In this document: positions 1 to 64,000 of the stretch, in pieces
Layout: the number at the start of each line of letters is the position of its first letter
Numbering within the stretch: the stretch's first letter is position 1
Origin: Sulfurimonas sp.
GTDB lineage: Bacteria > Campylobacterota > Campylobacteria > Campylobacterales > Sulfurimonadaceae
Assembly (NCBI RefSeq): GCF_029027405.1
Contig: NZ_CP093396.1
Location: 2,057,497-2,121,496 of the forward strand
Direction of reading: 5' to 3'
Length of the DNA stretch: 64,000 bases
The notes under the pieces: generated by a model
Seen by the model: only the letters and a program-made list of their open reading frames with translations
What the model was told of the DNA's origin: nothing
The model's database searches: none
Made by a program: the position numbers and the translations under genes

Positions 1-974
1 ATAGGGTTAACCACAGCTATTTTTATAACTATAACTAAAAATACCAAGATGAATAGATCGATAAGAGCCATTACATATACTTGCCTCATTAGAGAGTCTT
101 CTGATTGAGATATAACACTCTCAACATTTACTACTTTATTACCAACAACTGCATAGCCCACTACTCTATCAGAGAAGTCTTTTATAGGTTCAGAGACTAC
201 ATAATAATCACCAGCTAATTGAAATGAAGTGGTATTAGAGATATCTATATTTTTAAGGTCTTTAATAAAACCTTGATTTACAACTTTCTCTTTTACTGCT
301 AAAGTATAGTTTCCTATTTTAAGAGCAGACTTAAGTGCAGTAGCGGTAGACAGGTAGTCATTTTTCATAACGATAGCTATTTCATAACCACTAATCTTTC
401 TTGCAGATTCAACTATAGAGTTAAGTCCCTGCATAAACTCAACTGAACCTATATAGTTACCTTCATCAAATATTGGAGCTAAACCACGAAGAACTAAACC
501 TGCACGACCAAGTTCTATAGCAACGATTGGTTTTTTATTGTTTTTTACACTTACAATTGTCTTTCTAAATGAGCTTAGATCATCACCAAATTTCTTTGGT
601 TTCCAAGCTCTTAAGAAGCTATGTACCTTTGAATCATGAATATGTATCTTAATGTTTTTATAGTTTGTAAAACTTTTAAACTGTTCAGATATTGTACCTA
701 GTCCATCAACAGCTATACTTCTGTCATTCTGTTTTAGAGCACGAATAACATCATAGTTCTTTGCAATATTAATTGCATTAGTTAGACCTATGCTCTCTTT
801 AGACTTGATAGACTCTTGATATAATGAACGCAGTGATTTCTCTTGTATTTTATGTACATTCTCTTTCATCTCATCAATTGAGTAGAAGTAGTTCACTATT
901 ATTATAATGAACCCAAATATGATAGAGGCGATTAGGGGAATGTGAATTTTTTTACTGATAGAGAGCTTATTCAT
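1..974 (-). CDS. Methyl-accepting chemotaxis-type receptor, N-terminal part (cut by window edge)
   Basis: I translated this partial frame directly. It starts at an ATG at 974 with AAGGAA upstream and runs off the window. The product has an N-terminal membrane helix (about residues 9-28), a periplasmic domain of about 260 residues with a double-Cache look, and a second hydrophobic helix close to the truncated end. The signalling domain lies outside the window, so chemoreceptor is inferred from the architecture; a sensor kinase or cyclase is also possible. The stretch with LRAW, IELGRAGLVLRGLAPIF and GNYIGSVEF resembles one in the orphan sensor at 9875-10969 (ARSW, IEIGRRLGLKSTVPIY, GVFLGFIEV). 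It lies last in the sox-downstream gene string, 35 bases after the DsrE-like gene, which suggests that it senses a sulfur compound. Confidence 0.7.
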   Translation of the reverse strand, partial: MNKLSISKKIHIPLIASIIFGFIIIIVNYFYSIDEMKENVHKIQEKSLRSLYQESIKSKESIGLTNAINIAKNYDVIRALKQNDRSIAVDGLGTISEQFKSFTNYKNIKIHIHDSKVHSFLRAWKPKKFGDDLSSFRKTIVSVKNNKKPIVAIELGRAGLVLRGLAPIFDEGNYIGSVEFMQGLNSIVESARKISGYEIAIVMKNDYLSTATALKSALKIGNYTLAVKEKVVNQGFIKDLKNIDISNTTSFQLAGDYYVVSEPIKDFSDRVVGYAVVGNKVVNVESVISQSEDSLMRQVYVMALIDLFILVFLVIVIKIAVVNP

Positions 975-1009
975 TTCTTCTTTCCTTTTATTCTTTTAGC
1001 AGAACCATT

Positions 1010-1444
1010 TTAAGGGACTATATAAATCCATCCTTCTTTAACTCGTTCAATCATTTCAACTATTCCGGCTGTAACGATTACAGTGTCTTCGATAAGCTCT
1101 CCTTTTTTTATATTTTTTGTCTTCATTGTATTTCCACAGACTACAAACTCTACATCAAGAAGCATCAAGGCTCTCACTCTTAGAGCTATGTCTTTATGAA
1201 TTTTTTGCAAAGCTTTAATACCATGATAATAAGCAACTATCTTCATTTCTACATTTTCAGGTCCATATAACTTTAATACATTGTTTGCACTACTTAGTAC
1301 ATGATTTATCTCTTCATCATCATCACTTTTTATAGAAAAAATTATCTGTCTTTGATTATCTATTGCAGGCATTGGTTGGGCAAATTCCGTATCTCCAAAT
1401 GAAAACATACAAATACTTAGTAAAATAAGCGTAAACTTTTTCAT
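1010..1444 (-). CDS. DsrE-family sulfurtransferase-like periplasmic protein
   Basis: The protein has 144 residues and an N-terminal signal peptide (about residues 1-22). It then has a DsrE/F-like fold: an early beta strand, a central VEMKIVAYYHGIKAL segment and the motif VEFVVCGNTM with a Cys at the position typical of DsrE-family sulfur carriers. It overlaps the thioredoxin gene upstream by 4 bases, so the two are probably co-translated. Family knowledge suggests binding or transfer of persulfide sulfur in the periplasm. The substrate is not visible. Position downstream of soxXYZAB supports a role in sulfur handling. Confidence 0.7.
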   Translation of the reverse strand: MKKFTLILLSICMFSFGDTEFAQPMPAIDNQRQIIFSIKSDDDEEINHVLSSANNVLKLYGPENVEMKIVAYYHGIKALQKIHKDIALRVRALMLLDVEFVVCGNTMKTKNIKKGELIEDTVIVTAGIVEMIERVKEGWIYIVP

Positions 1445-1815
1445 TTTATTTTCTCCGTTAAATCTTTAAAATCTTGTTTATTCCATGAACCAGGAATAGT
1501 TTTTATAACTTTCAAGTCTGAATCTAATATAAAAAAAGTGGGAGTAAAGTTGACTTTTAACCCTAAAGGAAGCTTCTCATCACTTATATTTACTTTAGCC
1601 ATAATAAATTTGTCGTCTAAATATTTCAACATTTCTGGGTCTGAAAAAAAGTTTTTCTCCATATCTTCACAATAGTGACAACCAGTTCTTACAACACCTA
1701 GCAATATAGTTTTCTTAGTTTGCTTTTGTAATGATACCGCTTCTTTATATGAGTGCATTTGGGCACCCCATAATGACACTAAACCTAAGACTAATATTAA
1801 TGTTATTTTATTCAT
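1441..1815 (-). CDS. Periplasmic thioredoxin-like protein (SoxW-like)
   Basis: This is a 124-residue protein with a signal peptide (about residues 1-18). It has a thioredoxin fold with the redox motif CHYC in RTGCHYCEDME and a cis-proline motif TPTFF. It belongs to the thioredoxin_7/DsbD-gamma-like group. It overlaps both neighbours by a few bases (MBL-fold gene upstream, DsrE-like gene downstream). SoxW-type thioredoxins in sox clusters keep sulfur-carrier cysteines reduced. That role here is inferred from context, since the sequence alone shows only a secreted thiol-disulfide oxidoreductase. Confidence 0.75.
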   Translation of the reverse strand: MNKITLILVLGLVSLWGAQMHSYKEAVSLQKQTKKTILLGVVRTGCHYCEDMEKNFFSDPEMLKYLDDKFIMAKVNISDEKLPLGLKVNFTPTFFILDSDLKVIKTIPGSWNKQDFKDLTEKIK

Positions 1816-2713
1816 TTTCCCACTCCAACATTCTGTATGCTATTTCAACATTTTGTCTATGCATAGAGTCATAAAAATTTATATCTTTAAACTTTTCCAT
1901 CTTAACCATGTTTACAACATCACCTATTTCTTCACCATCTTCTAAAAATGTAGCTACTCTCTGTCTTAATGTTTTTATGTAATTATATGTCATATCAATT
2001 GAACTTCTATTAACTAGCTCTCCATGTCCACCTACGATAAAGTCAACATCCATTAAACGCACTTCATCGAGTACTTCTATCCAGCCTTTTAGTTTTCCAT
2101 CTCTTATAGATGGTATCCTATCGTTAAAAACCAAGTCCCCGACAAAAACTATTTTTTGACTAGGTATGTAAATTAAAAGATCACTATCTGTATGGGCTTT
2201 TTTATTTACACTAATTAAATTAACTTTTTTTCCATTTATATTTAATACCTTCTTTTCTTCTACAAATATAGTAGGAAAGACTTGCGTTGTTTTAGTAAAT
2301 GCATCTGGACTTACTCTTTCTTGCATTCTAGTCATCTCAACTTTTGACTTATATTTAAACGCACTTGAACCTATTATTTTTACACCGATTGAATTATAGT
2401 AAGAGTTACCAAGCCAGTGGTCATCATGATTGTGAGTGTTTACTACATAAGAGATTGGAAGATTATTAATCTCTTTCATTTTTGCGTATGTTTGTTTTGC
2501 ATAAAGATATGTAGGACCGCTATCTATCACAAGATAGCTTGTCCCCATATTAACAAAACAGGAGTTAACCATATTACCATTGTTATGCTCGTCCATCACC
2601 TCTGGTAAGCCAAAAAAGCAGTGTGTTTTAGCACTTATTTTTACCGGCTTAAGAGTATATTCAAAAGATAGGAGGGAATTTGTAAATATTAAAAACATTA
2701 GAAGTGATTTCAA
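1808..2713 (-). CDS. Secreted metallo-beta-lactamase-fold hydrolase (SoxH-like)
   Basis: The 301-residue protein has a signal peptide (about residues 1-17). Metal-binding motifs of the MBL fold are visible: THNHDDHW (HxHxDH), a His in KKAHTDSD, the Asp in VFVGDLVF, and GGHGEL near the end. The family includes SoxH-like and quinoprotein-relay-type periplasmic hydrolases next to sox clusters. Their substrate is unknown, with thiol or persulfide hydrolysis a common guess. It overlaps the thioredoxin gene and follows the porin gene by 27 bases. Function beyond metal-dependent hydrolase is not supported by sequence. Confidence 0.75.
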   Translation of the reverse strand: MKSLLMFLIFTNSLLSFEYTLKPVKISAKTHCFFGLPEVMDEHNNGNMVNSCFVNMGTSYLVIDSGPTYLYAKQTYAKMKEINNLPISYVVNTHNHDDHWLGNSYYNSIGVKIIGSSAFKYKSKVEMTRMQERVSPDAFTKTTQVFPTIFVEEKKVLNINGKKVNLISVNKKAHTDSDLLIYIPSQKIVFVGDLVFNDRIPSIRDGKLKGWIEVLDEVRLMDVDFIVGGHGELVNRSSIDMTYNYIKTLRQRVATFLEDGEEIGDVVNMVKMEKFKDINFYDSMHRQNVEIAYRMLEWENE

Positions 2714-2740
2714 AGCATAACCTTTTTTTAGTAATTTAGT

Positions 2741-3916
2741 CTAGAATTTAAACTGGTACTGAGCGATAAATGCATTGTCGTTATATCCGCCTAAACCATT
2801 CCACTTAGTAGTATCTCCGCCAGCTACAATATAGTTAAGTACAACTTTATGCTGATTTCTAGCTCTTTTTGCTTTACGAGAAAAATCTTCATAAGGCATT
2901 GACATAAAAATGTTTAAACCTAAATAAGTATTTGACAAAGTTGTATCAGGAGTACCAGTTGCCCATGTTGCATTACCTTGCATGTGTTTAGCAACAACTT
3001 CTAAAGAAGGAGTTACAAAGTAACCAGCAGTAGCAGTAAATACTTGCTCATCTCTATCTTTAGTACCTTTAATATTTTTTGCATCAAAAAATTCTGCCTT
3101 TAAACTTAACTTACCTAGATTAGAATCAACACCTATATTGATGTTTTTATAGTCTTCTCCACCCGTAGTTCCACTTGGACCTTTAGCATTTTCAGATAAA
3201 GCATAAGACGCTTCAATATGCAGTTTTTCAGTGTAATCAAACATACCACGAACAGCATAAGAGTTTCCACCATTTTTAGAGCTAGATGCAGATGCACTTC
3301 TACTTGCTTGATTAGCAATCATAACATCATAACCAAAGCCTTTCCATGGACGCTCATGCCCCATTTCAAAACCGTTTACCTTGCCATTATTACCAAGACC
3401 GATATCACGACCAGATATCATTAGACCAGTATTTCTCTCTAAAACAAGTTTTTTATCAAAACCACGCTCTGCAATATCAAGATTCCATCCAGGCATAGTA
3501 AAACTCATACCATTTGGCATCTTAATAAGACCAGCTTTAACTACAAATGCAGGATCAACAACATAAGAGATAAAAGCATCTTTAACCATACTTGGCATTG
3601 CTGCACCATCACCAGTTTTTTTATTATCATCATGATTCTGATTAAAATCTAAGAAAACCTTACCACGAACATTTCCAGCTACATATTTCCAACCAAGACG
3701 AATACGCTGAGCACCGAATGCAACTTTAGAATCCTCATTATCAGCGATTACACCACTACCACCACGAGCCTCAAGTTGAGCAAAACCAAAAACTGTAAGT
3801 TTAGTATCCACACCACCAACTTTTTTCTTCATTGTATAGCCAGCATTTGCTGATGTACTAACTAGTAAAATTGCAGCTACTCCAGCAGCCAATTTAATCA
3901 TTGTATTTTTTTTCAT
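2741..3916 (-). CDS. Outer-membrane porin
   Basis: The protein has 391 residues with a clear signal peptide ending at SANA (residue 25). It has alternating beta-strand character through most of its length and a C-terminal aromatic residue (AQYQFKF), the signature of an outer-membrane barrel recognised by BamA. It resembles the phosphate-selective-porin/OprO-like group common in Campylobacterota. It lies 107 bases after soxB and is separated from it by a hairpin, so it may be partly uncoupled from sox transcription. A role in uptake of thiosulfate or export of sulfate is inference from position. Confidence 0.8.
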   Translation of the reverse strand: MKKNTMIKLAAGVAAILLVSTSANAGYTMKKKVGGVDTKLTVFGFAQLEARGGSGVIADNEDSKVAFGAQRIRLGWKYVAGNVRGKVFLDFNQNHDDNKKTGDGAAMPSMVKDAFISYVVDPAFVVKAGLIKMPNGMSFTMPGWNLDIAERGFDKKLVLERNTGLMISGRDIGLGNNGKVNGFEMGHERPWKGFGYDVMIANQASRSASASSSKNGGNSYAVRGMFDYTEKLHIEASYALSENAKGPSGTTGGEDYKNINIGVDSNLGKLSLKAEFFDAKNIKGTKDRDEQVFTATAGYFVTPSLEVVAKHMQGNATWATGTPDTTLSNTYLGLNIFMSMPYEDFSRKAKRARNQHKVVLNYIVAGGDTTKWNGLGGYNDNAFIAQYQFKF

Positions 3917-3991
3917 TATTTATCCTTATTTATTAATTTCTAGTATGCTATTATAAAGCGTTTTACTTTGTTAGTATAACATATTAAAATT

Positions 3992-4017
3992 TAGATGGTT
4001 GTTATAACTACCATCTA
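3992..4017 (-). terminator. Hairpin between soxB and porin gene
   Basis: An 8-bp perfect stem (TAGATGGT / ACCATCTA) surrounds a 10-base loop that itself contains the palindrome GTTATAAC. On the minus strand it follows the soxB stop codon by a few bases and is followed by a weakly T-rich tail. It may attenuate transcription from soxXYZAB into the porin gene or protect the 3' end of the sox mRNA. The tail is poor for an intrinsic terminator. Confidence 0.4.
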
Positions 4018-4023
4018 CCTGTT

Positions 4024-5784
4024 CTAACAACTTCTAGAACCTTTTGTAGGACAACCACAATCAAAGTCAACTAAAGTTACATTACCTGCATTACTTACAT
4101 CAACTATTTTTTGTTTCTTTATATAATCACGAGTTACATCATAAACTGCCCTAATCTTATCTTCTTGAAGATTTTCACCAGCATTTTGCAAGTTACCGCC
4201 CCAAGATGACACTTTGTATGTTTTATTCAAGTCTATAGGTTTACCTCCAATCATTAGTTTAGAAATGCGTTTACCTGCGGCAGCAGCAACTGCGATAGAA
4301 TAAGTAGCTCCACCCAAACGACTCATATCCCCACCTTGTTGATAAAGAGGATTTGCATTAAACACATTATCTGCAATATCTTCTAGTAGCGTTGCGATTT
4401 TAGAACCTTTTAACTCAAATGTATATACATTTGGATATGTAATGCCACACATCTCATATACATTATCCATCAAGATATCATCACCAGCTAAAACTGTAGT
4501 ACCCCATCTATAACCAGGAGTAAAAGATATATCACACTTCATTTCATCCATGATAGCATCGTTAATCAGCTGATCAAAAGTTGAAAAGAAAGTATCTCTT
4601 TTATATAAAGTATTTTTAGTCTTACCTAATACTTCATTGAACTCTTTTGCAAACGGAGCATAAAGTTCATCTACCAGTTTCACACCTTCAGGATCTGCCG
4701 GAATCATATTAGATGCCATAGGAACAAGTTTATATTCATAATCAAGCACTTTACCATCTTTGGCATCTATATCTAAGCGACCAATATATTTACCGTGACT
4801 ACCTGCAATAACAATAACTGTACCGTTGATTGTAATAGGTTTAGGTGAAGGATCATGTGTATGTCCACTTAAAATAAAGTCAATACCGTGAACCATACGA
4901 GCAACTTCTTGATCAACACTAAATCCATCGTGAGAAAGAACAACAACACAATCAACTTTATGCTCATTTCTTAACTCATTTACATATTCTTGAAGTGTTT
5001 CAGGTCTAATACCAAAACTCCAACCCTCTGTAAACTCTTTAGGATTTGCAGTTGAAGTAAAAGGAAAAGACTGACCGATAATACCAATCTTAGCCCCACC
5101 TTTTTCTTCAATCGTATACGGTTCAAAAATAAGTTCTTCATACTCATCAGCAAATGGATCATTACCAATAATATTTTGAGAAATAAACTTAGCATCTAGC
5201 ATCTTAATAAGTTCCTTAACTCTCTCTTTACCATAAGTAAACTCCCAATGTCCAACCATTACATCAACACCAAGGTAATTTTGTGCTTTAACTATAGCCT
5301 CACCTCTAGTTTTTAGTGCAACACCTGTACCCTGCCAAGTATCTCCTGAGTCTAAGAACAATACATTATCATTGCCACGCTCAGTTCTCACATGATCAAG
5401 ATATGTCTTCATATGAGCTATACCACCCATTTTTCCAAACTTTTTAGCCAATATTTCAAAGTCAATATGTGTATCAAAATACGCATCTAAACTTGATGGC
5501 TCTAAACCGTAATGTTTTGCGAATGCTTCCCCACATAAAAATCCAGGTGTTCCAACTAAGTTAGGAGCCGAGATTAAAGTAGAAGGCTCTCTCCAATATA
5601 GTGGCTTAATATGTGCATGAATATCACACATATGAAGTAGTGTGAAATTACCCATTGATTTAAACTCATAAATATCTTTTAAACCTACACTTGCTGGTGT
5701 TTTAGAACTAGCCATACCACCAGTAGCAGCACCTAATCCTAAAATAGCAGCGATGTGCATAAAATCTCTTCTTGAAATATCCAT
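4024..5784 (-). CDS. soxB: Thiosulfate-oxidising enzyme SoxB (dinuclear manganese sulfohydrolase)
   Basis: The protein has 586 residues. The N-terminus carries a Tat-type signal (SRRDFM followed by a hydrophobic Ala/Gly-rich stretch). Metallophosphoesterase motifs are clear: DIHAH near residue 54, FLDSGDTWQG, GHWEFTYG, LSHDG and SGHTHD. A 5'-nucleotidase-like C-terminal domain follows. SoxB hydrolyses the terminal sulfonate from the SoxY-bound thiosulfate adduct to release sulfate in the periplasm. It follows soxA by 10 bases in the order X-Y-Z-A-B. The last 14 residues form an unusual Cys-rich tail (CGC, then a final Cys). Confidence 0.95.
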   Translation of the reverse strand: MDISRRDFMHIAAILGLGAATGGMASSKTPASVGLKDIYEFKSMGNFTLLHMCDIHAHIKPLYWREPSTLISAPNLVGTPGFLCGEAFAKHYGLEPSSLDAYFDTHIDFEILAKKFGKMGGIAHMKTYLDHVRTERGNDNVLFLDSGDTWQGTGVALKTRGEAIVKAQNYLGVDVMVGHWEFTYGKERVKELIKMLDAKFISQNIIGNDPFADEYEELIFEPYTIEEKGGAKIGIIGQSFPFTSTANPKEFTEGWSFGIRPETLQEYVNELRNEHKVDCVVVLSHDGFSVDQEVARMVHGIDFILSGHTHDPSPKPITINGTVIVIAGSHGKYIGRLDIDAKDGKVLDYEYKLVPMASNMIPADPEGVKLVDELYAPFAKEFNEVLGKTKNTLYKRDTFFSTFDQLINDAIMDEMKCDISFTPGYRWGTTVLAGDDILMDNVYEMCGITYPNVYTFELKGSKIATLLEDIADNVFNANPLYQQGGDMSRLGGATYSIAVAAAAGKRISKLMIGGKPIDLNKTYKVSSWGGNLQNAGENLQEDKIRAVYDVTRDYIKKQKIVDVSNAGNVTLVDFDCGCPTKGSRSC

Positions 5785-5794
5785 TATATAAACC

Positions 5795-6568
5795 TTATCT
5801 TTTAAGACCAGGGATAGCTATCTCTGTTCCCTCAGCCCTTTTAGTTAAATAAACTTCAAGAGCAACCATTTCCGGTGAACCTATCGGTATAACTTTTAAT
5901 AGTGCATTTTTCATACATCCCTGAAAACGGCGTTGTAAAGTTCTAAGGGATGATTTAGTCATTCTATATGCTGGCCAAGTTGCAGCTACTGAAACACCTT
6001 TATTACTTAAATCTGGTAGGGGTTGAGTTCTTAAAACTGAACCAATTACATCAGGAGAATGACAGCTCATGCAAGATAAACCTCTACCACCTCGTTTTTG
6101 ATTAAATGTTTTATCACCCAAAGCATAAGCTGCTTTCATATGCTTATTTGCATCTATATCAATTTGACTTTTTTCACCATTTGCTATTGATTTAGCATAA
6201 GCACTCATATCAAACATATCTGAGCTTTTAAGTTTAAATGGTTTATGTCCTTTTACACTCATTAAAGCCTGTAGTACTTGATCTATACCAACTACCATTT
6301 TAAAATCTGCCAAATAACGCGGAAAACCTGCCAAATAACGTGGCAAGTCATCTTCACTTACTTCCAAAAAAGATGCTAAACCAGCATCTCCACCACAAAA
6401 TTCTTCAAGTAACTCATTGCCACTTTCTATCATAATATCAGCTGGATTATTTTCTAGCATCTCAGTATACATTGCACGGTCAGAATCACTCATTGCAAAC
6501 TGTTCACCGCCAAAAGACAACGAAGAGAGAAGTGCAATAGATAGTGCTATTTTAATTCCTGTTTTCAT
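5795..6568 (-). CDS. soxA: SoxA, mono-haem cytochrome c subunit of SoxAX
   Basis: The 257-residue protein has a signal peptide (about residues 1-20). It carries one haem-binding motif, CMSCH at residues 166-170, and a downstream Cys at 218 in QGCMKN that fits the cysteine haem ligand of SoxA. SoxAX joins thiosulfate to the SoxY cysteine. A 7-residue tandem duplication (PRYLAGF PRYLADF) sits near residues 76-89. It lies 3 bases after soxZ. This is a short single-haem form, unlike the di-haem SoxA of some alphaproteobacteria. Confidence 0.93.
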   Translation of the reverse strand: MKTGIKIALSIALLSSLSFGGEQFAMSDSDRAMYTEMLENNPADIMIESGNELLEEFCGGDAGLASFLEVSEDDLPRYLAGFPRYLADFKMVVGIDQVLQALMSVKGHKPFKLKSSDMFDMSAYAKSIANGEKSQIDIDANKHMKAAYALGDKTFNQKRGGRGLSCMSCHSPDVIGSVLRTQPLPDLSNKGVSVAATWPAYRMTKSSLRTLQRRFQGCMKNALLKVIPIGSPEMVALEVYLTKRAEGTEIAIPGLKR

Positions 6569-6571
6569 TGA

Positions 6572-6907
6572 TTATCCTTTTGGTTTAATCTTTTTGCTTT
6601 TTTCATTTACTTCGCCAGTATTGTCAGTATATGTAACAGTAAGCTTACCTTTACCATTTATTCTCATATATGTAGTAAATACTGGGTTAGTAGACAGTGA
6701 CTCCCATACATTCATCGTTATAATAACTTTGCCGTTATAGCTAAATTTTACATTATTGATATATTTTGCTGGAATAATCTGTTTAGTTTTTTTATCTTTA
6801 CGCAATCCAGTTTCCATTGGATGCATAACCATAAAACTTACCTTTACAATTTCACCATTTTTGAATTTTTTTGGCTTAATTTTAATCAGTGATTTTCTTT
6901 TTCCCAT
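6572..6907 (-). CDS. soxZ: SoxZ, sulfur-carrier complex subunit
   Basis: This is a 111-residue protein without a signal peptide, as is usual for SoxZ, which travels with the Tat-exported SoxY. Family features include VSFMVMHPMETGLRKD near residues 24-39, an immunoglobulin-like beta sandwich pattern, and LTVTYTDNTGE near the end. It forms the SoxYZ carrier on which thiosulfate sulfur is covalently held. It lies between soxY and soxA with short gaps. Confidence 0.94.
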   Translation of the reverse strand: MGKRKSLIKIKPKKFKNGEIVKVSFMVMHPMETGLRKDKKTKQIIPAKYINNVKFSYNGKVIITMNVWESLSTNPVFTTYMRINGKGKLTVTYTDNTGEVNEKSKKIKPKG

Positions 6908-6957
6908 TTTATTTTCCTTAATTTTTATATTTTTAGATTATGTTAAATGGTCGAAAA

Positions 6958-7428
6958 TCAACCACAACCACCGATAGTAACTTTTACACTTTGACTAGCA
7001 GTAATAAATGATCCATCACTAAGTTCAACTACAGTTACAATTTCTTGAGTTCCACCAAGTTTAATACGAGTTGAGAACATTGCTCTTCCATTTGCAGGAG
7101 TCAAATGAACATCTATACAACGAGTATTGGCATTTTTTGTAGCAAAAATATGAATTGCTTTTACATAGTCGGCATCCGTCATCGGAGACTCAACTTCAAC
7201 AGTAACTGGAACAACAGCACCATTTTCAGCAATTTCTGGAACTTTTAATTTAATCTTTGAAGATACTACAGGTGTTTTCCCACCAGTTACGGCATTTACA
7301 GCATCTTTAAATGAAAGATCATTAGGACCTAATGGTTTTTTTTCATTAGCTGCAAAACCAATTGTTGGAGCAACAGCAGCAACAACAGCAACAGCACCTA
7401 ATTTTTTGAAAAAATCTCTTCTTTGCAT
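6958..7428 (-). CDS. soxY: SoxY, sulfur-binding carrier subunit
   Basis: The 156-residue protein has a Tat signal (RRDFFKK followed by a hydrophobic stretch to about residue 26). It ends in the diagnostic GGCG, whose Cys is the covalent attachment site for sulfur intermediates. It follows soxX by 13 bases and precedes soxZ by 50. The family's length and swinging-arm C-terminus are intact. Confidence 0.96.
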   Translation of the reverse strand: MQRRDFFKKLGAVAVVAAVAPTIGFAANEKKPLGPNDLSFKDAVNAVTGGKTPVVSSKIKLKVPEIAENGAVVPVTVEVESPMTDADYVKAIHIFATKNANTRCIDVHLTPANGRAMFSTRIKLGGTQEIVTVVELSDGSFITASQSVKVTIGGCG

Positions 7429-7441
7429 AATATATATTCCT

Positions 7442-7996
7442 TTATTTTGGAGATACTATATATGAGGTAATCTCACATATCTCTTTAGTTGTGAATAACT
7501 TAGTTGTTAAGTTAACAGTCATGTGTGTGTCTTTGTTATCTATGCGAGGATCAGCAATCTTTTGAAATACAAACTGATTATCTCTAACACCAGTTGCCAT
7601 AAATATATCATTATAAGCTGTTAAGTCTGGACCGATACTTCCAGCACCGCGAGCACCTTCTATATTATGGCATGCGACACAGTTTCCATATTGTTTATTT
7701 GGAATTTTGTCACCAGGCTTATAAGTCTTACCCTGTTTCATTTGCTTTTTAGCAAGACCTTCTGGTAGTTTGCCTTTTACTTTTCCACCATTAAGGTTAT
7801 GGAATATAAAAGCACCTCTTGCGATAGCTTTAGGATTTGTTGTAATACAGCCAGCTGGCATTGTAAAAATCTTAGCTGGCGCCAACAGATCTTTTTTAAT
7901 CATCTCACTTGCACTTGGATTCTCCACCACACTGCTATAATCAACAGCGAAAAGAGAAGCACTTAAAAGTAGTGACATCATCACAGTTTTTTTCAT
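7442..7996 (-). CDS. soxX: SoxX, cytochrome c subunit of SoxAX
   Basis: The protein has 184 residues, a signal peptide (about residues 1-17), one haem motif CVACH at residues 106-110, and a downstream Met (about residue 159) suitable as axial ligand. It is the first gene of soxXYZAB. A strong ribosome-binding site (AGGAGG, 8001-8006 on the minus strand) sets the start. The upstream region contains tandem 11-bp repeats that may be an operator. SoxX works with SoxA to attach thiosulfate to SoxY and passes electrons to the respiratory chain. Confidence 0.93.
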   Translation of the reverse strand: MKKTVMMSLLLSASLFAVDYSSVVENPSASEMIKKDLLAPAKIFTMPAGCITTNPKAIARGAFIFHNLNGGKVKGKLPEGLAKKQMKQGKTYKPGDKIPNKQYGNCVACHNIEGARGAGSIGPDLTAYNDIFMATGVRDNQFVFQKIADPRIDNKDTHMTVNLTTKLFTTKEICEITSYIVSPK

Positions 7997-8029
7997 TTTT
8001 ATTCCTCCTATTCTTATTTCAGAAGCAAG

Positions 8030-8075
8030 TGTAACTCTAAAGTGTAAAATTAATGTAAAATTAATGTAAAATTAT
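8030..8075 (-). promoter_or_regulatory. Tandem 11-bp direct repeats upstream of soxX, candidate response-regulator operator
   Basis: On the plus strand TGTAAAATTAA occurs at 8043-8053 and 8054-8064, and TGTAAAATTAT at 8065-8075, an exact 11-base period. A weaker copy, TGTAACTCTAA, lies at 8030-8040. OmpR/PhoB-type regulators typically bind direct repeats with an 11-bp spacing, and such a regulator is encoded at 9225-9878. The array lies just upstream of the expected soxX core promoter and overlaps the kinase stop codon. The function is inferred. Confidence 0.6.
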
Positions 8076-9235
8076 ATGTTTTTAGAGGAGATTATTGGAA
8101 AAATGTAGAGAAATTCACTTCCTATCTTTGGAGTAGAGTCTATTTTAAGCTCTATTTTAGCTTTGCTTATAATAGATTTAACTATATTTAATCCTATACC
8201 AAAACCACCTTTGCTAGTATCTTCTCTATAATAACGGCTAAATATTTTTTCAACATTATCTATACCTACACCATAATCCTTAAAGCTTAAATGGCATTTT
8301 TTATCTTTCATATATAAACTTATATCTATTTCAGAGTTTTCATATGAGTACTTAATTGCATTTGATATAGTATTGTCAATTACACGCTGAAGCTGCTTTG
8401 TATTCATCTCTATATTATCGCAATTTTTAATATTTGAATTAATAATTATATTTTTCATTAAAGCAACTTCGTTAAAGTAGTCTATTCTATCTTTTAAAAA
8501 GATAGCCATATTTATACTCTCTTTTTCATACTTCAGCCTGTCATGCTTAATTAGATAATCCATATCATTATATATATTTGAGAGTACTTTTGTAGCAGCT
8601 TTCATTCTCTGCATATATTTATTGGGGGAATTTTTTCTATTATAAAGGTCAATATTAACACTAATAATAGAAAGAGGAGTATTTATCTCATGCACAGAAT
8701 CTTTTATAAAATTATCCAATCTCTTATTCAATTTTTTAAATGGCTTAGCAAAACTTTTTAAAAAGAAGAGACTCAATATAAAAACTAAAATTACTACACT
8801 AAATAAAATTAACATAAGTTTCTCATAAACAACGGCAAAAGAGACTTGGTTTTTTATAATAAGATACTTGGCACCAAAGTATCTCCCCTTTGGAAGTTTA
8901 ACAATCAGATATGCATCATTGCCGTCTAGATGGTAACCATCTTTAAAGTACTTTATTTTATAGTTTATCAAGGAGTATATAGGCTGAAAACCCTCATCAT
9001 ACAGACCTGATTCAAATGTTTTAAACCTTGGATATTCAAAATATTCTTTATTTTGATTATATTCATGCATTGCTTTTACAACTAAAATAGATTTTTCCTT
9101 GAGAAGCAACTTATTTTGAATTGAGTAGATATTTTTCATATATATAAAATAAAAAAACATTGGAGCTAAAAGTATCACAGAAACAAATGATGTATATATT
9201 AAAGCATACTTTGTGGAATATTGACTATCTTTCAA
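8072..9235 (-). CDS. Sensor histidine kinase
   Basis: The 387-residue protein has two membrane helices (about residues 12-32 and 136-156) enclosing a small periplasmic domain of about 100 residues. A DHp helix with the H-box HEINTP follows, then an ATPase domain with N-box NTISNAIKYS, G1 DYGVGID and G2 GGFGIGLNIV. It overlaps the response regulator gene by 11 bases and lies directly upstream of the sox operon. It probably phosphorylates the regulator at 9225-9878. Its own periplasmic domain is small, which fits dependence on the separate sensor at 9875-10969. Confidence 0.9.
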   Translation of the reverse strand: MKDSQYSTKYALIYTSFVSVILLAPMFFYFIYMKNIYSIQNKLLLKEKSILVVKAMHEYNQNKEYFEYPRFKTFESGLYDEGFQPIYSLINYKIKYFKDGYHLDGNDAYLIVKLPKGRYFGAKYLIIKNQVSFAVVYEKLMLILFSVVILVFILSLFFLKSFAKPFKKLNKRLDNFIKDSVHEINTPLSIISVNIDLYNRKNSPNKYMQRMKAATKVLSNIYNDMDYLIKHDRLKYEKESINMAIFLKDRIDYFNEVALMKNIIINSNIKNCDNIEMNTKQLQRVIDNTISNAIKYSYENSEIDISLYMKDKKCHLSFKDYGVGIDNVEKIFSRYYREDTSKGGFGIGLNIVKSIISKAKIELKIDSTPKIGSEFLYIFPIISSKNI

Positions 9236-9878
9236 TTATATATCCTAAACCTCTTCTGTTTTGGATTAAATCATCTGGAAGTTTTTTGCGTAGATTATTT
9301 AACTGAACTCTGACTGTAGCTGGTTCTACATACTCTCCCCATACTTCATCTTGAAACATTTGAGTAGAAACTACAGAGTTTTTATGTTTTATGAGAACTT
9401 CAAGCATATCCTGTTCTGTTTTTCTCAGGATTATTTCTTTTTCATTTAGTGTTAATTTACTTTTTTTTATATCATAAACAATGTCATAACCAATATCTAT
9501 AAGAAAACAATCATCTTTAAAAAAGCTTGCCAAGGCATGGTCTATTCTTAACTCAAGTTCCTCCAAATCAAAAGGCTTACGTATGTAGTCACAACAACCT
9601 CTTCTATAACCCTCTTTTAAATCATCCACATCTATCATTGATGTTAAAAAAATTGCAGGTATATTTTTATCATCAAGTCGTAATTTTTTTAAGAGTTCAA
9701 AGCCACTAAGTGAAGGAACATTTACATCCAAGAGTAAAATGTCGTAGCTTTTGTCATATATAGCTTCATAAGCTTCCATTCCATCCATAAAACCGTCAAC
9801 TTCATAACCTATATCTGTTAAAAACTCTTCTATACTAATCCGTAATGAATACTCATCTTCTAATAATAAAATTTTCAT
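9225..9878 (-). CDS. OmpR/PhoB-type response regulator
   Basis: The 217-residue protein has an N-terminal receiver domain (acidic pair EDE near residue 7, phosphoacceptor Asp in DILLLDVNVP, Thr/Ser in FLTSM, Lys in RKPFD). The C-terminal winged-helix DNA-binding domain ends in NNLRKKLPDDLIQNRRGLGY. The gene overlaps its sensor gene upstream (ATGA) and the kinase downstream, so the three form one unit. It is a plausible activator of soxXYZAB through the 11-bp repeats at 8043-8075. Confidence 0.92.
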   Translation of the reverse strand: MKILLLEDEYSLRISIEEFLTDIGYEVDGFMDGMEAYEAIYDKSYDILLLDVNVPSLSGFELLKKLRLDDKNIPAIFLTSMIDVDDLKEGYRRGCCDYIRKPFDLEELELRIDHALASFFKDDCFLIDIGYDIVYDIKKSKLTLNEKEIILRKTEQDMLEVLIKHKNSVVSTQMFQDEVWGEYVEPATVRVQLNNLRKKLPDDLIQNRRGLGYIIER

Positions 9879-10969
9879 TTGATTTTTCCATTTATCTTTT
9901 TAACTACTTTTCTTTCCAACATCATTTGAATAAGTTCATCTTTTGAATACTTGTCAAACTTTTCATACGCCTCGTCAAAAAAAATTTGCCTATCTTCTTT
10001 ATCTATTACATTTTGTAAATAAACCATAGCACTAGCAGAGTAGTTATCGTATATATTTTGCGCATACTTCTCTTCCTTTAGTACATCATAGAGACTACTT
10101 CTTGTTACATTAATCAAAAATGATATATCGTCTTCAGGATTTCTAAAATATTCCAAATATCGTTCAGGCAAAACAAATACAAATGCACCGATTGATTTAA
10201 AATTACCATCATACATAGTTTTATAAAAGAGATATTTATTATCTAAATATACCACTTGACTCAGCTTAAGCTCTTTAAAGTCAATACTATTTAGTGTCTG
10301 AATATGACTGTAATTATAATTTCTATTAGAGACTATGTAGTTGGCTATTGTTAAATTTTCTCTCATCAATACTGCACTGTCACTATACTTAACATCAAGA
10401 AGTACATAAATATCAACTCCCATAGAAGCGAAAAAGTCTGTAATCGATTTAAAAAATGAAATAACTTCTATAAATCCTAAAAAAACACCATTATTGTATA
10501 TTGGAACTGTTGATTTAAGTCCGAGTCTTCGCCCTATTTCAATTGAAGTACGAGGTGTTTTATGAGTATTAAAATATTTAAGATCATCCCTATAATCTCC
10601 TATTGGAACTCCTGCATATATATCATCCCAGCTTCTTGCAAAAATATTGAGTTCTTTTGTAATAATCTGTGCTCTTATTAAAATATCTGTATTATTTTTG
10701 ATTGTACTTGTTATGTCAAATAGTATCTCATGTCCTAAATCTTCATCATCATTTTCTAAAGCATCTACAATTCCTTTGTTTTTAGAAAGAACCAACGCTA
10801 TTTCCAAGTCATCCATGCGGTGAGATTTCAACTCGGAATCAAAGGTCAAGGTAACTTGATCCATAATGTCATTTATCTTTTGCTTTTTTATCTCATTTTT
10901 ATAATAAACCACACCAATAAAGATAAAAATAACAATTGTAATAAATATAATAAATATTTTTTTAAACAT
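9875..10969 (-). CDS. Membrane-anchored periplasmic double-Cache sensor without output domain
   Basis: The 364-residue protein has one N-terminal membrane helix (about residues 5-23) and is otherwise extracytoplasmic. A dCache-like core contains ARSWDD, IEIGRRLGLKSTVPIY and GVFLGFIEV. These are similar in order and spacing to the chemoreceptor at 1-974. No kinase, HAMP, methyl-accepting or cyclase domain follows, only a charged C-terminal helix region. It is the first gene of the sensor-regulator-kinase unit. I infer that it is an accessory ligand-binding subunit for the kinase, a three-component arrangement. Confidence 0.75.
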   Translation of the reverse strand: MFKKIFIIFITIVIFIFIGVVYYKNEIKKQKINDIMDQVTLTFDSELKSHRMDDLEIALVLSKNKGIVDALENDDEDLGHEILFDITSTIKNNTDILIRAQIITKELNIFARSWDDIYAGVPIGDYRDDLKYFNTHKTPRTSIEIGRRLGLKSTVPIYNNGVFLGFIEVISFFKSITDFFASMGVDIYVLLDVKYSDSAVLMRENLTIANYIVSNRNYNYSHIQTLNSIDFKELKLSQVVYLDNKYLFYKTMYDGNFKSIGAFVFVLPERYLEYFRNPEDDISFLINVTRSSLYDVLKEEKYAQNIYDNYSASAMVYLQNVIDKEDRQIFFDEAYEKFDKYSKDELIQMMLERKVVKKINGKIK

Positions 10970-11279
10970 TTTACATAAGCACTTTAAAATTAATATAAAA
11001 TAATTATATCCAATAAAATAGCATTTTACATATAAAAAAAATATTATTTACTAAAGTTTGTATTTACGATGCCAATAATACACTTACTCCATCAAACTCA
11101 AAGCTAGTAACGGAGTAGGTGTAATTATGATTTAAAGTAAAAAAATGCTATAACTTTTGCAGTCTGGTATCTGCATTTAAAACTTAAATTACAAGAATTA
11201 TGCTTAATACTAACTTTAAAATATTTTGCACTTAAGTTATTAGTGATACAATCATACAAAAATAATATAAAAGATTAAT
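10970..11279. other. Divergent intergenic region with a long inverted repeat
   Basis: This AT-rich stretch of 310 bases separates the sensor operon (minus) from pepN (plus) and should hold both promoters. At 11079-11090 and 11112-11123 there is a 12-bp inverted repeat (TACACTTACTCC / GGAGTAGGTGTA, one G-T pair) around a 21-base spacer. It has no T-tract, so it is not an obvious terminator. No ORF of useful size was seen. Confidence 0.5.
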
Positions 11280-13847
11280 ATGAAAAAAGTTAAAACCATT
11301 CACTTAAAAGACTACAAAAAATCTGAGTTTGACATACAAGAGACCCAACTACTTTTTGAACTTTTTCAAGAGCATACTATTGTTACAAATACAATCAAAA
11401 TCATAAAGCTAGATGCTAATACTAAAGATATAAAACTAGATAGTATCGACTTGGAACTTTTAGATATTTGGTTAAATGATTTAAAATTAAATAATAGTAG
11501 GTATATTATAGACAAAGAGAATTTAACTATTTTAAATGTTCCTTCAGAGTTTAGCTTAAAAATTATCAATAAAATTTATCCACATAAAAATACAGAACTT
11601 GAAGGACTATACAAATCTGGTTCTATTTTTTGTACTCAAAATGAACCTGAAGGTTTTAGAAAAATAACACCTTTTCTAGATCGGCCGGATGTTATGAGCA
11701 TCTATACTACTACTATCATTGCAGATCAAGATAAGTACCCTACTCTTTTAAGTAATGGAAACAAAAAAAACTGTCAAGATTTTTTAAATGGCAGACATGG
11801 AACTACTTGGCATGACCCTCATCCAAAACCATCTTATCTTTTTGCTCTTGTTGCTGGGGACTTGGGTGTTGTTAAGGATGAATTTACCACAGCATCTGGG
11901 GAGTATGTAGAGCTAAATATATACTGCGATAAAGGAAACGAATCTCAATGTTTACACGCAATGAAGTCTTTAAAAGAAGCTATGGTTTGGGATGAACAGA
12001 TGTATGGACGGGAGTATGATTTAGAGATTTATAACATAGTCGCCGTAGATAGTTTTAACATGGGTGCGATGGAGAACAAAGGCTTAAATATCTTCAATTC
12101 ACACTATGTTTTAGCAGATGAAACAAAAGCAACAGATGCAGATTTCATGGGAATTCAAAGTGTTATAGCCCATGAATATTTTCACAACTGGACAGGAAAT
12201 CGTATAACTTGTCGTGATTGGTTTCAACTTACTCTAAAAGAAGGGCTTACTGTTTTTCGTGACCAATGTTTCTCAGCAGACTTGAATTCTTGTGCAGTTG
12301 GACGAATCGAAGATGTAAAGTCACTAAGAGAAAGACAGTTTGTAGAAGATGCTTCTCCTACAACTCATCCAATCCAGCCAAAATCATATATATCTATGAA
12401 CAACTTTTATACTGCAACTGTTTATGAAAAAGGGGCTGAAGTCATCAGAATGATTCATACTCTTTTGGGTGAAAAAAAATACAGAGATGCCACAGACTTA
12501 TATTTTAAAACATTTGACGCTCAAGCAGTGACAATAAATGATTTTTTATGGGCGATGAGTACAGCTAGTGGTGTAAATTTAAAAGCATTCGAGCTTTGGT
12601 ATCACCAATCAGGAACACCAAAACTTCAAGTATCTGACAAGTTTGTAAATGGCATCTATACATTAAGTTTAACTCAAATTATTCCTCAAAGTGTAGATGC
12701 TAAAGAGCAAAAGCCTTACTATTACCCACTAAAAATTGGACTTATTGGTTTAGATGGTAATGAAATTTTAGAAAAAATTCTAATTGTTTCAAAAGAAAAA
12801 GAAGATTTTATATTTGATGGATTGGCATCTAAGCCTTATATATCTATAAATCGTGATTTTTCAGCGCCAATAATAATAGAACAAAACATCAAAGAGTATT
12901 CCTTTTTAATGAAACACGACATAAACAGCTTTGTAAAATACGAATCAACACAGTCTTTTGGCATAGATACAATTGAACAGCTTGTCTCTACTGGTGTTAT
13001 TGATAAAGAGTATTTAGTCGCTTTTTCTTATCTACTTGATTTAGACATTGAGCAATCATATAAAGCTTTACTTTTGGAATTGCCATCTATTTCAACATTA
13101 ATGCAAAGACAAAAAGAGGTTGATTTTGAACCTTTATATCTTGCTAAAGATAGATTACTTCAGGAGTTAGCTTCTACATATAAAGCAAAGCTTTTAGAAA
13201 TTTATCAACTAAATCATAATCCAAAAAATAAAGATTTAGATTCCATTAATATAGGTAAAAGAGCTATAAAAAACAGAGTTTTAACTATCTTATCTGCTTT
13301 AAAAAGTGAAGAAATAATCCTGTTAGCAAAAGAGCAATATTATAATTCTTTAACTATGACAGATAAAATAAATGCTTTTACAATTCTTGAAGACATCTCC
13401 CCAGAAGAATCAAAAATGGCACAAAAGAATTTCTATGATATATATAAAGATGATACTTTGGTTATGAACAAATACTTTGCTATTTTGTCGTCATCTACAA
13501 GAGATGGTGTTTTAAATCGCGTTATTGATTTACAAAAAGATAAAGCTTATGATAAAAAAATGCCAAACAATGTTCGCTCTTTAATAGGTACATTTACAAA
13601 AAACTACAAATATTTTCACTCTAAAAATGCAGAAGGATATAAGTTTATAGCAGATAAAATAATTGAGATAGATAAAATCAACCCTCAAATGGCTTCAGGA
13701 CTATGTTCTTCTTTTAGAATTTATAGCAGATTAAATAAATTGAATAAAAATGTGATGAGAATAGAGCTAGAGCGTATCATTTCTACACAGCCTCTTTCAA
13801 ATAACTCTTATGAAATTATTAGTAAAATCTTAAATAAGGGCACTTGA
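11280..13847 (+). CDS. pepN: Aminopeptidase N (M1 zinc metallopeptidase)
   Basis: The 855-residue protein has the M1 signatures: GAMEN at residues 262-266, the zinc motif HEYFH at 298-302 and the second glutamate in LKEGLT about 18 residues later. A long helical C-terminal domain follows, as in the bacterial PepN subgroup (DUF3458 region). It removes N-terminal residues from peptides in the cytoplasm. It stands alone, transcribed away from the sox regulatory genes. The length is normal for the family. Confidence 0.95.
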   Translation: MKKVKTIHLKDYKKSEFDIQETQLLFELFQEHTIVTNTIKIIKLDANTKDIKLDSIDLELLDIWLNDLKLNNSRYIIDKENLTILNVPSEFSLKIINKIYPHKNTELEGLYKSGSIFCTQNEPEGFRKITPFLDRPDVMSIYTTTIIADQDKYPTLLSNGNKKNCQDFLNGRHGTTWHDPHPKPSYLFALVAGDLGVVKDEFTTASGEYVELNIYCDKGNESQCLHAMKSLKEAMVWDEQMYGREYDLEIYNIVAVDSFNMGAMENKGLNIFNSHYVLADETKATDADFMGIQSVIAHEYFHNWTGNRITCRDWFQLTLKEGLTVFRDQCFSADLNSCAVGRIEDVKSLRERQFVEDASPTTHPIQPKSYISMNNFYTATVYEKGAEVIRMIHTLLGEKKYRDATDLYFKTFDAQAVTINDFLWAMSTASGVNLKAFELWYHQSGTPKLQVSDKFVNGIYTLSLTQIIPQSVDAKEQKPYYYPLKIGLIGLDGNEILEKILIVSKEKEDFIFDGLASKPYISINRDFSAPIIIEQNIKEYSFLMKHDINSFVKYESTQSFGIDTIEQLVSTGVIDKEYLVAFSYLLDLDIEQSYKALLLELPSISTLMQRQKEVDFEPLYLAKDRLLQELASTYKAKLLEIYQLNHNPKNKDLDSINIGKRAIKNRVLTILSALKSEEIILLAKEQYYNSLTMTDKINAFTILEDISPEESKMAQKNFYDIYKDDTLVMNKYFAILSSSTRDGVLNRVIDLQKDKAYDKKMPNNVRSLIGTFTKNYKYFHSKNAEGYKFIADKIIEIDKINPQMASGLCSSFRIYSRLNKLNKNVMRIELERIISTQPLSNNSYEIISKILNKGT

Positions 13848-13912
13848 ATATCCCCTATCAAAGAGACACTTATTTAGTCAGTTAACAAAATATTGTTTTT
13901 AATTGTCTTGTA

Positions 13913-15264
13913 TATAATGCCCCTAAAAATCAAGACAACTTTCCTAAAGATTTAATTTCATAAGCAACTGTTACCTTACCCTACATTTTTTAGATATTCA
14001 AGATAAACATTCATCGGTTTTCTATAATCTAAACTTGAGTGAAATCTCTTAAAGTTGTATTTATAGATATAAGCTTTAACTCCTTCTTTTAAATTTCTAA
14101 TAGTTTGATAATCATTTATGTAAATATTACCATGTTTAAGGGTTCTAAAAAATCTCTCAATTACTATATTGTGAATACTTCTAGCTTTCCCATTCATTGA
14201 TATTTGAATATTATATCTTTTAAGTATCTGAGTATGCTCATTGCTTGTATATTGACTTCCTTGATCACTATTAAATATCTTAGGCTTAGGATACTTTGCA
14301 AGTGCCTTTTCTAGCACATCGGTTGCAAGTGTTGCATCCATAGAATTAGTACCACAAGGGCATGATAATATTTTATAGGAGAGTATAGCTTTAGAATGCC
14401 AGTCTATAACTGCTGCCAGATACATAAAACCTCCGTTAATACGAATATAGGTAATGTCACCACTCCATACTTCGTTTGGAGTAGGCACATAGACAGTATT
14501 TTTCTTACCAACTCTAGTCCAATACTTCTTGAGGAGGTACTCATATATTTTATGTTCTTTATTTTTAATACTTGTTAGTTTCTTTTTAGTTGGGTATATT
14601 GCTTGTATGCCAAGTATTGCCATATATTTCAAGACTCTATTTCTGCCAATGGCATAGCCATCTTCTTTGAGTTGCTCGTAGATAAACCTATAACCATACT
14701 CTGAGTTCTCTGTAGCTATCTCATCAATTTTATGAAGTAGTTTGATGTTTTTTTGACTCATTGGTACTGGTTGATAGTAATAGTGGCTTCTACTAATACC
14801 AAATATCTCACATTGCTCTGAAATTGATAATTTTTTATGCTTGGACTCGATCAAAGCTTTTTTATTACATAAGTCCAAGCTCTTTAGCTTTTTTTCAACG
14901 AAACCTGCTCTTACAGTTGCTTTTCCTAGTGCCTTAGCTAAGCCATCATTCTCAGTTTTTAACTCTTCTATTTCATCTCTATAAGCTTTCGTCGCTCCAC
15001 CCAAGTCAAATGCTAAAGATGCATTTTCTAAAAATTGAGTCTTCCATTTTCCTAATGATTGAGAAGTGATTTTATACTTAGTTGCTAACTGACTTATTGT
15101 CATATCTTCTTTTAACATTTCTAAGACTATTTTAGTCTTCTGTTTTGCCGTATAAGTTTGCCCTTGTTTTCTACTCATAATTTATCTCCATAATTCTTAC
15201 TTATTTTAGCTTTTTTGAAAATAAATCCTACTGAATTGGTGTCTTAGATTTTAGGGGCATTATA
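13913..15264 (-). mobile_element. IS3-family insertion sequence
   Basis: The element spans about 1352 bases between imperfect terminal inverted repeats, 13913-13936 and 15241-15264, that match at 21 of 24 positions and begin TATAATGCCCCTAAAA. It encodes one transposase on the minus strand. No convincing target-site duplication was seen, so the exact ends may differ by a few bases. It sits between pepN and sqr and interrupts no recognisable gene. Confidence 0.85.
13976..15178 (-). CDS. IS3-family transposase, single fused reading frame
   Basis: The 400-residue protein has an N-terminal helix-turn-helix and leucine-zipper-like part (OrfA-like, residues 1-97), then a HTH_21 region and an rve integrase core. 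The DDE residues lie in SGDITYI, NSDQGSQYTS and IERFFRTLKHG. In most IS3 elements OrfA and OrfB are separate and joined by a -1 frameshift. Here they are in one frame. The slippery heptamer A AAA AAG is still present in frame at codons 95-97 (14889-14895). A -1 slip there would give a 104-residue OrfA-like product ending AKELGLM. Confidence 0.92.
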   Translation of the reverse strand: MSRKQGQTYTAKQKTKIVLEMLKEDMTISQLATKYKITSQSLGKWKTQFLENASLAFDLGGATKAYRDEIEELKTENDGLAKALGKATVRAGFVEKKLKSLDLCNKKALIESKHKKLSISEQCEIFGISRSHYYYQPVPMSQKNIKLLHKIDEIATENSEYGYRFIYEQLKEDGYAIGRNRVLKYMAILGIQAIYPTKKKLTSIKNKEHKIYEYLLKKYWTRVGKKNTVYVPTPNEVWSGDITYIRINGGFMYLAAVIDWHSKAILSYKILSCPCGTNSMDATLATDVLEKALAKYPKPKIFNSDQGSQYTSNEHTQILKRYNIQISMNGKARSIHNIVIERFFRTLKHGNIYINDYQTIRNLKEGVKAYIYKYNFKRFHSSLDYRKPMNVYLEYLKNVG

Positions 15265-15441
15265 CTATGATGTACTTTTATTACACTACACACAGTCTTT
15301 GAACTGTATAGTGTTGCGAATACTCTTTAATAAACGCGTACTTTAGTTTGCTTTTTTAGAGGTGCCCATAATTAAAGCAATTGCCAAAAAACAAGGCTCA
15401 TATAAAAAGTAACATTTTTATTTACATTAATTATAATTTTA

Positions 15442-15471
15442 TTTACAATTAAAATGTGATAATTTTATGAT
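15442..15471 (+). promoter_or_regulatory. Candidate promoter of sqr
   Basis: TTTACA at 15442-15447 and TATGAT at 15466-15471 are separated by 18 bases and lie about 35 bases before the sqr start. A second TTTACATTAA at 15421 resembles, on the opposite strand, the repeat unit near soxX, but the spacing is 21 rather than 22. A shared regulator is therefore only a possibility. A strong ribosome-binding site (AAGGAG) follows. Confidence 0.4.
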
Positions 15472-15504
15472 ACAATCATTAAATAAAACTATAAGGAGAC
15501 AAAT

Positions 15505-16971
15505 ATGGCAAGATTAGTAATACTTGGTGCTGGGGTAGCAGGTCATACAGCAGCATCATTTGCTGCAAAATGGCTAGGAAATGGACATGAGGTAGTAGTA
15601 GTTACTCCAAATGCAAAATGGAATTGGATTCCTTCAAACATCTGGGTAGGTGTTGGAGAAATGACTAAAGAAGAAGTTACTTTCGACTTAGCACCTGTGT
15701 ATGAAAAAGCAGGGGCAGTATATAAGCAAGCAAAAGCTGTTTCAATTAATCCTGAGGGTAGCGAAGCAATGGAGAAACCATTTGTTAGTATTGAATACAC
15801 AGGACAAGATAAAGAAGGCTCAACTGAAGATGTAGAGTATGACTATCTTATAAATGCAACAGGACCTAAGCTCAATTTTGGTGCAACACCAGGACTTGGT
15901 GAAGGCACTACTTTAGGCGAGCATACTGTTTCTGTGTGTACTGCTGATCATGCTGTTCATGCATCTCATGAGTTAAATAATTGCATCCAAAAGATGAAAT
16001 CTGGAGAGCGTCAAAAGTTCTTAATTGGTACAGGACACGGAATGTGTACTTGTCAAGGTGCTGCATTTGAGTATATTTTCAATATTGAACACAAACTTCA
16101 AGAGAAGGGCGTTAGAGATATGGCGGATATCACTTGGATTTCAAATGAATCTTTCTTAGGTGACTTTGGTATGGGTGGATTACACTTTAAGATGGGTGGC
16201 TTTGTTACTTCATCTAAAGTTTTTGCTGAGTCTCTTTATGCCGAGCGTGGTATGGACTGGATTATTGGTGCTCATGTAAATAAAGTTGAATCAGGCATGG
16301 TTACTTATGAGTCACTTGATGGAAGTATTGATACTCAAGAGTTTGACTTTGCTATGCTTATCCCACCATTTGCTGGTGTTGGCATGAAAGCTTATTCTAA
16401 AGATGGTAGTGATATTACAGATACAGTTTTTGCTCCAAATGGAATGATGAAAGTTGATGCTGACTACACCAAAACTTCTTATGCTGATTGGGAGCCAAAA
16501 GATTGGCCAAGAACTCTTCAATCTCCTGTATATAAAAACATTTTTGCAGCTGGAATTGCTTTTGCTCCACCACATCCGATTTCAAAACCTATGAAAACAC
16601 CAAATGGAACTCCAATCACTCCAACTCCTCCAAGAACTGGTATGCCATCTGCTATGATGGGCAAAGCTGTTACTCAAAGTATTGTTGATATGATAAATGG
16701 AGCACCTGAACCTACTCATACATCATGCATGGCAGAGATGGGGGCAGCTTGTGTAGCATCTGCTGGTAAAGGTTTATTTAGCGGAACTGCGGCAGCAATG
16801 ACTGTTTTTCCAATCGTTCCAAACTTTGAGAAATACCCTGGAACTGGTCGTGATATAAATGGTACAACAGGTGAAATTGGTCTTGCAGCACACTGGGTGA
16901 AGCATCTACTTCATCATGTGTTTATGTGGAAGGCTCAACTTAAACCAGGTTGGACTTTAATTCCAGAATAA
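15505..16971 (+). CDS. sqr: Sulfide:quinone oxidoreductase family flavoprotein
   Basis: The 488-residue protein begins with a FAD-binding motif (VILGAGVAGHTAA). It has Cys residues in CTADHAVH and in HGMCTCQGAA, the latter fitting the redox-active cysteine region of SQR enzymes. There is a second FAD segment (NIFAAGIAFAPPHPI) and a C-terminal amphipathic part rich in Trp and His for membrane attachment. It oxidises sulfide and passes electrons to quinone. A flavocytochrome-c-sulfide-dehydrogenase-like role is less likely because no cytochrome partner is adjacent. The exact SQR type was not assigned. The small gene at 16997 follows by 25 bases. Confidence 0.85.
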   Translation: MARLVILGAGVAGHTAASFAAKWLGNGHEVVVVTPNAKWNWIPSNIWVGVGEMTKEEVTFDLAPVYEKAGAVYKQAKAVSINPEGSEAMEKPFVSIEYTGQDKEGSTEDVEYDYLINATGPKLNFGATPGLGEGTTLGEHTVSVCTADHAVHASHELNNCIQKMKSGERQKFLIGTGHGMCTCQGAAFEYIFNIEHKLQEKGVRDMADITWISNESFLGDFGMGGLHFKMGGFVTSSKVFAESLYAERGMDWIIGAHVNKVESGMVTYESLDGSIDTQEFDFAMLIPPFAGVGMKAYSKDGSDITDTVFAPNGMMKVDADYTKTSYADWEPKDWPRTLQSPVYKNIFAAGIAFAPPHPISKPMKTPNGTPITPTPPRTGMPSAMMGKAVTQSIVDMINGAPEPTHTSCMAEMGAACVASAGKGLFSGTAAAMTVFPIVPNFEKYPGTGRDINGTTGEIGLAAHWVKHLLHHVFMWKAQLKPGWTLIPE

Positions 16972-16996
16972 TTATAAAAAACAAATAGGAGATACT

Positions 16997-17200
16997 ATGA
17001 GCGAAGAAAAAAAAGAAAAAATTGTTGTTGACAATGAGCATAAGCATGTACAACATGTAGAACCATACACACCTCAATTTGGTACTATGATACCAAGTAG
17101 CGGACAAAAGTTCATGAGAACTTGTGTTATTTGGCAACTATTTAGATTTATTGCAATAAATATAAAGATGACTGTATTAATTATTAAAAGTCATCACTAA
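16997..17200 (+). CDS. Small conserved-looking protein next to sqr
   Basis: The 67-residue protein is not recognised. It has a hydrophilic, charged, His-containing first half and a hydrophobic C-terminal helix (about residues 44-63) that could attach to the membrane. AGGAG lies 8 bases before its ATG, and it starts 25 bases after sqr, so it is probably real and co-transcribed. A role as a membrane tether or regulator of SQR is only a guess. The antisense frame here is a shadow. Confidence 0.65.
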   Translation: MSEEKKEKIVVDNEHKHVQHVEPYTPQFGTMIPSSGQKFMRTCVIWQLFRFIAINIKMTVLIIKSHH

Positions 17201-17206
17201 CACTTC

Positions 17207-17232
17207 TCGTTCCTTCCATTGCGAAGGAACGA
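17207..17232 (+). terminator. Strong hairpin after the sqr unit
   Basis: A perfect 10-bp stem (TCGTTCCTTC / GAAGGAACGA) with a 6-base loop follows the small gene by 6 bases. The expected T-run is missing on the plus strand; the tail is A-rich first and then T-rich. It may be a weak terminator or an mRNA 3'-end stabiliser. Confidence 0.5.
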
Positions 17233-17269
17233 AAAAACCATTTTCATTTAAATTTTATAAGGCTAAATT

Positions 17270-18073
17270 ATGATTAAAGATATAATAATATACCCGACTC
17301 CAACAGGTGTGGAATATGCTCCAGATATAAGAGTTTTCAATGAGCAACTTTTTATTTTTATTGATGATTTAAAAGAAACAGTTGAAGCAAATAACTTAAA
17401 AGGATTGGCAGCTCCTCAAGTTGGAAGTTATTATAACTTAGTAGTTATAAAAAAGGATGGAGAGTTTCTTGAACTTATAAATCCGAGAGTTCTTCGAAAA
17501 TCAGGAGAAATAACCTCAGTAGAAACAACTTCTTACTTCCCAAATACAAGTGTCCAAATAAAAAGATATGAAAGTATCAGTTTAGTATATGAAGATAGAA
17601 ATGGAGACTCTCATTCTTTAAAAGCCTCTGGAGACTTTTCTATACTTCTTCAGAGAAAAATTGATTATCTATTTGGAGCGAATTTTTTAACAAAACTAAA
17701 AGATAAAGATAGAGAAAATTTTGAAGCAAGCTTAAATGCCAATGGAGTAAGTTGTCCTACAACACCATCATCATTTAGCAGAGATTATTTTATAAAAGCT
17801 TCTAATATTGTTTTAATTGCAATGTTATTACTACTTATTTCATCATTTATTATAAGTGAAAAAGATACATTGAAAGAAATGTGGAATTATCAACTATACC
17901 TATCATTTGGCGTTTTAGCCATAAATATTTTTTATGCTCTTTACTCATACTATGAAAATAAAAAATTTAGCATCTGCACCAATTGTTACAATATGAGTAT
18001 ATTTGGTGTAGTTGCCATGGGCTTTTTTAGATTAACTATGATTATGGTAGTATCATTTTTATTAATTAATTAA
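17270..18073 (+). CDS. Catalytically degenerate peptide-deformylase-like domain fused to three membrane helices
   Basis: Residues 1-145 follow the peptide deformylase fold: motif 1 GLAAPQVG at 45-52 is intact, and LELINPRVLRKSGE matches the usual LINP region. Motif 2 (EGCLS) reads ETTSYFP at 85-91, so the metal-binding Cys is lost. Motif 3 (QHExDH) reads QRKIDY at 128-133, so both His ligands and the catalytic Glu are lost. Residues 176-265 form three membrane helices. It cannot be a normal deformylase. It lies 27 bases before a hybrid histidine kinase and probably shares its mRNA, so a sensory or binding role is plausible but unproven. Confidence 0.8.
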   Translation: MIKDIIIYPTPTGVEYAPDIRVFNEQLFIFIDDLKETVEANNLKGLAAPQVGSYYNLVVIKKDGEFLELINPRVLRKSGEITSVETTSYFPNTSVQIKRYESISLVYEDRNGDSHSLKASGDFSILLQRKIDYLFGANFLTKLKDKDRENFEASLNANGVSCPTTPSSFSRDYFIKASNIVLIAMLLLLISSFIISEKDTLKEMWNYQLYLSFGVLAINIFYALYSYYENKKFSICTNCYNMSIFGVVAMGFFRLTMIMVVSFLLIN

Positions 18074-18100
18074 AGTATTTTTGCTATGAAGGAGGGATAG

Positions 18101-20383
18101 ATGTATGAAAAATTACCAAACTTGGTAAAACATAGAGAAATTTTCATAAACTCTAAAAATGATATTATTACAAAATGGTTATCTTACACTTCACCACAAA
18201 AAATATTAAAACAATATGACATAGAAAAAGAATTTTTTTTATCAAGATATGCTGGCGGTGTATTTGATTACTTTATGAATGTAATAGAAGGTAGTGTAAA
18301 AATTGGACAATGTCCTATTATGCATAAATTTTTACTATATTTAAAACATAAAGAAATAAGTGCTGATGAACTTTTTGAAATCTGTAATCATTTTCGCCGT
18401 TCTATGATTGATTTTTCTTACGATAAAGAACTAGATTCAAAAGATATGACAAATGAAATATCATTTATTTTTGACAAAAACTTTAGAGGTGTATTAAAAT
18501 TTCATACAGAGACAGTCTTTCAAAAACTCATTGATGCCAGAAAAACAGCAGATACAGCTTCACAAGCTAAAGAATATTTTTTATCAAACATGTCTCATGA
18601 GATTAGAACTCCACTTAATGCTATTTTAGGTTTTGTAAATCTTCTTATGGATGAAAATGTTTCAAAAAAACATAGGAACTACCTAAATATTATTTTTAAA
18701 AGTGGTGAAAATCTTTTAAGTATTATAAATGATATTTTAGACTTCTCTAAACTGCGTAGTGGTGAATTTACAATCGAAGCAAAAAATTTCTCAGCCCATG
18801 ATGAGATAAGCCAAACTATGGAGCTTTTCGTTGCTAGTGCTAATGAAAAAAATATTACTATAACATCTTTTATAGACCCTTATATTCCAAAAAAACTATA
18901 TGCCGACTCTTTAAGAATGAAACAAATATTATCAAATTTTTTGAGTAATGCCATAAAATTTACATCAGTAAATGGACATATCTGCGTAGAAGCTTCTTAT
19001 GAAAATAGAAATCTCATACTAAGTGTTACAGATAATGGTGTAGGTATCAAAAAACAAGATTTAGACAGTATCTTTACTGCTTTTGTTCAAGCAAATTATG
19101 AGCAATTAAAAAACTTAGACGGAACAGGTTTAGGACTTTCTATTTGTCATCAACTTGTACAACGAATGGGTGGAAAAATAAATGTAACATCAACATTTAA
19201 AAAAGGAAGTACTTTTTCAATTAGTTTACCAGCATCTTCGCAAAGTGAACTTTGTCCTATTTATGAAAATATATTAAACTTTCAATCTTATAAAATTGTA
19301 ATTTATTCAGAAGATAATAAAGACTGCTATAAGGCAAATTCTTTCTTAAAGTATGCAAAAATATTTGATATGAATGTAGAAATAGTTAATAACTTAGATA
19401 ATGATTTTGATATAGCATTTTTTGTAAATGAAGATGTTAATGCAGATTTTAAAGCAAAACTTATAAACTCAGATAAAAAATTCATAGCAATGGTAAATAC
19501 ACCAAGTGACGAATATGACAAATATGATAATATCGCATTTATCTCTTTTCCTTTATATTGTTCTAAAATAAGAGATACTTTTAGTGAGATTTTTAACCCA
19601 GATGCTTATTCTCCTCACAAAAAAAATATTGCTACCAAATTTATTGGTCATATTCTTGTAGCAGAGGACAATGAAGCCAATCAAGAACTTATTAAAATTA
19701 TACTTGCAAAATATGGACTTAGTTTTAGCATTGCTCACAATGGGCTAGAAGCAGTCAACCTTTATAAGCAAAATCATTATGATTTAATTCTTATGGACGA
19801 ACAGATGCCAATCATGGATGGAACACAAGCAGTTAAAGAAATTTTAGACTATGAGATAAGCAAAGGACTTGGGCATACACCTGTTTCAGCACTTACAGCA
19901 AATGTAGTAAAGGGAGCAAAAGAGAAACGATTAAGCAGTGGGTTTGACTCATTTTTGGGTAAGCCAATTATTTTAAAAGATATAGAAGAAGTTTTTAACC
20001 TCTACCTAAAAGTAAATTTTAGTGAAAACAATAAGATAAAAATACAAAAATCTAAGGACTCTATTATTGGTTTAGATACAACGAAATTAAAAGAAGAACT
20101 TATGTTAAATCAAGATGAACTACTTATGCTTTTAAAATTATTTATAAAAAAAATGAAAAAACAACTTCCAGAATTAGAAGAAGATATAAAGAATAAAGAA
20201 TATAAAAAAATTGCACTAAATGCTCATAGCATAAAAGGTTCGAGCGGAAATTTTAGAATAGAATCTATACAGCATAATGCAAGTGAGATGGAAGAAATGG
20301 CAAAAAATGAAGATGCCAATTATAACTATAAAATATGTTTAGAAAAAATAAGAAGAAGAATTCAAGAGATAGAGATATCTTAA
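18101..20383 (+). CDS. Hybrid histidine kinase with receiver and HPt domains
   Basis: The 760-residue protein has an unrecognised helical N-terminal domain (1-150) and no membrane helices. DHp (MSHEIRTP, His 166) and an ATPase domain (N-box FLSNAIKF, G1 DNGVGI, G2 GTGLGLS) follow. Next come a degenerate receiver-like stretch (about 385-505), a proper receiver with Asp 566 in ILMDEQMP, and a C-terminal HPt domain with His 709 in AHSIKGSSG. It is a complete soluble phosphorelay. AAGGAGG precedes the start. Its final target is probably the convergent response regulator at 20389-21138, 5 bases away. Confidence 0.9.
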   Translation: MYEKLPNLVKHREIFINSKNDIITKWLSYTSPQKILKQYDIEKEFFLSRYAGGVFDYFMNVIEGSVKIGQCPIMHKFLLYLKHKEISADELFEICNHFRRSMIDFSYDKELDSKDMTNEISFIFDKNFRGVLKFHTETVFQKLIDARKTADTASQAKEYFLSNMSHEIRTPLNAILGFVNLLMDENVSKKHRNYLNIIFKSGENLLSIINDILDFSKLRSGEFTIEAKNFSAHDEISQTMELFVASANEKNITITSFIDPYIPKKLYADSLRMKQILSNFLSNAIKFTSVNGHICVEASYENRNLILSVTDNGVGIKKQDLDSIFTAFVQANYEQLKNLDGTGLGLSICHQLVQRMGGKINVTSTFKKGSTFSISLPASSQSELCPIYENILNFQSYKIVIYSEDNKDCYKANSFLKYAKIFDMNVEIVNNLDNDFDIAFFVNEDVNADFKAKLINSDKKFIAMVNTPSDEYDKYDNIAFISFPLYCSKIRDTFSEIFNPDAYSPHKKNIATKFIGHILVAEDNEANQELIKIILAKYGLSFSIAHNGLEAVNLYKQNHYDLILMDEQMPIMDGTQAVKEILDYEISKGLGHTPVSALTANVVKGAKEKRLSSGFDSFLGKPIILKDIEEVFNLYLKVNFSENNKIKIQKSKDSIIGLDTTKLKEELMLNQDELLMLLKLFIKKMKKQLPELEEDIKNKEYKKIALNAHSIKGSSGNFRIESIQHNASEMEEMAKNEDANYNYKICLEKIRRRIQEIEIS

Positions 20384-20388
20384 AGATT

Positions 20389-21138
20389 CTACTCTTCTAT
20401 ACAATAACCAATGCCTGAAGCATTTTTAATAATATCTGTTGGCAACTTATTTCTAAGTCTCCAAACCAGTGTTCTAACACTATTTGCTGTTGCTCCACTC
20501 TCTTGCCAAACATAGTCCATTGCTTGCTCAAATGTAACAACACTAGCAAGTTGAGCGACTAAAAGACGCAAAAAAGCATTCTCTTTTTTAGTAAGTTTAA
20601 TTTTTTTATCTTTAAAAAATGTTTCACTTATACCTATATCAAGATAATATTCATCTCCAAAATATACGATTGGTTTATCTATATCTTTTTTTGCATGTAA
20701 TAATTTTTCAATATCAAAATCATTTACATTTGATTCTTCTATATTTACTTTTCTTTTATTTTCAACTTCATACTTAAAAATTGCCATCTGAAGAGTTGCA
20801 TGAAGAGAAGATGGATCAAAAGGCTTAACAATATAACCATAAGGTTCAGTTTGTTTTGCTTGAGATATCATGTCATCATCACTATAAGAAGTGAGATAAA
20901 TAAACGGAATATTATATTCTTGTCTTACAGTATTACCCAATTCTATGCCATCATTGCTTTCATCAAGAGATATATCAATGATTATTATATCTGGTTCCAA
21001 CTCTTCTATTTTAACTTTTGCATCTATTGCATTATCACAAACTGCTACAACATCATAGCCATGTTTTTGCAGAGATAAATTAAGATTTAACGCTGTAATC
21101 TCATCATCTTCAACAATAATAATACTATTTTCAACCAT
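20389..21138 (-). CDS. Response regulator with winged-helix DNA-binding domain
   Basis: The 249-residue protein has an N-terminal receiver (EDDE near residue 10, Asp in IIIIDISLD, Thr/Ser in YLTSYS, Lys in VKPFDP). A linker of about 40 residues leads to an OmpR-type winged helix ending LVWRLRNKLPTDIIKNASGIGY. It is convergent with and nearly touches the hybrid kinase, which makes it the likely output of that phosphorelay. Its targets are not visible. Confidence 0.88.
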   Translation of the reverse strand: MVENSIIIVEDDEITALNLNLSLQKHGYDVVAVCDNAIDAKVKIEELEPDIIIIDISLDESNDGIELGNTVRQEYNIPFIYLTSYSDDDMISQAKQTEPYGYIVKPFDPSSLHATLQMAIFKYEVENKRKVNIEESNVNDFDIEKLLHAKKDIDKPIVYFGDEYYLDIGISETFFKDKKIKLTKKENAFLRLLVAQLASVVTFEQAMDYVWQESGATANSVRTLVWRLRNKLPTDIIKNASGIGYCIEE

Positions 21139-21239
21139 TAAAACACCCTTTTTATTAAATAAATGTAATTACTTTGTGATATTATAATATAACTTTGTAC
21201 TATTTACAATACTATAATGATTATATGAATAGGTTGTTA

Positions 21240-22205
21240 CTAAATAACACAAATGTTTTTATTATTAAGTTTACAATTACTTGGATACAACACTTTACCA
21301 CATGGAACAACTAAAGAAGAATCTTCAAGGTGAACATCTTGATCATCAAAAAATATATGTGCTTTAAAGGCTTTTAAAATTTTGCTTTTCGTAATACCGC
21401 CTAAAAAAAATGCTTCATCAACATAAACACCCCAATGTCTTAAAGTTTTAATAGCTCTAATATCAGATGGTGCATTTCTAGCTGTAACTAAGGCTATACG
21501 GACAGGAGAGAATTCCATTCTCATAGGAAGTCTATCTTGTAAAGAAGCAAGTTTTTTTAGAAATGAAGCAAAAGGACCTTTATTCATTGGAATATCTTGT
21601 GCTTTTTTTTCATTTTCATGAAAGGCTTCTATGCCTTTTTCCTTATAAACTATCTCACTTTCTTCATCAAAAAGTACAGCATCTCCATCAAAAGCTATTC
21701 TAACTTGATCATCACTTATATCACATTCATACTCTGGAGAAACTGACAATACTGCTGAAGCGCATACTCTATTATCAATCACTACCTGAGCATCTTCTTC
21801 ATTTGTAGTTAAAAATAAGTCAACATTAAATGCTTCTAAATAATCAGCACTAGATTCCCCTGCTGTAAATGCTGAGCGAGTTATATTTAGTCCAATCTCT
21901 CTTATGGTATTTAATACTCTTACACCAGTATCTGGTGAGTTTCTCGACATTACGACTACTTCAACCAAAGGAGTTTCATTTTTATTTTGAAATCTATTTA
22001 AATTTAACAGTGCTTTTATAAGAGGAAAACCAACTCCTTTTTCAAGTACTATATCCTCATTTTTAAGCATATAATCTCTATAAACCTCTATTGCCTTATC
22101 AGGATGAGAAGCATATTTTTTATATAATTTATCTGCTTGGGATAGGTCAAATAAAGCAGTTGCAGAGATGCCAACAACAAGTGTATTTTGTAAGTTAAGT
22201 GCCAA
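21240..22205 (-). CDS. 5'-nucleotidase of the NT5C1/cN-I family
   Basis: The 321-residue protein matches the cytosolic 5'-nucleotidase I family by the blocks TLVVGISATALFDL, VVVMSRNSPDTGVRVLN, DGDAVLFDEESE and FFDDQDVH. These hold the HAD-like catalytic aspartates. It should dephosphorylate nucleoside monophosphates in the cytoplasm. The start is supported by AAGGA upstream. It stands alone, divergent from the GIY-YIG gene. Confidence 0.85.
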   Translation of the reverse strand: MALNLQNTLVVGISATALFDLSQADKLYKKYASHPDKAIEVYRDYMLKNEDIVLEKGVGFPLIKALLNLNRFQNKNETPLVEVVVMSRNSPDTGVRVLNTIREIGLNITRSAFTAGESSADYLEAFNVDLFLTTNEEDAQVVIDNRVCASAVLSVSPEYECDISDDQVRIAFDGDAVLFDEESEIVYKEKGIEAFHENEKKAQDIPMNKGPFASFLKKLASLQDRLPMRMEFSPVRIALVTARNAPSDIRAIKTLRHWGVYVDEAFFLGGITKSKILKAFKAHIFFDDQDVHLEDSSLVVPCGKVLYPSNCKLNNKNICVI

Positions 22206-22254
22206 GATATATCCTTTTTTATGCTCTATTACTTTATTATAGTAAGATTCTTCT

Positions 22255-22512
22255 ATGACTTACTTTGTTTATATACTTAAGTGTAGCGATAGCACTCTTT
22301 ATACTGGAATAGCCACAGATATTACAAGGCGATTGAATGAACATAACAACTCAGATAAAGGTGCAAAATATACAAAGAATAGACGCCCTGTTAAGCTCGT
22401 ATACAGTGAATCTCAGCCTGATAGAAGTAGTGCTTCAAAAAGGGAGTATTTTATAAAAAAACTCTCAAGAGAAAAGAAACTACAACTCATAAATCAATCA
22501 ATCCTCCAGTAA
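22255..22512 (+). CDS. GIY-YIG nuclease-domain protein (UPF0213 type)
   Basis: The 85-residue protein has the core FVYILKCSDSTLYTGIATD, in which the GIY/YIG pair is replaced by VYI and YTG as in this subfamily. An Arg in ITRRLNEHN and a Lys-rich C-terminus follow. It is a small single-domain member of unknown biological role, likely DNA-interacting. Its end overlaps the convergent WD40-like gene by 19 bases. Confidence 0.88.
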   Translation: MTYFVYILKCSDSTLYTGIATDITRRLNEHNNSDKGAKYTKNRRPVKLVYSESQPDRSSASKREYFIKKLSREKKLQLINQSILQ

Positions 22513-23456
22513 AAAATCTCTCTTCTTGCATCTGAGCTAAAAAGCTCTTTTTCATTTATAAATATTATATTGTTTGGTGGAGCCTTATGACCAACTAAAC
22601 GATCTGTGAACTCTTTTGTTTTTGGATTAAATAGTTGTAGATAATTTTCTTCACCTCTGGAAAAAACCCCTACTTTAGCACTTGGGCTTAAACCAACACA
22701 GTAAACTAAAAAATCATTTTTTATGTAATAAGGTTTTTGATTTTTAACATATACTGCCATTCTCCTATCTTGTCCTGCTGTTAAGACTACTCCATTTTTA
22801 AATGCTACATGAAAAATATTATCAACATTTTGCGCTTTAAAACTTTTTTTTACTTTAGAACTTTTTGCATCTATGAGTTTAACTTCTCCACCCTCATCTA
22901 CTACTATAATCTCTTGTTTATCATCACTTAGAGTCATATCGCCTAAGGCACTATATGAGATATGTATTTTATAAACATTATAGTTTTCAGTAGTATCTCT
23001 TAATATAACTTCTGAGCCAAGTGTGCCAAATATAATTTTTTTATCATCTAAAAAACGAGCTTCTTTAATTGACAATTTTTTTTCTTCATTTATTATATTT
23101 TTTAGTTCATTATTTTCATAAATCCATACATTCGTATACGAACTCTTACCGATGCTTACGATGAGAACTTTATTATTGATATAATCAACACTTAAAATAT
23201 TTGGAGCTATTAGTTTATTCATTGAAGTAGTAAGAGGTGGAAGAACAATCTGCTTGACTATTTGTTTCTTTTTAATATCAAAAATATCAACTACACCCAT
23301 ATCATTTGCAGCATAAAGATGATTTTTATCAATCACAAAATCATTAACAAAACCAACAGACTTTAGTTTAAATGTTGGGAAAATATCTTTTGCATCTATT
23401 TGTATATAAATAAAACAAATAAGAATAAAATATTTAATATAAATGCTTATCACCAT
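22494..23456 (-). CDS. Periplasmic WD40-like beta-propeller (NapL-like)
   Basis: The 320-residue protein has a signal peptide (about residues 6-22). Repeated propeller blades follow, with GVVDIFDIKKKQIVK-type strands and ending HKAPPNNIIFINEKELFSSDAR. It resembles NapL, a propeller protein of campylobacterial periplasmic nitrate reductase clusters. No napA, G, H, B or F is nearby, so the assignment is tentative. It overlaps the upstream gene by 23 bases and ends a three-gene minus-strand unit. Confidence 0.55.
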   Translation of the reverse strand: MVISIYIKYFILICFIYIQIDAKDIFPTFKLKSVGFVNDFVIDKNHLYAANDMGVVDIFDIKKKQIVKQIVLPPLTTSMNKLIAPNILSVDYINNKVLIVSIGKSSYTNVWIYENNELKNIINEEKKLSIKEARFLDDKKIIFGTLGSEVILRDTTENYNVYKIHISYSALGDMTLSDDKQEIIVVDEGGEVKLIDAKSSKVKKSFKAQNVDNIFHVAFKNGVVLTAGQDRRMAVYVKNQKPYYIKNDFLVYCVGLSPSAKVGVFSRGEENYLQLFNPKTKEFTDRLVGHKAPPNNIIFINEKELFSSDARREIFYWRID

Positions 23457-23790
23457 TTTTTAAAAAAAGAGATTCTAAAAACTTAAATTCACTCTCTTTA
23501 TTTTTCTCTCCATTGTATTCAGAAACAGTATATGAAAAGTTAAATTTGTCTTTTATTTTATCAATAAAAAGAGTTGATTCATCTTTAGTTGTGTGAGATA
23601 AAAAGATAACTATAGTATCTGAATCAATTTGCTGGAGTACATCTGACTTGCGTATCATCTTTTCTAGTATGTTAAAAGCATCTTTATTTTGTGTATTAAT
23701 TAACATTACTACTAATGATAGCCTATATCTCAATGCCCTATAAAACTCATCAGTTCCAATATTTAAAGCATTTTCAATAAGCATTTCCAT
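23434..23790 (-). CDS. Degenerate GGDEF-fold protein
   Basis: The 118-residue cytoplasmic protein is not firmly recognised. The pattern LSLVVMLINTQNKDAF, then IRKSDVLQQIDSDTIVIFLSHT, follows the strand order of a nucleotidyl-cyclase (GGDEF) fold. The GGDEF signature itself is replaced by IDSDTIV and the domain is short. It cannot be an active diguanylate cyclase and may bind a partner or nucleotide. It is one base after the upstream membrane gene and overlaps the NapL-like gene. Confidence 0.5.
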   Translation of the reverse strand: MEMLIENALNIGTDEFYRALRYRLSLVVMLINTQNKDAFNILEKMIRKSDVLQQIDSDTIVIFLSHTTKDESTLFIDKIKDKFNFSYTVSEYNGEKNKESEFKFLESLFLKNGDKHLY

Positions 23791-23791
23791 T

Positions 23792-24118
23792 TTAATCTTC
23801 TTTTACTTCTAAATTTTTCTTCAGTAGTTCAAATTCATCTTTATATAGTATATCATCTCTAAGCATATTAACAAGCTCATTAAGGCGTCTATCTTTAAAC
23901 TCTTTACCTTTTGTGTGAATAATTCTTATTTCTTTTTTAAAGGCATCTTTTTTAGCTTTTCTTCTTTCTTCAAGAGGATTATCAATCTCATATTTTTTTG
24001 CATTTCTTCTAGACCAAATCCAAGAGATTACAGACATACTAAAAAAAACTACAACAAATAAAATAGCCTCATTGTAAATACTATCTAATACTTTTGGGTC
24101 AATACCTTCTGTATTCAT
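23792..24118 (-). CDS. Small membrane protein, unknown function
   Basis: The 108-residue protein has one membrane helix (about residues 17-35) followed by a long, highly charged, Lys/Glu-rich helical tail that may form a coiled coil. No family was recognised. It is the first gene of the three-gene unit ending in the NapL-like propeller and is divergent from the ferredoxin gene across 147 bases. Confidence 0.6.
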   Translation of the reverse strand: MNTEGIDPKVLDSIYNEAILFVVVFFSMSVISWIWSRRNAKKYEIDNPLEERRKAKKDAFKKEIRIIHTKGKEFKDRRLNELVNMLRDDILYKDEFELLKKNLEVKED

Positions 24119-24265
24119 ACATTACTCTCCATGTTTAAAATTGGCATTATAACGAATCTATATAATAAATTACGCAAATTTAAATCAAATATAGATATTT
24201 TAAAATATCTTAAAGCTTAGATTGGATATAAACTCGGAGATATAAAATATTTGAGGTTTTTTTTA

Positions 24266-24517
24266 ATGGCTTTACTAATTAATAACGAATGCATTGCATG
24301 TGATGCATGTCGTGAAGAGTGTCCAACTACTGCGATAGAAGAGGGTGACCCCGTGTACTATATAGACCCTGATAGATGCATAGAGTGTGTTAGTATCTAT
24401 GATGAACCAGCTTGTATCTCAGTATGCCCCGTAGATTGCATTGTTTTAGACAAAGACAATGTTGAATCGATCGCAGAACTACAGTTTAAATACAAAAATT
24501 TAAAAACAGAAGAGTAA
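24266..24517 (+). CDS. 2[4Fe-4S] ferredoxin (YfhL/Alvin type)
   Basis: I chose the ATG at 24266 rather than the TTG 15 bases upstream because GAGG lies 9 bases before it and the product then begins MALLINNECIAC, as usual for the family. The 83-residue protein has two cluster motifs, CIACDACREECP and CIECVSIYDEPACISVCP, with the extended spacing of the Alvin-type ferredoxins. It is a soluble electron carrier. It lies 11 bases before ppx. Confidence 0.92.
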   Translation: MALLINNECIACDACREECPTTAIEEGDPVYYIDPDRCIECVSIYDEPACISVCPVDCIVLDKDNVESIAELQFKYKNLKTEE

Positions 24518-24528
24518 CTGAACTTTCA

Positions 24529-25989
24529 ATGGCAAAACGAGTAGCAGTTATCGACATAGGTTCTAGCTCAATAAGGCTAGCTGTTTATGAAAAAACATCT
24601 CGTTTTGCTTTTCATCTTTTAAATGAGTCAAAAAGCAGAGTCAGACTTTCACAAAATGCTTACCAAAATAATAATAACCTTCAAGAAGAAGCAATCAAAA
24701 GAACAGTAGATGCCCTTCGAGACTTTTTAACTATTATTACCTCATATAAAGCTAGAAAAACTTTATGCGTAGCGACATCAGCGTTAAGAGAAGCACCAAA
24801 CAAACAAGAATTTATTTTAAGAGTAAAAAAAGAGTTAAATCTAAACATTAAAATAATAGATGGTCAAAAAGAAGCTTACTTAGGTGCAATTGCTTGTGCT
24901 AACTTACTGCCAACGCAAAAAAATGCAATTAGCATAGATATAGGTGGAGGTTCTACTGAATTAGCTCTAATTGATGATAAACGCATTTTAAACACTATGT
25001 CTATTAATCTCGGTACCATTAGGATTAAAGAACTTTTTTGCGATTGCCAAAAAATAGATGAAGCTATAAAATATATAGACTCAAAACTTGAAGTATTAAA
25101 TGATAAAAATGTAAATACTATCATTGGACTTGGAGGAACATTTAGAGCAATTTCCACAGCTATTTTAAAAAATAAAAAATATCCGCTAAACAAGACTCAT
25201 GCTTTTACTTATGATAGTGATGAGCTAAATAATTTTTTAAATGCTGTTTTGAATGCGGACAATAAAGAACTTACAAAACTTGGCATAAGAAGTGAAAGGT
25301 TTGACATAATTAAACCTGGAGTTATGATACTCCAAAGAATACTAAAAAAGCTTTCTATTAAAAAAGTTGTAACAAGTGGTGTAGGAGTTAGAGAAGGTGT
25401 ATTTTTAAGTGACTTACTAAGAGGTTCTAAAGATAAGTTTCCAACACACTACAACACATCTATGAGGTATATTCTAGATGCTCATGTAAGTGAGAAAAAT
25501 TTTGCAAATCTTTTAAACTCATTGGCTAAAAAAATATTCGATTTAACTTATCTACACTTAGGCATAGATAAACAATATCGTAAAGACTTAGCGATGGCTG
25601 CAAAACTATACCCAAGTGGAGGAGATGTACATTTTTACTCTAAAAACAAGCATAGTTACTATCTAATTCAAAGTGCATTAGAGTATGGGGTAACTCATAA
25701 TCAGATTATTCTTATTGCAACTCTATGTAAATATGCTAAAAAGAAACTTCCATCTTCTTCGCATCTACAAAAGTATGCTCTACTTCTTCCAGATACTAAT
25801 ACTACAAATGTTCTTAGTTACCTACTGTCTCTTAGCATATCTTTACTTGTTCATAGGCCAAGAAATATTGACTTTGATTTAGTTTTTTGTGATGGAGTAT
25901 TAAAAATCAAATCAAATAAAAAACTTCATCTAAGTAAAGAAGCAGTAGAAAAACTAGAAGCTATAACTAGCTTAAAAATAGAGTTTTAA
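24529..25989 (+). CDS. ppx: Ppx/GppA-type exopolyphosphatase / pppGpp phosphatase
   Basis: The 486-residue protein has the ASKHA-fold phosphate motifs IDIGSSSIRLAVY near the start and IDIGGGSTELAL around residue 138. The GLGGTFRA segment and a C-terminal HD-like helical domain follow. It degrades polyphosphate or converts pppGpp to ppGpp; the sequence does not separate these. It is 11 bases after the ferredoxin gene and convergent with bamA, 3 bases away. Confidence 0.9.
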   Translation: MAKRVAVIDIGSSSIRLAVYEKTSRFAFHLLNESKSRVRLSQNAYQNNNNLQEEAIKRTVDALRDFLTIITSYKARKTLCVATSALREAPNKQEFILRVKKELNLNIKIIDGQKEAYLGAIACANLLPTQKNAISIDIGGGSTELALIDDKRILNTMSINLGTIRIKELFCDCQKIDEAIKYIDSKLEVLNDKNVNTIIGLGGTFRAISTAILKNKKYPLNKTHAFTYDSDELNNFLNAVLNADNKELTKLGIRSERFDIIKPGVMILQRILKKLSIKKVVTSGVGVREGVFLSDLLRGSKDKFPTHYNTSMRYILDAHVSEKNFANLLNSLAKKIFDLTYLHLGIDKQYRKDLAMAAKLYPSGGDVHFYSKNKHSYYLIQSALEYGVTHNQIILIATLCKYAKKKLPSSSHLQKYALLLPDTNTTNVLSYLLSLSISLLVHRPRNIDFDLVFCDGVLKIKSNKKLHLSKEAVEKLEAITSLKIEF

Positions 25990-25992
25990 AAG

Positions 25993-28236
25993 TTAAAATC
26001 TCTGTCCCATTGTAAATTCAAATGAAGAAGTTCTATCTCCTGGTTGTACATTAAGTGGTCTTGCAAACATAAGTTGAACTGGTCCAACCGGAGAGAACCA
26101 CTCTAATCCTAGTCCATAACCACCGCGAGAAAATTCACTTAAAGACTCACCTCCAATTAACCCCCAGTCAAAAAAAGCAACTAATCGCATCTTAGCTTTT
26201 GGAACAAGTGGTAAAGAAAGTTCAAAGTTATTTGAAAAGGTTTGAGTACCACCGATTAGTCTATCTTTACCATCACTCTCTTTTATTCTCGGAGAGATAG
26301 AGTAAGATTCATAACCTCTTACACTCCCAAGACCACCCATATAAAATCTCTCAGCAATTGGAAGATAACCTGTATCTGCAGCAAAGTAAAACCTAGCCTT
26401 GTATCTAAAAATAGCATCAAAGCCTATATAATCTTCAAGGCCATTATATTTTCCAAAAGTTGTTCTAGATTTAAAAAAGTTCGCATCTCCGCCAAGACCA
26501 GATTTTTCAAAACTTTGTTTAAAAGCAAAACCCTCTCTTGGTAAATAATAATCATCTGTATTATCAAAATTAGCACTAATAGTAATAGCACTCTTTGCGT
26601 AACTCTCAAAATAATAATTCACTGTGTTATTGTTTTCATCAACACTAAGTACATCATGTAAAGTATAGTCATTCTTTGAGTAATTATATCCCATATATCC
26701 ACTAATACTTCTAGAAAATCTATGTCCAACTCCAACCCCAGTACCTAAAGTACTTACATCATAATCATTATACTCGATATCTGACATATAAACAGAAAAA
26801 TTACCACTAAAGTCACTATCATTTAATCTTGAATTTGAAATATTATAAGAGTAGTTGTTTGTCTTCCCAGAGCGTTCTATTTTAACACCCATGTTTATAC
26901 CTGAACCCCAAATATTTCTATCATTTACAGCTAAAGTAACTAAAAGACCCCCATAACTTCCATATCCACCACCGATTTGAATATTACCAGTTGGTGCTTC
27001 TTTTAACTTAACAACTAAGTCCATAGTAGAGTTGTCTATTCTTTGTTCTTCTATTGTGTTGCCTTCAAAATAACCAAGTCTACCAAGAGAATTTCTTGAA
27101 TCTTTTAAATCAGTAAGAGAATACATATCTCCTGGACCTAAATATAACTCTCTTCTTACAATTCTATCTAGTGTTCTTGTATTTCCAGAGATTACTACAT
27201 TTCTTATTTTTACTTTATCACCAGGTGTAATTTTAAAAATAACTTCGACGGTTTGGTCTTTTTTATTTTTTCTTAAATCTGGTGTTACTTGAACAAAGGC
27301 ATAACTTAAATCTGCTATAAGAGTTTTGATTTTTTGTGCATCATCACGAAATGTTTTTATATTAAAAGGTTCACCTTTTTCTAACTCAATAATTTCTCGT
27401 ATTTTTTTATCATCTACAACTTCATCTACTTGGTGCAAAGAAATTTTACTTATGGTATAAACTTCCCCTTCTTCTATTTGATAACTCATTTGAGCTGTGT
27501 AGTGATCAAAATTTACCCTAACAAAAGGCTCATCAACAGTAGCATCTAAATATCCATGTTGCATATACATATCACGAATTCTAAGAGGGTCATATGCTAA
27601 ATCAGAAAGTTTCATATCTCCACTATTTCGCCCCCAAAGCCAACCCATAAATTGATGTTCTTTATTTGCTATGACTTCATCAAATATATCTACATCTAAA
27701 TTTTTAACACCGCTATACTCAAGATTTTCAATAATTATTTCTTCACCTTCATTTGCGATAAATATGATTTTTATACTTCCATTATCAAGGTGTTCTTCTT
27801 TTATCTCTACAACACTATCAATCTTTCCATCTTGAGAGATTGCTTCTATAATTCTTTTTTTTGCAGCAAGTAGCTTCTTTTTATCATAGAGTGAACCTTT
27901 TTTTATTTGGATAACACTATCTAAGATATCTTTATCGTTTTCTTTCCAACCCTCTAACTCAACTTTAGAGATAATAGCTTTTTCTTTAAAATGAAAAGTT
28001 AAATTTCCAGCATTAAACTCAATCCAAATATCAGTAAAATATCCCTGTTTAAAATACTTTTTTATTGCTTTATCTAAAATCTTTTCATTAATGTTGTCAT
28101 TGACTTCAAAATCTAACATTCTTAATGCAACAGGCTTTGATATGTGTACCATGCCCTCATAACTTATTGATTTAATTGTTATTGCAGATAAATTGATACT
28201 TAATAGTATTAGCAAAATTGCTAAAAAATTTCTCAT
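25993..28236 (-). CDS. bamA: BamA, outer-membrane protein assembly factor
   Basis: The 747-residue protein has a signal peptide (about 1-18), about five POTRA repeats (to about residue 400) and an Omp85 16-strand barrel. The barrel contains the conserved loop sequence in MGGLGSVRGYE and ends FEFTMGQRF with a terminal Phe. BamA inserts barrel proteins such as the porin and autotransporter in this window. It is divergent from tyrA. Confidence 0.95.
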   Translation of the reverse strand: MRNFLAILLILLSINLSAITIKSISYEGMVHISKPVALRMLDFEVNDNINEKILDKAIKKYFKQGYFTDIWIEFNAGNLTFHFKEKAIISKVELEGWKENDKDILDSVIQIKKGSLYDKKKLLAAKKRIIEAISQDGKIDSVVEIKEEHLDNGSIKIIFIANEGEEIIIENLEYSGVKNLDVDIFDEVIANKEHQFMGWLWGRNSGDMKLSDLAYDPLRIRDMYMQHGYLDATVDEPFVRVNFDHYTAQMSYQIEEGEVYTISKISLHQVDEVVDDKKIREIIELEKGEPFNIKTFRDDAQKIKTLIADLSYAFVQVTPDLRKNKKDQTVEVIFKITPGDKVKIRNVVISGNTRTLDRIVRRELYLGPGDMYSLTDLKDSRNSLGRLGYFEGNTIEEQRIDNSTMDLVVKLKEAPTGNIQIGGGYGSYGGLLVTLAVNDRNIWGSGINMGVKIERSGKTNNYSYNISNSRLNDSDFSGNFSVYMSDIEYNDYDVSTLGTGVGVGHRFSRSISGYMGYNYSKNDYTLHDVLSVDENNNTVNYYFESYAKSAITISANFDNTDDYYLPREGFAFKQSFEKSGLGGDANFFKSRTTFGKYNGLEDYIGFDAIFRYKARFYFAADTGYLPIAERFYMGGLGSVRGYESYSISPRIKESDGKDRLIGGTQTFSNNFELSLPLVPKAKMRLVAFFDWGLIGGESLSEFSRGGYGLGLEWFSPVGPVQLMFARPLNVQPGDRTSSFEFTMGQRF

Positions 28237-28334
28237 TAAAATTCCATAGTTATAAAATAGAAAAAGATTTTACCTTTATTAGGGTTAATTTGAAGTAAAC
28301 TATGTATAATTCATATTAAAAAATAAGAAGAGAT

Positions 28335-29165
28335 ATGAATATAGCAATTGTTGGACTTGGACTTATGGGTGGCTCACTTGCTTTGAGTCTGAAAAAATTA
28401 AACTTTATAGATGAAGTTGTAGGTAGTGACCACAATAAAAAACACCAAAAAGAGGCTATAAAATTAGGTCTTGTTAGTAAAATCATCAGCATTGAAGATA
28501 CAAAGAATTATGATGTTATCTTTTTAGCGATACCTGTTGATGGTGTTATTTCTGTACTTCACAACTTAAAAGATGTTGATGAAAATCTTACTATCATAGA
28601 CTTAGGTAGTACAAAATCTAAAATAATTTCTTCTATTCCATCTTCCATACGAAAAAACTTTGTTGGTGCACACCCAATGACAGGAACAGAATACTTTGGA
28701 CCTTCAGCAGCTGTTGATGGACTATATCAGGATCAAGTTGTTGTTCTATGTGATTTAGAAAAAAGTGGAGAGCATCAACAACAGGTAAGTAAAAAAATCT
28801 TTAAATCTCTTGGCATGAAAAAATACTTTATGAAAGCTAGTGAACATGACCGTCATGCCGCTATTATCTCACATATGCCTCATGCTATTTCTTACTCAAT
28901 TGCAAATACTATTATGAAACAAGAAAAGAAAGATAACATCTTAGCTCTTGCAGCTGGTGGATTTCGTTCAATGAGTCGCTTAGCAAAGAGTTCACCAAAT
29001 ATGTGGGAAGATATATTTAGACAAAATAAAAACGATTTACTTGAAGCAATTACTCTTTTTCAGACAGAATTAACAGGTCTTAAAAAAGCAATTGAAAATG
29101 ATGAATGGGAAAAAGTTCATCAAGAGATGGAATATGCTAATAAACTTCATGATATCTTAGACTAG
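28335..29165 (+). CDS. tyrA: Prephenate dehydrogenase
   Basis: The 276-residue protein starts with the NAD-binding motif VGLGLMGGS. It contains GAHPMTGTE with the catalytic-site His and the helical dimer region HAAIISHMPHAISY. It makes 4-hydroxyphenylpyruvate for tyrosine synthesis. AAGAAG precedes the ATG. It overlaps the convergent batD by 4 bases. Confidence 0.93.
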   Translation: MNIAIVGLGLMGGSLALSLKKLNFIDEVVGSDHNKKHQKEAIKLGLVSKIISIEDTKNYDVIFLAIPVDGVISVLHNLKDVDENLTIIDLGSTKSKIISSIPSSIRKNFVGAHPMTGTEYFGPSAAVDGLYQDQVVVLCDLEKSGEHQQQVSKKIFKSLGMKKYFMKASEHDRHAAIISHMPHAISYSIANTIMKQEKKDNILALAAGGFRSMSRLAKSSPNMWEDIFRQNKNDLLEAITLFQTELTGLKKAIENDEWEKVHQEMEYANKLHDILD

Positions 29166-30577
29166 GAAATATCGTACCTTTTAATTAACTCTTTTAATAG
29201 TTTTTTATCTACTTCTATTTTAGCATCTTCATAAATATTTTTTTCTAAAATATCCATCATATTTTTAACATCTTCATTATTTTTAAATGGAAGAAATTTT
29301 ACTAAAAGTATTTTTGGCTCTTTTACAGATACTACCTGTTTTTTTTGTTTAAATTTATATGATTTTAACAACATTATTAAAGCACCAGATGCCATACCTA
29401 CTACAAAAATAAGGATAAACCAATAGTCTGATATAGCTTTTTTATTTATTTTTATAACTTTTTCTTTTACCTCTTCTTTTTTTATAGTAAGTTTTTCTTT
29501 TATTTTAGAATTTTTTACCTTTATATTTATAGCTTGAGTTGAAATAGTTTGTATTTGCTTTGTTTGAGGATTAAAAAATTTCAGGGTAAAAGGTTTAATT
29601 ATAAAATTATTTTCTCCAACAAAAACTATTTCTTGAGTTAAAACATTATCTTTAATAACTATTTTTTCATCAAATATATTTATCTCGTCTATGTATGGCT
29701 TAAAACTTTTTATATCTTCTAAATTGCCATTTCCTTCTACTTTAAGACTAAGGTTTATTGCTTCATTTGAATTAATCTCAGTTTTATCAACACTAGCACT
29801 AATACTGAAATCTCCTACTAAACTAGCTCCGCTTGGTAACTTTTTCACATATATATTTAACTCATTTGAGAAGTAGGTTTTCCACTTTATTTTTGGTATC
29901 CATGATCCCCAACTATCACGTGTATGAGATCTAGAAGCTATTCGCATCTGTGCTGAAGTTATTTTTAACTGCCCGTCTCTTTGTGCTGCTATTTTATATG
30001 TTATTTTTGTTATTGAATATTTTTTACCTTGGCTTCTTGTAGGTTGTGATTCACTTTTTATCCAAAAACCTTTTAACTTAGGAGGTGTAAATTTACTATC
30101 AATAGCCTCAGCATCTTTTTTTTGTTTTAACAGTAAACTAACTTCAAAAGCTTCACCAACAAAAACTTCTTTTTTTGAACTCTCTAAAATTAAAATAAAA
30201 TCGGCATCTTTGTTAGCTAGAATTTTTCTTACATTAACCTCAACTTTATTACTTTTTTGTATTTTTCCATCTATATCTACTTCCATTGGTTCAATCACAC
30301 AACTTTTTTGAGGAATAAACTTATAGCTTAATATATTGCTTCTTGTGACACTGCCATTAATCATCTCGATAGATGTTTGAGAAGATGTAGAGATAACATT
30401 AACCCCACAAAGAGAGTTTATAATTGGTCTTGTAATATCAGATCCTGATAGATGCAAAGAGTATGTTACCATTTCCCCTATTTCAACATTTTTAGCATCT
30501 ACACTTGCTCTAACATTAGCAAATACAACTGTATGCGTTATTAATAATATAAAAATTATTTTACCAAGGTTTTTCAT
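29162..30577 (-). CDS. batD: BatD-family protein, set 1
   Basis: I chose the ATG at 30577 because the product then begins MKNLGKIIFILLI, parallel to the start of the second BatD (MKKNLGKVVLILLI). A signal peptide follows. The protein (471 residues) has BatD-type immunoglobulin-like beta domains, one membrane helix near residues 408-430 (SDYWFILIFVVGMASGALIML) and a cytoplasmic tail. It overlaps the batB stop codon by 17 bases. Bat proteins are linked to aerotolerance and envelope stress in other bacteria; their biochemical role is unclear. Confidence 0.85.
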   Translation of the reverse strand: MKNLGKIIFILLITHTVVFANVRASVDAKNVEIGEMVTYSLHLSGSDITRPIINSLCGVNVISTSSQTSIEMINGSVTRSNILSYKFIPQKSCVIEPMEVDIDGKIQKSNKVEVNVRKILANKDADFILILESSKKEVFVGEAFEVSLLLKQKKDAEAIDSKFTPPKLKGFWIKSESQPTRSQGKKYSITKITYKIAAQRDGQLKITSAQMRIASRSHTRDSWGSWIPKIKWKTYFSNELNIYVKKLPSGASLVGDFSISASVDKTEINSNEAINLSLKVEGNGNLEDIKSFKPYIDEINIFDEKIVIKDNVLTQEIVFVGENNFIIKPFTLKFFNPQTKQIQTISTQAINIKVKNSKIKEKLTIKKEEVKEKVIKINKKAISDYWFILIFVVGMASGALIMLLKSYKFKQKKQVVSVKEPKILLVKFLPFKNNEDVKNMMDILEKNIYEDAKIEVDKKLLKELIKRYDIS

Positions 30578-32417
30578 TATCTCTTGCCTCATTAGGTTTT
30601 TCTTTATTTAGTTTATACATGTAAGTATTTTTTTGCAGATTAATCTCGTTTAACCATTTTGCCTCTTCTGCATCACTCATTTTTGATTTTGAAGTATTTT
30701 GAGCTTTACCTGATGACTTATCATCTTTTTTATCTTTATCTTTTTCTAACTTATCAAGTTTTTGTTTCTCTCGTTCTTCTTGTTTCGCTTTATCATTTTG
30801 TTCTTTTTGAGAATCTTTTTCCTCTTTATTCTTCATATCATCAGATTTTTGTTTTTTATCTTTTGAGTCTTTTGATTTAGAGCTATCTTCATCTTTTTTA
30901 TTTTTATCTTTTTCTTTTGAGTCTTTATCTCCATTCTTATCTTTTTTATTCATCTTTTCATTACCATCTTTATCTTCTTTTTTACCTTCTTTATCTCCGC
31001 CTTCTTGTGCTTCTTCTTTTTTCTTTTTTATTCTTTTTTTTACTTCTTCCAAATTTTTTTTAATATTATCATCCTCTACTAATTTTAAAGATTGTTCATA
31101 ATATTTTTTTGCTTTTTCTAAATTATCTTGTTTTCCTTGCTTAGCATGTGCATTACCTAAATTAGCAAACTTCATAGCTTTATATTTATCTTTTTGAAAT
31201 ATTACTTTTTCATACAACTTTACAGCTTCTTTATATTTTTTTTGTTTATAAAAAGCATTACCTGCATTAAAATAACTATGTGGGTCTTGCGATTTATTCG
31301 CATACTCCTCATAAATAGATGCTGACTTTTTATAATCACCCTTTTCATAAGCTTTTTTAGCATCTCTAAGTTGCATAAAATCCATCAACCCTGCCCTAGC
31401 ATCTATAGATGCTAACATAAAGAAAAGAAGTGCCAATCCACTAGCAGATGAGTTATTTATTTTTCTACCTATTGAACTAGTCGCAATTAGCAATAGTAAA
31501 AGTGACATAGCCAAAGGATAATAAAAAAGAGGTATATATTTATGAATCTCTTCACTTTTTAACTCTTTTGTACTGCTTATACTTTTTATCTCTTTTAGCA
31601 TTGTCATAATATCTCTGTTTGAAGTTGTATTAGCTATATATACACCACCAGTTTTAACAGCTAAATCTGCTATATTTTCATTTAATCTTGATACTAAAAT
31701 ATCTCCATTATGTTTTATGAAAGTTCCATCTCGAAGTTTTATAGGTGCACCTTTACTTGTGCCTATTGCCAAAACAAAAACAACAATATTATTTTCCTTT
31801 GCAAATGATATTTCATCTGAAAAATCATCTGCATCTCCACCATCACTTAAAATTAAAAGATACTTTTGCATTTTACTTTTTGATGATAATGCAAAAGTTT
31901 CTAAGATGGAAAAAAAGTCTGTTCCTTTTTCTGTTATGGAAGTCGTGTCTAGTTGAGTTAGTAAAAAAGAAACTGCTTTTGTATCAAAACTAAGAGGAGA
32001 GACTAGGTAAGAATTTTTTGCAAATGCCATTAAACCAACTCTTTGATTTGTAGAATATTTTAGTAGTGTCAATGCTTTTTGTTTTGCTAAATTTAAACGA
32101 TTTGGATAAACATCCTCAGCAAGCATAGAGTCTGAAATATCAAAAGCAATCATAATATCTGAACTTTTAGCTTTTACTAGAACCTTACCATCATCTATTA
32201 CTGGTTGTGCTAAAGCGATGATGATAAAAAATCCCATAAGAAAAAAGAGTGCGTTTCTTGCACGGATGCTTAAAGTATTTGCACTAACTCTAAGCTTATC
32301 CATAACTTCTTTACTAAAAAAATGAGCCTCGCTCTCCTTTTGTCTAAGTAAAATAAAAAATAAAATAAAAAGAGGTGGCAACATATAGTATAAAAATTCA
32401 GGATGTAAAAAACTCAT
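30561..32417 (-). CDS. batB: BatB-type von Willebrand factor A protein with TPR domain, set 1
   Basis: The 618-residue protein has two N-terminal membrane helices and a VWA domain with MIDAS motif DISDSM around residue 92. Another membrane helix (about 300-318) and a hydrophobic stretch follow, then TPR repeats (about 350-465). A very charged Lys/Glu/Asp/Ser low-complexity segment of about 120 residues leads to a tail ending NEKPW. This is a BatB-BatC fusion. Its start overlaps the batA stop (TAATG). Confidence 0.88.
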   Translation of the reverse strand: MSFLHPEFLYYMLPPLFILFFILLRQKESEAHFFSKEVMDKLRVSANTLSIRARNALFFLMGFFIIIALAQPVIDDGKVLVKAKSSDIMIAFDISDSMLAEDVYPNRLNLAKQKALTLLKYSTNQRVGLMAFAKNSYLVSPLSFDTKAVSFLLTQLDTTSITEKGTDFFSILETFALSSKSKMQKYLLILSDGGDADDFSDEISFAKENNIVVFVLAIGTSKGAPIKLRDGTFIKHNGDILVSRLNENIADLAVKTGGVYIANTTSNRDIMTMLKEIKSISSTKELKSEEIHKYIPLFYYPLAMSLLLLLIATSSIGRKINNSSASGLALLFFMLASIDARAGLMDFMQLRDAKKAYEKGDYKKSASIYEEYANKSQDPHSYFNAGNAFYKQKKYKEAVKLYEKVIFQKDKYKAMKFANLGNAHAKQGKQDNLEKAKKYYEQSLKLVEDDNIKKNLEEVKKRIKKKKEEAQEGGDKEGKKEDKDGNEKMNKKDKNGDKDSKEKDKNKKDEDSSKSKDSKDKKQKSDDMKNKEEKDSQKEQNDKAKQEEREKQKLDKLEKDKDKKDDKSSGKAQNTSKSKMSDAEEAKWLNEINLQKNTYMYKLNKEKPNEARDNEKPW

Positions 32418-33346
32418 TAAACACTCCCTCTTTTATTTCTCAAATATACATAAAGCATCAAAGATAATAAAGATAAAAATAAAGGATATGTGTAGTAATA
32501 TTTAATATATGAAAAAGTTTGAGCTTGAATTTTTGACTTTTCAAGCTTATCTATCATGGCATATACTTCTTCTAGCTCCATCGCACTAGATGCTCCAAAT
32601 GCTTTTCCACCAGTTTTTTCAGCAATATTCAGTAAAACTTCCCTATTATATTCATGCGGCATACCTATTCCAATAGGGTAAACTTTGATCCCCTCTTTTA
32701 TTGCCATTTCTAGCGCTACATCAAGTGGAATTTTATCTATGCTTGGTGTTGAGTCTCCATCAGTGAGTAAAATAGCTACCTTACTTTTAGACTCACTCAT
32801 CTTTAAAAGGTTTACACCTTGAGCTAAAGAAGTGTAAAGTGCTGTATATTTTTCTGCCATTCCAATATAGAGTTGAGAAAGAATTTTATTTAAAATATTA
32901 GCATCATAAGTTAGAGGAGATGCTATAAAAGAGTATGATCCAAAAACAACCAAACCTATGTTGTCATTTTGTCTTGCTTTAATGAACTTACTAACTATAT
33001 CTATAACAACATCAAATCTTGATAGATTCGGATTAACTACATCAAAACCTTTAATTCCCATAGAGTGGGATGCATCTAAAATAAGTGCTATTTCATAACC
33101 ATCTTTTGGTTCTAACTCATAAGGCTCATCTTTTACAGGTGACATCAAAGCTACAACTAACATAACTACTCCAAGCCATTTTAAAAAGAATAAAAGCTTA
33201 GATGCTGATACACTAGAGTTCACAAAATCTTTTGTATGAGGAAAATATAGTGATGGCAATTTCATCTTGCAATATTTTGCACAAATCATAAAGATTAAAA
33301 TTATTAGAAGAAGAAAAGGAAACTCAAAGTAAAGTCCATCAAACAT
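32417..33346 (-). CDS. batA: BatA-type von Willebrand factor A membrane protein, set 1
   Basis: I chose the ATG at 33346, which has AAAGGT upstream and gives MFDGLYFEFP, as usual for BatA; the longer frame would need a TTG at 33370. The protein has 309 residues, two N-terminal membrane helices, a VWA domain with MIDAS DASHSM and ILLTDGDS, and a C-terminal membrane helix. It overlaps the small membrane gene upstream by 8 bases. It probably acts with MoxR, DUF58, BatB and BatD at the inner membrane. Confidence 0.88.
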   Translation of the reverse strand: MFDGLYFEFPFLLLIILIFMICAKYCKMKLPSLYFPHTKDFVNSSVSASKLLFFLKWLGVVMLVVALMSPVKDEPYELEPKDGYEIALILDASHSMGIKGFDVVNPNLSRFDVVIDIVSKFIKARQNDNIGLVVFGSYSFIASPLTYDANILNKILSQLYIGMAEKYTALYTSLAQGVNLLKMSESKSKVAILLTDGDSTPSIDKIPLDVALEMAIKEGIKVYPIGIGMPHEYNREVLLNIAEKTGGKAFGASSAMELEEVYAMIDKLEKSKIQAQTFSYIKYYYTYPLFLSLLSLMLYVYLRNKRGSV

Positions 33347-33743
33347 CAAGCATACCTTTATAAAGTTCAATATAACCTAAAATATCACTATCAAATTCTG
33401 TTACATTTTGTCTATATTTATAAACTTCTAGTCTTTGAACTAAGTCTTCATACATATCTTTATGTCTTAAACTGTCATCTTTAAATACTAATCCTAAAGA
33501 AGTAATCTGATAAGCTGAATTTTTAGTCTCTTTTAGGTCAAGAGCATTAATGATTTTTAAATTCTCTTTTCTCTGATTAAATGCATTTTTTGCCTTTATC
33601 CATTTGTAAATAAGATAAGAAATTACAAGCAAAAGGATAATTACCAAAAAAACAAGAGCCAAAAAATAATACAAAGAATACTCTTGAATTTCTAAAAGTG
33701 GTTTTATATCATGCAACGGAATATCAAAACTTTTTTCTTGCAT
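33339..33743 (-). CDS. Small single-helix membrane protein (DUF4381-like)
   Basis: The 134-residue protein has one membrane helix (about residues 25-48) followed by a cytoplasmic helical domain. This architecture and its place between the DUF58 and BatA genes match the DUF4381-like proteins of MoxR/Bat operons. Its start follows the DUF58 stop directly. Function unknown. Confidence 0.75.
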   Translation of the reverse strand: MQEKSFDIPLHDIKPLLEIQEYSLYYFLALVFLVIILLLVISYLIYKWIKAKNAFNQRKENLKIINALDLKETKNSAYQITSLGLVFKDDSLRHKDMYEDLVQRLEVYKYRQNVTEFDSDILGYIELYKGMLDV

Positions 33744-34574
33744 CTACCTACCCTCAAATAATCGTCTAAGTTCTACACTCTCTTGTGAGTGAGTATATAT
33801 TTTTGTAAATCTAACCTGATCTTTTCTAAAAGTTTCATATAGATTATGGTCATGCATCTTTACTTTTTTTGCATAAGCTTTTACACTAGATGCATTAAAA
33901 TCACCTTCTAGTGTTGCTCCACTTTCTGGGTCAACTAAAGAAGCGAAACCCATCTGAGGTGGATTCTCTTCTAATGTATCTCTAACTATTATAGATATAA
34001 CCTCATGTTTTTTTGCCAAAAGTTTAAAGTTTGGTATCTCAAAAAAATCTCCCATAATTATGATTAAAGATTTTCTTTTTAGTCGTTTATAAAGGGTATC
34101 AGCCACAACTTTAAAATCAACCTTTTTATTTATGGCATCAAAATCTAAAATATCTGATACATTTTTTTGAATTTGATGAAGTTTTTTACTTGGTTTAGTA
34201 TTTGAAATCATTTCATCTGTAAAAATATATGAACTTAATAAGTCACCATTTTTAAGTGTCGAAAAACTCAAAAGTGCTGATATATCAGCAATGGAATCTT
34301 GTTTAAATTTTTTAGAGCCAAAATGAACACTTCCGTTTAAAATAGAAACTAAAACAACATTTAACTCTCTTTCTTCACGAAAGATTTTTATAAATGGTTT
34401 TTGCATTTTAGCTGTGATATTCCAATCAATATGACGAATGTCATCTCCTGGCATATACTCTCGTAACTCTATAAAATCGTAACCTTCACCTTGAAAAATA
34501 GATGGATTGTTTCCAACCATTTCACTAAAAACTTGGCGTCTAGCACGAACTAAAATCTTTTGCAATTTACTCAA
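33744..34574 (-). CDS. DUF58 domain protein
   Basis: The 276-residue soluble protein has the DUF58 signature GDDIRHIDWNITAKMQKPFIK followed by a VWA-like fold without a clear MIDAS. DUF58 proteins are regular partners of MoxR ATPases. Here moxR and this gene are separated by the two-gene zeta-like insert, which is unusual because the two normally adjoin. Confidence 0.9.
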   Translation of the reverse strand: MSKLQKILVRARRQVFSEMVGNNPSIFQGEGYDFIELREYMPGDDIRHIDWNITAKMQKPFIKIFREERELNVVLVSILNGSVHFGSKKFKQDSIADISALLSFSTLKNGDLLSSYIFTDEMISNTKPSKKLHQIQKNVSDILDFDAINKKVDFKVVADTLYKRLKRKSLIIIMGDFFEIPNFKLLAKKHEVISIIVRDTLEENPPQMGFASLVDPESGATLEGDFNASSVKAYAKKVKMHDHNLYETFRKDQVRFTKIYTHSQESVELRRLFEGR

Positions 34575-34579
34575 AATAT

Positions 34580-34798
34580 CTAACCGACCAAAACTTTAAG
34601 TCTCTCTTGCAACTTTCCATTCTCAAAAGGATTTTCCATTGTAATAGTTCCATCAGGAAGCTGATAATATACAACTCCATTTTTACTATACACATTAGGA
34701 ATACCATTTTCAAGGCTTTTTCTTTGAGCTTCTCTTACTGCATTATTTCCTATTTGCTGTATAAGTTCATCTTCTGTTAGCTTTGTGTCTATTGGCAT
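34580..34798 (-). CDS. Small protein paired with the zeta-toxin-like kinase
   Basis: The 72-residue protein is not recognised. It is acidic at the start (LTEDELIQQIGNNAVREAQ) and ends with a beta-rich stretch (VVYYQLPDGTITMENPF). It overlaps the kinase gene by 10 bases and so is translated with it. As an antidote it would be unusual in lying downstream. It could instead be a substrate or unrelated partner. Confidence 0.65.
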   Translation of the reverse strand: MPIDTKLTEDELIQQIGNNAVREAQRKSLENGIPNVYSKNGVVYYQLPDGTITMENPFENGKLQERLKVLVG

Positions 34799-35343
34799 TT
34801 TGTGTCCTTTTTAAATTTAGTATACTTTTCACTATCAAGAACTATCTTATTATCTGCAATTTTTTCAAATATTTCATTTGAATTATAGTAAATACTCCAT
34901 GATGATACTATATCTTTATAAAGAGTACAAAATAGATTTTTACTTCTGTAAAATCTTCTTATTATATCATCTGTTGGAACATTATGCCCACCATTTAACA
35001 CTCTGTTTTTCACTCTACCAATATTTGTTTGAGGTTCTTCTAAGAAAAGATAAATCAGGACAACTTTATAACCTAAATCTTTGGCTCTATTTATATATTT
35101 AACTAAATATTTTCCAGATAAAGTTGTTTCTATCATAAATGATTTTTTAAGCAATAAACTAGAATTAAATTCTTGAAAAAATATCTTTCCAGCTTTAATT
35201 TTATATTTTGTTAGATTATCAGCATCCAACTCTTTTGCAATCTCATCTGCATTTATAAAATAAAAATCATTTTTTTTAGAAAACTCTTTAGCAAAGGTAG
35301 TTTTACCACTTCCGTTTGCTCCTGCTATTATGTATAGAGTCAT
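34789..35343 (-). CDS. Zeta-toxin-like P-loop kinase
   Basis: The 184-residue protein has a Walker A motif AGANGSGKTTFA near residue 7, the INADEIAKEL segment typical of zeta-toxin-like kinases, FMIETTLSG, and the arginine-rich lid GRVKNRV. Some zeta toxins phosphorylate UDP-N-acetylglucosamine and block wall synthesis, but many relatives have other substrates. It sits between moxR (81 bases upstream) and DUF58, with a small overlapping partner downstream. Confidence 0.8.
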   Translation of the reverse strand: MTLYIIAGANGSGKTTFAKEFSKKNDFYFINADEIAKELDADNLTKYKIKAGKIFFQEFNSSLLLKKSFMIETTLSGKYLVKYINRAKDLGYKVVLIYLFLEEPQTNIGRVKNRVLNGGHNVPTDDIIRRFYRSKNLFCTLYKDIVSSWSIYYNSNEIFEKIADNKIVLDSEKYTKFKKDTKCQ

Positions 35344-35424
35344 TTTGTTATCTCCATTTCTTTAAAAGCTCATATACCATTCTGGATAGCTTTGTAAAAC
35401 TCTCTTTTGAAATATAGGTTTCAT

Positions 35425-36378
35425 CTATGGAATCGCAATAGTCTCTAAAACTTTTTGAATTATCTCGTCAGTTGTAATGCCCTCTGCTTCTGCTTCATAA
35501 GTCAATATAATACGATGACGCATAATCTCTTTTACTATAAATGCAACATCAACAGGAGTTACAAAATCTTTACCTCTTAAATATGCCATTGCTTTAACTG
35601 CTTTAAACATATCTATACTAACACGAGGAGAAGCTCCAAATTGTATATAGTTTTTCAATTCTTCAAGACCATAATCACTAGGATTCCTCGTAGCATTTAC
35701 AAGTTCTATAATGTACTTTTGAACTTCTTCATCTATATGAATTGCTTTTATTTCTTCTTTTAACGCTTCTAGTTCTTCATGTGTAACAACAGCTTTAATC
35801 TCTTCAATATTTCCACTAGAAATTCTTTTTGCTATCTCTAACTCTTCTTCTTTTGTATTGTAATCAACAACAATTTTAAGCATAAATCTATCTAATTGAG
35901 CTTCTGGAAGTTGGTAAACACCCTCTTGTTCAACTGGATTTTGCGTAGCCATAACAAAAAATGGTGGGTCTAGTTTAAATGTTGTATCGCCAAGCGTTAT
36001 CTGTTTTTCTTGCATAACTTCAAGTAAGGCAGATTGAACTTTTGCAGGAGCACGGTTAATTTCATCTGCTAAAAGCAAGTTTGTAAATATAGGACCTTTT
36101 TTGATTTTAAAACTATTGTTTTGAGGGTCATAAATTTCTGCACCAAGTATGTCAGAAGGAAGTAAGTCAGGGGTAAACTGCACTCTTTTGAAATTTAAAC
36201 CCAAAGATTTTGAAAGTGCATTTACTGTTGTAGTTTTAGCAAGTCCAGGAACACCTTCTATAAGTATGTGACCTTCACAAAGCAGAGCTATTAAAAGCCC
36301 ATCTATCATCTTGTCTTGCCCAACAACTACTTTTGCTACTTCTTTTTTGATTGTTTGTATTTTAGAAATCATACTCAA
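35425..36378 (-). CDS. moxR: MoxR-family AAA+ ATPase
   Basis: The 317-residue protein has Walker A GVPGLAKTT, Walker B LLADEINRAP, sensor 1 ATQNPVEQEG and a C-terminal lid with ASPRVSIDMFKAVKAMAYLRG. MoxR proteins act as chaperone-like ATPases on VWA proteins, several of which are encoded in this operon. It starts 26 bases after the Aat-like gene. Confidence 0.95.
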   Translation of the reverse strand: MSMISKIQTIKKEVAKVVVGQDKMIDGLLIALLCEGHILIEGVPGLAKTTTVNALSKSLGLNFKRVQFTPDLLPSDILGAEIYDPQNNSFKIKKGPIFTNLLLADEINRAPAKVQSALLEVMQEKQITLGDTTFKLDPPFFVMATQNPVEQEGVYQLPEAQLDRFMLKIVVDYNTKEEELEIAKRISSGNIEEIKAVVTHEELEALKEEIKAIHIDEEVQKYIIELVNATRNPSDYGLEELKNYIQFGASPRVSIDMFKAVKAMAYLRGKDFVTPVDVAFIVKEIMRHRIILTYEAEAEGITTDEIIQKVLETIAIP

Positions 36379-36404
36379 GTGACCTTATTTTTAATGTAAT
36401 AAAA

Positions 36405-37142
36405 TTATATCAAATAGGGGTAAATCATTGGTAAAACGACAGCTTCCTTCCACCTTTTTAAAAAAAATTCTCTTGTATAAACTTCACAACCAAGTCGTTT
36501 TTTATATTCCATATGCGGATGACCTAAATTCCAAAAAATAAAGCCTTTTTTTTCTAAAAATTTTGAAAGTAAAACTAGTTGTAAGTTACCATAATTTGCA
36601 TACTTTTTTTCTTTTGAAGAAAAACCACTTAAACTCGTATATGTTTTACCTATGATATAACCGATTTCTCCTGATATTAGTTCATCTGTATTTTTACAAA
36701 TAACTTCAACTGAGACTATTTTAAAATTTTTTTCTTGAGTATTACTTCTAAAAAGTTTTTTTAAAAGTTCTACATATTCATCTTTTAACCAATTATATTT
36801 ATGTTTAGAATCTATCTTTTTTAAAACCTCATCAAACCTTGTATTTATGCAAAATATATAATCATTTTTATTTATAAGTGTTTTAACTTTATGTGAAATA
36901 TGAAGGTTTTTAAAATCTAAAATTGCATAATTAAATTGTAACTCTGGAAGTAATACTAAAGAATCTTTAGAGTTGTAAGTTGTACATATAAAACCTGCAC
37001 AAGCTAGTTCTATGTAAAAAGACTCACTCCAATCCTCACTCCAATAGTAATTATTACTCATATCTGAACAGATATAATCAAAAAATAGTTGGTCTTGAAG
37101 TTTTTGCGATGAAATATTATATATTTGAGGTTGAGAAAACAT
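36405..37142 (-). CDS. Aat-like (leucyl/phenylalanyl-tRNA-protein transferase fold) acyltransferase
   Basis: The 245-residue protein shows the C-terminal GNAT-like core of L/F-transferase: SGEIGYIIGKTYTSLSGF, then NYGNLQLVLLSKFLEKKGFIFWNLGHPHMEYKKRLGC. These correspond to the Aat regions GGLYG..G, S..AL..L...L and D.Q..T.HL.SLGA. It is divergent from true Aat and may use another acyl donor or acceptor. It is embedded in the Bat/MoxR gene string. Confidence 0.65.
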   Translation of the reverse strand: MFSQPQIYNISSQKLQDQLFFDYICSDMSNNYYWSEDWSESFYIELACAGFICTTYNSKDSLVLLPELQFNYAILDFKNLHISHKVKTLINKNDYIFCINTRFDEVLKKIDSKHKYNWLKDEYVELLKKLFRSNTQEKNFKIVSVEVICKNTDELISGEIGYIIGKTYTSLSGFSSKEKKYANYGNLQLVLLSKFLEKKGFIFWNLGHPHMEYKKRLGCEVYTREFFLKRWKEAVVLPMIYPYLI

Positions 37143-37178
37143 AGATGCCTAATGTAGGTAAATTAATCCAAACTTGGA

Positions 37179-38183
37179 TTAATTACCTGTAATAAAAGAG
37201 ATGATACCTTTCTTTTCAATCATAGCTTCATATTTTGAAACTCTCGCGATTGCATCTTCAAAACCTTCTGAAGAACCAGCTTTTGTTTTATACATAACAT
37301 TTGAAACTATATTTCCTTTTCTATCAGTCGCTTTAATTACTGTCTTTCTAAGAGCAATTGTAAGTTTTTTAAACTCCTCATTTGTAGAGTTTACTTTTCT
37401 AATTTTTGCTTTTGTTGTTATCTTTATAAGAACATTGTAATTTTTATTATTAAAAGTAGCATTCTGTACACTTAGTTCTGAACGAATAAGTGAAGCTAAA
37501 GATTCTGAATTTTTATCAGACTTTATCTTAAAAACCAACTCACTCTTTGCTTTTCGCATCTCTTTTGTATATGTCAAGTATCTATTAGTATATTTTGAGT
37601 CATCATAATTTGTATTTAGCGCATGTAAAAGAGGAAAAAATGTATCTGTTTGCTTTAAATACTTATTTATAACAGAAGAAAGTTTTAGTTTTTCAAAATA
37701 ACTAGCATCTTGATATATTTCCCATTCTGCTTTTATTTTATCATCTACTTTTTTCAGTTTTCTTTCATAGGTAGCAGTTAATATAGCTCTATCAACTTGA
37801 ACTAAGAGAGTCCATTTTCCGCCCTCGTTTAAACTCTCTTGTACTTTAACATCACTATACTCAATGTTTTTACTTTTACTCACTACTTCATTCTTTGTAT
37901 TTTGTAAAATATCTTCATTTCCATCTTGACGACTAGTTGTTAATGAGTTTGAAAAGTTAGATGTAACATATACAGAAATTTTAGCACTTATTACCCCTAA
38001 GGCATCACTTTTAGCATTTTTTTGAGTATCTCCATACCCAACTGCATAAAAGTATTTACTTGTATCAGAAGGTGGATTAGTTAACCAACTAAGCACTGCA
38101 CTATTTGCTGATGGTGAAGCCGAAGCTCCACATGCACTAAAAAAAGTAATTGTAAGTAATAAAAAGAATGCTTTTATTTGCAT
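37179..38183 (-). CDS. LPP20-like lipoprotein
   Basis: The 334-residue protein has a lipoprotein signal (Cys near residue 18 in FFSACGAS). An LPP20-type domain follows, with YFYAVGYGDTQKNAKSDALGVISAKISVYV and a later WTLLVQVDRA. The second half is less clear. It is the last of three consecutive lipoprotein genes between the two Bat sets, 11 bases after its neighbour. It is probably in the outer membrane; function unknown. Confidence 0.75.
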   Translation of the reverse strand: MQIKAFFLLLTITFFSACGASASPSANSAVLSWLTNPPSDTSKYFYAVGYGDTQKNAKSDALGVISAKISVYVTSNFSNSLTTSRQDGNEDILQNTKNEVVSKSKNIEYSDVKVQESLNEGGKWTLLVQVDRAILTATYERKLKKVDDKIKAEWEIYQDASYFEKLKLSSVINKYLKQTDTFFPLLHALNTNYDDSKYTNRYLTYTKEMRKAKSELVFKIKSDKNSESLASLIRSELSVQNATFNNKNYNVLIKITTKAKIRKVNSTNEEFKKLTIALRKTVIKATDRKGNIVSNVMYKTKAGSSEGFEDAIARVSKYEAMIEKKGIISFITGN

Positions 38184-38194
38184 GAATATCCTTG

Positions 38195-39463
38195 TTATTT
38201 ATCTAACTTCTGTGCTTCTTGAGCCGAAAGGTCTTGTTCTACTTTAGTCTGATGAGCCAATAAAATTATATTTGTTACGCTCTCATATTTCTCAGCTAAA
38301 CTAGACTGTTTATTAGCATAGTATGTACCGATTAAAATATTTGGTAGTAAGTATACAGCATTTTTAACTAACCTAACCAATCTTTCATCATAATTTGCTT
38401 GTAAATTAATTGGGACATTAGCTTTAGCAATAGCTAAACTTTCTAGCTCTTTTGGAAACATAAGAACAATATTACTAGATATGATATTTGCAGATGCTAA
38501 AGAAAAAGAAGTATATGCTTGTACAGCACCTATTTGAATTTCATTTGAAACGATATTTACATTTTTTGCAAGTTTTACATAGTTTTCATTATCTATATTT
38601 ATGTCACTCTCCAATGCTACTACCGCTTGGTCAAGAAGTTCAAAATAAATAGCTTCTTTTTCATCTGCAACAGATTCAGCCACTTTTATTCTTGTTTCTA
38701 CAAAACTTATTTCTTTTTCTATATCAAGTTTTTCTTGTGTTCTTGTTATATATATTTTATGTTTAGTTTGAAGATCACCTTTTTCAGATTTAATAGATGC
38801 AACTTCAACATATCCATCTAGCATTTCATCCCTAGCAACACTTAAGTCTTTTTGTAAGTTTATAGGAATTAGTGATATAACTGCTTCACCAAGAGTTTCA
38901 TATACATCACCAGTTACTGCCTCTATATCTTGAAGGTTTCCATCGTTAAATTCTACGAAGTTATCAAGTGTACTATCAAAATTAAATATATTTGGCCAAT
39001 TAGCTTTATCTTCACCATAAAGAATGATTATTTTTTGTATTGCTCTTTTTGTTAAAGGTTTTACTTTTTGATTTAAAAGTGATGAAGCAAAGTCAGCATA
39101 ATCCCCTAACATGCTCATACCAGAACTGCTTCCTAGCATCTTTCTTTGAATAGCATCACTATAATGAACAGTTGAAAAGTATGGATCATCCATCAAAGAA
39201 TCAATTATAAACTTATCTTGTGTTTCACTTATATCAGCCGATACTAAAGCAGGCCATTTAGCATCTGCTGAAATTTGCTTCTTAAATGCCATTATATTAT
39301 TTTCACGAACAATTGTCATACCAATTGCAACACGATTTGCTTGATTTTCTAAAGTTGGGACTTCCATCTGTGACTGAAGTCCTTCCATCATTGAGCTACA
39401 CCCTGACATTACTAAAGCTGTTAAACTTACTATTATTGTATGTATAACTATTCTTCTCATCAA
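38195..39463 (-). CDS. Lipoprotein of unknown function
   Basis: The 422-residue protein has a clear lipobox (VMSGCSS, Cys 22). No family was recognised. A mixed N-terminal domain is followed by a helical stretch rich in charged residues (about 230-300) and another helical part with a hydrophobic segment VYLLPNILIGTYY. It ends in a Gln/Lys-rich tail. The short gaps on both sides (12 and 11 bases) tie it to the other two lipoproteins. Confidence 0.7.
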   Translation of the reverse strand: MMRRIVIHTIIVSLTALVMSGCSSMMEGLQSQMEVPTLENQANRVAIGMTIVRENNIMAFKKQISADAKWPALVSADISETQDKFIIDSLMDDPYFSTVHYSDAIQRKMLGSSSGMSMLGDYADFASSLLNQKVKPLTKRAIQKIIILYGEDKANWPNIFNFDSTLDNFVEFNDGNLQDIEAVTGDVYETLGEAVISLIPINLQKDLSVARDEMLDGYVEVASIKSEKGDLQTKHKIYITRTQEKLDIEKEISFVETRIKVAESVADEKEAIYFELLDQAVVALESDINIDNENYVKLAKNVNIVSNEIQIGAVQAYTSFSLASANIISSNIVLMFPKELESLAIAKANVPINLQANYDERLVRLVKNAVYLLPNILIGTYYANKQSSLAEKYESVTNIILLAHQTKVEQDLSAQEAQKLDK

Positions 39464-39475
39464 TTTCTCTTAATT

Positions 39476-40414
39476 TTACTTATATTCACTATCACTGCTT
39501 CCAGTCATAGAATTTCTATCATGTCTAAGTGCTTGATTTGATTTATCTTGTTCTTTTATTTTATTTAAAAGATTGTAAAAACTATCAAATCTTGAACTTG
39601 CACTTACAACTATTTCATCATTAATTCCACCTAGACTTAAAGCTTTTTCATAATACTCAGATGCTCTGTTTAAAAGTTTCATATCTTCAGTATTACTAGC
39701 TTGGGCTTCATACAAAATAGCTAAATCATAAAAGTAATTCATATCTTTCTTGCCTTTATATTTCTCCATTATTTTTATTGCACCTTGGTAGTTTTTTCTT
39801 TTTGCATAAGTTATAACATGTGTTAACTCTTGAGATAAAGATTTAAACTCACGAAGTTGATTTGTCTTTAGTGGTGATATATCTGAAATAAAATACTTAA
39901 CTACCTTACTCACAGCAGCAGAAGTCAACTCATTTTCACTTGGCAACTTACTAGCGTCACGAGATTGACGATTTTTTCTATCACTATATATTTTAACTAA
40001 AAACTCATCACTACCACGAGAAAGCGTAAAACTCACTTCTAAAGAAAGGGATACTTTATTTCCATTTGGCTTGTACTCATAACTAAGTATCTTCATGCCC
40101 AAAGCTACATCACTGTTGCTTCCCATTGGGTCTAGTGTTATGAAGTTAGTTTCAGTAAGTCTTTGTTTTACATTATATACAAGCATATCTTCAAGCTTCC
40201 TATTAGCCTCTAGGGCATCTTTCACTTTTGGATTTAGCCATACAGCCAAATACGCTCCATCTGATATAAATTCATCTTTTGTCTGAATCTTTGATAATTT
40301 TGCTACTTCTTTTGGTGCAGTGTATGATGGTATAACTATTTTAGCACCACTGCCACAACCTGTAAAGAAAAAAATTATCATCGATAAAGTAATTAAAGAA
40401 ATCGTTTGTTTCAT
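39476..40414 (-). CDS. Lipoprotein with CsgG/TolB-like N-terminus and TPR-like C-terminus
   Basis: The 312-residue protein has a lipobox (FFTGCGS, Cys 20). A middle domain (about 35-180) carries the KLEDMLVYNVKQRLTETNFITLDP pattern seen in CsgG/TolB-N-like proteins, and TPR-like helices lie near residues 200-285. The fold call is tentative. It lies 51 bases after the second batD and begins the lipoprotein trio. Confidence 0.65.
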   Translation of the reverse strand: MKQTISLITLSMIIFFFTGCGSGAKIVIPSYTAPKEVAKLSKIQTKDEFISDGAYLAVWLNPKVKDALEANRKLEDMLVYNVKQRLTETNFITLDPMGSNSDVALGMKILSYEYKPNGNKVSLSLEVSFTLSRGSDEFLVKIYSDRKNRQSRDASKLPSENELTSAAVSKVVKYFISDISPLKTNQLREFKSLSQELTHVITYAKRKNYQGAIKIMEKYKGKKDMNYFYDLAILYEAQASNTEDMKLLNRASEYYEKALSLGGINDEIVVSASSRFDSFYNLLNKIKEQDKSNQALRHDRNSMTGSSDSEYK

Positions 40415-40465
40415 CTTTTATCCCCTTAAAAATAATCATCAATTTTAGTTAAAAAATATTTAACT

Positions 40466-41569
40466 TCACATTAATTTTATAATTATTTTCTTACATTCGC
40501 TCAAAGAAGTAATTTTATTGTTTTGTATATCATTAATCAGTTCTTTATAAGTTTTAGAATCTTCCAAAGCCAAGGTAATAAGAAGTCTTTCTAATGATTT
40601 GGTATTTTTAACTTTTTCCTCAAATATACTACTTTTTATATCTTTATTTTTTGTTTTTTTAGAACTAATTTTCGCCAAAATAAAACCTGCTATAAATGTT
40701 AAAATATAATACACAAAATCAAAATTTAAGGCAAAAATTTCTTCTTTTTTATCAAGAAGTTCTTCTTTTACATAAACATTTTGTATATTAACTCTTGTAC
40801 TACCTACAACTAGTTCGTTGATTTTTTTTTGCTCTATGTCATAATATTTTATTTTTAGACTTGGAATAATAAAATTTTTATCAGCTACAAAAGCAAGCTT
40901 TTGGCTCCATCTTCCTTTGTATCCATCTCTTGTTAGTTTTATATCTTTAATAATTTTTTGTGAAAATACTTTCACACCTTTAATATTAAGGTTTATTGGT
41001 TTTAAACCTTTAAAATTACCGACTCCATCTATTATTATTTCATAATGGTATGGTTCATAAGAGTTGATAGATTTCTTTGCTTTTTTTACTTCTATGCTAA
41101 AATTTCCGACTATTATGGAACTACTATTTTCTACATTAACAACTAAACTTTTTTGTTTTAAATATCTATTTGTAAATGACTCTTTATCTCTATCATTATC
41201 TCTTCCACCAATAGTAGCATCTATAGATTCTTGTGTTGTTTTTTTCATAACAATGTCAAAATCAAATACTATCTGACCTTCACGCTTTGCATAAACAATG
41301 TATTCATAACTGTTTATTCTCTTGCCTTCAAGTATTTTTTCTTGTTCTGCTAAAAGTTCAACACTATAGTTTTTATAATCTCCAACAGGATTAAAGTCAA
41401 TCGTATAAAGCTCACTCTTATCACTAAACTCACAAACATACTTTAAGTAAATAGCCTCATTAACTATAGCTTCACTTTTATTTATCTGAGCGCTCCATTT
41501 ATATGTAGAAGCATCTAGCTGTAGAAATATTAATAAGATTAAAACAACCTTACCAAGGTTCTTTTTCAT
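40466..41569 (-). CDS. BatD-family protein, set 2
   Basis: The 367-residue protein has a signal peptide starting MKKNLGKVVLILLI, beta-sandwich domains, a membrane helix (about 287-306) and a cytoplasmic tail. It is shorter than the set-1 BatD by about 100 residues. Its first 20 bases overlap the batB-like gene, as in set 1. The parallel supports origin by duplication of a batABD block. Confidence 0.8.
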   Translation of the reverse strand: MKKNLGKVVLILLIFLQLDASTYKWSAQINKSEAIVNEAIYLKYVCEFSDKSELYTIDFNPVGDYKNYSVELLAEQEKILEGKRINSYEYIVYAKREGQIVFDFDIVMKKTTQESIDATIGGRDNDRDKESFTNRYLKQKSLVVNVENSSSIIVGNFSIEVKKAKKSINSYEPYHYEIIIDGVGNFKGLKPINLNIKGVKVFSQKIIKDIKLTRDGYKGRWSQKLAFVADKNFIIPSLKIKYYDIEQKKINELVVGSTRVNIQNVYVKEELLDKKEEIFALNFDFVYYILTFIAGFILAKISSKKTKNKDIKSSIFEEKVKNTKSLERLLITLALEDSKTYKELINDIQNNKITSLSECKKIIIKLM

Positions 41570-42995
41570 TTACTTTCCTTTTATTTATTAGTTCATACTG
41601 TTTTGAACTAAGTTTTGCTTTTGCAGTATTTAAGTTTATTTTTGTTTGTGAGGAAATTTTTCTTCCACTATCTTCGGCACCACTACTTGCATTTGCACTT
41701 ACTTTCATGTTTGAACTTCCACCCTCTTTTGCTTTTTTATTTGAACTCTCTTTTTTTGCAATAGAAGATTTTTTAGAACTCTTTTGTTGTCCTGTATTCA
41801 TTTGCTTTTGTTCTTTTACATCTATGATATAAAGTAAGTTTTCATAAGCCTCTTTTGAGTAAAAAAGAGTAAGCGATTTTTTATAAGCTTCTCTTGCATC
41901 TTTAAACTTTTTCAACCTAACTAGAGAATTTGCTGTATTATAATAAACTCTAGATTTAAACTCAGCATCTGATGATTTTACATTTTTATATACTTCAAAT
42001 GCTTTTTCGTAATTACCTTTTTTATAATAATTACTTGCTATTTTAAACTGCTTAATATTTTCATATTCAAATATTTCAACTATATTAGCATCTAGATTCA
42101 CACCAACAAAAAGTAAAAAAGCCACTAGATACTTTTTTAAAGTTGTAATGCTTAGTAAAAAGAAAACAATTGCTAAAACTACCAAATAATAAAATAATTC
42201 AAGATTCTTAATTATAATAGTTTTAGATTTTTCATCATCTCTTTTTTGCTCATTTAAAGCATCTGTTAATTCACCTAAATCTTTTGTATATACCCCACCA
42301 GTTGCATTACTTAAAGCTTTAATATTAGGATTTTCTCTGCTAAGAACTATGTTTTTATTTTCATCTTTTAATAGTTCTCCATTTTCAAGACTTAAAGTAC
42401 TTCCATGTCTAGATGCTAACATGAATATATTTACCACCATAAAATTATCTTTTACAAATCTCACTTCATCCTCAAAACTTCTAGCATCTGTACCATCGCT
42501 TAGTATGACAAGACTCAGATGCTTAGATTCTGACATCTTTCTTGCTAAAACTAAGGCACTCATAATAGAGCTTCCCTTTGTGATAATCAGTTTATCATCA
42601 AGAGAATTAAAGAGATGCTTTAAAAGCTGTGAGTCTTGTGTCAATGGCGAAAGAATAATGGCATTTGTTGTAAAACCAAGCACTCCAAACCTACTCTTTT
42701 GTTCTACTTTAACTAAAGTAGTTAAAATCTCTTTTGCTTTTTGTAATCTAGTAGGTTTTATATCTTTAGCTTGCATAGAAAACGATAAATCTACCGCAAT
42801 AACAACATCACTTACAACTTGCTCACTCTCTATAGGTTCTTGTTCAATTACAGGACGAGTAAGAGCTAAAACTATAAATATAAAAGTAATAATATAACCA
42901 AAAGAAGTTATGCGTAAATCTTTAAAATCTTTTTTTATAAATCCTACAAGTAAAAATAAAAAGAGCCAAAAATATTCAGGATTTAAAAAACTCAT
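41550..42995 (-). CDS. BatB-type VWA protein with TPR domain, set 2
   Basis: The 481-residue protein has N-terminal membrane helices and a VWA domain with MIDAS DLSFSM around residue 73 and VILSDGTDA. A further helix (about 265-300), short TPR-like repeats (315-385) and a Ser/Lys-rich tail ending NEKEPW follow. It is shorter than set-1 BatB, mainly because the charged segment is reduced. It overlaps the upstream BatA-like gene by 4 bases. Confidence 0.83.
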   Translation of the reverse strand: MSFLNPEYFWLFLFLLVGFIKKDFKDLRITSFGYIITFIFIVLALTRPVIEQEPIESEQVVSDVVIAVDLSFSMQAKDIKPTRLQKAKEILTTLVKVEQKSRFGVLGFTTNAIILSPLTQDSQLLKHLFNSLDDKLIITKGSSIMSALVLARKMSESKHLSLVILSDGTDARSFEDEVRFVKDNFMVVNIFMLASRHGSTLSLENGELLKDENKNIVLSRENPNIKALSNATGGVYTKDLGELTDALNEQKRDDEKSKTIIIKNLELFYYLVVLAIVFFLLSITTLKKYLVAFLLFVGVNLDANIVEIFEYENIKQFKIASNYYKKGNYEKAFEVYKNVKSSDAEFKSRVYYNTANSLVRLKKFKDAREAYKKSLTLFYSKEAYENLLYIIDVKEQKQMNTGQQKSSKKSSIAKKESSNKKAKEGGSSNMKVSANASSGAEDSGRKISSQTKINLNTAKAKLSSKQYELINKRKVNEKEPW

Positions 42996-43915
42996 TTTTT
43001 CAGCTCCCGATACAAAAGAAAAAGAAGTAGTCCAGATGCTAAAAGTAAAAATATCTGGTAAAAATAATCTTTAAGTAAATACTCTCTACTTTTTATTTTT
43101 GATGATTCTAGTTTATCTATATCACTATAAACTTTTTTTAACTCTTTTGCAGACGCTGCACTAAAAAACTCTCCATTACTCTGAGAAGCAATTTCTTTTA
43201 AAAGTGCCTCATCTGCTTCACCTTTATTTCCCATAGCTATTGTATATATTTTAATTTTTTTATCTAGTGCTAATTTTACAGCATCTTTAGGAGAAATGAC
43301 TCCACTATTGTGTTCTCCATCACTTAGTAGTATAATGATTTTTGTTTTAGCAACTGAGTGTTTAAAAGCTCTAACACTCATAGTAATAGCTTCACCAATA
43401 GCAGTATTTTGACCAGCCATTCCTTGAGTCATATAACTAAGCATTTTACTAACTATCTCCTTTTCATAAGTGATAGGTGAAGCTATAAAAGCAAAATCTC
43501 CATACAAAACAATTCCAATATTATCACTAACTCTTTTTTTTATAAACTTTGTTGCTATTATTTTAGTTATTTCAAATCTACTAAGCCTTTTTCCTTCACT
43601 TACTTCATCTTCAAAGTCAAAACCAGAAGAGTTCATAGAACCGCTAGAATCTATACTTAAAACTATATCTTTTCCATTCCTATTGTAAGGATTTAGTTTA
43701 TCTATGATTATTGGAGAGGATAAAGCGATACATAACATAATGAAAATGAGAATTTTTACAATCCACTCTAATTTCAAGAAGTTTTTTTTAGCAGATAAAA
43801 ACTGTAAATGGACAAAATATATTGGTTTCATATACTCTTTGCATCTATATAAACAATATATAATAGGAATCAATAAAAAGATAAGATATGGGTATTCAAA
43901 ACTGTAATAATTCAT
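42992..43915 (-). CDS. BatA-type VWA membrane protein, set 2
   Basis: The 307-residue protein has two N-terminal membrane helices, a VWA domain with MIDAS DSSGSM and IILLSDGEHNSG, and a C-terminal membrane helix. It is the first gene of the fifteen-gene minus-strand run. A promoter must lie in the 140 bases shared with the divergent tRNA-Lys unit, but no clear minus-strand core promoter was seen. Confidence 0.85.
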   Translation of the reverse strand: MNYYSFEYPYLIFLLIPIIYCLYRCKEYMKPIYFVHLQFLSAKKNFLKLEWIVKILIFIMLCIALSSPIIIDKLNPYNRNGKDIVLSIDSSGSMNSSGFDFEDEVSEGKRLSRFEITKIIATKFIKKRVSDNIGIVLYGDFAFIASPITYEKEIVSKMLSYMTQGMAGQNTAIGEAITMSVRAFKHSVAKTKIIILLSDGEHNSGVISPKDAVKLALDKKIKIYTIAMGNKGEADEALLKEIASQSNGEFFSAASAKELKKVYSDIDKLESSKIKSREYLLKDYFYQIFLLLASGLLLFLLYRELKK

Positions 43916-43996
43916 TACATATATTTTATCTAAAAAGCATTTTTATGCCTAATCGCAACAAATTTCAAAATATCTTACAATTTAGCATGATTTATC

Positions 43997-44025
43997 TTGA
44001 CAACAAAAAACAATTTGTCTATAAT
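43997..44025 (+). promoter_or_regulatory. Consensus promoter of the tRNA-Lys/tRNA-Glu unit
   Basis: TTGACA (43997-44002) and TATAAT (44020-44025) are both perfect consensus boxes separated by 17 bases. The -10 box continues into TTCGGCTCA, a G+C-rich discriminator. It lies 32 bases before the tRNA-Lys. Confidence 0.88.
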
Positions 44026-44057
44026 TTCGGCTCACAAACAGAAATGTTTGAGTTTAT

Positions 44058-44133
44058 GTCTTGTTAGCTCAGCTGGTAGAGCACGTCACTTTTAATGATG
44101 TGGCCGATGGTTCGAATCCATCACAGGACACCA
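44058..44133 (+). tRNA. tRNA-Lys (anticodon TTT)
   Basis: The 76-base gene folds into a full cloverleaf. The acceptor pairs GTCTTGT with ACAGGAC (one G-T), the D stem is GCTC/GAGC, the anticodon stem CGTCA/TGATG holds the loop CTTTTAA, and the T arm is GATGG/CCATC around TTCGAAT. CCA is encoded. Confidence 0.95.
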
Positions 44134-44169
44134 TCAATTTGTACGCAAAGCATACAAAAACAACTTAGT

Positions 44170-44244
44170 GGCCCCGTCGTCTAGCGGTTAGGATCCATGG
44201 TTTTCATCCATGTTACAGGAGTTCAATTCTCCTCGGGGTCACCA
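44170..44244 (+). tRNA. tRNA-Glu (anticodon TTC)
   Basis: The 75-base gene has acceptor GGCCCCG/CGGGGTC and anticodon stem CATGG/CCATG with loop TTTTCAT, giving anticodon TTC. The T arm contains TTCAATT and CCA is encoded. It follows tRNA-Lys by 36 bases and shares its promoter. Confidence 0.95.
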
Positions 44245-44405
44245 CTTACTTATACCTATTTTAGGTACTTTCAAAAACACTCATTCTTCACTATTACTTT
44301 TAACTCCTAAAATATTTATGATACAGGTTTAATACAAATTTATTTTTTAAAACTTAAATTGTTTCTGAAAAGTACTTGAAAGGTCGTATTTTAGGCATTT
44401 TGAAG

Positions 44406-44480
<75 letters not shown>

Positions 44481-44507
44481 TTATTTAAAAAGGGTTTCAA
44501 TAAGTAA

Positions 44508-44582
<75 letters not shown>

Positions 44583-44599
44583 TTATTTATTGAGCCGAA

Positions 44600-44628
44600 A
44601 TTATACTTTAGAGAAGCGTAAAAGTCAA
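44600..44628 (-). promoter_or_regulatory. Promoter of the tRNA-Asn pair
   Basis: On the minus strand TTGACT (44623-44628) and TATAAT (44600-44605) are spaced by 17 bases. The sequence from the -10 box onward (TATAATTTCGGCTCA) is identical to that of the tRNA-Lys/Glu promoter. Confidence 0.85.
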
Positions 44629-44638
44629 GCTATTTCGG

Positions 44639-45571
44639 TTACTTTTTGAGTTTTCTTTTAAGATTTGCATCTGGTATGAAAAAGTCCAAATTTCCAACTA
44701 CTTTTTTAACAATTTTTGAGTTTTTAATAAGTATGTTTAGTCTTTGTTTACTTTTATCATCAAAGAGCAAGTTTATATCATCCATTGTAAGTGGTCTTTT
44801 ATCTAAAGTGTTAAGTATTTCTTCATCAGAGTACTCACTGTTGTTAGGTTCAGCGTGAACTCTAGATGCTATATGTATAGGAATTGAGCTGTCAAAGAGT
44901 AAAGAAGCTTCATGAAGCTCTTTGTAGCTTATTCCCATGACAGGATAGGCTGGAGGTCTATCTATGGTTCCTAGATCAACTCTGCAAGCATCTATGCTTA
45001 GTAAAGCATCATTTAGTTTGAGTATCTCTTCTTTTGTATCGTTTAAACCATGAACAAATAGTATCTCTATAAAAAGTTTACCTTTAAACATTTTACTAAA
45101 CTCTTGTACATTTGTTATAACATTTTTGATGTCTATATTTGCATGAGGTCTATCTATCTTTTTAAACACATCATCGCTAATGGCATCTAAAGACAACTTT
45201 ACCTGGTCTAGTTTCAAAAGTGTTGTAAAAATTTTATCATCAACAAGTGTTGCACTATTTGTAAGTATGAGTGTTTGAGTTTTGTTTTTTATCGCATCTA
45301 TTGCATCTATAAGTTCATCTAGGTTTGGATATAGAGTTGGTTCACCATTTGCTGTAAGAGTTATTACATCTATTTTAGCATCTAGATGTTGTTTTAAATC
45401 ATTTATAATTTGTGAAACTAAAACTGTGTGACTTTGAGCATCTACGGTAGCTGTTGGAGCAAGTTCACAGTAAAGACAGTCAAAGTTACATTGTTTAAGA
45501 GCAGGAGAAAGGTCTATACCCAAAGAAGAACCAAATCTTCTTGAGTTTATTGGACCGAAAATTGTTTGCAT
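44639..45571 (-). CDS. Radical SAM protein
   Basis: The 310-residue protein has the radical SAM cysteine motif CNFDCLYC near residue 28. TANGEPTLYPN (the SAM-binding GEP region) and a C-terminal helical domain follow. It resembles the MoaA/TYW1-like radical SAM proteins of unknown substrate widespread in Campylobacterota. It starts 5 bases after hemE, so it may be co-transcribed with it. The reaction is not known. Confidence 0.85.
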   Translation of the reverse strand: MQTIFGPINSRRFGSSLGIDLSPALKQCNFDCLYCELAPTATVDAQSHTVLVSQIINDLKQHLDAKIDVITLTANGEPTLYPNLDELIDAIDAIKNKTQTLILTNSATLVDDKIFTTLLKLDQVKLSLDAISDDVFKKIDRPHANIDIKNVITNVQEFSKMFKGKLFIEILFVHGLNDTKEEILKLNDALLSIDACRVDLGTIDRPPAYPVMGISYKELHEASLLFDSSIPIHIASRVHAEPNNSEYSDEEILNTLDKRPLTMDDINLLFDDKSKQRLNILIKNSKIVKKVVGNLDFFIPDANLKRKLKK

Positions 45572-45576
45572 TTGTA

Positions 45577-46611
45577 CTACTTTTTACTAACTCTTTGACA
45601 CTCTTTAACGAAGTGTATTGCATTTTCAACTGGAACATCTGGAAGTATTCCATGCCCAAGATTAAAGATATGTCTTGAAGTTCCCATAACTTTTTGTATA
45701 TCTTGCACACTTTGTGTAGTCATCTCTTTTGAATATAATCTACATGGTTCCATATTTCCCTGAAGAACATATTTGTCACCAAGTTTTTCTTTTGCTAATT
45801 CCATTGGAGTTGACCAATCAACACCAAATACATCAAAATTTCCATATACTTTATCTAAAAATGAAGGTATTCCTTTTGGAAACATAATTATTGGAATATG
45901 AGGGTATTTTTCTTTTAAATATTCTGCTATTTCTACCATATATTTCCAAGAAAATTCATCATATTCTGATGGTTCAATTGCAGCTGCCCATGAGTCAAAA
46001 ATCTGAACAACATCAATGCCAGCTTGGATTTGTTTTTCCATATAAAGTTTTATAACTTGGGTGACTTTTGCAAGAATTTTATGCAGTAAAACAGGGTTAG
46101 AGTACATCATTTTTTTACAAATATTGTATGTTTTTGTGCCTTCACCTTCTATCATATAAGTTGCTAAAGTCCAAGGTGCACCAGTAAAACCAATAAGTGC
46201 GATATCTTCACTTAGTTCTTTTTTTATCAGTTTTATAGTGTCAAAAACATAAGTAAGTTTACTAGCTGCCTCATCTCCACCAATAAGCCTATCTACATCA
46301 GCTTCAGTTTTTATAGGATCACTAAATTTTGGACCTTCACCTTTTACAAAACTCAAATCCATTCCCATTTCATCAGGAATAACTAAAATATCGCTAAATA
46401 ATATAGCGGCATCTACACCTACAATATCAATAGGTTGAAGTGTGACTTCACAAGCTTTTTCAGGGTTATGACATAGGTTTAAAAAATTTCCAGCTTCAGC
46501 TCTTACAGCCATGTACTCTGGCAAGTAACGACCTGCTTGCCTCATCATCCAAACTGGAGTGTATGGTGTTTCTTTGCCTAAACAGGCATCTACAAATATT
46601 TTATTACTCAT
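45577..46611 (-). CDS. hemE: Uroporphyrinogen decarboxylase
   Basis: The 344-residue protein has the N-terminal signature [15 protein letters not shown] and later [13 protein letters not shown] and [12 protein letters not shown]. It converts uroporphyrinogen III to coproporphyrinogen III, a haem precursor needed for the cytochromes in this window. Its start overlaps the YqhA-like gene stop by 4 bases. Confidence 0.96.
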
Positions 46612-47123
46612 GACTTTTTACCTACTTTTCCTAAAAAATATAAACCAACTGCTATAGCAGTTATAGATAGTGCGAAGAATAGCATATCTAGCGGATTATT
46701 ATATTGCGTATGACCAACTTTTTGAAAAAAGCCAACAACTAAAACCATCACTATTACTTTGGATATTTTATCTTTTAACTGATCTAGTGAGTGTATAGCC
46801 AAAATTTTGTTTTCTTGCCCATCTGCACTTTTTGCAGCATCTATATCAGATATAAACAACTCATAAAGTCCAAAAGAAAAAAGAAGCATAACAACACCGA
46901 TAAGGTATAAATCAACTGCCCCAATTATCCCACCAACAACATCTTCATGAAAATTTTCTGGATGAGCATGAGTTATATAAGTATTTAATACAAATTTTGC
47001 CGTTTCATATATATCAAATGAAGCAACTACAAAAAGAATAACTGCTCCTAGTAGTCCAAAAACAACAGCAGTTATAACCATAAACCTTGATGCCCATAGT
47101 GTACTCTCGAATATTTTTTCCAT
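46608..47123 (-). CDS. YqhA-family (UPF0114) membrane protein
   Basis: The 171-residue protein has membrane helices at about 14-36, 67-88, 124-142 and 146-164. The family pattern begins [19 protein letters not shown] and continues [21 protein letters not shown]. The function of the family is unknown. It lies between asd and hemE with short gaps. Confidence 0.85.
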
Positions 47124-47128
47124 ATTGA

Positions 47129-48163
47129 TTATTTTTCACCTTCCATTTCTACCCATTTTTGAGCGATTCTGACAGCATTTGTAGCTGCCCCTACTCTTAG
47201 GTTATCTGCAACTATAAACATATGAAGCATATTTTTTCTATATGGGTCATTTCTAATACGACCTACAAAAGTTTCATTCATATCCACACAAGTTGCAGGC
47301 ATTGGGTAAAGACTTTCAGCTGGATTATCAAGTATAACTATATTTGGAGCTTTAGCTAAAACTTCTCTTGCTTCGTTAGCATCTACATCTGAACCAAAAG
47401 TAAGTGTTAAAGATTCTGCATGACCACGAAGTGTTGGAACACGAACACATGTCGCACTTACTTCTATATTTTTATGCATGATTTTACTTGTTTCATTTAC
47501 CATTTTCATCTCTTCTTTTGTATATCCATTTTCCATAAATACATCGATTTGAGGGATAACATTTAGAGCTATTTGATGTGGAAAAGCTTTATGCTCGGCA
47601 TCTTCTAATTTAAAAGAAAAAAAGTCTTGCATCTGAGTAACAAGTTCTTTCATAGCAGTTTTCCCACCACCAGAAGTTGCTTGGTATGTACTAGCATCTA
47701 CTCTAATTAAATCATAAGCTTCATCCAGAGGTTTTAGTGTTTGAACCATTTGAATAGTTGAACAATTAGGGTTAGATATGATTCCTGTTTCTCTCCATAA
47801 AGAGATATCTTCAGGATTAACTTCAGGAACTACAAGTGGAACATTTTTATCCATTCTAAAGTGTGAAGTATTGTCAATTACAACTGTCCCAGCTTTAACT
47901 GCCGCAGGAGCAAATGCTGCTGTTACGCTTCCACCAGCACTAAAAAGAGCAATCTCAATATTTTCATCAGCAAAAACTTCATTTGTTAATTCTTTTATAA
48001 CTATATCTTTGCCTTGAAATGAAACACTGTTTCCTGCACTTCTCTTACTAGCCAGAGGGATTAAGTTATTTAATGGAAAATCTATCTCTTGTAGAACTCT
48101 TAAAATTTCTTCACCAACTGCACCATTGGCACCAACTACTGCTAAATTGTATTTTTTTGACAT
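47129..48163 (-). CDS. asd: Aspartate-semialdehyde dehydrogenase
   Basis: The 344-residue protein has the NADP-binding motif VGANGAVGEEIL, the active-site Cys in SNPNCSTIQM and the His region RVPTLRGHAES. It makes aspartate semialdehyde for lysine, diaminopimelate, threonine and methionine. It follows flgR by 9 bases, the same neighbour as in C. jejuni. Confidence 0.96.
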   Translation of the reverse strand: MSKKYNLAVVGANGAVGEEILRVLQEIDFPLNNLIPLASKRSAGNSVSFQGKDIVIKELTNEVFADENIEIALFSAGGSVTAAFAPAAVKAGTVVIDNTSHFRMDKNVPLVVPEVNPEDISLWRETGIISNPNCSTIQMVQTLKPLDEAYDLIRVDASTYQATSGGGKTAMKELVTQMQDFFSFKLEDAEHKAFPHQIALNVIPQIDVFMENGYTKEEMKMVNETSKIMHKNIEVSATCVRVPTLRGHAESLTLTFGSDVDANEAREVLAKAPNIVILDNPAESLYPMPATCVDMNETFVGRIRNDPYRKNMLHMFIVADNLRVGAATNAVRIAQKWVEMEGEK

Positions 48164-48172
48164 TTTGTCTCC

Positions 48173-49315
48173 TTATTGTATTTTATTTTGTAAAAAAAGT
48201 TCATCTACTGAAATTTCTTGTGTTTCACTTAAAATAACGGCTCTCTCTACTACAGAGATTAGCTCTCGAATATTCCCTGGCCAGTTGTATGCTAAAAGTT
48301 GTTCTTTTGCTTCTTTGCTAAAAGTTTTTAACTCAAAGCCATATTTCTTAGAGTTGACTTCACTCATTGTATATGCTATTTGTAAAATTTCATCTTTTCT
48401 TTCTTTTAGCGGAGGAATATTAAGTGGAATTGTATTTAAGCGATAGTATAAATCTTCTCTAAATTCTCCATTTTTAATTTTCTCTAAAAGATTAGCATTT
48501 GTTGCAGATACTACTCTTATGTCTATTTTTATATTTTTAGATGCGCCTAATCTTCGTATCTCTTTTTCTTGTAATGCACGAAGAAGTTTTGCTTGAACAC
48601 CGTAAGGCATCTCGGCAATTTCATCTAAAAAAAGTGTTCCACCATTAGCTAGTTCAAATTGTCCAGCTTTTGCTTCTTGTGCGTCTGTAAATGCACCTTT
48701 TTCAAAACCAAACAATTCACTTTCTATAAGATTATCTGGAATAGCTGCCATATTAATCGCTATAAATGGTTTTTTTGCTCTAGGTGAATTTTTATGGATG
48801 TAAGAAGCAAAAACTTCTTTTCCTACTCCACTTTGACCTAAAAGAAGTATACTTGCATCTGTTTTACATGCTTTATCGGCAATATTTATAACTTTTGTAA
48901 GAGCATCTGATGTTCCCAAAAATACATCTGCTTTTTTAGTGTTATTTTTAATAGTTTTTTGTACTTTTTGTATTTTATCTTCTCTTTTAATTGCCGTAAT
49001 TAAATCATCAACATCAAAAGGTTTTAATAAAAAATCTTTAACACCAAGCTGAATAGACTCAATTGCACGAGTAAGTGTTGCATTTCCTGTCATAATAATA
49101 ACTTCAAATTTCCCATTTAGCTCTTTAACAAATTCTATACCATCCATTTTTGGCATGTTAATATCTGTAATTATTAAGTCAAAAGAATCATCAAGTTTTT
49201 TTAATGCATCTATAGGATTTTTAAATGTAAAAATTTTAAATTCTTTATAGTCGCTCATAGCTATTTCAAGAGATTTTCTCATATTAATATCATCTTCAAC
49301 TATTGCAATTTTCAC
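48173..49315 (-). CDS. flgR: FlgR-like sigma-54 response regulator lacking a DNA-binding domain
   Basis: The 380-residue protein has a receiver domain (Asp in LIITDINMPKMDG). An AAA+ sigma-54 interaction domain follows, with Walker A GQSGVGKE, Walker B GGTLFLDEIAEMP and the lid LAYNWPGNIREL. It ends 25-30 residues later without the usual HTH_8 domain. The sigma-54 contact loop reads GAFTDA instead of GAFTGA. The context flgP-flgQ-flgR-asd identifies it as the flagellar regulator FlgR. The H. pylori form likewise lacks the DNA-binding domain, so activation from solution is expected. Confidence 0.88.
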   Translation of the reverse strand: MKIAIVEDDINMRKSLEIAMSDYKEFKIFTFKNPIDALKKLDDSFDLIITDINMPKMDGIEFVKELNGKFEVIIMTGNATLTRAIESIQLGVKDFLLKPFDVDDLITAIKREDKIQKVQKTIKNNTKKADVFLGTSDALTKVINIADKACKTDASILLLGQSGVGKEVFASYIHKNSPRAKKPFIAINMAAIPDNLIESELFGFEKGAFTDAQEAKAGQFELANGGTLFLDEIAEMPYGVQAKLLRALQEKEIRRLGASKNIKIDIRVVSATNANLLEKIKNGEFREDLYYRLNTIPLNIPPLKERKDEILQIAYTMSEVNSKKYGFELKTFSKEAKEQLLAYNWPGNIRELISVVERAVILSETQEISVDELFLQNKIQ

Positions 49316-49328
49316 TACTTTATTTTCC

Positions 49329-49739
49329 TTATTTTAAAGGTGCAATTTTAGCAAAATTTTCATTAAAATCGACTTTGAAGCAAGTTGTTTTTAAAGTTAG
49401 GATTGTAGTTGATTTATTTTGTGCATTTGTTGTTACTTCATCGTGTATAACATGAAGACCAAGTTTATGAATATAATCTAAAAAAGTGTTAGAATTTTTT
49501 TCTATCGTTAGTTTAATGTCATCATCACCAAAACTAGGCAATAGCAATGGATTATAAGGTTTACCAGTGCATTTTTTCATAGATGCTGATATGTATAGTG
49601 ATTCGTTGTAAATAGTAGCGTCTTTTACCATATAGCGGTAAGATATAAGAAACTCTTTAGCATCTAGAGCTAAAGAGTTAAGTAATATTATTGAGAAAAT
49701 TGCGCGTGTGATAGAACGATTTCCATCTCTACTTCGCAT
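49329..49739 (-). CDS. flgQ: FlgQ-like flagellar-associated protein
   Basis: The 136-residue protein has a signal-peptide-like N-terminus (hydrophobic about 12-26, ending LALDAKEF). The remainder is unrecognised and beta-rich with two Cys. Its 5' end overlaps flgP by 52 bases. The call rests on position between flgP-like and flgR genes, the order known from C. jejuni, rather than on a motif. Confidence 0.6.
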   Translation of the reverse strand: MRSRDGNRSITRAIFSIILLNSLALDAKEFLISYRYMVKDATIYNESLYISASMKKCTGKPYNPLLLPSFGDDDIKLTIEKNSNTFLDYIHKLGLHVIHDEVTTNAQNKSTTILTLKTTCFKVDFNENFAKIAPLK

Positions 49740-50296
49740 AAACCATCTTTAAAAGTTGTTTCAACAACATTAGCATTTCTAACCATTGCTTTTACAGAAG
49801 TGCGAATAGTTGATCTTTTAACCATCATATTTTTGATTAAGTCTTGACCATCAATGCGAACGCCTTTAACTTTTTCTGCTATTAGTCTATAGGCGTCTGC
49901 CGTTGCAGCACGCTTTGCAAGTGCATAAGCTTGTGCAGGAGATAAAGTGTTCATTGGTGCAACACCTTGACCAGTTACGCTGATTCTTACATTAGTAGTT
50001 TCGCTTAAAACTTCTTCTGACGCTTTTTTTTCAACTTTTGCATTTTTAGTAACTTCATCTACTTTTGTTTCTAAAGAAGCGATTTTGCTTTCTACATCAG
50101 TCATTTTTGTATCGATGCCTGTTACTTTTGTATCGATGCCTATTACTTTTGTATCCATTCCCGAAACTTTAGTATCCATATCTACTAACTGAACATCGAT
50201 AGAATCCATTCTATCATAGTTTTCAATAGTTTTTGGAGCAGCAGCTACTAATGAAGTGACACTAATTAGTGTTATTAGAAGTAGAGAGTATTTCAT
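49688..50296 (-). CDS. flgP: FlgP-like LPP20-family protein with heptad-repeat segment
   Basis: I chose the ATG at 50296 (MKYSLLL) over the TTG at 50302, with AAAGGGA upstream. The 202-residue protein has a signal peptide (about 1-20) and a coiled-coil segment of 7-residue repeats (MDTKVSG, MDTKVIG, IDTKVTG, IDTKMTD; about residues 38-75). An LPP20-type domain follows (AYALAKRAATADAYRLIAEKVKGVRI). FlgP of C. jejuni is an outer-membrane lipoprotein forming the basal disk. Here no Cys follows the signal peptide, so lipidation is not expected. Confidence 0.75.
   Translation of the reverse strand: MKYSLLLITLISVTSLVAAAPKTIENYDRMDSIDVQLVDMDTKVSGMDTKVIGIDTKVTGIDTKMTDVESKIASLETKVDEVTKNAKVEKKASEEVLSETTNVRISVTGQGVAPMNTLSPAQAYALAKRAATADAYRLIAEKVKGVRIDGQDLIKNMMVKRSTIRTSVKAMVRNANVVETTFKDGLCEVEMEIVLSHAQFSQ
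50103..50186 (-). repeat. Four 21-bp tandem repeats in flgP
   Basis: Four consecutive 21-base units at 50103, 50124, 50145 and 50166 encode the heptads of the FlgP coiled coil. The first two differ at 2 of 21 positions and the others diverge further. Such repeats can gain or lose whole heptads without breaking the frame. Confidence 0.8.
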
Positions 50297-50313
50297 TGTC
50301 AATCCCTTTATTG

Positions 50314-50337
50314 TTAGGCACCAAAGAAGGTGCCTAA
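50314..50337 (-). terminator. Hairpin between gyrA and flgP
   Basis: A 9-bp perfect stem (TTAGGCACC / GGTGCCTAA) with a 6-base loop lies in the 93 bases between the gyrA stop and the flgP start. On the minus strand it is followed by an A-rich sequence without a T-run, so it may attenuate or process the mRNA rather than fully terminate. Confidence 0.45.
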
Positions 50338-50389
50338 TTAGTTGTGTAGTTAGCTAGAAGCAAATATTATTCCAAGCCTAGTATGTTAG

Positions 50390-52855
50390 TTAATTTTCAT
50401 CTTCATCATCATCTTCTTCTTTATGTTGTTTAGGACAACGGGAAACACTTGCGACATCATCACCTTTTACTATATAAACCCCAGAAGTATTTCTGCTCGA
50501 TTTAGAAATAGTTTGCATATCAACTCGTATCATCTTTCCAGCTTTTGTTAAAGCCATCATGTCCATTGCTTCATCAACCATTAAACAACCAACAATATTT
50601 TTACCAGTTTTTGGAGTCATTTTCATAGCTATAACGCCTGAACCACCACGGTTAGTTAAGCGGTATTCACCAGCATCTGTTCTTTTTCCAATACCTTTTT
50701 CAGCTATTATGAGAATTTCTTGTTCATCATTTTCTATGATATTAGCATCTATAACTACATCGTCATCATGTTTAAACTTAATCCCTCTAACACCTCGAGT
50801 GCTACGACCTTGCTCTCTTGTTTTTTCTATTTCAAATTTTATACATTGAGCGAGTTTTGTAACAATAAACAGGTATTTAACATTTTGATTTGCTATTTTT
50901 GCTGTAATTAGAGTGTCATTATCATCAAGAACAATTGCTCTTACTCCATTACTTCTTATGTTTGAGAACTCACTTAGATTTGTTCTTTTTACAACTCCTC
51001 TTTGAGTGAAAAACACAAGACCTTTGTCTTGACTAAAATCTGTTGTTGGTATAACAGAACATATTTTTTCATCAGCTACTAGATTTATAAGATTTACAAC
51101 TGCTTTACCTTTAGCAATTCTGCTTCCCTCAGGAATACGGTAAACTTTTAACCAGTGAAGTTGACCACGGTCCGTAACAAAAAGTAGCGTATCGTGAGTA
51201 TTACAAGTAAAGAAGTTTTCTATAAAGTCATCTTCATAAGTTGTAACAGCAATTTTACCTTTACCGCCTCGTTTTTGTTTTTCATAAGACGCTAGAGGTA
51301 CGCGTTTGATGTAACCTCTATGCGTAATTGTAACAACCATTGGCTCATTTGGGATAAGGTCTTCTATATCTATATCATCATAATCATCTTCTATATCAGT
51401 TCTTCTTTCATTACCACCATAAGTTGCGAGAACTTCATCAAACTCTTCATTTATGATACCATGGAGAACATCTTCACTTTTTAAGATTGATTCTAGATAC
51501 TCTATAAGTTTTACTAACTCAGCTAATTCTTCTTCGATTTTTTTGATTTGTAGACCAGTTAAACGACCTAATCTCATTGCAACAATGCTAGATGCTTGAA
51601 TCTCAGAGAAATCATATTCAGTTACAAGATTATTTTTAGCATCTTCTTCATCTTCTGACGCACGAATAGTTTTAATAACTTTTTCTATAATATCTATCGC
51701 TTTTTTCAGACCTTCTAAGATATGTGCTCTTGCTTTTGCCTTTTCTAAGTCAAAAATTGTACGACGAATTATGATTGTTTTACGGTGATTTATAAAATGT
51801 TTTAATATCTCTATGATTCCAAAGATTCTAGGCTCTTGATTTAATATAGAGAGCATTATGATACCAAATGTAGTCTGCATACTTGTTTGTTTAAAAAGAT
51901 TGTTAAGAACAATTTCACTCATTGTGTCTCTTTTTAACTCAATTACAACTCTCATACCATCTCTATCTGATTCATCACGAACTTCAGAAACACCATCTAT
52001 CATCTTGTCTTTTACTAGGTTTGCAATATTTTCAATAAGACGAGCTTTATTTACTTGGTAAGGTAATTCATCTATTACGATAACTTCTTTTTTACCTTTT
52101 TGTTCTATATGAGTTTTAGCACGAACTTTTATTCGACCACGACCACTTTCATAAGCATCCATAATCCCTTTTTTACCAAAAATGATACCACCAGTTGGAA
52201 AGTCAGGTGCTTTTATATGTTCCATGATTTCTATTAAAGACATATTTGGGTTTTCTAAAAGTGCTTTTAATCCAGTAAGTATTTCCCTAGGATTGTGAGG
52301 AGGGATATTTGTAGCCATACCAACTGCAATTCCTGATGAACCATTAATTAGAAGATTTGGAACACGAGTAGGCATTACATCTGGCTCTTTTGTGGTACCA
52401 TCGTAGTTGTCTGTCATATTTACTGTGTTTTTTTCTAAGTCTTTTAGAAGTTCACCCGCATATTTAGTCATACGAGCTTCTGTATATCTCATAGCAGCAG
52501 CACTATCGCCGTCTACTGAACCGAAATTCCCTTGACCGTCAACAAGTTGCATACGCATAGAAAAGTCTTGAGCCATTCTAACAAGGGCATCGTAAACAGA
52601 ATTATCACCATGTGGATGGTATTGACCGATTACATCACCGACTATACGGGCAGATTTTTTGAACTTTGCACCATGAGAAAGACTTAACTTATCCATCGCA
52701 TATAAAATTCTTCTATGAACTGGCTTTAGTCCATCACGAACATCTGGTAGGGCACGACCTACAATTACACTCATTGAATAATCAAGATAACTGTTTTGAA
52801 GTGTTTCTTCAATGTTAATAGTTTGAATGTTGTCGTTATTTAGCAAATCACTCAT
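50390..52855 (-). CDS. gyrA: DNA gyrase subunit A
   Basis: The 821-residue protein has the catalytic region [10 protein letters not shown], the quinolone-determining region [13 protein letters not shown], and the GyrA box QKRGGKG in the C-terminal beta-pinwheel. The GyrA box separates it from ParC. The residue equivalent to E. coli Ser83 is Asn, as in Helicobacter. The C-terminus is strongly acidic. It is the first gene of the gyrA-flgPQR-asd order. Confidence 0.97.
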
Positions 52856-53244
52856 TAATACACCTAGTAAAATAATTTTGCTGATAATATCTTAATATCG
52901 TTGAGTACTACCTTAATTAGGGCTAGGTTTTGTGAGTAAGTATCCTCCTATAAGAACAGGTATGATTCCAATAATTTGTCATTTTTGAAGTACTCCATTG
53001 CTGAGATGCTAAGAATTGGAAAACAAATCTCTCAAATCGCTAATCCTAACATTAATATTTCACCTTGACGCACTTTCTTCATTAAATATTTTTTACTTTA
53101 AATCTGAGATTCAGTCAAAAGATAGAAAAATTAGTTGGCTTATTCGGAGGGTTCAATTTGTTGAAATGCGCTTATTTTTAAAGCCGACAAAAACACGACA
53201 AATTTATTATATAATATAATATAGAATTTAAAAGGAGGCTAGTT
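52856..53244. other. Intergenic region with a lone IS-end-like sequence
   Basis: These 389 bases separate gyrA (minus) from the autotransporter (plus). At 53143-53158 the sequence TTCGGAGGGTTCAATT matches 15 of 16 bases of the right terminus of the IS5-family element (61903-61918). No transposase accompanies it. An AT-only tract precedes the ribosome-binding site AAGGAGG at 53232. The 67-codon frame here has no support as a gene. Confidence 0.55.
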
Positions 53245-55203
53245 TTGTACAAAAAGTCATTTTTTATATTAACAGTATTTTTATTTTCCCCACTTATATT
53301 AAGTGGAATAGAAATGGTTGGTTTAGGAGGAAGTAATAGTCAGGCAGATGCAGTTAATTCAGATGGAAGTGTTGTTGTCGGAACTAGTAAGTCTACCAGC
53401 AATAATACTAAAGCTTTTCGTTGGACACAAGCAGGGGGAATGGTAGATTTAGGAGATTTAGGAGGAGGTCATAGTCAGGCACATGGAGTTAATTCAGATG
53501 GAAGTGTTGTTGTCGGAAATAGTAAATCTGCCAGCAATAATACTGAAGCTTTTCGTTGGACACAAGCAGGAGGAATGGTAGGTTTAGGAGATTTAGGAGG
53601 AGGTTCTAGTCATGCAAGTGGAGTTAATTCAGATGGAAGTGTTGTTGTCGGAAATAGTCATTCTGAAGCTTTTCGTTGGACACAAGCAGGAGGAATGGTA
53701 GGTTTAGGAGATTTAGGAGGAGGTCATAGTGAGGCACATGCAGTTAATTCAGATGGAAGTGTTGTTGTCGGAAATAGTAAATCTACCAATAATAATACTA
53801 AAGCTTTTCGTTGGACACAAGCAGGGGGAATGGTAGATTTAGGAGATTTAGGAGGAGGTCATAGTAAGGTTAAAGCAGTTAATTCAGATGGAAGTGTTGT
53901 TGTCGGAAATAGTAAATCTACCAACGATGCTACTGAAGCTTTTCGTTGGACACAAGCGGGAGGAATGGTAGGTTTAGGATATTTAGCAGGGGGAGTTTTT
54001 TTTAGTAAGGCAAATGCAGTTAATTCAGATGGAAGTGTTGTTGTCGGGGTTAGTAAATATACCAGTGGTCATGAAGCTTTTCGTTGGACACAAGAAACAG
54101 GAATGCAAAGCTTAACTAAATGGCTTCAAAAGAGTGGATATACCCTAAGCGGTTGGAGTAAGACTAGTGCAACTGGAGTAAGTGCTGATGGTAGAGTAAT
54201 TGTAGGATATGGTACTTCTTCAAATGGTCGAGAGGCCTTTATAGCAAGAGGTGGAAGTGGTCTTCCTGATGGAGGTGGTCTTATTGGATTAAGTACATTA
54301 ACTATGTCGCTTAGTAGTATAGCAAATGTAAATGTACAAGGAATGAGTATACTTAACACTACAATGCATGGAGCCCATGGACATCCAGGTTCAAATAGAG
54401 CCTCAGATGATAAATATACCATGTGGACAGCAGGTGACTTTGCATATAATGATAGATATGAAACTAAAGATAACTTTTACTTAGCAGAAGTAGGCTTCGG
54501 ATATAGACAAAATGATTATGTAAGATATAGTATGTCTTATGGGCAAACAACGGGAGCTAGTAAACTACTTTATGAAGGGAAAAATAAAATAGATGGGTAT
54601 TTTTTTGTAATTGAGGCAGATATAAGATTACCAATAGAATTACCAATATATACTACACTCTCTTATATGTACGGTAAAAATGATTTAGACATAAAAAGAG
54701 GATATGAAAATGCAGGTAGCCTAGACTACTCAGAAGCTAAAACCGATCAAAATATGCAAGCCTTCAGACTAAGAGTACAAGGGCAGTCAGAAAAAGATTA
54801 TATTTATCCTTATGTTGAATATAACTATGCAAGTGTAACAACAGATGCATATACAGAAATAAATGGAGGATTTCCTGCCAGTTTTAATAAAAACAAAGAG
54901 AATACAAATGATATAAGAGTAGGATTTGATTCTAACTTTAAACTAAATGAAAAAAATAGAGTAATAACAAGCCTTGAAGGTATACACCGTATGGAAAAAG
55001 AATCAAATGGAATAAGTGGAACGGTGATAGGCTTTAGCTCATTTCATTTAGCTAAAGAAATATACAAACAAAATTGGATAAAAGCAACTGTAGGAATAGA
55101 GAGTACTTTTAATGTTGGAAAATTTACCTTAACACTAAATTCCACTTCAAAGAGTGCAGACCCTCAATACTGGGTAGGAGCTAATTACTCTTTGTCTTTT
55201 TAG
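53245..55203 (+). CDS. HAF-repeat autotransporter
   Basis: The start is TTG at 53245, fixed by AAGGAGG six bases before it. The 652-residue protein has a signal peptide (about 1-21). Six HAF-type repeats of about 45 residues (residues 24-286) are each built on VNSDGSVVVGNSKS and EAFRWTQAGGMV. A seventh, degenerate unit and a linker follow. From about residue 390 comes an autotransporter beta-barrel ending WVGANYSLSF. The passenger would be surface-exposed; adhesion or contact is inferred. The locus next to an IS end suggests acquisition by transfer. Confidence 0.88.
   Translation: MYKKSFFILTVFLFSPLILSGIEMVGLGGSNSQADAVNSDGSVVVGTSKSTSNNTKAFRWTQAGGMVDLGDLGGGHSQAHGVNSDGSVVVGNSKSASNNTEAFRWTQAGGMVGLGDLGGGSSHASGVNSDGSVVVGNSHSEAFRWTQAGGMVGLGDLGGGHSEAHAVNSDGSVVVGNSKSTNNNTKAFRWTQAGGMVDLGDLGGGHSKVKAVNSDGSVVVGNSKSTNDATEAFRWTQAGGMVGLGYLAGGVFFSKANAVNSDGSVVVGVSKYTSGHEAFRWTQETGMQSLTKWLQKSGYTLSGWSKTSATGVSADGRVIVGYGTSSNGREAFIARGGSGLPDGGGLIGLSTLTMSLSSIANVNVQGMSILNTTMHGAHGHPGSNRASDDKYTMWTAGDFAYNDRYETKDNFYLAEVGFGYRQNDYVRYSMSYGQTTGASKLLYEGKNKIDGYFFVIEADIRLPIELPIYTTLSYMYGKNDLDIKRGYENAGSLDYSEAKTDQNMQAFRLRVQGQSEKDYIYPYVEYNYASVTTDAYTEINGGFPASFNKNKENTNDIRVGFDSNFKLNEKNRVITSLEGIHRMEKESNGISGTVIGFSSFHLAKEIYKQNWIKATVGIESTFNVGKFTLTLNSTSKSADPQYWVGANYSLSF
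53314..54102 (+). repeat. Six tandem HAF repeats (about 135 bp)
   Basis: Six units encode MV(G/D)LGDLGGGHS...VNSDGSVVVG...EAFRWTQAGG. Blocks such as those encoding VNSDGSVVVG are identical in DNA between units, so the array can recombine. The third unit is shorter by five residues and the last is the most divergent. Confidence 0.9.
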
Positions 55204-55236
55204 TATAACTTTTAGATTTACAAATGGTTGTACCCC

Positions 55237-55262
55237 AAGGGCAGGCTTTGCGCTCTTTTTTA
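55237..55262 (+). terminator. Candidate terminator after the autotransporter
   Basis: A short stem AAGGGC / GCTCTT (one G-T pair) with a 9-base loop is followed by a T-run, about 35 bases after the stop codon. The stem is weak, so confidence is limited. Confidence 0.45.
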
Positions 55263-55453
55263 CATTGACTATTTTTTTTAACTCTGTTATTTCAATATAA
55301 ATTTACTAGCAAATATTAATCCATCTCGAACTTATTTTTGTCTTACTACTCACTAATTAAACATATTATTGATTAAAAATTAATCAATTTATTGACTCTT
55401 TAGTGCTAAATAGTTTGTATAATTTTGTCAGTTTAAATTATTAAGGATAAATA

Positions 55454-56707
55454 ATGAAGAGATATTTACTTGCTTTATTAGCATTGCCAACCTTGGTCTT
55501 TGCAGAGGATATATTAAATAGTGGTGACACTGCTTGGATGTTAGTTGCTACGGCTTTTGTTATGTTAATGACTCCTGCAGGACTTGCACTTTTTTATGGT
55601 GGTCTTACAAGAAGCAAAAATGTACTAAATACAATGGGTATGAGTTTAGGTGCTTACGCTGTTGGTACTTTAGTATGGGTTTTAGTTGGTTACTCTATTG
55701 CTTTTGGTGATGGAGATTTTATAGGAACAGGTAAGGTAATGTTATCAGGAATCACTTCTGATACTTTAAGCGGAACTATTCCAGAGTTACTTTTTGTTGC
55801 CTTTCAAGGAACATTTGCTGCAATCGCTGTTGCAATCGCTAGTGGTTCTATGATTGAGAGAGTTAAATTCTCAACTTATATGGTATTTGCAGCTTTATGG
55901 ATAGTGGCTGTTTATGCACCTGTTACACACTGGGCATGGGGTGGTGGTGAAACACTTAACTTCGGTGAGATGGACTTTGCTGGTGGTACTGTTGTTCACT
56001 TAAATGCAGGTGTCGCTGGTTTTGTTGTTGCTTTGATACTTGGAAGAAGAAAAGACTATGGCAAAGTTGCAATTAAACCTTTTTCTCCGATGTTAGTTGT
56101 TCTTGGTGCTGCTCTATTATGGTTTGGTTGGTTTGGTTTTAATGCAGGAAGTGAAGTTGCTGCTGATGGTGTTGCTGCTTCTGCATTTCTTGTAACAAAT
56201 GTTGCTGCTTCACTTGGTGTAATTGGTTGGATACTTGTTGAGTGGCTAGTTTACAAAAAAGCTACTTTAGTTGGTGGTGCTTCTGGTGCTGTTGCTGGAT
56301 TGGTTGCAATTACTCCGGCATCTGGTTCTGCTGGTATTGAAGGTGCTATTATAATAGGTCTTGTTGGTGGTGCACTTGGTTTTTATGGTGTTTCTAAGCT
56401 AAAAGGTATATTTAAAGTTGATGATTCTTTAGATGCATTTTGGATTCATGGTCTTGTTGGTATTTGGGGTTCAGTTGCAACTGCAATCTTTATTGCCGAC
56501 TATGCGATGGCAGAAGATTATAATATGGTAACTCAATTGGGCGCTCAATTCTCAGCTATTGGTTTAACAATTGTTTATTCGGGTATAGTTACGGCAATTG
56601 TATTTTATATAGCTTCAGCACTTACAGGTGGCGGTAGAGTTGATGAAGAGACAGAAAGTCGTGGTCTTGATGAAACAGTTCATGGTGAAAAGGCACTTAA
56701 TCTATAA
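55454..56707 (+). CDS. amt: Ammonium transporter Amt, first copy
   Basis: The 417-residue protein has a cleavable-looking signal (ending VFAED) and eleven membrane helices. It has Amt landmarks: the MTPAGLALFYGGL start, the twin pore histidines in GGTVVHLNAG and FWIHGLVG, and the Trp-rich FGWFGFNAGS. A TTGACT and a TATAAT spaced by 20 bases lie upstream. It precedes the PII gene by 58 bases, the usual amt-glnK linkage. Confidence 0.95.
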   Translation: MKRYLLALLALPTLVFAEDILNSGDTAWMLVATAFVMLMTPAGLALFYGGLTRSKNVLNTMGMSLGAYAVGTLVWVLVGYSIAFGDGDFIGTGKVMLSGITSDTLSGTIPELLFVAFQGTFAAIAVAIASGSMIERVKFSTYMVFAALWIVAVYAPVTHWAWGGGETLNFGEMDFAGGTVVHLNAGVAGFVVALILGRRKDYGKVAIKPFSPMLVVLGAALLWFGWFGFNAGSEVAADGVAASAFLVTNVAASLGVIGWILVEWLVYKKATLVGGASGAVAGLVAITPASGSAGIEGAIIIGLVGGALGFYGVSKLKGIFKVDDSLDAFWIHGLVGIWGSVATAIFIADYAMAEDYNMVTQLGAQFSAIGLTIVYSGIVTAIVFYIASALTGGGRVDEETESRGLDETVHGEKALNL

Positions 56708-56750
56708 AAGTTGATTTTAGCCACAAATATGGCTAAAATGTTAAAATTAA

Positions 56751-57104
<354 letters not shown>

Positions 57105-57187
57105 TTAGTACGCGAAACGAGCAAAAGCTCAACTGCTTAAATTTTAATCAATTTAAAAAAATACTGTACTTTTTTTAAGCTACAATT

Positions 57188-57209
57188 CCCCTTTAATATA
57201 AAAAAGGGG
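57188..57209 (+). promoter_or_regulatory. Hairpin covering the ribosome-binding site of the second amt
   Basis: CCCCTTT (57188-57194) pairs with AAAGGGG (57203-57209), the latter being the ribosome-binding site 8 bases before the ATG at 57218. If transcription starts upstream, translation could depend on opening of this stem. A possible -10 (TACAAT, 57181) would instead place the start inside it. Confidence 0.4.
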
Positions 57210-57217
57210 TTACTTAC

Positions 57218-58393
57218 ATGTTAGAAGCTGATTTTAAATATATTATAGATACTTTTTTTATACTTTTTTCAATGGTACTTATAATCTTTATGGTACCAGG
57301 TTTTGCTATGCTAGAAGCAGGGCTAGTTCGTACAAAAAATGTTACTTCTGTTTTAACTATAAATGTAATGATTTATACTATTGCATCTCTCGCTTTTTTG
57401 CTTATTGGATATACGCTTGCTTTTGGTTCATGGGAAAATAATTCTATGAGCATCTGGGCAGCATTTATGTTTCAGATGGCATTTGTTGGTAAAACAATTA
57501 ATATTATGAGTGGTGGTGTTAGTGAGCGTGTTCGTATTTTTCCTTTAGCTATGTTTGCTGTTATTATGGGTGCTTTTATCTATCCTACAGTAGTAAATAT
57601 TAGCTGGGGTGCAGATATGATAGCAGGAACTTTTCTTGATTTAGATATGTATGATTTAGCAGGTTCTACTGTGATTCACTCTACTGGAGGATGGGCTCTT
57701 TTAGCTGCTATTATGATTATTGGTTCTCGTAAAGGTCGTTACTCAAATGGGAAAATCAGAGTTATCCCCGCTTCAAATATTCCCCTAGTTGTTTTAGGTG
57801 CTTTTTTACTTTGGATAGGCTGGTTCGGTTTTAATGGTGGAAGTATTGGCTCTATTTCTAGTGTAGAAAATGCAAATTTGGTAGCAAAAACTATAATGAA
57901 TACAAATACAGCTGGTTTATCTGGTGCTTTAATTGCCGGAATTATGATGTATGTTAGATATAAACTTTTTGATATTACGATGATTTTAAATGGTGCTTTA
58001 GGTGGCTTAGTTGCAGTTACTGCTGGACCTGATTTATATGATATGTACACTCCTATCTTAATAGGTTTAGTTGGTGGTACCTTAGTTGTTTTTGCTGTTC
58101 CTATCTTTGATAAATTTAAATTAGATGATCCCGTCGGTGCTTTATCTGTGCATCTAGTAAATGGCATCTGGGGAACATTAGCAGTTGGGATTTTTGTAGA
58201 TAGCATTTCTTTTATGGCTCAACTTAAAGGTGTTGTAGTTGTTGCATTTTTTGCTTTTAGTGTATCTTTTGTAGTTTTATATCTTATCAATAAAATTTCT
58301 AAGTTTAGAGCAGATGATGATGCTCAACAAGAGGGAATGGATGTTAATGAGTGTGGGGTGGAAGCATATCCAGAATTTAGAAGGGCAATATAA
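57218..58393 (+). CDS. Ammonium transporter family protein, second copy
   Basis: The 391-residue protein has eleven membrane helices, Amt landmarks FMVPGFAMLEAGLVR, SGGVSERVR and WIGWFGFNGGS, and the twin histidines in STVIHSTGG and LSVHLVNG. It lacks a signal peptide and is clearly divergent from the first Amt, so it is not a recent duplicate. It follows the PII gene by 113 bases. It might transport ammonium with different affinity or act as a sensor. Confidence 0.9.
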   Translation: MLEADFKYIIDTFFILFSMVLIIFMVPGFAMLEAGLVRTKNVTSVLTINVMIYTIASLAFLLIGYTLAFGSWENNSMSIWAAFMFQMAFVGKTINIMSGGVSERVRIFPLAMFAVIMGAFIYPTVVNISWGADMIAGTFLDLDMYDLAGSTVIHSTGGWALLAAIMIIGSRKGRYSNGKIRVIPASNIPLVVLGAFLLWIGWFGFNGGSIGSISSVENANLVAKTIMNTNTAGLSGALIAGIMMYVRYKLFDITMILNGALGGLVAVTAGPDLYDMYTPILIGLVGGTLVVFAVPIFDKFKLDDPVGALSVHLVNGIWGTLAVGIFVDSISFMAQLKGVVVVAFFAFSVSFVVLYLINKISKFRADDDAQQEGMDVNECGVEAYPEFRRAI

Positions 58394-58447
58394 TATTTTT
58401 TAGGATTTTAACATTTATGTAACACATAACTTGTTATTATTCTGCTT

Positions 58448-59104
58448 ATGATTAGACACTGCAGTTCATTTTTTATATCGATTATCTTTCATATTATCTT
58501 GCTTGTGTCTGCTTTTTTTATTTGGAAGAGTATTCCATCTGTTAAAAAAATTGAGTGTAATGATAAGATTTGCATTAAACTTTGTGATGTAGTAAGTCAA
58601 AAACAAATCATAAAACCACCTTCAAAACCTAAAGCAAAGCCAAAAAAAATAACAAAAGCTAAACTTGAACCGATTCTTGTACAAAAAGTTATCCAAGAAG
58701 AGTTTATAAAAGAACCTGAAGTTATTGAAGAAAAAAAAGAAGTTTCACAAACAATGGAAGTAGTAATAGCAAAAAGTGTTGCAGTAGAAGATACAATGAC
58801 TAAACAAAAAAGAGTCAAAAATGATTATTTACAAAAGCATATAGCAGAAATACAAAGACTTTTACAAGAAAACTTATACTATCCAAGAAGAGCGAGGGAA
58901 AGAGAAATAGTGGGAGAAGTGAGAATTGAGTTTACACTATCTACAGATGCTAAAGCACACTCCATTAAAGTAATCTCATCAAATAGTGAAATCCTTAGTA
59001 GAGCGGCTGTAAAAACTATTGAAGATTTATCTGGTAAATTTCCAAAACCAAAAGAAGAGCTTACAATTACTGTTCCTATGACTTACTCATTGATAAAAAA
59101 TTAA
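58448..59104 (+). CDS. TonB-like protein, first copy
   Basis: The 218-residue protein has an N-terminal membrane helix (about 8-27) and a Pro/Lys/Glu-rich periplasm-spanning region. Its TonB C-terminal domain has the YPRRAREREIVGEVRIEF motif. It links the proton-motive force to outer-membrane receptors. No exbB/exbD is adjacent, so it may borrow a complex from elsewhere. It follows amt by 54 bases. Confidence 0.88.
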   Translation: MIRHCSSFFISIIFHIILLVSAFFIWKSIPSVKKIECNDKICIKLCDVVSQKQIIKPPSKPKAKPKKITKAKLEPILVQKVIQEEFIKEPEVIEEKKEVSQTMEVVIAKSVAVEDTMTKQKRVKNDYLQKHIAEIQRLLQENLYYPRRAREREIVGEVRIEFTLSTDAKAHSIKVISSNSEILSRAAVKTIEDLSGKFPKPKEELTITVPMTYSLIKN

Positions 59105-59222
59105 AACACTTATTTACATTAAGTTGTGAAACTGAATGAATATTCATTTTATTGCAATAAATTATTAAAATTAGTAGTTATTTTCGTTATACTGCCTTTT
59201 ATATAGTAAAAAAAGGTGCAAA

Positions 59223-59630
59223 ATGAGAATAATAGCGTTGTTAATATTATCTAGTACAATAATTTTGGCTAGTACTTACACTAAAGCAGACAGAATTAAA
59301 GATATGCAAATTATGGAAAAAGCTATGTCAACTATATCTACAGGAATTTTATATAATAATCCAGATATAGTTAAAGAAGGTGCAATATCACTCTCAGACG
59401 CAATAAGAAGAGTTAAACCTCCAATTGAGGTAGAAACTGAAAAAGACCCAATGGCTAGATATATGAATAATAGAGTAACATTTAGTTATAAAATTGTTAG
59501 AAATATTGATAAGAAAGTAAAAACTATTTTGGAAAGATTTAAGGCTGGTGATTCAAGAGCGGCTTCTCAAGCTCATGCAAAAATAATGAAACAATGTATT
59601 CAGTGTCATTATGAAGTTTTAGACTGGTAA
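59223..59630 (+). CDS. Small cytochrome c'-like protein
   Basis: The 135-residue protein has a signal peptide (about 1-17), a mainly helical body and one haem motif, CIQCH, close to the C-terminus. This placement is typical of four-helix cytochrome c' or cytochrome c-556 relatives. Those bind nitric oxide or pass electrons in the periplasm. The function is not determined by sequence. AAAAGG precedes the start. Confidence 0.75.
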   Translation: MRIIALLILSSTIILASTYTKADRIKDMQIMEKAMSTISTGILYNNPDIVKEGAISLSDAIRRVKPPIEVETEKDPMARYMNNRVTFSYKIVRNIDKKVKTILERFKAGDSRAASQAHAKIMKQCIQCHYEVLDW

Positions 59631-59687
59631 TAGACTGTTCAAAAACTGTATCAATCTGGTAAAATACCAATTACTTAAGGAAACACA

Positions 59688-59867
59688 GATGAAAATAGAA
59701 ATAGATTTAGAGCAATTTACTCGTGATATCAAGGTGCCCCTTGAGGGTAGAAAGCCGGTAAAAGTATCGGTGGAAAAGATGAAGCGTTAGGCTCTCTAAT
59801 TAAAAAACTTATGCCCGAATAAAACGACAGAAGCACTTGGGTACAGAAGCTGCACTTGCAACTAAAA
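59688..59867 (+). pseudogene. Degenerate IS256-family transposase N-terminal fragment
   Basis: The frame starts MKIEIDLEQFTRDIK, a typical IS256-family N-terminus. About 20 extra bases then break the frame. The expected continuation GKSIGGKDEALGSLIKKL is read in another frame, and a further stretch resembling TEAAL is displaced again. It ends at the left inverted repeat of the next element, so it is a decayed remnant. Confidence 0.65.
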
Positions 59868-60655
59868 GAGAGTGTAAAATATACTGTGTAAACCTTAAAA
59901 ATTAGATTCATTTGATAAACTAATCAAGTGAATTATTTAAAGGATTTACATAAGTTTAATCAACCACGAAGAGTTAAAAAACAATTAGCATCAGGAGAGA
60001 TAACTTCTCTAGATGATATTGCAAATGAGTTTAAAAATATACTCAAAGAAGTGATACAAATTGCATCCCAAGAAGAGCTAACTCCGCTGTTGACAGCAAT
60101 AAAAGCCGTTTATCCTAAAGCTGAGATACAAAGATGTATTGTTCATCAAATCAGGAGCTCCCTGAAGTTCGTATCTTGGAAAGATAGAAAGGCAGTTGCT
60201 AAAGATCTTAAGTCTGTGTATTCATCCATAAATGAAGAAGATGCTCAATTAGCACTTACAGATTTTAACGATATTTGGGGTAAAAGATATCCTAACATTA
60301 CTGTTTCTTGGACAAATCACTGGGCTGAACTCTCAACTTTTTTCAAATATCCAGATTCAGCTAGAAAACTAATTTACACTACAAATCCAATAGAATCTAT
60401 AAATGCAACAATAAAAAGAAAGACTAAATCTAAAGGTTCATTTCCTACTGTAGAATCTGCTTATAAGCTAATGTATCTCGCTACACAAGAGCAACAAAAC
60501 AAATGGAATATGTCGAGTGTCAGAAATTGGTTTGAGATTTATACCCAAAGGGCAGAACCTCCTCAACTTAGTATATTTTTCAGTGAAATTATGTCAAAAT
60601 ATACTAATTGATTAATGGATAAGAGGTAGGTTTACACAGTTAGATTTACACTCTC
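59868..60655 (+). mobile_element. Internally deleted IS256-family element with both inverted repeats
   Basis: Terminal inverted repeats at 59868-59894 and 60629-60655 match at 23 of 27 positions (ends GAGAGTGTAAA and inner ACTGTGTAAACC). They enclose 734 bases with a shortened transposase. No target duplication was found. The element is probably non-autonomous but may be mobilised in trans. Confidence 0.75.
59928..60611 (+). pseudogene. IS256-family transposase with large internal deletion
   Basis: A GTG-started frame of 227 codons has an N-terminal block of about 50 residues (LHKFNQPRRVKKQLASG) joined to the C-terminal half of a mutator-type transposase. That half includes IQRCIVHQIRSSLKFVS, YTTNPIESINATIKRKTKSKGSFP and the final Glu region. 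About 150-200 residues with the first catalytic Asp residues are missing, so it cannot be an active transposase. Confidence 0.8.
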
Positions 60656-60682
60656 GTTTATTTTACGGTCTCCTATTTTAAG

Positions 60683-61918
60683 AATTGAACCCTCTGAACA
60701 AGCCAGATGATTCTTCTTTATACTAATATTCTATCATTTTAAAAATTCTCTTTCAATTTTGAAGTGAGTTTCTGTCTTGTTTTTCTATATTTCTACTATT
60801 TATTAGCATGTTAGAACCTTATTTTGTTCCTTTTGTATCAGTTCCTAGCCCTTACCAGTGCAGGTGTCCGTCTCAGATTATAACAAGCAGCCAACATAAA
60901 AAAGTGTTGTTGATTTTTCTCTATTCCCCGATATCTGGTTTTTCTGAAGTTCATATGTTGTTTTATAAATGCGAATGGTAATTCCACGAGACATCTTATC
61001 TTTGAGAATCTTGTATTATTTCTTGATTGTTTAGGTCTTAGTTTCGATTGACCTCTTACTCGTCTTTCAACTATACCAGCAAAAATACCTTTTGCTCTTA
61101 GTGCCACTTTTCTTGCCTTTTGCATATAGCCACTATCTGCGAATATTGCTTTATTTTCATCTTCTGTCAGCTTATCAAACTGTGTACTATCGTGTGTTGA
61201 TGCAGTTGTAGCTATTACTTTTTTGATGATACCGTTTGTATCAGTTGCTATATGCATCTTTAATCCATGATGTTTACGACCTCTTTTTGAAGTATAGGTT
61301 GCATCAGAATCATGGGCTTTATTTGAAATAACTTTATCCTTGTCATCTTTTTTTCTCTTTGGTTCGCTTGAGTGGATGAGAGTAGCGTCTATAAGAGTTC
61401 CCTCATTGAGTATAAGTCTTTTAGATTCCATCATCTTTTTTACTTCTTCAAATATATCACCAAGTATCTCTTCTTTGATAAGCTTGTTTCTAAATTTACA
61501 AATAGTTGTTTCATCTGGAATAGTATCTTCATCTCTTATATCAAGAAACTTTCTGAAGCTTATACGGTCATGTATAAGCTCTTCGGTCATTGGGTCTGAC
61601 AATCCATACCAGTTTTGTAAAAAAAGTGAGCCTACTAATATCTTTGATGGAATAGATGGTCTTCCTGTCTTACCTTTGTTGGGTTTGTATACATTTTTCT
61701 CTATAAGTATCTTCTCAATAGCTTCAAATGGAATAATCTCTTTCATCTCATTTAAAAACTTCATACTCTTCTTACCACCTTGGTATTTCATGGCATGGTC
61801 AAAAAAACTTAGTTGCATATTTATCCCTCAAACTTGGCTTCTTAGTATATCTATTTTAGCTAATTATTGGTTTAAAGGAGGTTAAGTTAAATTGCTTGAT
61901 TGTTCAGAGGGTTCAATT
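60683..61918 (-). mobile_element. IS5-family insertion sequence
   Basis: The 1236-base element has perfect 19-bp terminal inverted repeats (AATTGAACCCTCTGAACAA) at 60683-60701 and 61900-61918 and one intact transposase. It begins 27 bases after the IS256 remnant, so the site is an insertion hot spot. No target duplication could be assigned with certainty. Confidence 0.9.
60838..61818 (-). CDS. IS5-family transposase
   Basis: The 326-residue protein has a DUF772 N-terminal region (RPSIPSKILVGSLFLQNWYGLSDPM). A DDE_Tnp_1 core follows with Asp in GTLIDATLI, Asp in AIFADSGYM and a late Glu in CLVELPFAFIK. It is full length for the family and appears intact, so the element may be active. Confidence 0.93.
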   Translation of the reverse strand: MQLSFFDHAMKYQGGKKSMKFLNEMKEIIPFEAIEKILIEKNVYKPNKGKTGRPSIPSKILVGSLFLQNWYGLSDPMTEELIHDRISFRKFLDIRDEDTIPDETTICKFRNKLIKEEILGDIFEEVKKMMESKRLILNEGTLIDATLIHSSEPKRKKDDKDKVISNKAHDSDATYTSKRGRKHHGLKMHIATDTNGIIKKVIATTASTHDSTQFDKLTEDENKAIFADSGYMQKARKVALRAKGIFAGIVERRVRGQSKLRPKQSRNNTRFSKIRCLVELPFAFIKQHMNFRKTRYRGIEKNQQHFFMLAACYNLRRTPALVRARN

Positions 61919-61938
61919 AAACTTTAAAAAGCATTTTT

Positions 61939-63123
61939 TTACTTTGCAACAATTCTTAATTGTTTTAAAAAAGCAAGTGCAATTTTTTTTGTTTCTCGAT
62001 GTTTTGTAGCTTCATTTAAACAACTTATACATTTTTCAATTATATTGTTTTCATGGTAAAGATAACTTAATTCTAAATTTGATATTGGAAACTCTTTTGA
62101 TTTTTTCTTTTTAATTATTGATTCATATGACATAATTGCTTTTTTATTTTGATGTAACATAACATATAATCTTGCTTTTTGTAAAATGTATTTATTTTTA
62201 TTTGTTAGATTTATTAATTTATTTAAAATACTTAAGGAAGAAATATATTCCCTTGCATTAAAGTATGCATCAAAAAGCAGTTTTAGATTTTTTTCATTTG
62301 TTTGTATCGTTTTATTTTTTAGATGGCTAGATAAAAGTTCAGCTCCTTTGTAATATAGTTCATTTTGTAATAGAAAACTTATAAATTGTAAAATATCTTT
62401 TTCTTCTAATATTTTTAGATTATATGTTTGTTCAAAAATACTTAAGCCTTTTTGGACTTGATTTTCAATAGTATAGATTTGTGATAAATACAACCAATAA
62501 TTCTTATTTTTTGGTTCTATGTATATAATAGAATAAAGTGTTTTAATCGAGTTTTTATAATCTTTCAACTGATAATAATTTGAAAATAATAATTCATACC
62601 AATTGATTGGAATTTTTCTTTTGAGAATACTTTGCAGTTTAATAGCTTGCTTTATACTTTTTATTGCTTTTTTATTTTGTTTTATTGCAATATAGCTTTG
62701 AGCTAACAATATATGAGCTTTAGGTTTTTTTTCTGTTGTTTTTTTTATCCAAATATTTAAATATTTTATGGCTTGTTTGTACTCTTTCAAAGACAGATGA
62801 AGTTGTGCTATATTATATGTAGTATTTAAATAATTTTTTTTATTCATTATATTTAAATTATTCATTTTTTTAAAAGATAAAATAGCTTGTTTTAAGTTTT
62901 CTACAGAAAGAAATAAAAAACCTTGGCTTTGGAGTATGTATGCTTTATCTGCCTTATTTAACTCTTTTTTTAAAAGTTCATTTATTATATTGAGTGCTTT
63001 AGTATATTGTTTGCTCTCGCTTAGTTTTTGAATATGAGTTAATTTTTTATATGTACTTGAAGAAAGTGTTATATTTGCATTTAAGACCCATATATATGTA
63101 AACAATATAAATAGTATTTTCAT
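61939..63123 (-). CDS. TPR-repeat protein linked to a TonB system
   Basis: The 394-residue protein has a signal peptide (about 1-17) followed by about ten tetratricopeptide-like helix pairs (for example ALNIINELLKKELNKADKAYIL, AIKYLNIWIKK, AIKSIKQAIKL). It lies 3 bases after tonB, so exbD-tonB-TPR form one unit. Similar TPR proteins accompany TonB systems in other bacteria; the job is unknown. Confidence 0.78.
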   Translation of the reverse strand: MKILFILFTYIWVLNANITLSSSTYKKLTHIQKLSESKQYTKALNIINELLKKELNKADKAYILQSQGFLFLSVENLKQAILSFKKMNNLNIMNKKNYLNTTYNIAQLHLSLKEYKQAIKYLNIWIKKTTEKKPKAHILLAQSYIAIKQNKKAIKSIKQAIKLQSILKRKIPINWYELLFSNYYQLKDYKNSIKTLYSIIYIEPKNKNYWLYLSQIYTIENQVQKGLSIFEQTYNLKILEEKDILQFISFLLQNELYYKGAELLSSHLKNKTIQTNEKNLKLLFDAYFNAREYISSLSILNKLINLTNKNKYILQKARLYVMLHQNKKAIMSYESIIKKKKSKEFPISNLELSYLYHENNIIEKCISCLNEATKHRETKKIALAFLKQLRIVAK

Positions 63124-63126
63124 TTT

Positions 63127-63762
63127 TTACCTTAATTTAAATTCTAAAATTTGTTCAGCCATTTGCTCTATTCTTTGTCCATTTACTTGTTTTGGTTTAA
63201 ATTTCCAACCATATACGCTTTGTAATGCAGCATCATCAAATATGTTTTTTGGATTGGAATCTAAGATAATTGCGTTTTTCACTAACCCATCTTTACCTAT
63301 AAGTAGTTGCACTTTTACATAACCCTCTTTTTTAAGTATTTTAGCTCTTCGTGGGTACATAGGAGGTATCCTAAGTATTGGCATTGCTGAAGTATTTTGT
63401 GTGATATCCGATTTAGTGAAAATTGCACCATTTAAAAAACCATTATTATTTATATTCATTGATAACTTAATAGGTGAAATATTTATATTTAGTTTGGTTT
63501 TTTGCATCGCAAAGTTTACTTTATTTATATTTGTAGTTATTTTTGGAGGAGTTTTAATTTTTTTAGGTTTTGGCAACTTTTTCTTTACTCTATGTTTTTT
63601 CTCGATTTTACTTTCATTGATCATTCTTATAAAACTTATATTTCCGTATTTAGTTTGAGTAGATTTATTATTGCTAATTATAATGGTTTGATTTAGCATC
63701 CAATATAGTGTTAGAGTAAAAAAGAGGGCAACAATAGGTAAAAAAAATCGTATAATTGTCAT
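63127..63762 (-). CDS. TonB-like protein, second copy
   Basis: The 211-residue protein has an N-terminal membrane helix (about 5-22), a Lys/Pro-rich spanning part (KKLPKPKKIKTPPK) and a TonB C-terminal domain with YPRRAKILKKEGYVKVQLLI. Its start lies one base after the exbD stop. It is distinct from the TonB at 58448 and has its own exbD. Confidence 0.9.
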   Translation of the reverse strand: MTIIRFFLPIVALFFTLTLYWMLNQTIIISNNKSTQTKYGNISFIRMINESKIEKKHRVKKKLPKPKKIKTPPKITTNINKVNFAMQKTKLNINISPIKLSMNINNNGFLNGAIFTKSDITQNTSAMPILRIPPMYPRRAKILKKEGYVKVQLLIGKDGLVKNAIILDSNPKNIFDDAALQSVYGWKFKPKQVNGQRIEQMAEQILEFKLR

Positions 63763-63763
63763 G

Positions 63764-64000
63764 TTACTCTTTTTTTGTCGCTATTGATATACTTTGTATA
63801 CCCGCCATTTTAATTTGATCCATAACCGCGACTAAAAGACCAGTTTTTGATTCCATATCTGCTTGAATTATAATTGAAGTTTTATCATCACCGTTAGTTA
63901 ATCTTTGTATATTTGCTCTTAATGCTCTTAAATCAATTTGCCTTTTATCTATCCATATTTCTTCATTGCTTGTAATTGCAACTAAAATATTATTGCCTTT
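63764..64000 (-). CDS. exbD: ExbD-like protein, C-terminal part (cut by window edge)
   Basis: I translated the open frame running in from beyond the window. The last 78 residues include NNILVAITSNEEIWIDKR, IIIQADMESKTGLLVAVMDQIKMAG and a final TKKE, which fit the periplasmic domain of ExbD/TolR. Its place directly before tonB supports ExbD. The membrane helix with the proton-carrying Asp is outside the window. Confidence 0.85.
   Translation of the reverse strand, partial: KGNNILVAITSNEEIWIDKRQIDLRALRANIQRLTNGDDKTSIIIQADMESKTGLLVAVMDQIKMAGIQSISIATKKE

Follow-up and report, generated by a model that had tools for sequence, protein, structure and literature searches.

A membrane-anchored pseudo-peptide-deformylase encoded beside sulfide:quinone oxidoreductase in Sulfurimonas, probably an accessory of sulfide metabolism in Campylobacterota

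The psPDF locus

The window, i.e. the whole stretch of 64,000 nucleotides of Sulfurimonas sp. DNA that was analysed, contains an open reading frame of 267 predicted amino acids (17270–18073, + strand), hereafter called psPDF (pseudo-peptide-deformylase with membrane domain). It consists of a dead peptide deformylase (PDF) domain (residues 1–155), Cys162, hydrophobic helices at approximately residues 174–198, 209–227 and 244–266, and a CxxC motif at residues 236–239. Residues 3–148 match the Pfam family Pep_deformylase with 94.2 bits (E 7.7e-27) over profile positions 2–155 of 156, confirming the proposal of an earlier sequence-only reading of the locus that the PDF fold is retained. Almost all of the PDB sequence matches, among the matches listed, are deformylases (best E 6.6e-14). 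The score with the NCBI equivalog TIGR00079, 67.5 bits, is below the cut-off of 103.95.

psPDF shares the fold along the whole profile with the peptide deformylases (PF01327; E. coli PDF, PDB 1bs4; Bacillus PDF, 1ws0), as well as Gln50, Glu88, Arg102 and Asp135, but it lacks their metal ligands and catalytic Glu, has replacements at Gly43, Ile44 and Ser92, and has gained a C-terminal membrane domain with a CxxC motif. In the alignment with E. coli PDF the metal ligands Cys90, His132 and His136 correspond to Thr87, Arg129 and Tyr133, and the catalytic Glu133 to Lys130, the same four losses that had been noticed previously; motif 3 reads QRKIDY in place of HExxH. A true PDF with the motifs EGCLS and QHEVDH is encoded elsewhere in the same genome (G000:C1:2750100), and the housekeeping deformylase function is therefore covered. 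Nothing relevant was found in the literature on inactive deformylases. An AlphaFold model of psPDF, obtained with a three-sequence alignment (the window, L032 and L033), had a pLDDT of 51.7, which was too poor for inspection of the pocket.

Upstream of psPDF, on the same strand, are the genes for a sulfide:quinone oxidoreductase (SQR; 15505–16971, 488 amino acids) and a small conserved protein (16997–17200, 67 amino acids). A stem-loop, CGTTCCTTC-cattgc-GAAGGAACG (17207–17231, + strand), lies between the small protein and psPDF, and is a possible attenuator or mRNA stabiliser. With a loose rule, a terminator-like hairpin was found between these two genes (17200–17269 in the window) in 39 of 96 loci, and the hairpin may keep the expression of psPDF below that of SQR. 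A soluble hybrid histidine kinase (18101–20383, + strand) starts 27 nucleotides downstream of psPDF and is convergent with the gene of an OmpR-type response regulator (20389–21138, − strand). A putative IS3-like transposase, identified by its sequence as one fused ORF (13976–15178, − strand), sits between a PepN-like aminopeptidase gene and SQR; in relatives the aminopeptidase gene directly precedes SQR.

Conservation of psPDF homologues

Homologues were sought in the family (228 genomes) and in the phylum (397 genomes), from which more than 100 loci were retrieved. This search, the counts of which cover Campylobacterota genomes, yielded 113 distinct psPDF homologues from six families of Campylobacterota, many of them sulfur oxidisers, none with intact metal ligands. 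A genome-wide scan with psPDF gave three Sulfurimonas loci. No match to the C-terminal part was found in plasmids, and matches in phages were restricted to the PDF part, with no more than about 60 % of the query covered.

The position of Cys90 in motif 2 is occupied by T, S, D or N in all 113 homologues and never by Cys. The second His of motif 3 (His136) is likewise never present, being replaced by Y, F, M, I or L, nor is the catalytic Glu133 (K, Q, M, Y or T), and the first metal His (His132) is found in only three homologues. The residues at 90/132/133/136 form the set T-R-K-Y in 81 homologues and D-R-K-M in six, with Q-containing sets (SQQY, SQMF) in a few clades. Motif 1 (GxGLAAxQ), which had been described as kept, is so only in its LAAxQ part, including Leu46, Ala48 and Gln50: 98 of the 113 homologues have Leu in place of the first Gly (Gly43), and 84 have an acidic residue (Asp or Glu) at the position of Ile44. 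Ser92 is exchanged for Tyr in 103 homologues, and Leu91 is also replaced. In active PDFs, Gly43, Ile44 and Ser92 lie along the site where the formyl peptide is bound. Glu88, Arg102 and Asp135, which stabilise the core of the PDF fold, are invariant.

The dN/dS ratio of psPDF relative to its nearest relative was 0.107 overall, 0.118 for the PDF part and 0.092 for the C-terminal part. Judged from residue conservation, the dead site has been rebuilt as a conserved pocket formed by T87, R129, K130 and Y133. Since the psPDF family passes the Pfam deformylase cut-off, its members are liable to be annotated as peptide deformylases, although their residues rule out a conventional deformylase in every case.

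The C-terminal 110 residues of psPDF contain about three hydrophobic helices, in agreement with the earlier description; three are found in 98 of the homologues and two in the other 15. Both cysteines of the CxxC motif (CTSCQ; C236 and C239), located between TM2 and TM3, are present in all 113 homologues, and C162, in a CPT motif just ahead of TM1, is present in 109. The four homologues without C162 form a single clade that is not linked to SQR. The mean number of K and R residues was 5.2 on the side of the N-domain and CxxC loop and 1.2 on the other side, and the N-domain and CxxC loop would thus be cytosolic by the positive-inside rule, so that the three cysteines could share one face of the membrane.

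Association of psPDF with SQR and a small protein

The main and ancestral partner of psPDF, missed in the sequence-only reading, is the upstream SQR together with the small protein. Clustering of the neighbouring genes placed a 489-amino-acid SQR homologue ahead of psPDF in most loci, with an ORF of 52–67 amino acids between them. The SQR of the window matches the Aquifex SQR 3hyv (E 2.2e-36; FAD fold). It is homologous over most of its length to type I/IV SQRs (Aquifex 3hyv; Acidithiobacillus 3t31) and has all three of the SQR cysteines (C145, C183 and C416), which were intact in 85 of 85 SQR sequences, but it differs from them in being followed nearly always by the 52–67-amino-acid protein. 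Type IV SQR is universal in Sulfurimonas and clades with type I (PMC4584964), and on the basis of that review the upstream SQR is probably of type IV.

The small protein, a near-constant neighbour of SQR, has the core ..RTCxIWQFIRFIxINIKMLxVVxKSH and ranges from 52 to 67 amino acids across the loci. It has no Pfam or NCBIfam match, and a small partner protein of SQR was not found in the literature or family databases searched. It is encoded directly upstream of psPDF in 96 of 113 copies, from six families including the deepest branch, and the gene ahead of it at the psPDF loci is almost always SQR. Among 117 distinct loci, SQR is found beside the small protein in 114, two of the other three being near the end of the retrieved stretch; such locus percentages are biased because the loci were mostly picked through psPDF matches, a bias of which the phylum genome tallies of psPDF and the small protein are free. 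In this phylum sample of 397 genomes the small protein was present in 111 and psPDF in 79. The small protein accompanies psPDF in all 79 of these genomes, and psPDF occurs in none of the 286 genomes that lack the small protein, tallies for which the relatedness of the genomes inflates any statistical test.

Four good-quality genomes of the same genus (G141, G199, G210 and G213) lack SQR, the small protein and psPDF altogether, with the aminopeptidase and kinase genes directly joined at an otherwise syntenic site, and this joint absence indicates that the three genes are gained and lost together. psPDF can also be lost alone, as in genome G156, in which SQR, the small protein and the kinase are present beside a psPDF relic. 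The relic (L171:5211–5402) encodes the last approximately 42 residues, with CxSC, and lies between the intact small protein and kinase genes. Since 32 of the 111 sampled small-protein genomes are also without psPDF, psPDF is dispensable for SQR and the small protein. The small protein is probably a partner of this class of SQR whether psPDF is present or not.

About 16 psPDF copies are located away from SQR, and at 10 of these an AhpD-like (CMD) or DsrE-like gene is no more than two genes away, in many cases accompanied by a MerR-type regulator in divergent orientation. The loci L039–L045, L047, L110, L130 and L131 have SQR-unlinked psPDF beside AhpD-like and DsrE-like genes. Thiol and sulfur chemistry is thus a theme that recurs independently of SQR, and such loci possibly represent a second sulfur/thiol operon.

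Possible roles of psPDF and the adjoining kinase

psPDF is probably an accessory of sulfide metabolism in Campylobacterota, neither an enzyme nor the partner of the adjoining kinase. The reading favoured here, with a somewhat better than even chance of being correct, is that psPDF is a membrane-anchored pseudoenzyme serving as accessory of an SQR module that comprises SQR, the 67-amino-acid protein and psPDF. A PDF fold without metal and catalysis would be held at the inner membrane by an anchor of about three helices, the basic pocket of its cytosolic PDF domain may accommodate either an anion or a partner protein, and the cysteines facing the membrane may engage in thiol or sulfane-sulfur chemistry or bind metal. 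psPDF would then tune or assemble SQR, or pass on sulfur from it. The role as SQR accessory is suggested by joint inheritance and by operon linkage, which is not evidence of physical contact. The loss of C162 in one SQR-unlinked clade fits such a role, but represents a single event. More tentatively, and with less than an even chance of being correct, the deformylase fold could have been recruited before several Campylobacterota families diverged, to serve SQR as a sulfane-sulfur/thiol relay or redox switch anchored in the membrane; SQR, a new small subunit and psPDF would then form a three-gene module. SQR is central to sulfidic ecosystems, and little is known of its membrane partners. The accessory reading draws attention to two accessory proteins of this enzyme, and would provide a clear example of the fold of a nascent-chain enzyme being put to new use in a membrane pseudoenzyme; the three-gene module is open to direct testing in culturable Sulfurimonas.

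PDF works on nascent chains, psPDF has a membrane anchor, and SQR is a monotopic protein with a C-terminal part that contributes to its anchoring. These properties would suit a role in assembly or insertion, in which a remnant of PDF that binds ribosomes or nascent chains would deliver SQR and the small protein to the membrane, with no sulfur chemistry involved. This is considered unlikely, as SQR and the small protein are maintained in genomes that lack psPDF, and the conserved trio of cysteines and the AhpD/DsrE contexts would be left unexplained.

The joint conservation of all four residues of the TRKY set in 81 of 113 homologues and the strong purifying selection on psPDF could also reflect an active, re-purposed enzyme, with Lys130, Tyr133, Arg129 and Thr87 as a metal-free catalytic site. 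The set differs between clades (DRKM, SQQY, SQMF), however, beyond what would be expected of catalytic residues, and to our knowledge no PDF relative uses a catalytic set like Thr/Arg/Lys/Tyr, making an enzyme of this kind rather improbable.

The sequence-only reading had coupled psPDF to the downstream kinase, as a membrane sensor of N-formyl peptides or a related ligand. The adjoining gene does encode a soluble hybrid kinase (HisKA-HATPase-REC-Hpt), in which no membrane segment was seen and which has no membrane sensor of its own, and it adjoins psPDF in 61–62 of 113 copies. These copies, however, all belong to one family; in the tree, SQR-linked psPDF is found in all six families and the deepest branch, and the kinase-linked state is not. 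The N-terminal domain of the kinase (approximately 145 amino acids; 18101–18535 in the window) was found in 73 of the 397 genomes, some of them without SQR and psPDF, and was missing from many that have both. In the phylum sample, no psPDF genome of families f4, f8 or f9 has the kinase, and in G024, G077 and G013 the kinase directly follows SQR and the small protein, without psPDF. Its N-terminal domain has invariant cysteines (C71 and C95) and mostly conserved histidines (H39 and H97), and the kinase therefore probably senses by itself. Binding of formyl peptides was set aside on account of the frequent exchanges of Gly43, Ile44 and Ser92 given above; since these substrate-binding residues are replaced along with Leu91 and Glu133, formyl-peptide sensing is unlikely. 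A sensor role of psPDF towards the kinase is accordingly regarded as very improbable. Local decay of a duplicated deformylase, which the true PDF elsewhere in the genome would have allowed, was rejected as having practically no chance of being correct, because 113 intact homologues carry substitutions of this type, the dN/dS ratio is close to 0.11 and the dead site has turned into a conserved pocket.

In the favoured reading, the kinase is a regulator that was added in a single family, and not an obligate partner of psPDF. It shares the HisKA-HATPase-REC-Hpt arrangement with BarA/ArcB-like hybrid histidine kinases, but differs from these in being soluble and in having the N-terminal domain with conserved Cys and His residues, for which there was no Pfam match. 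This domain is also found on ORFs of about 500 amino acids in another family (f7).
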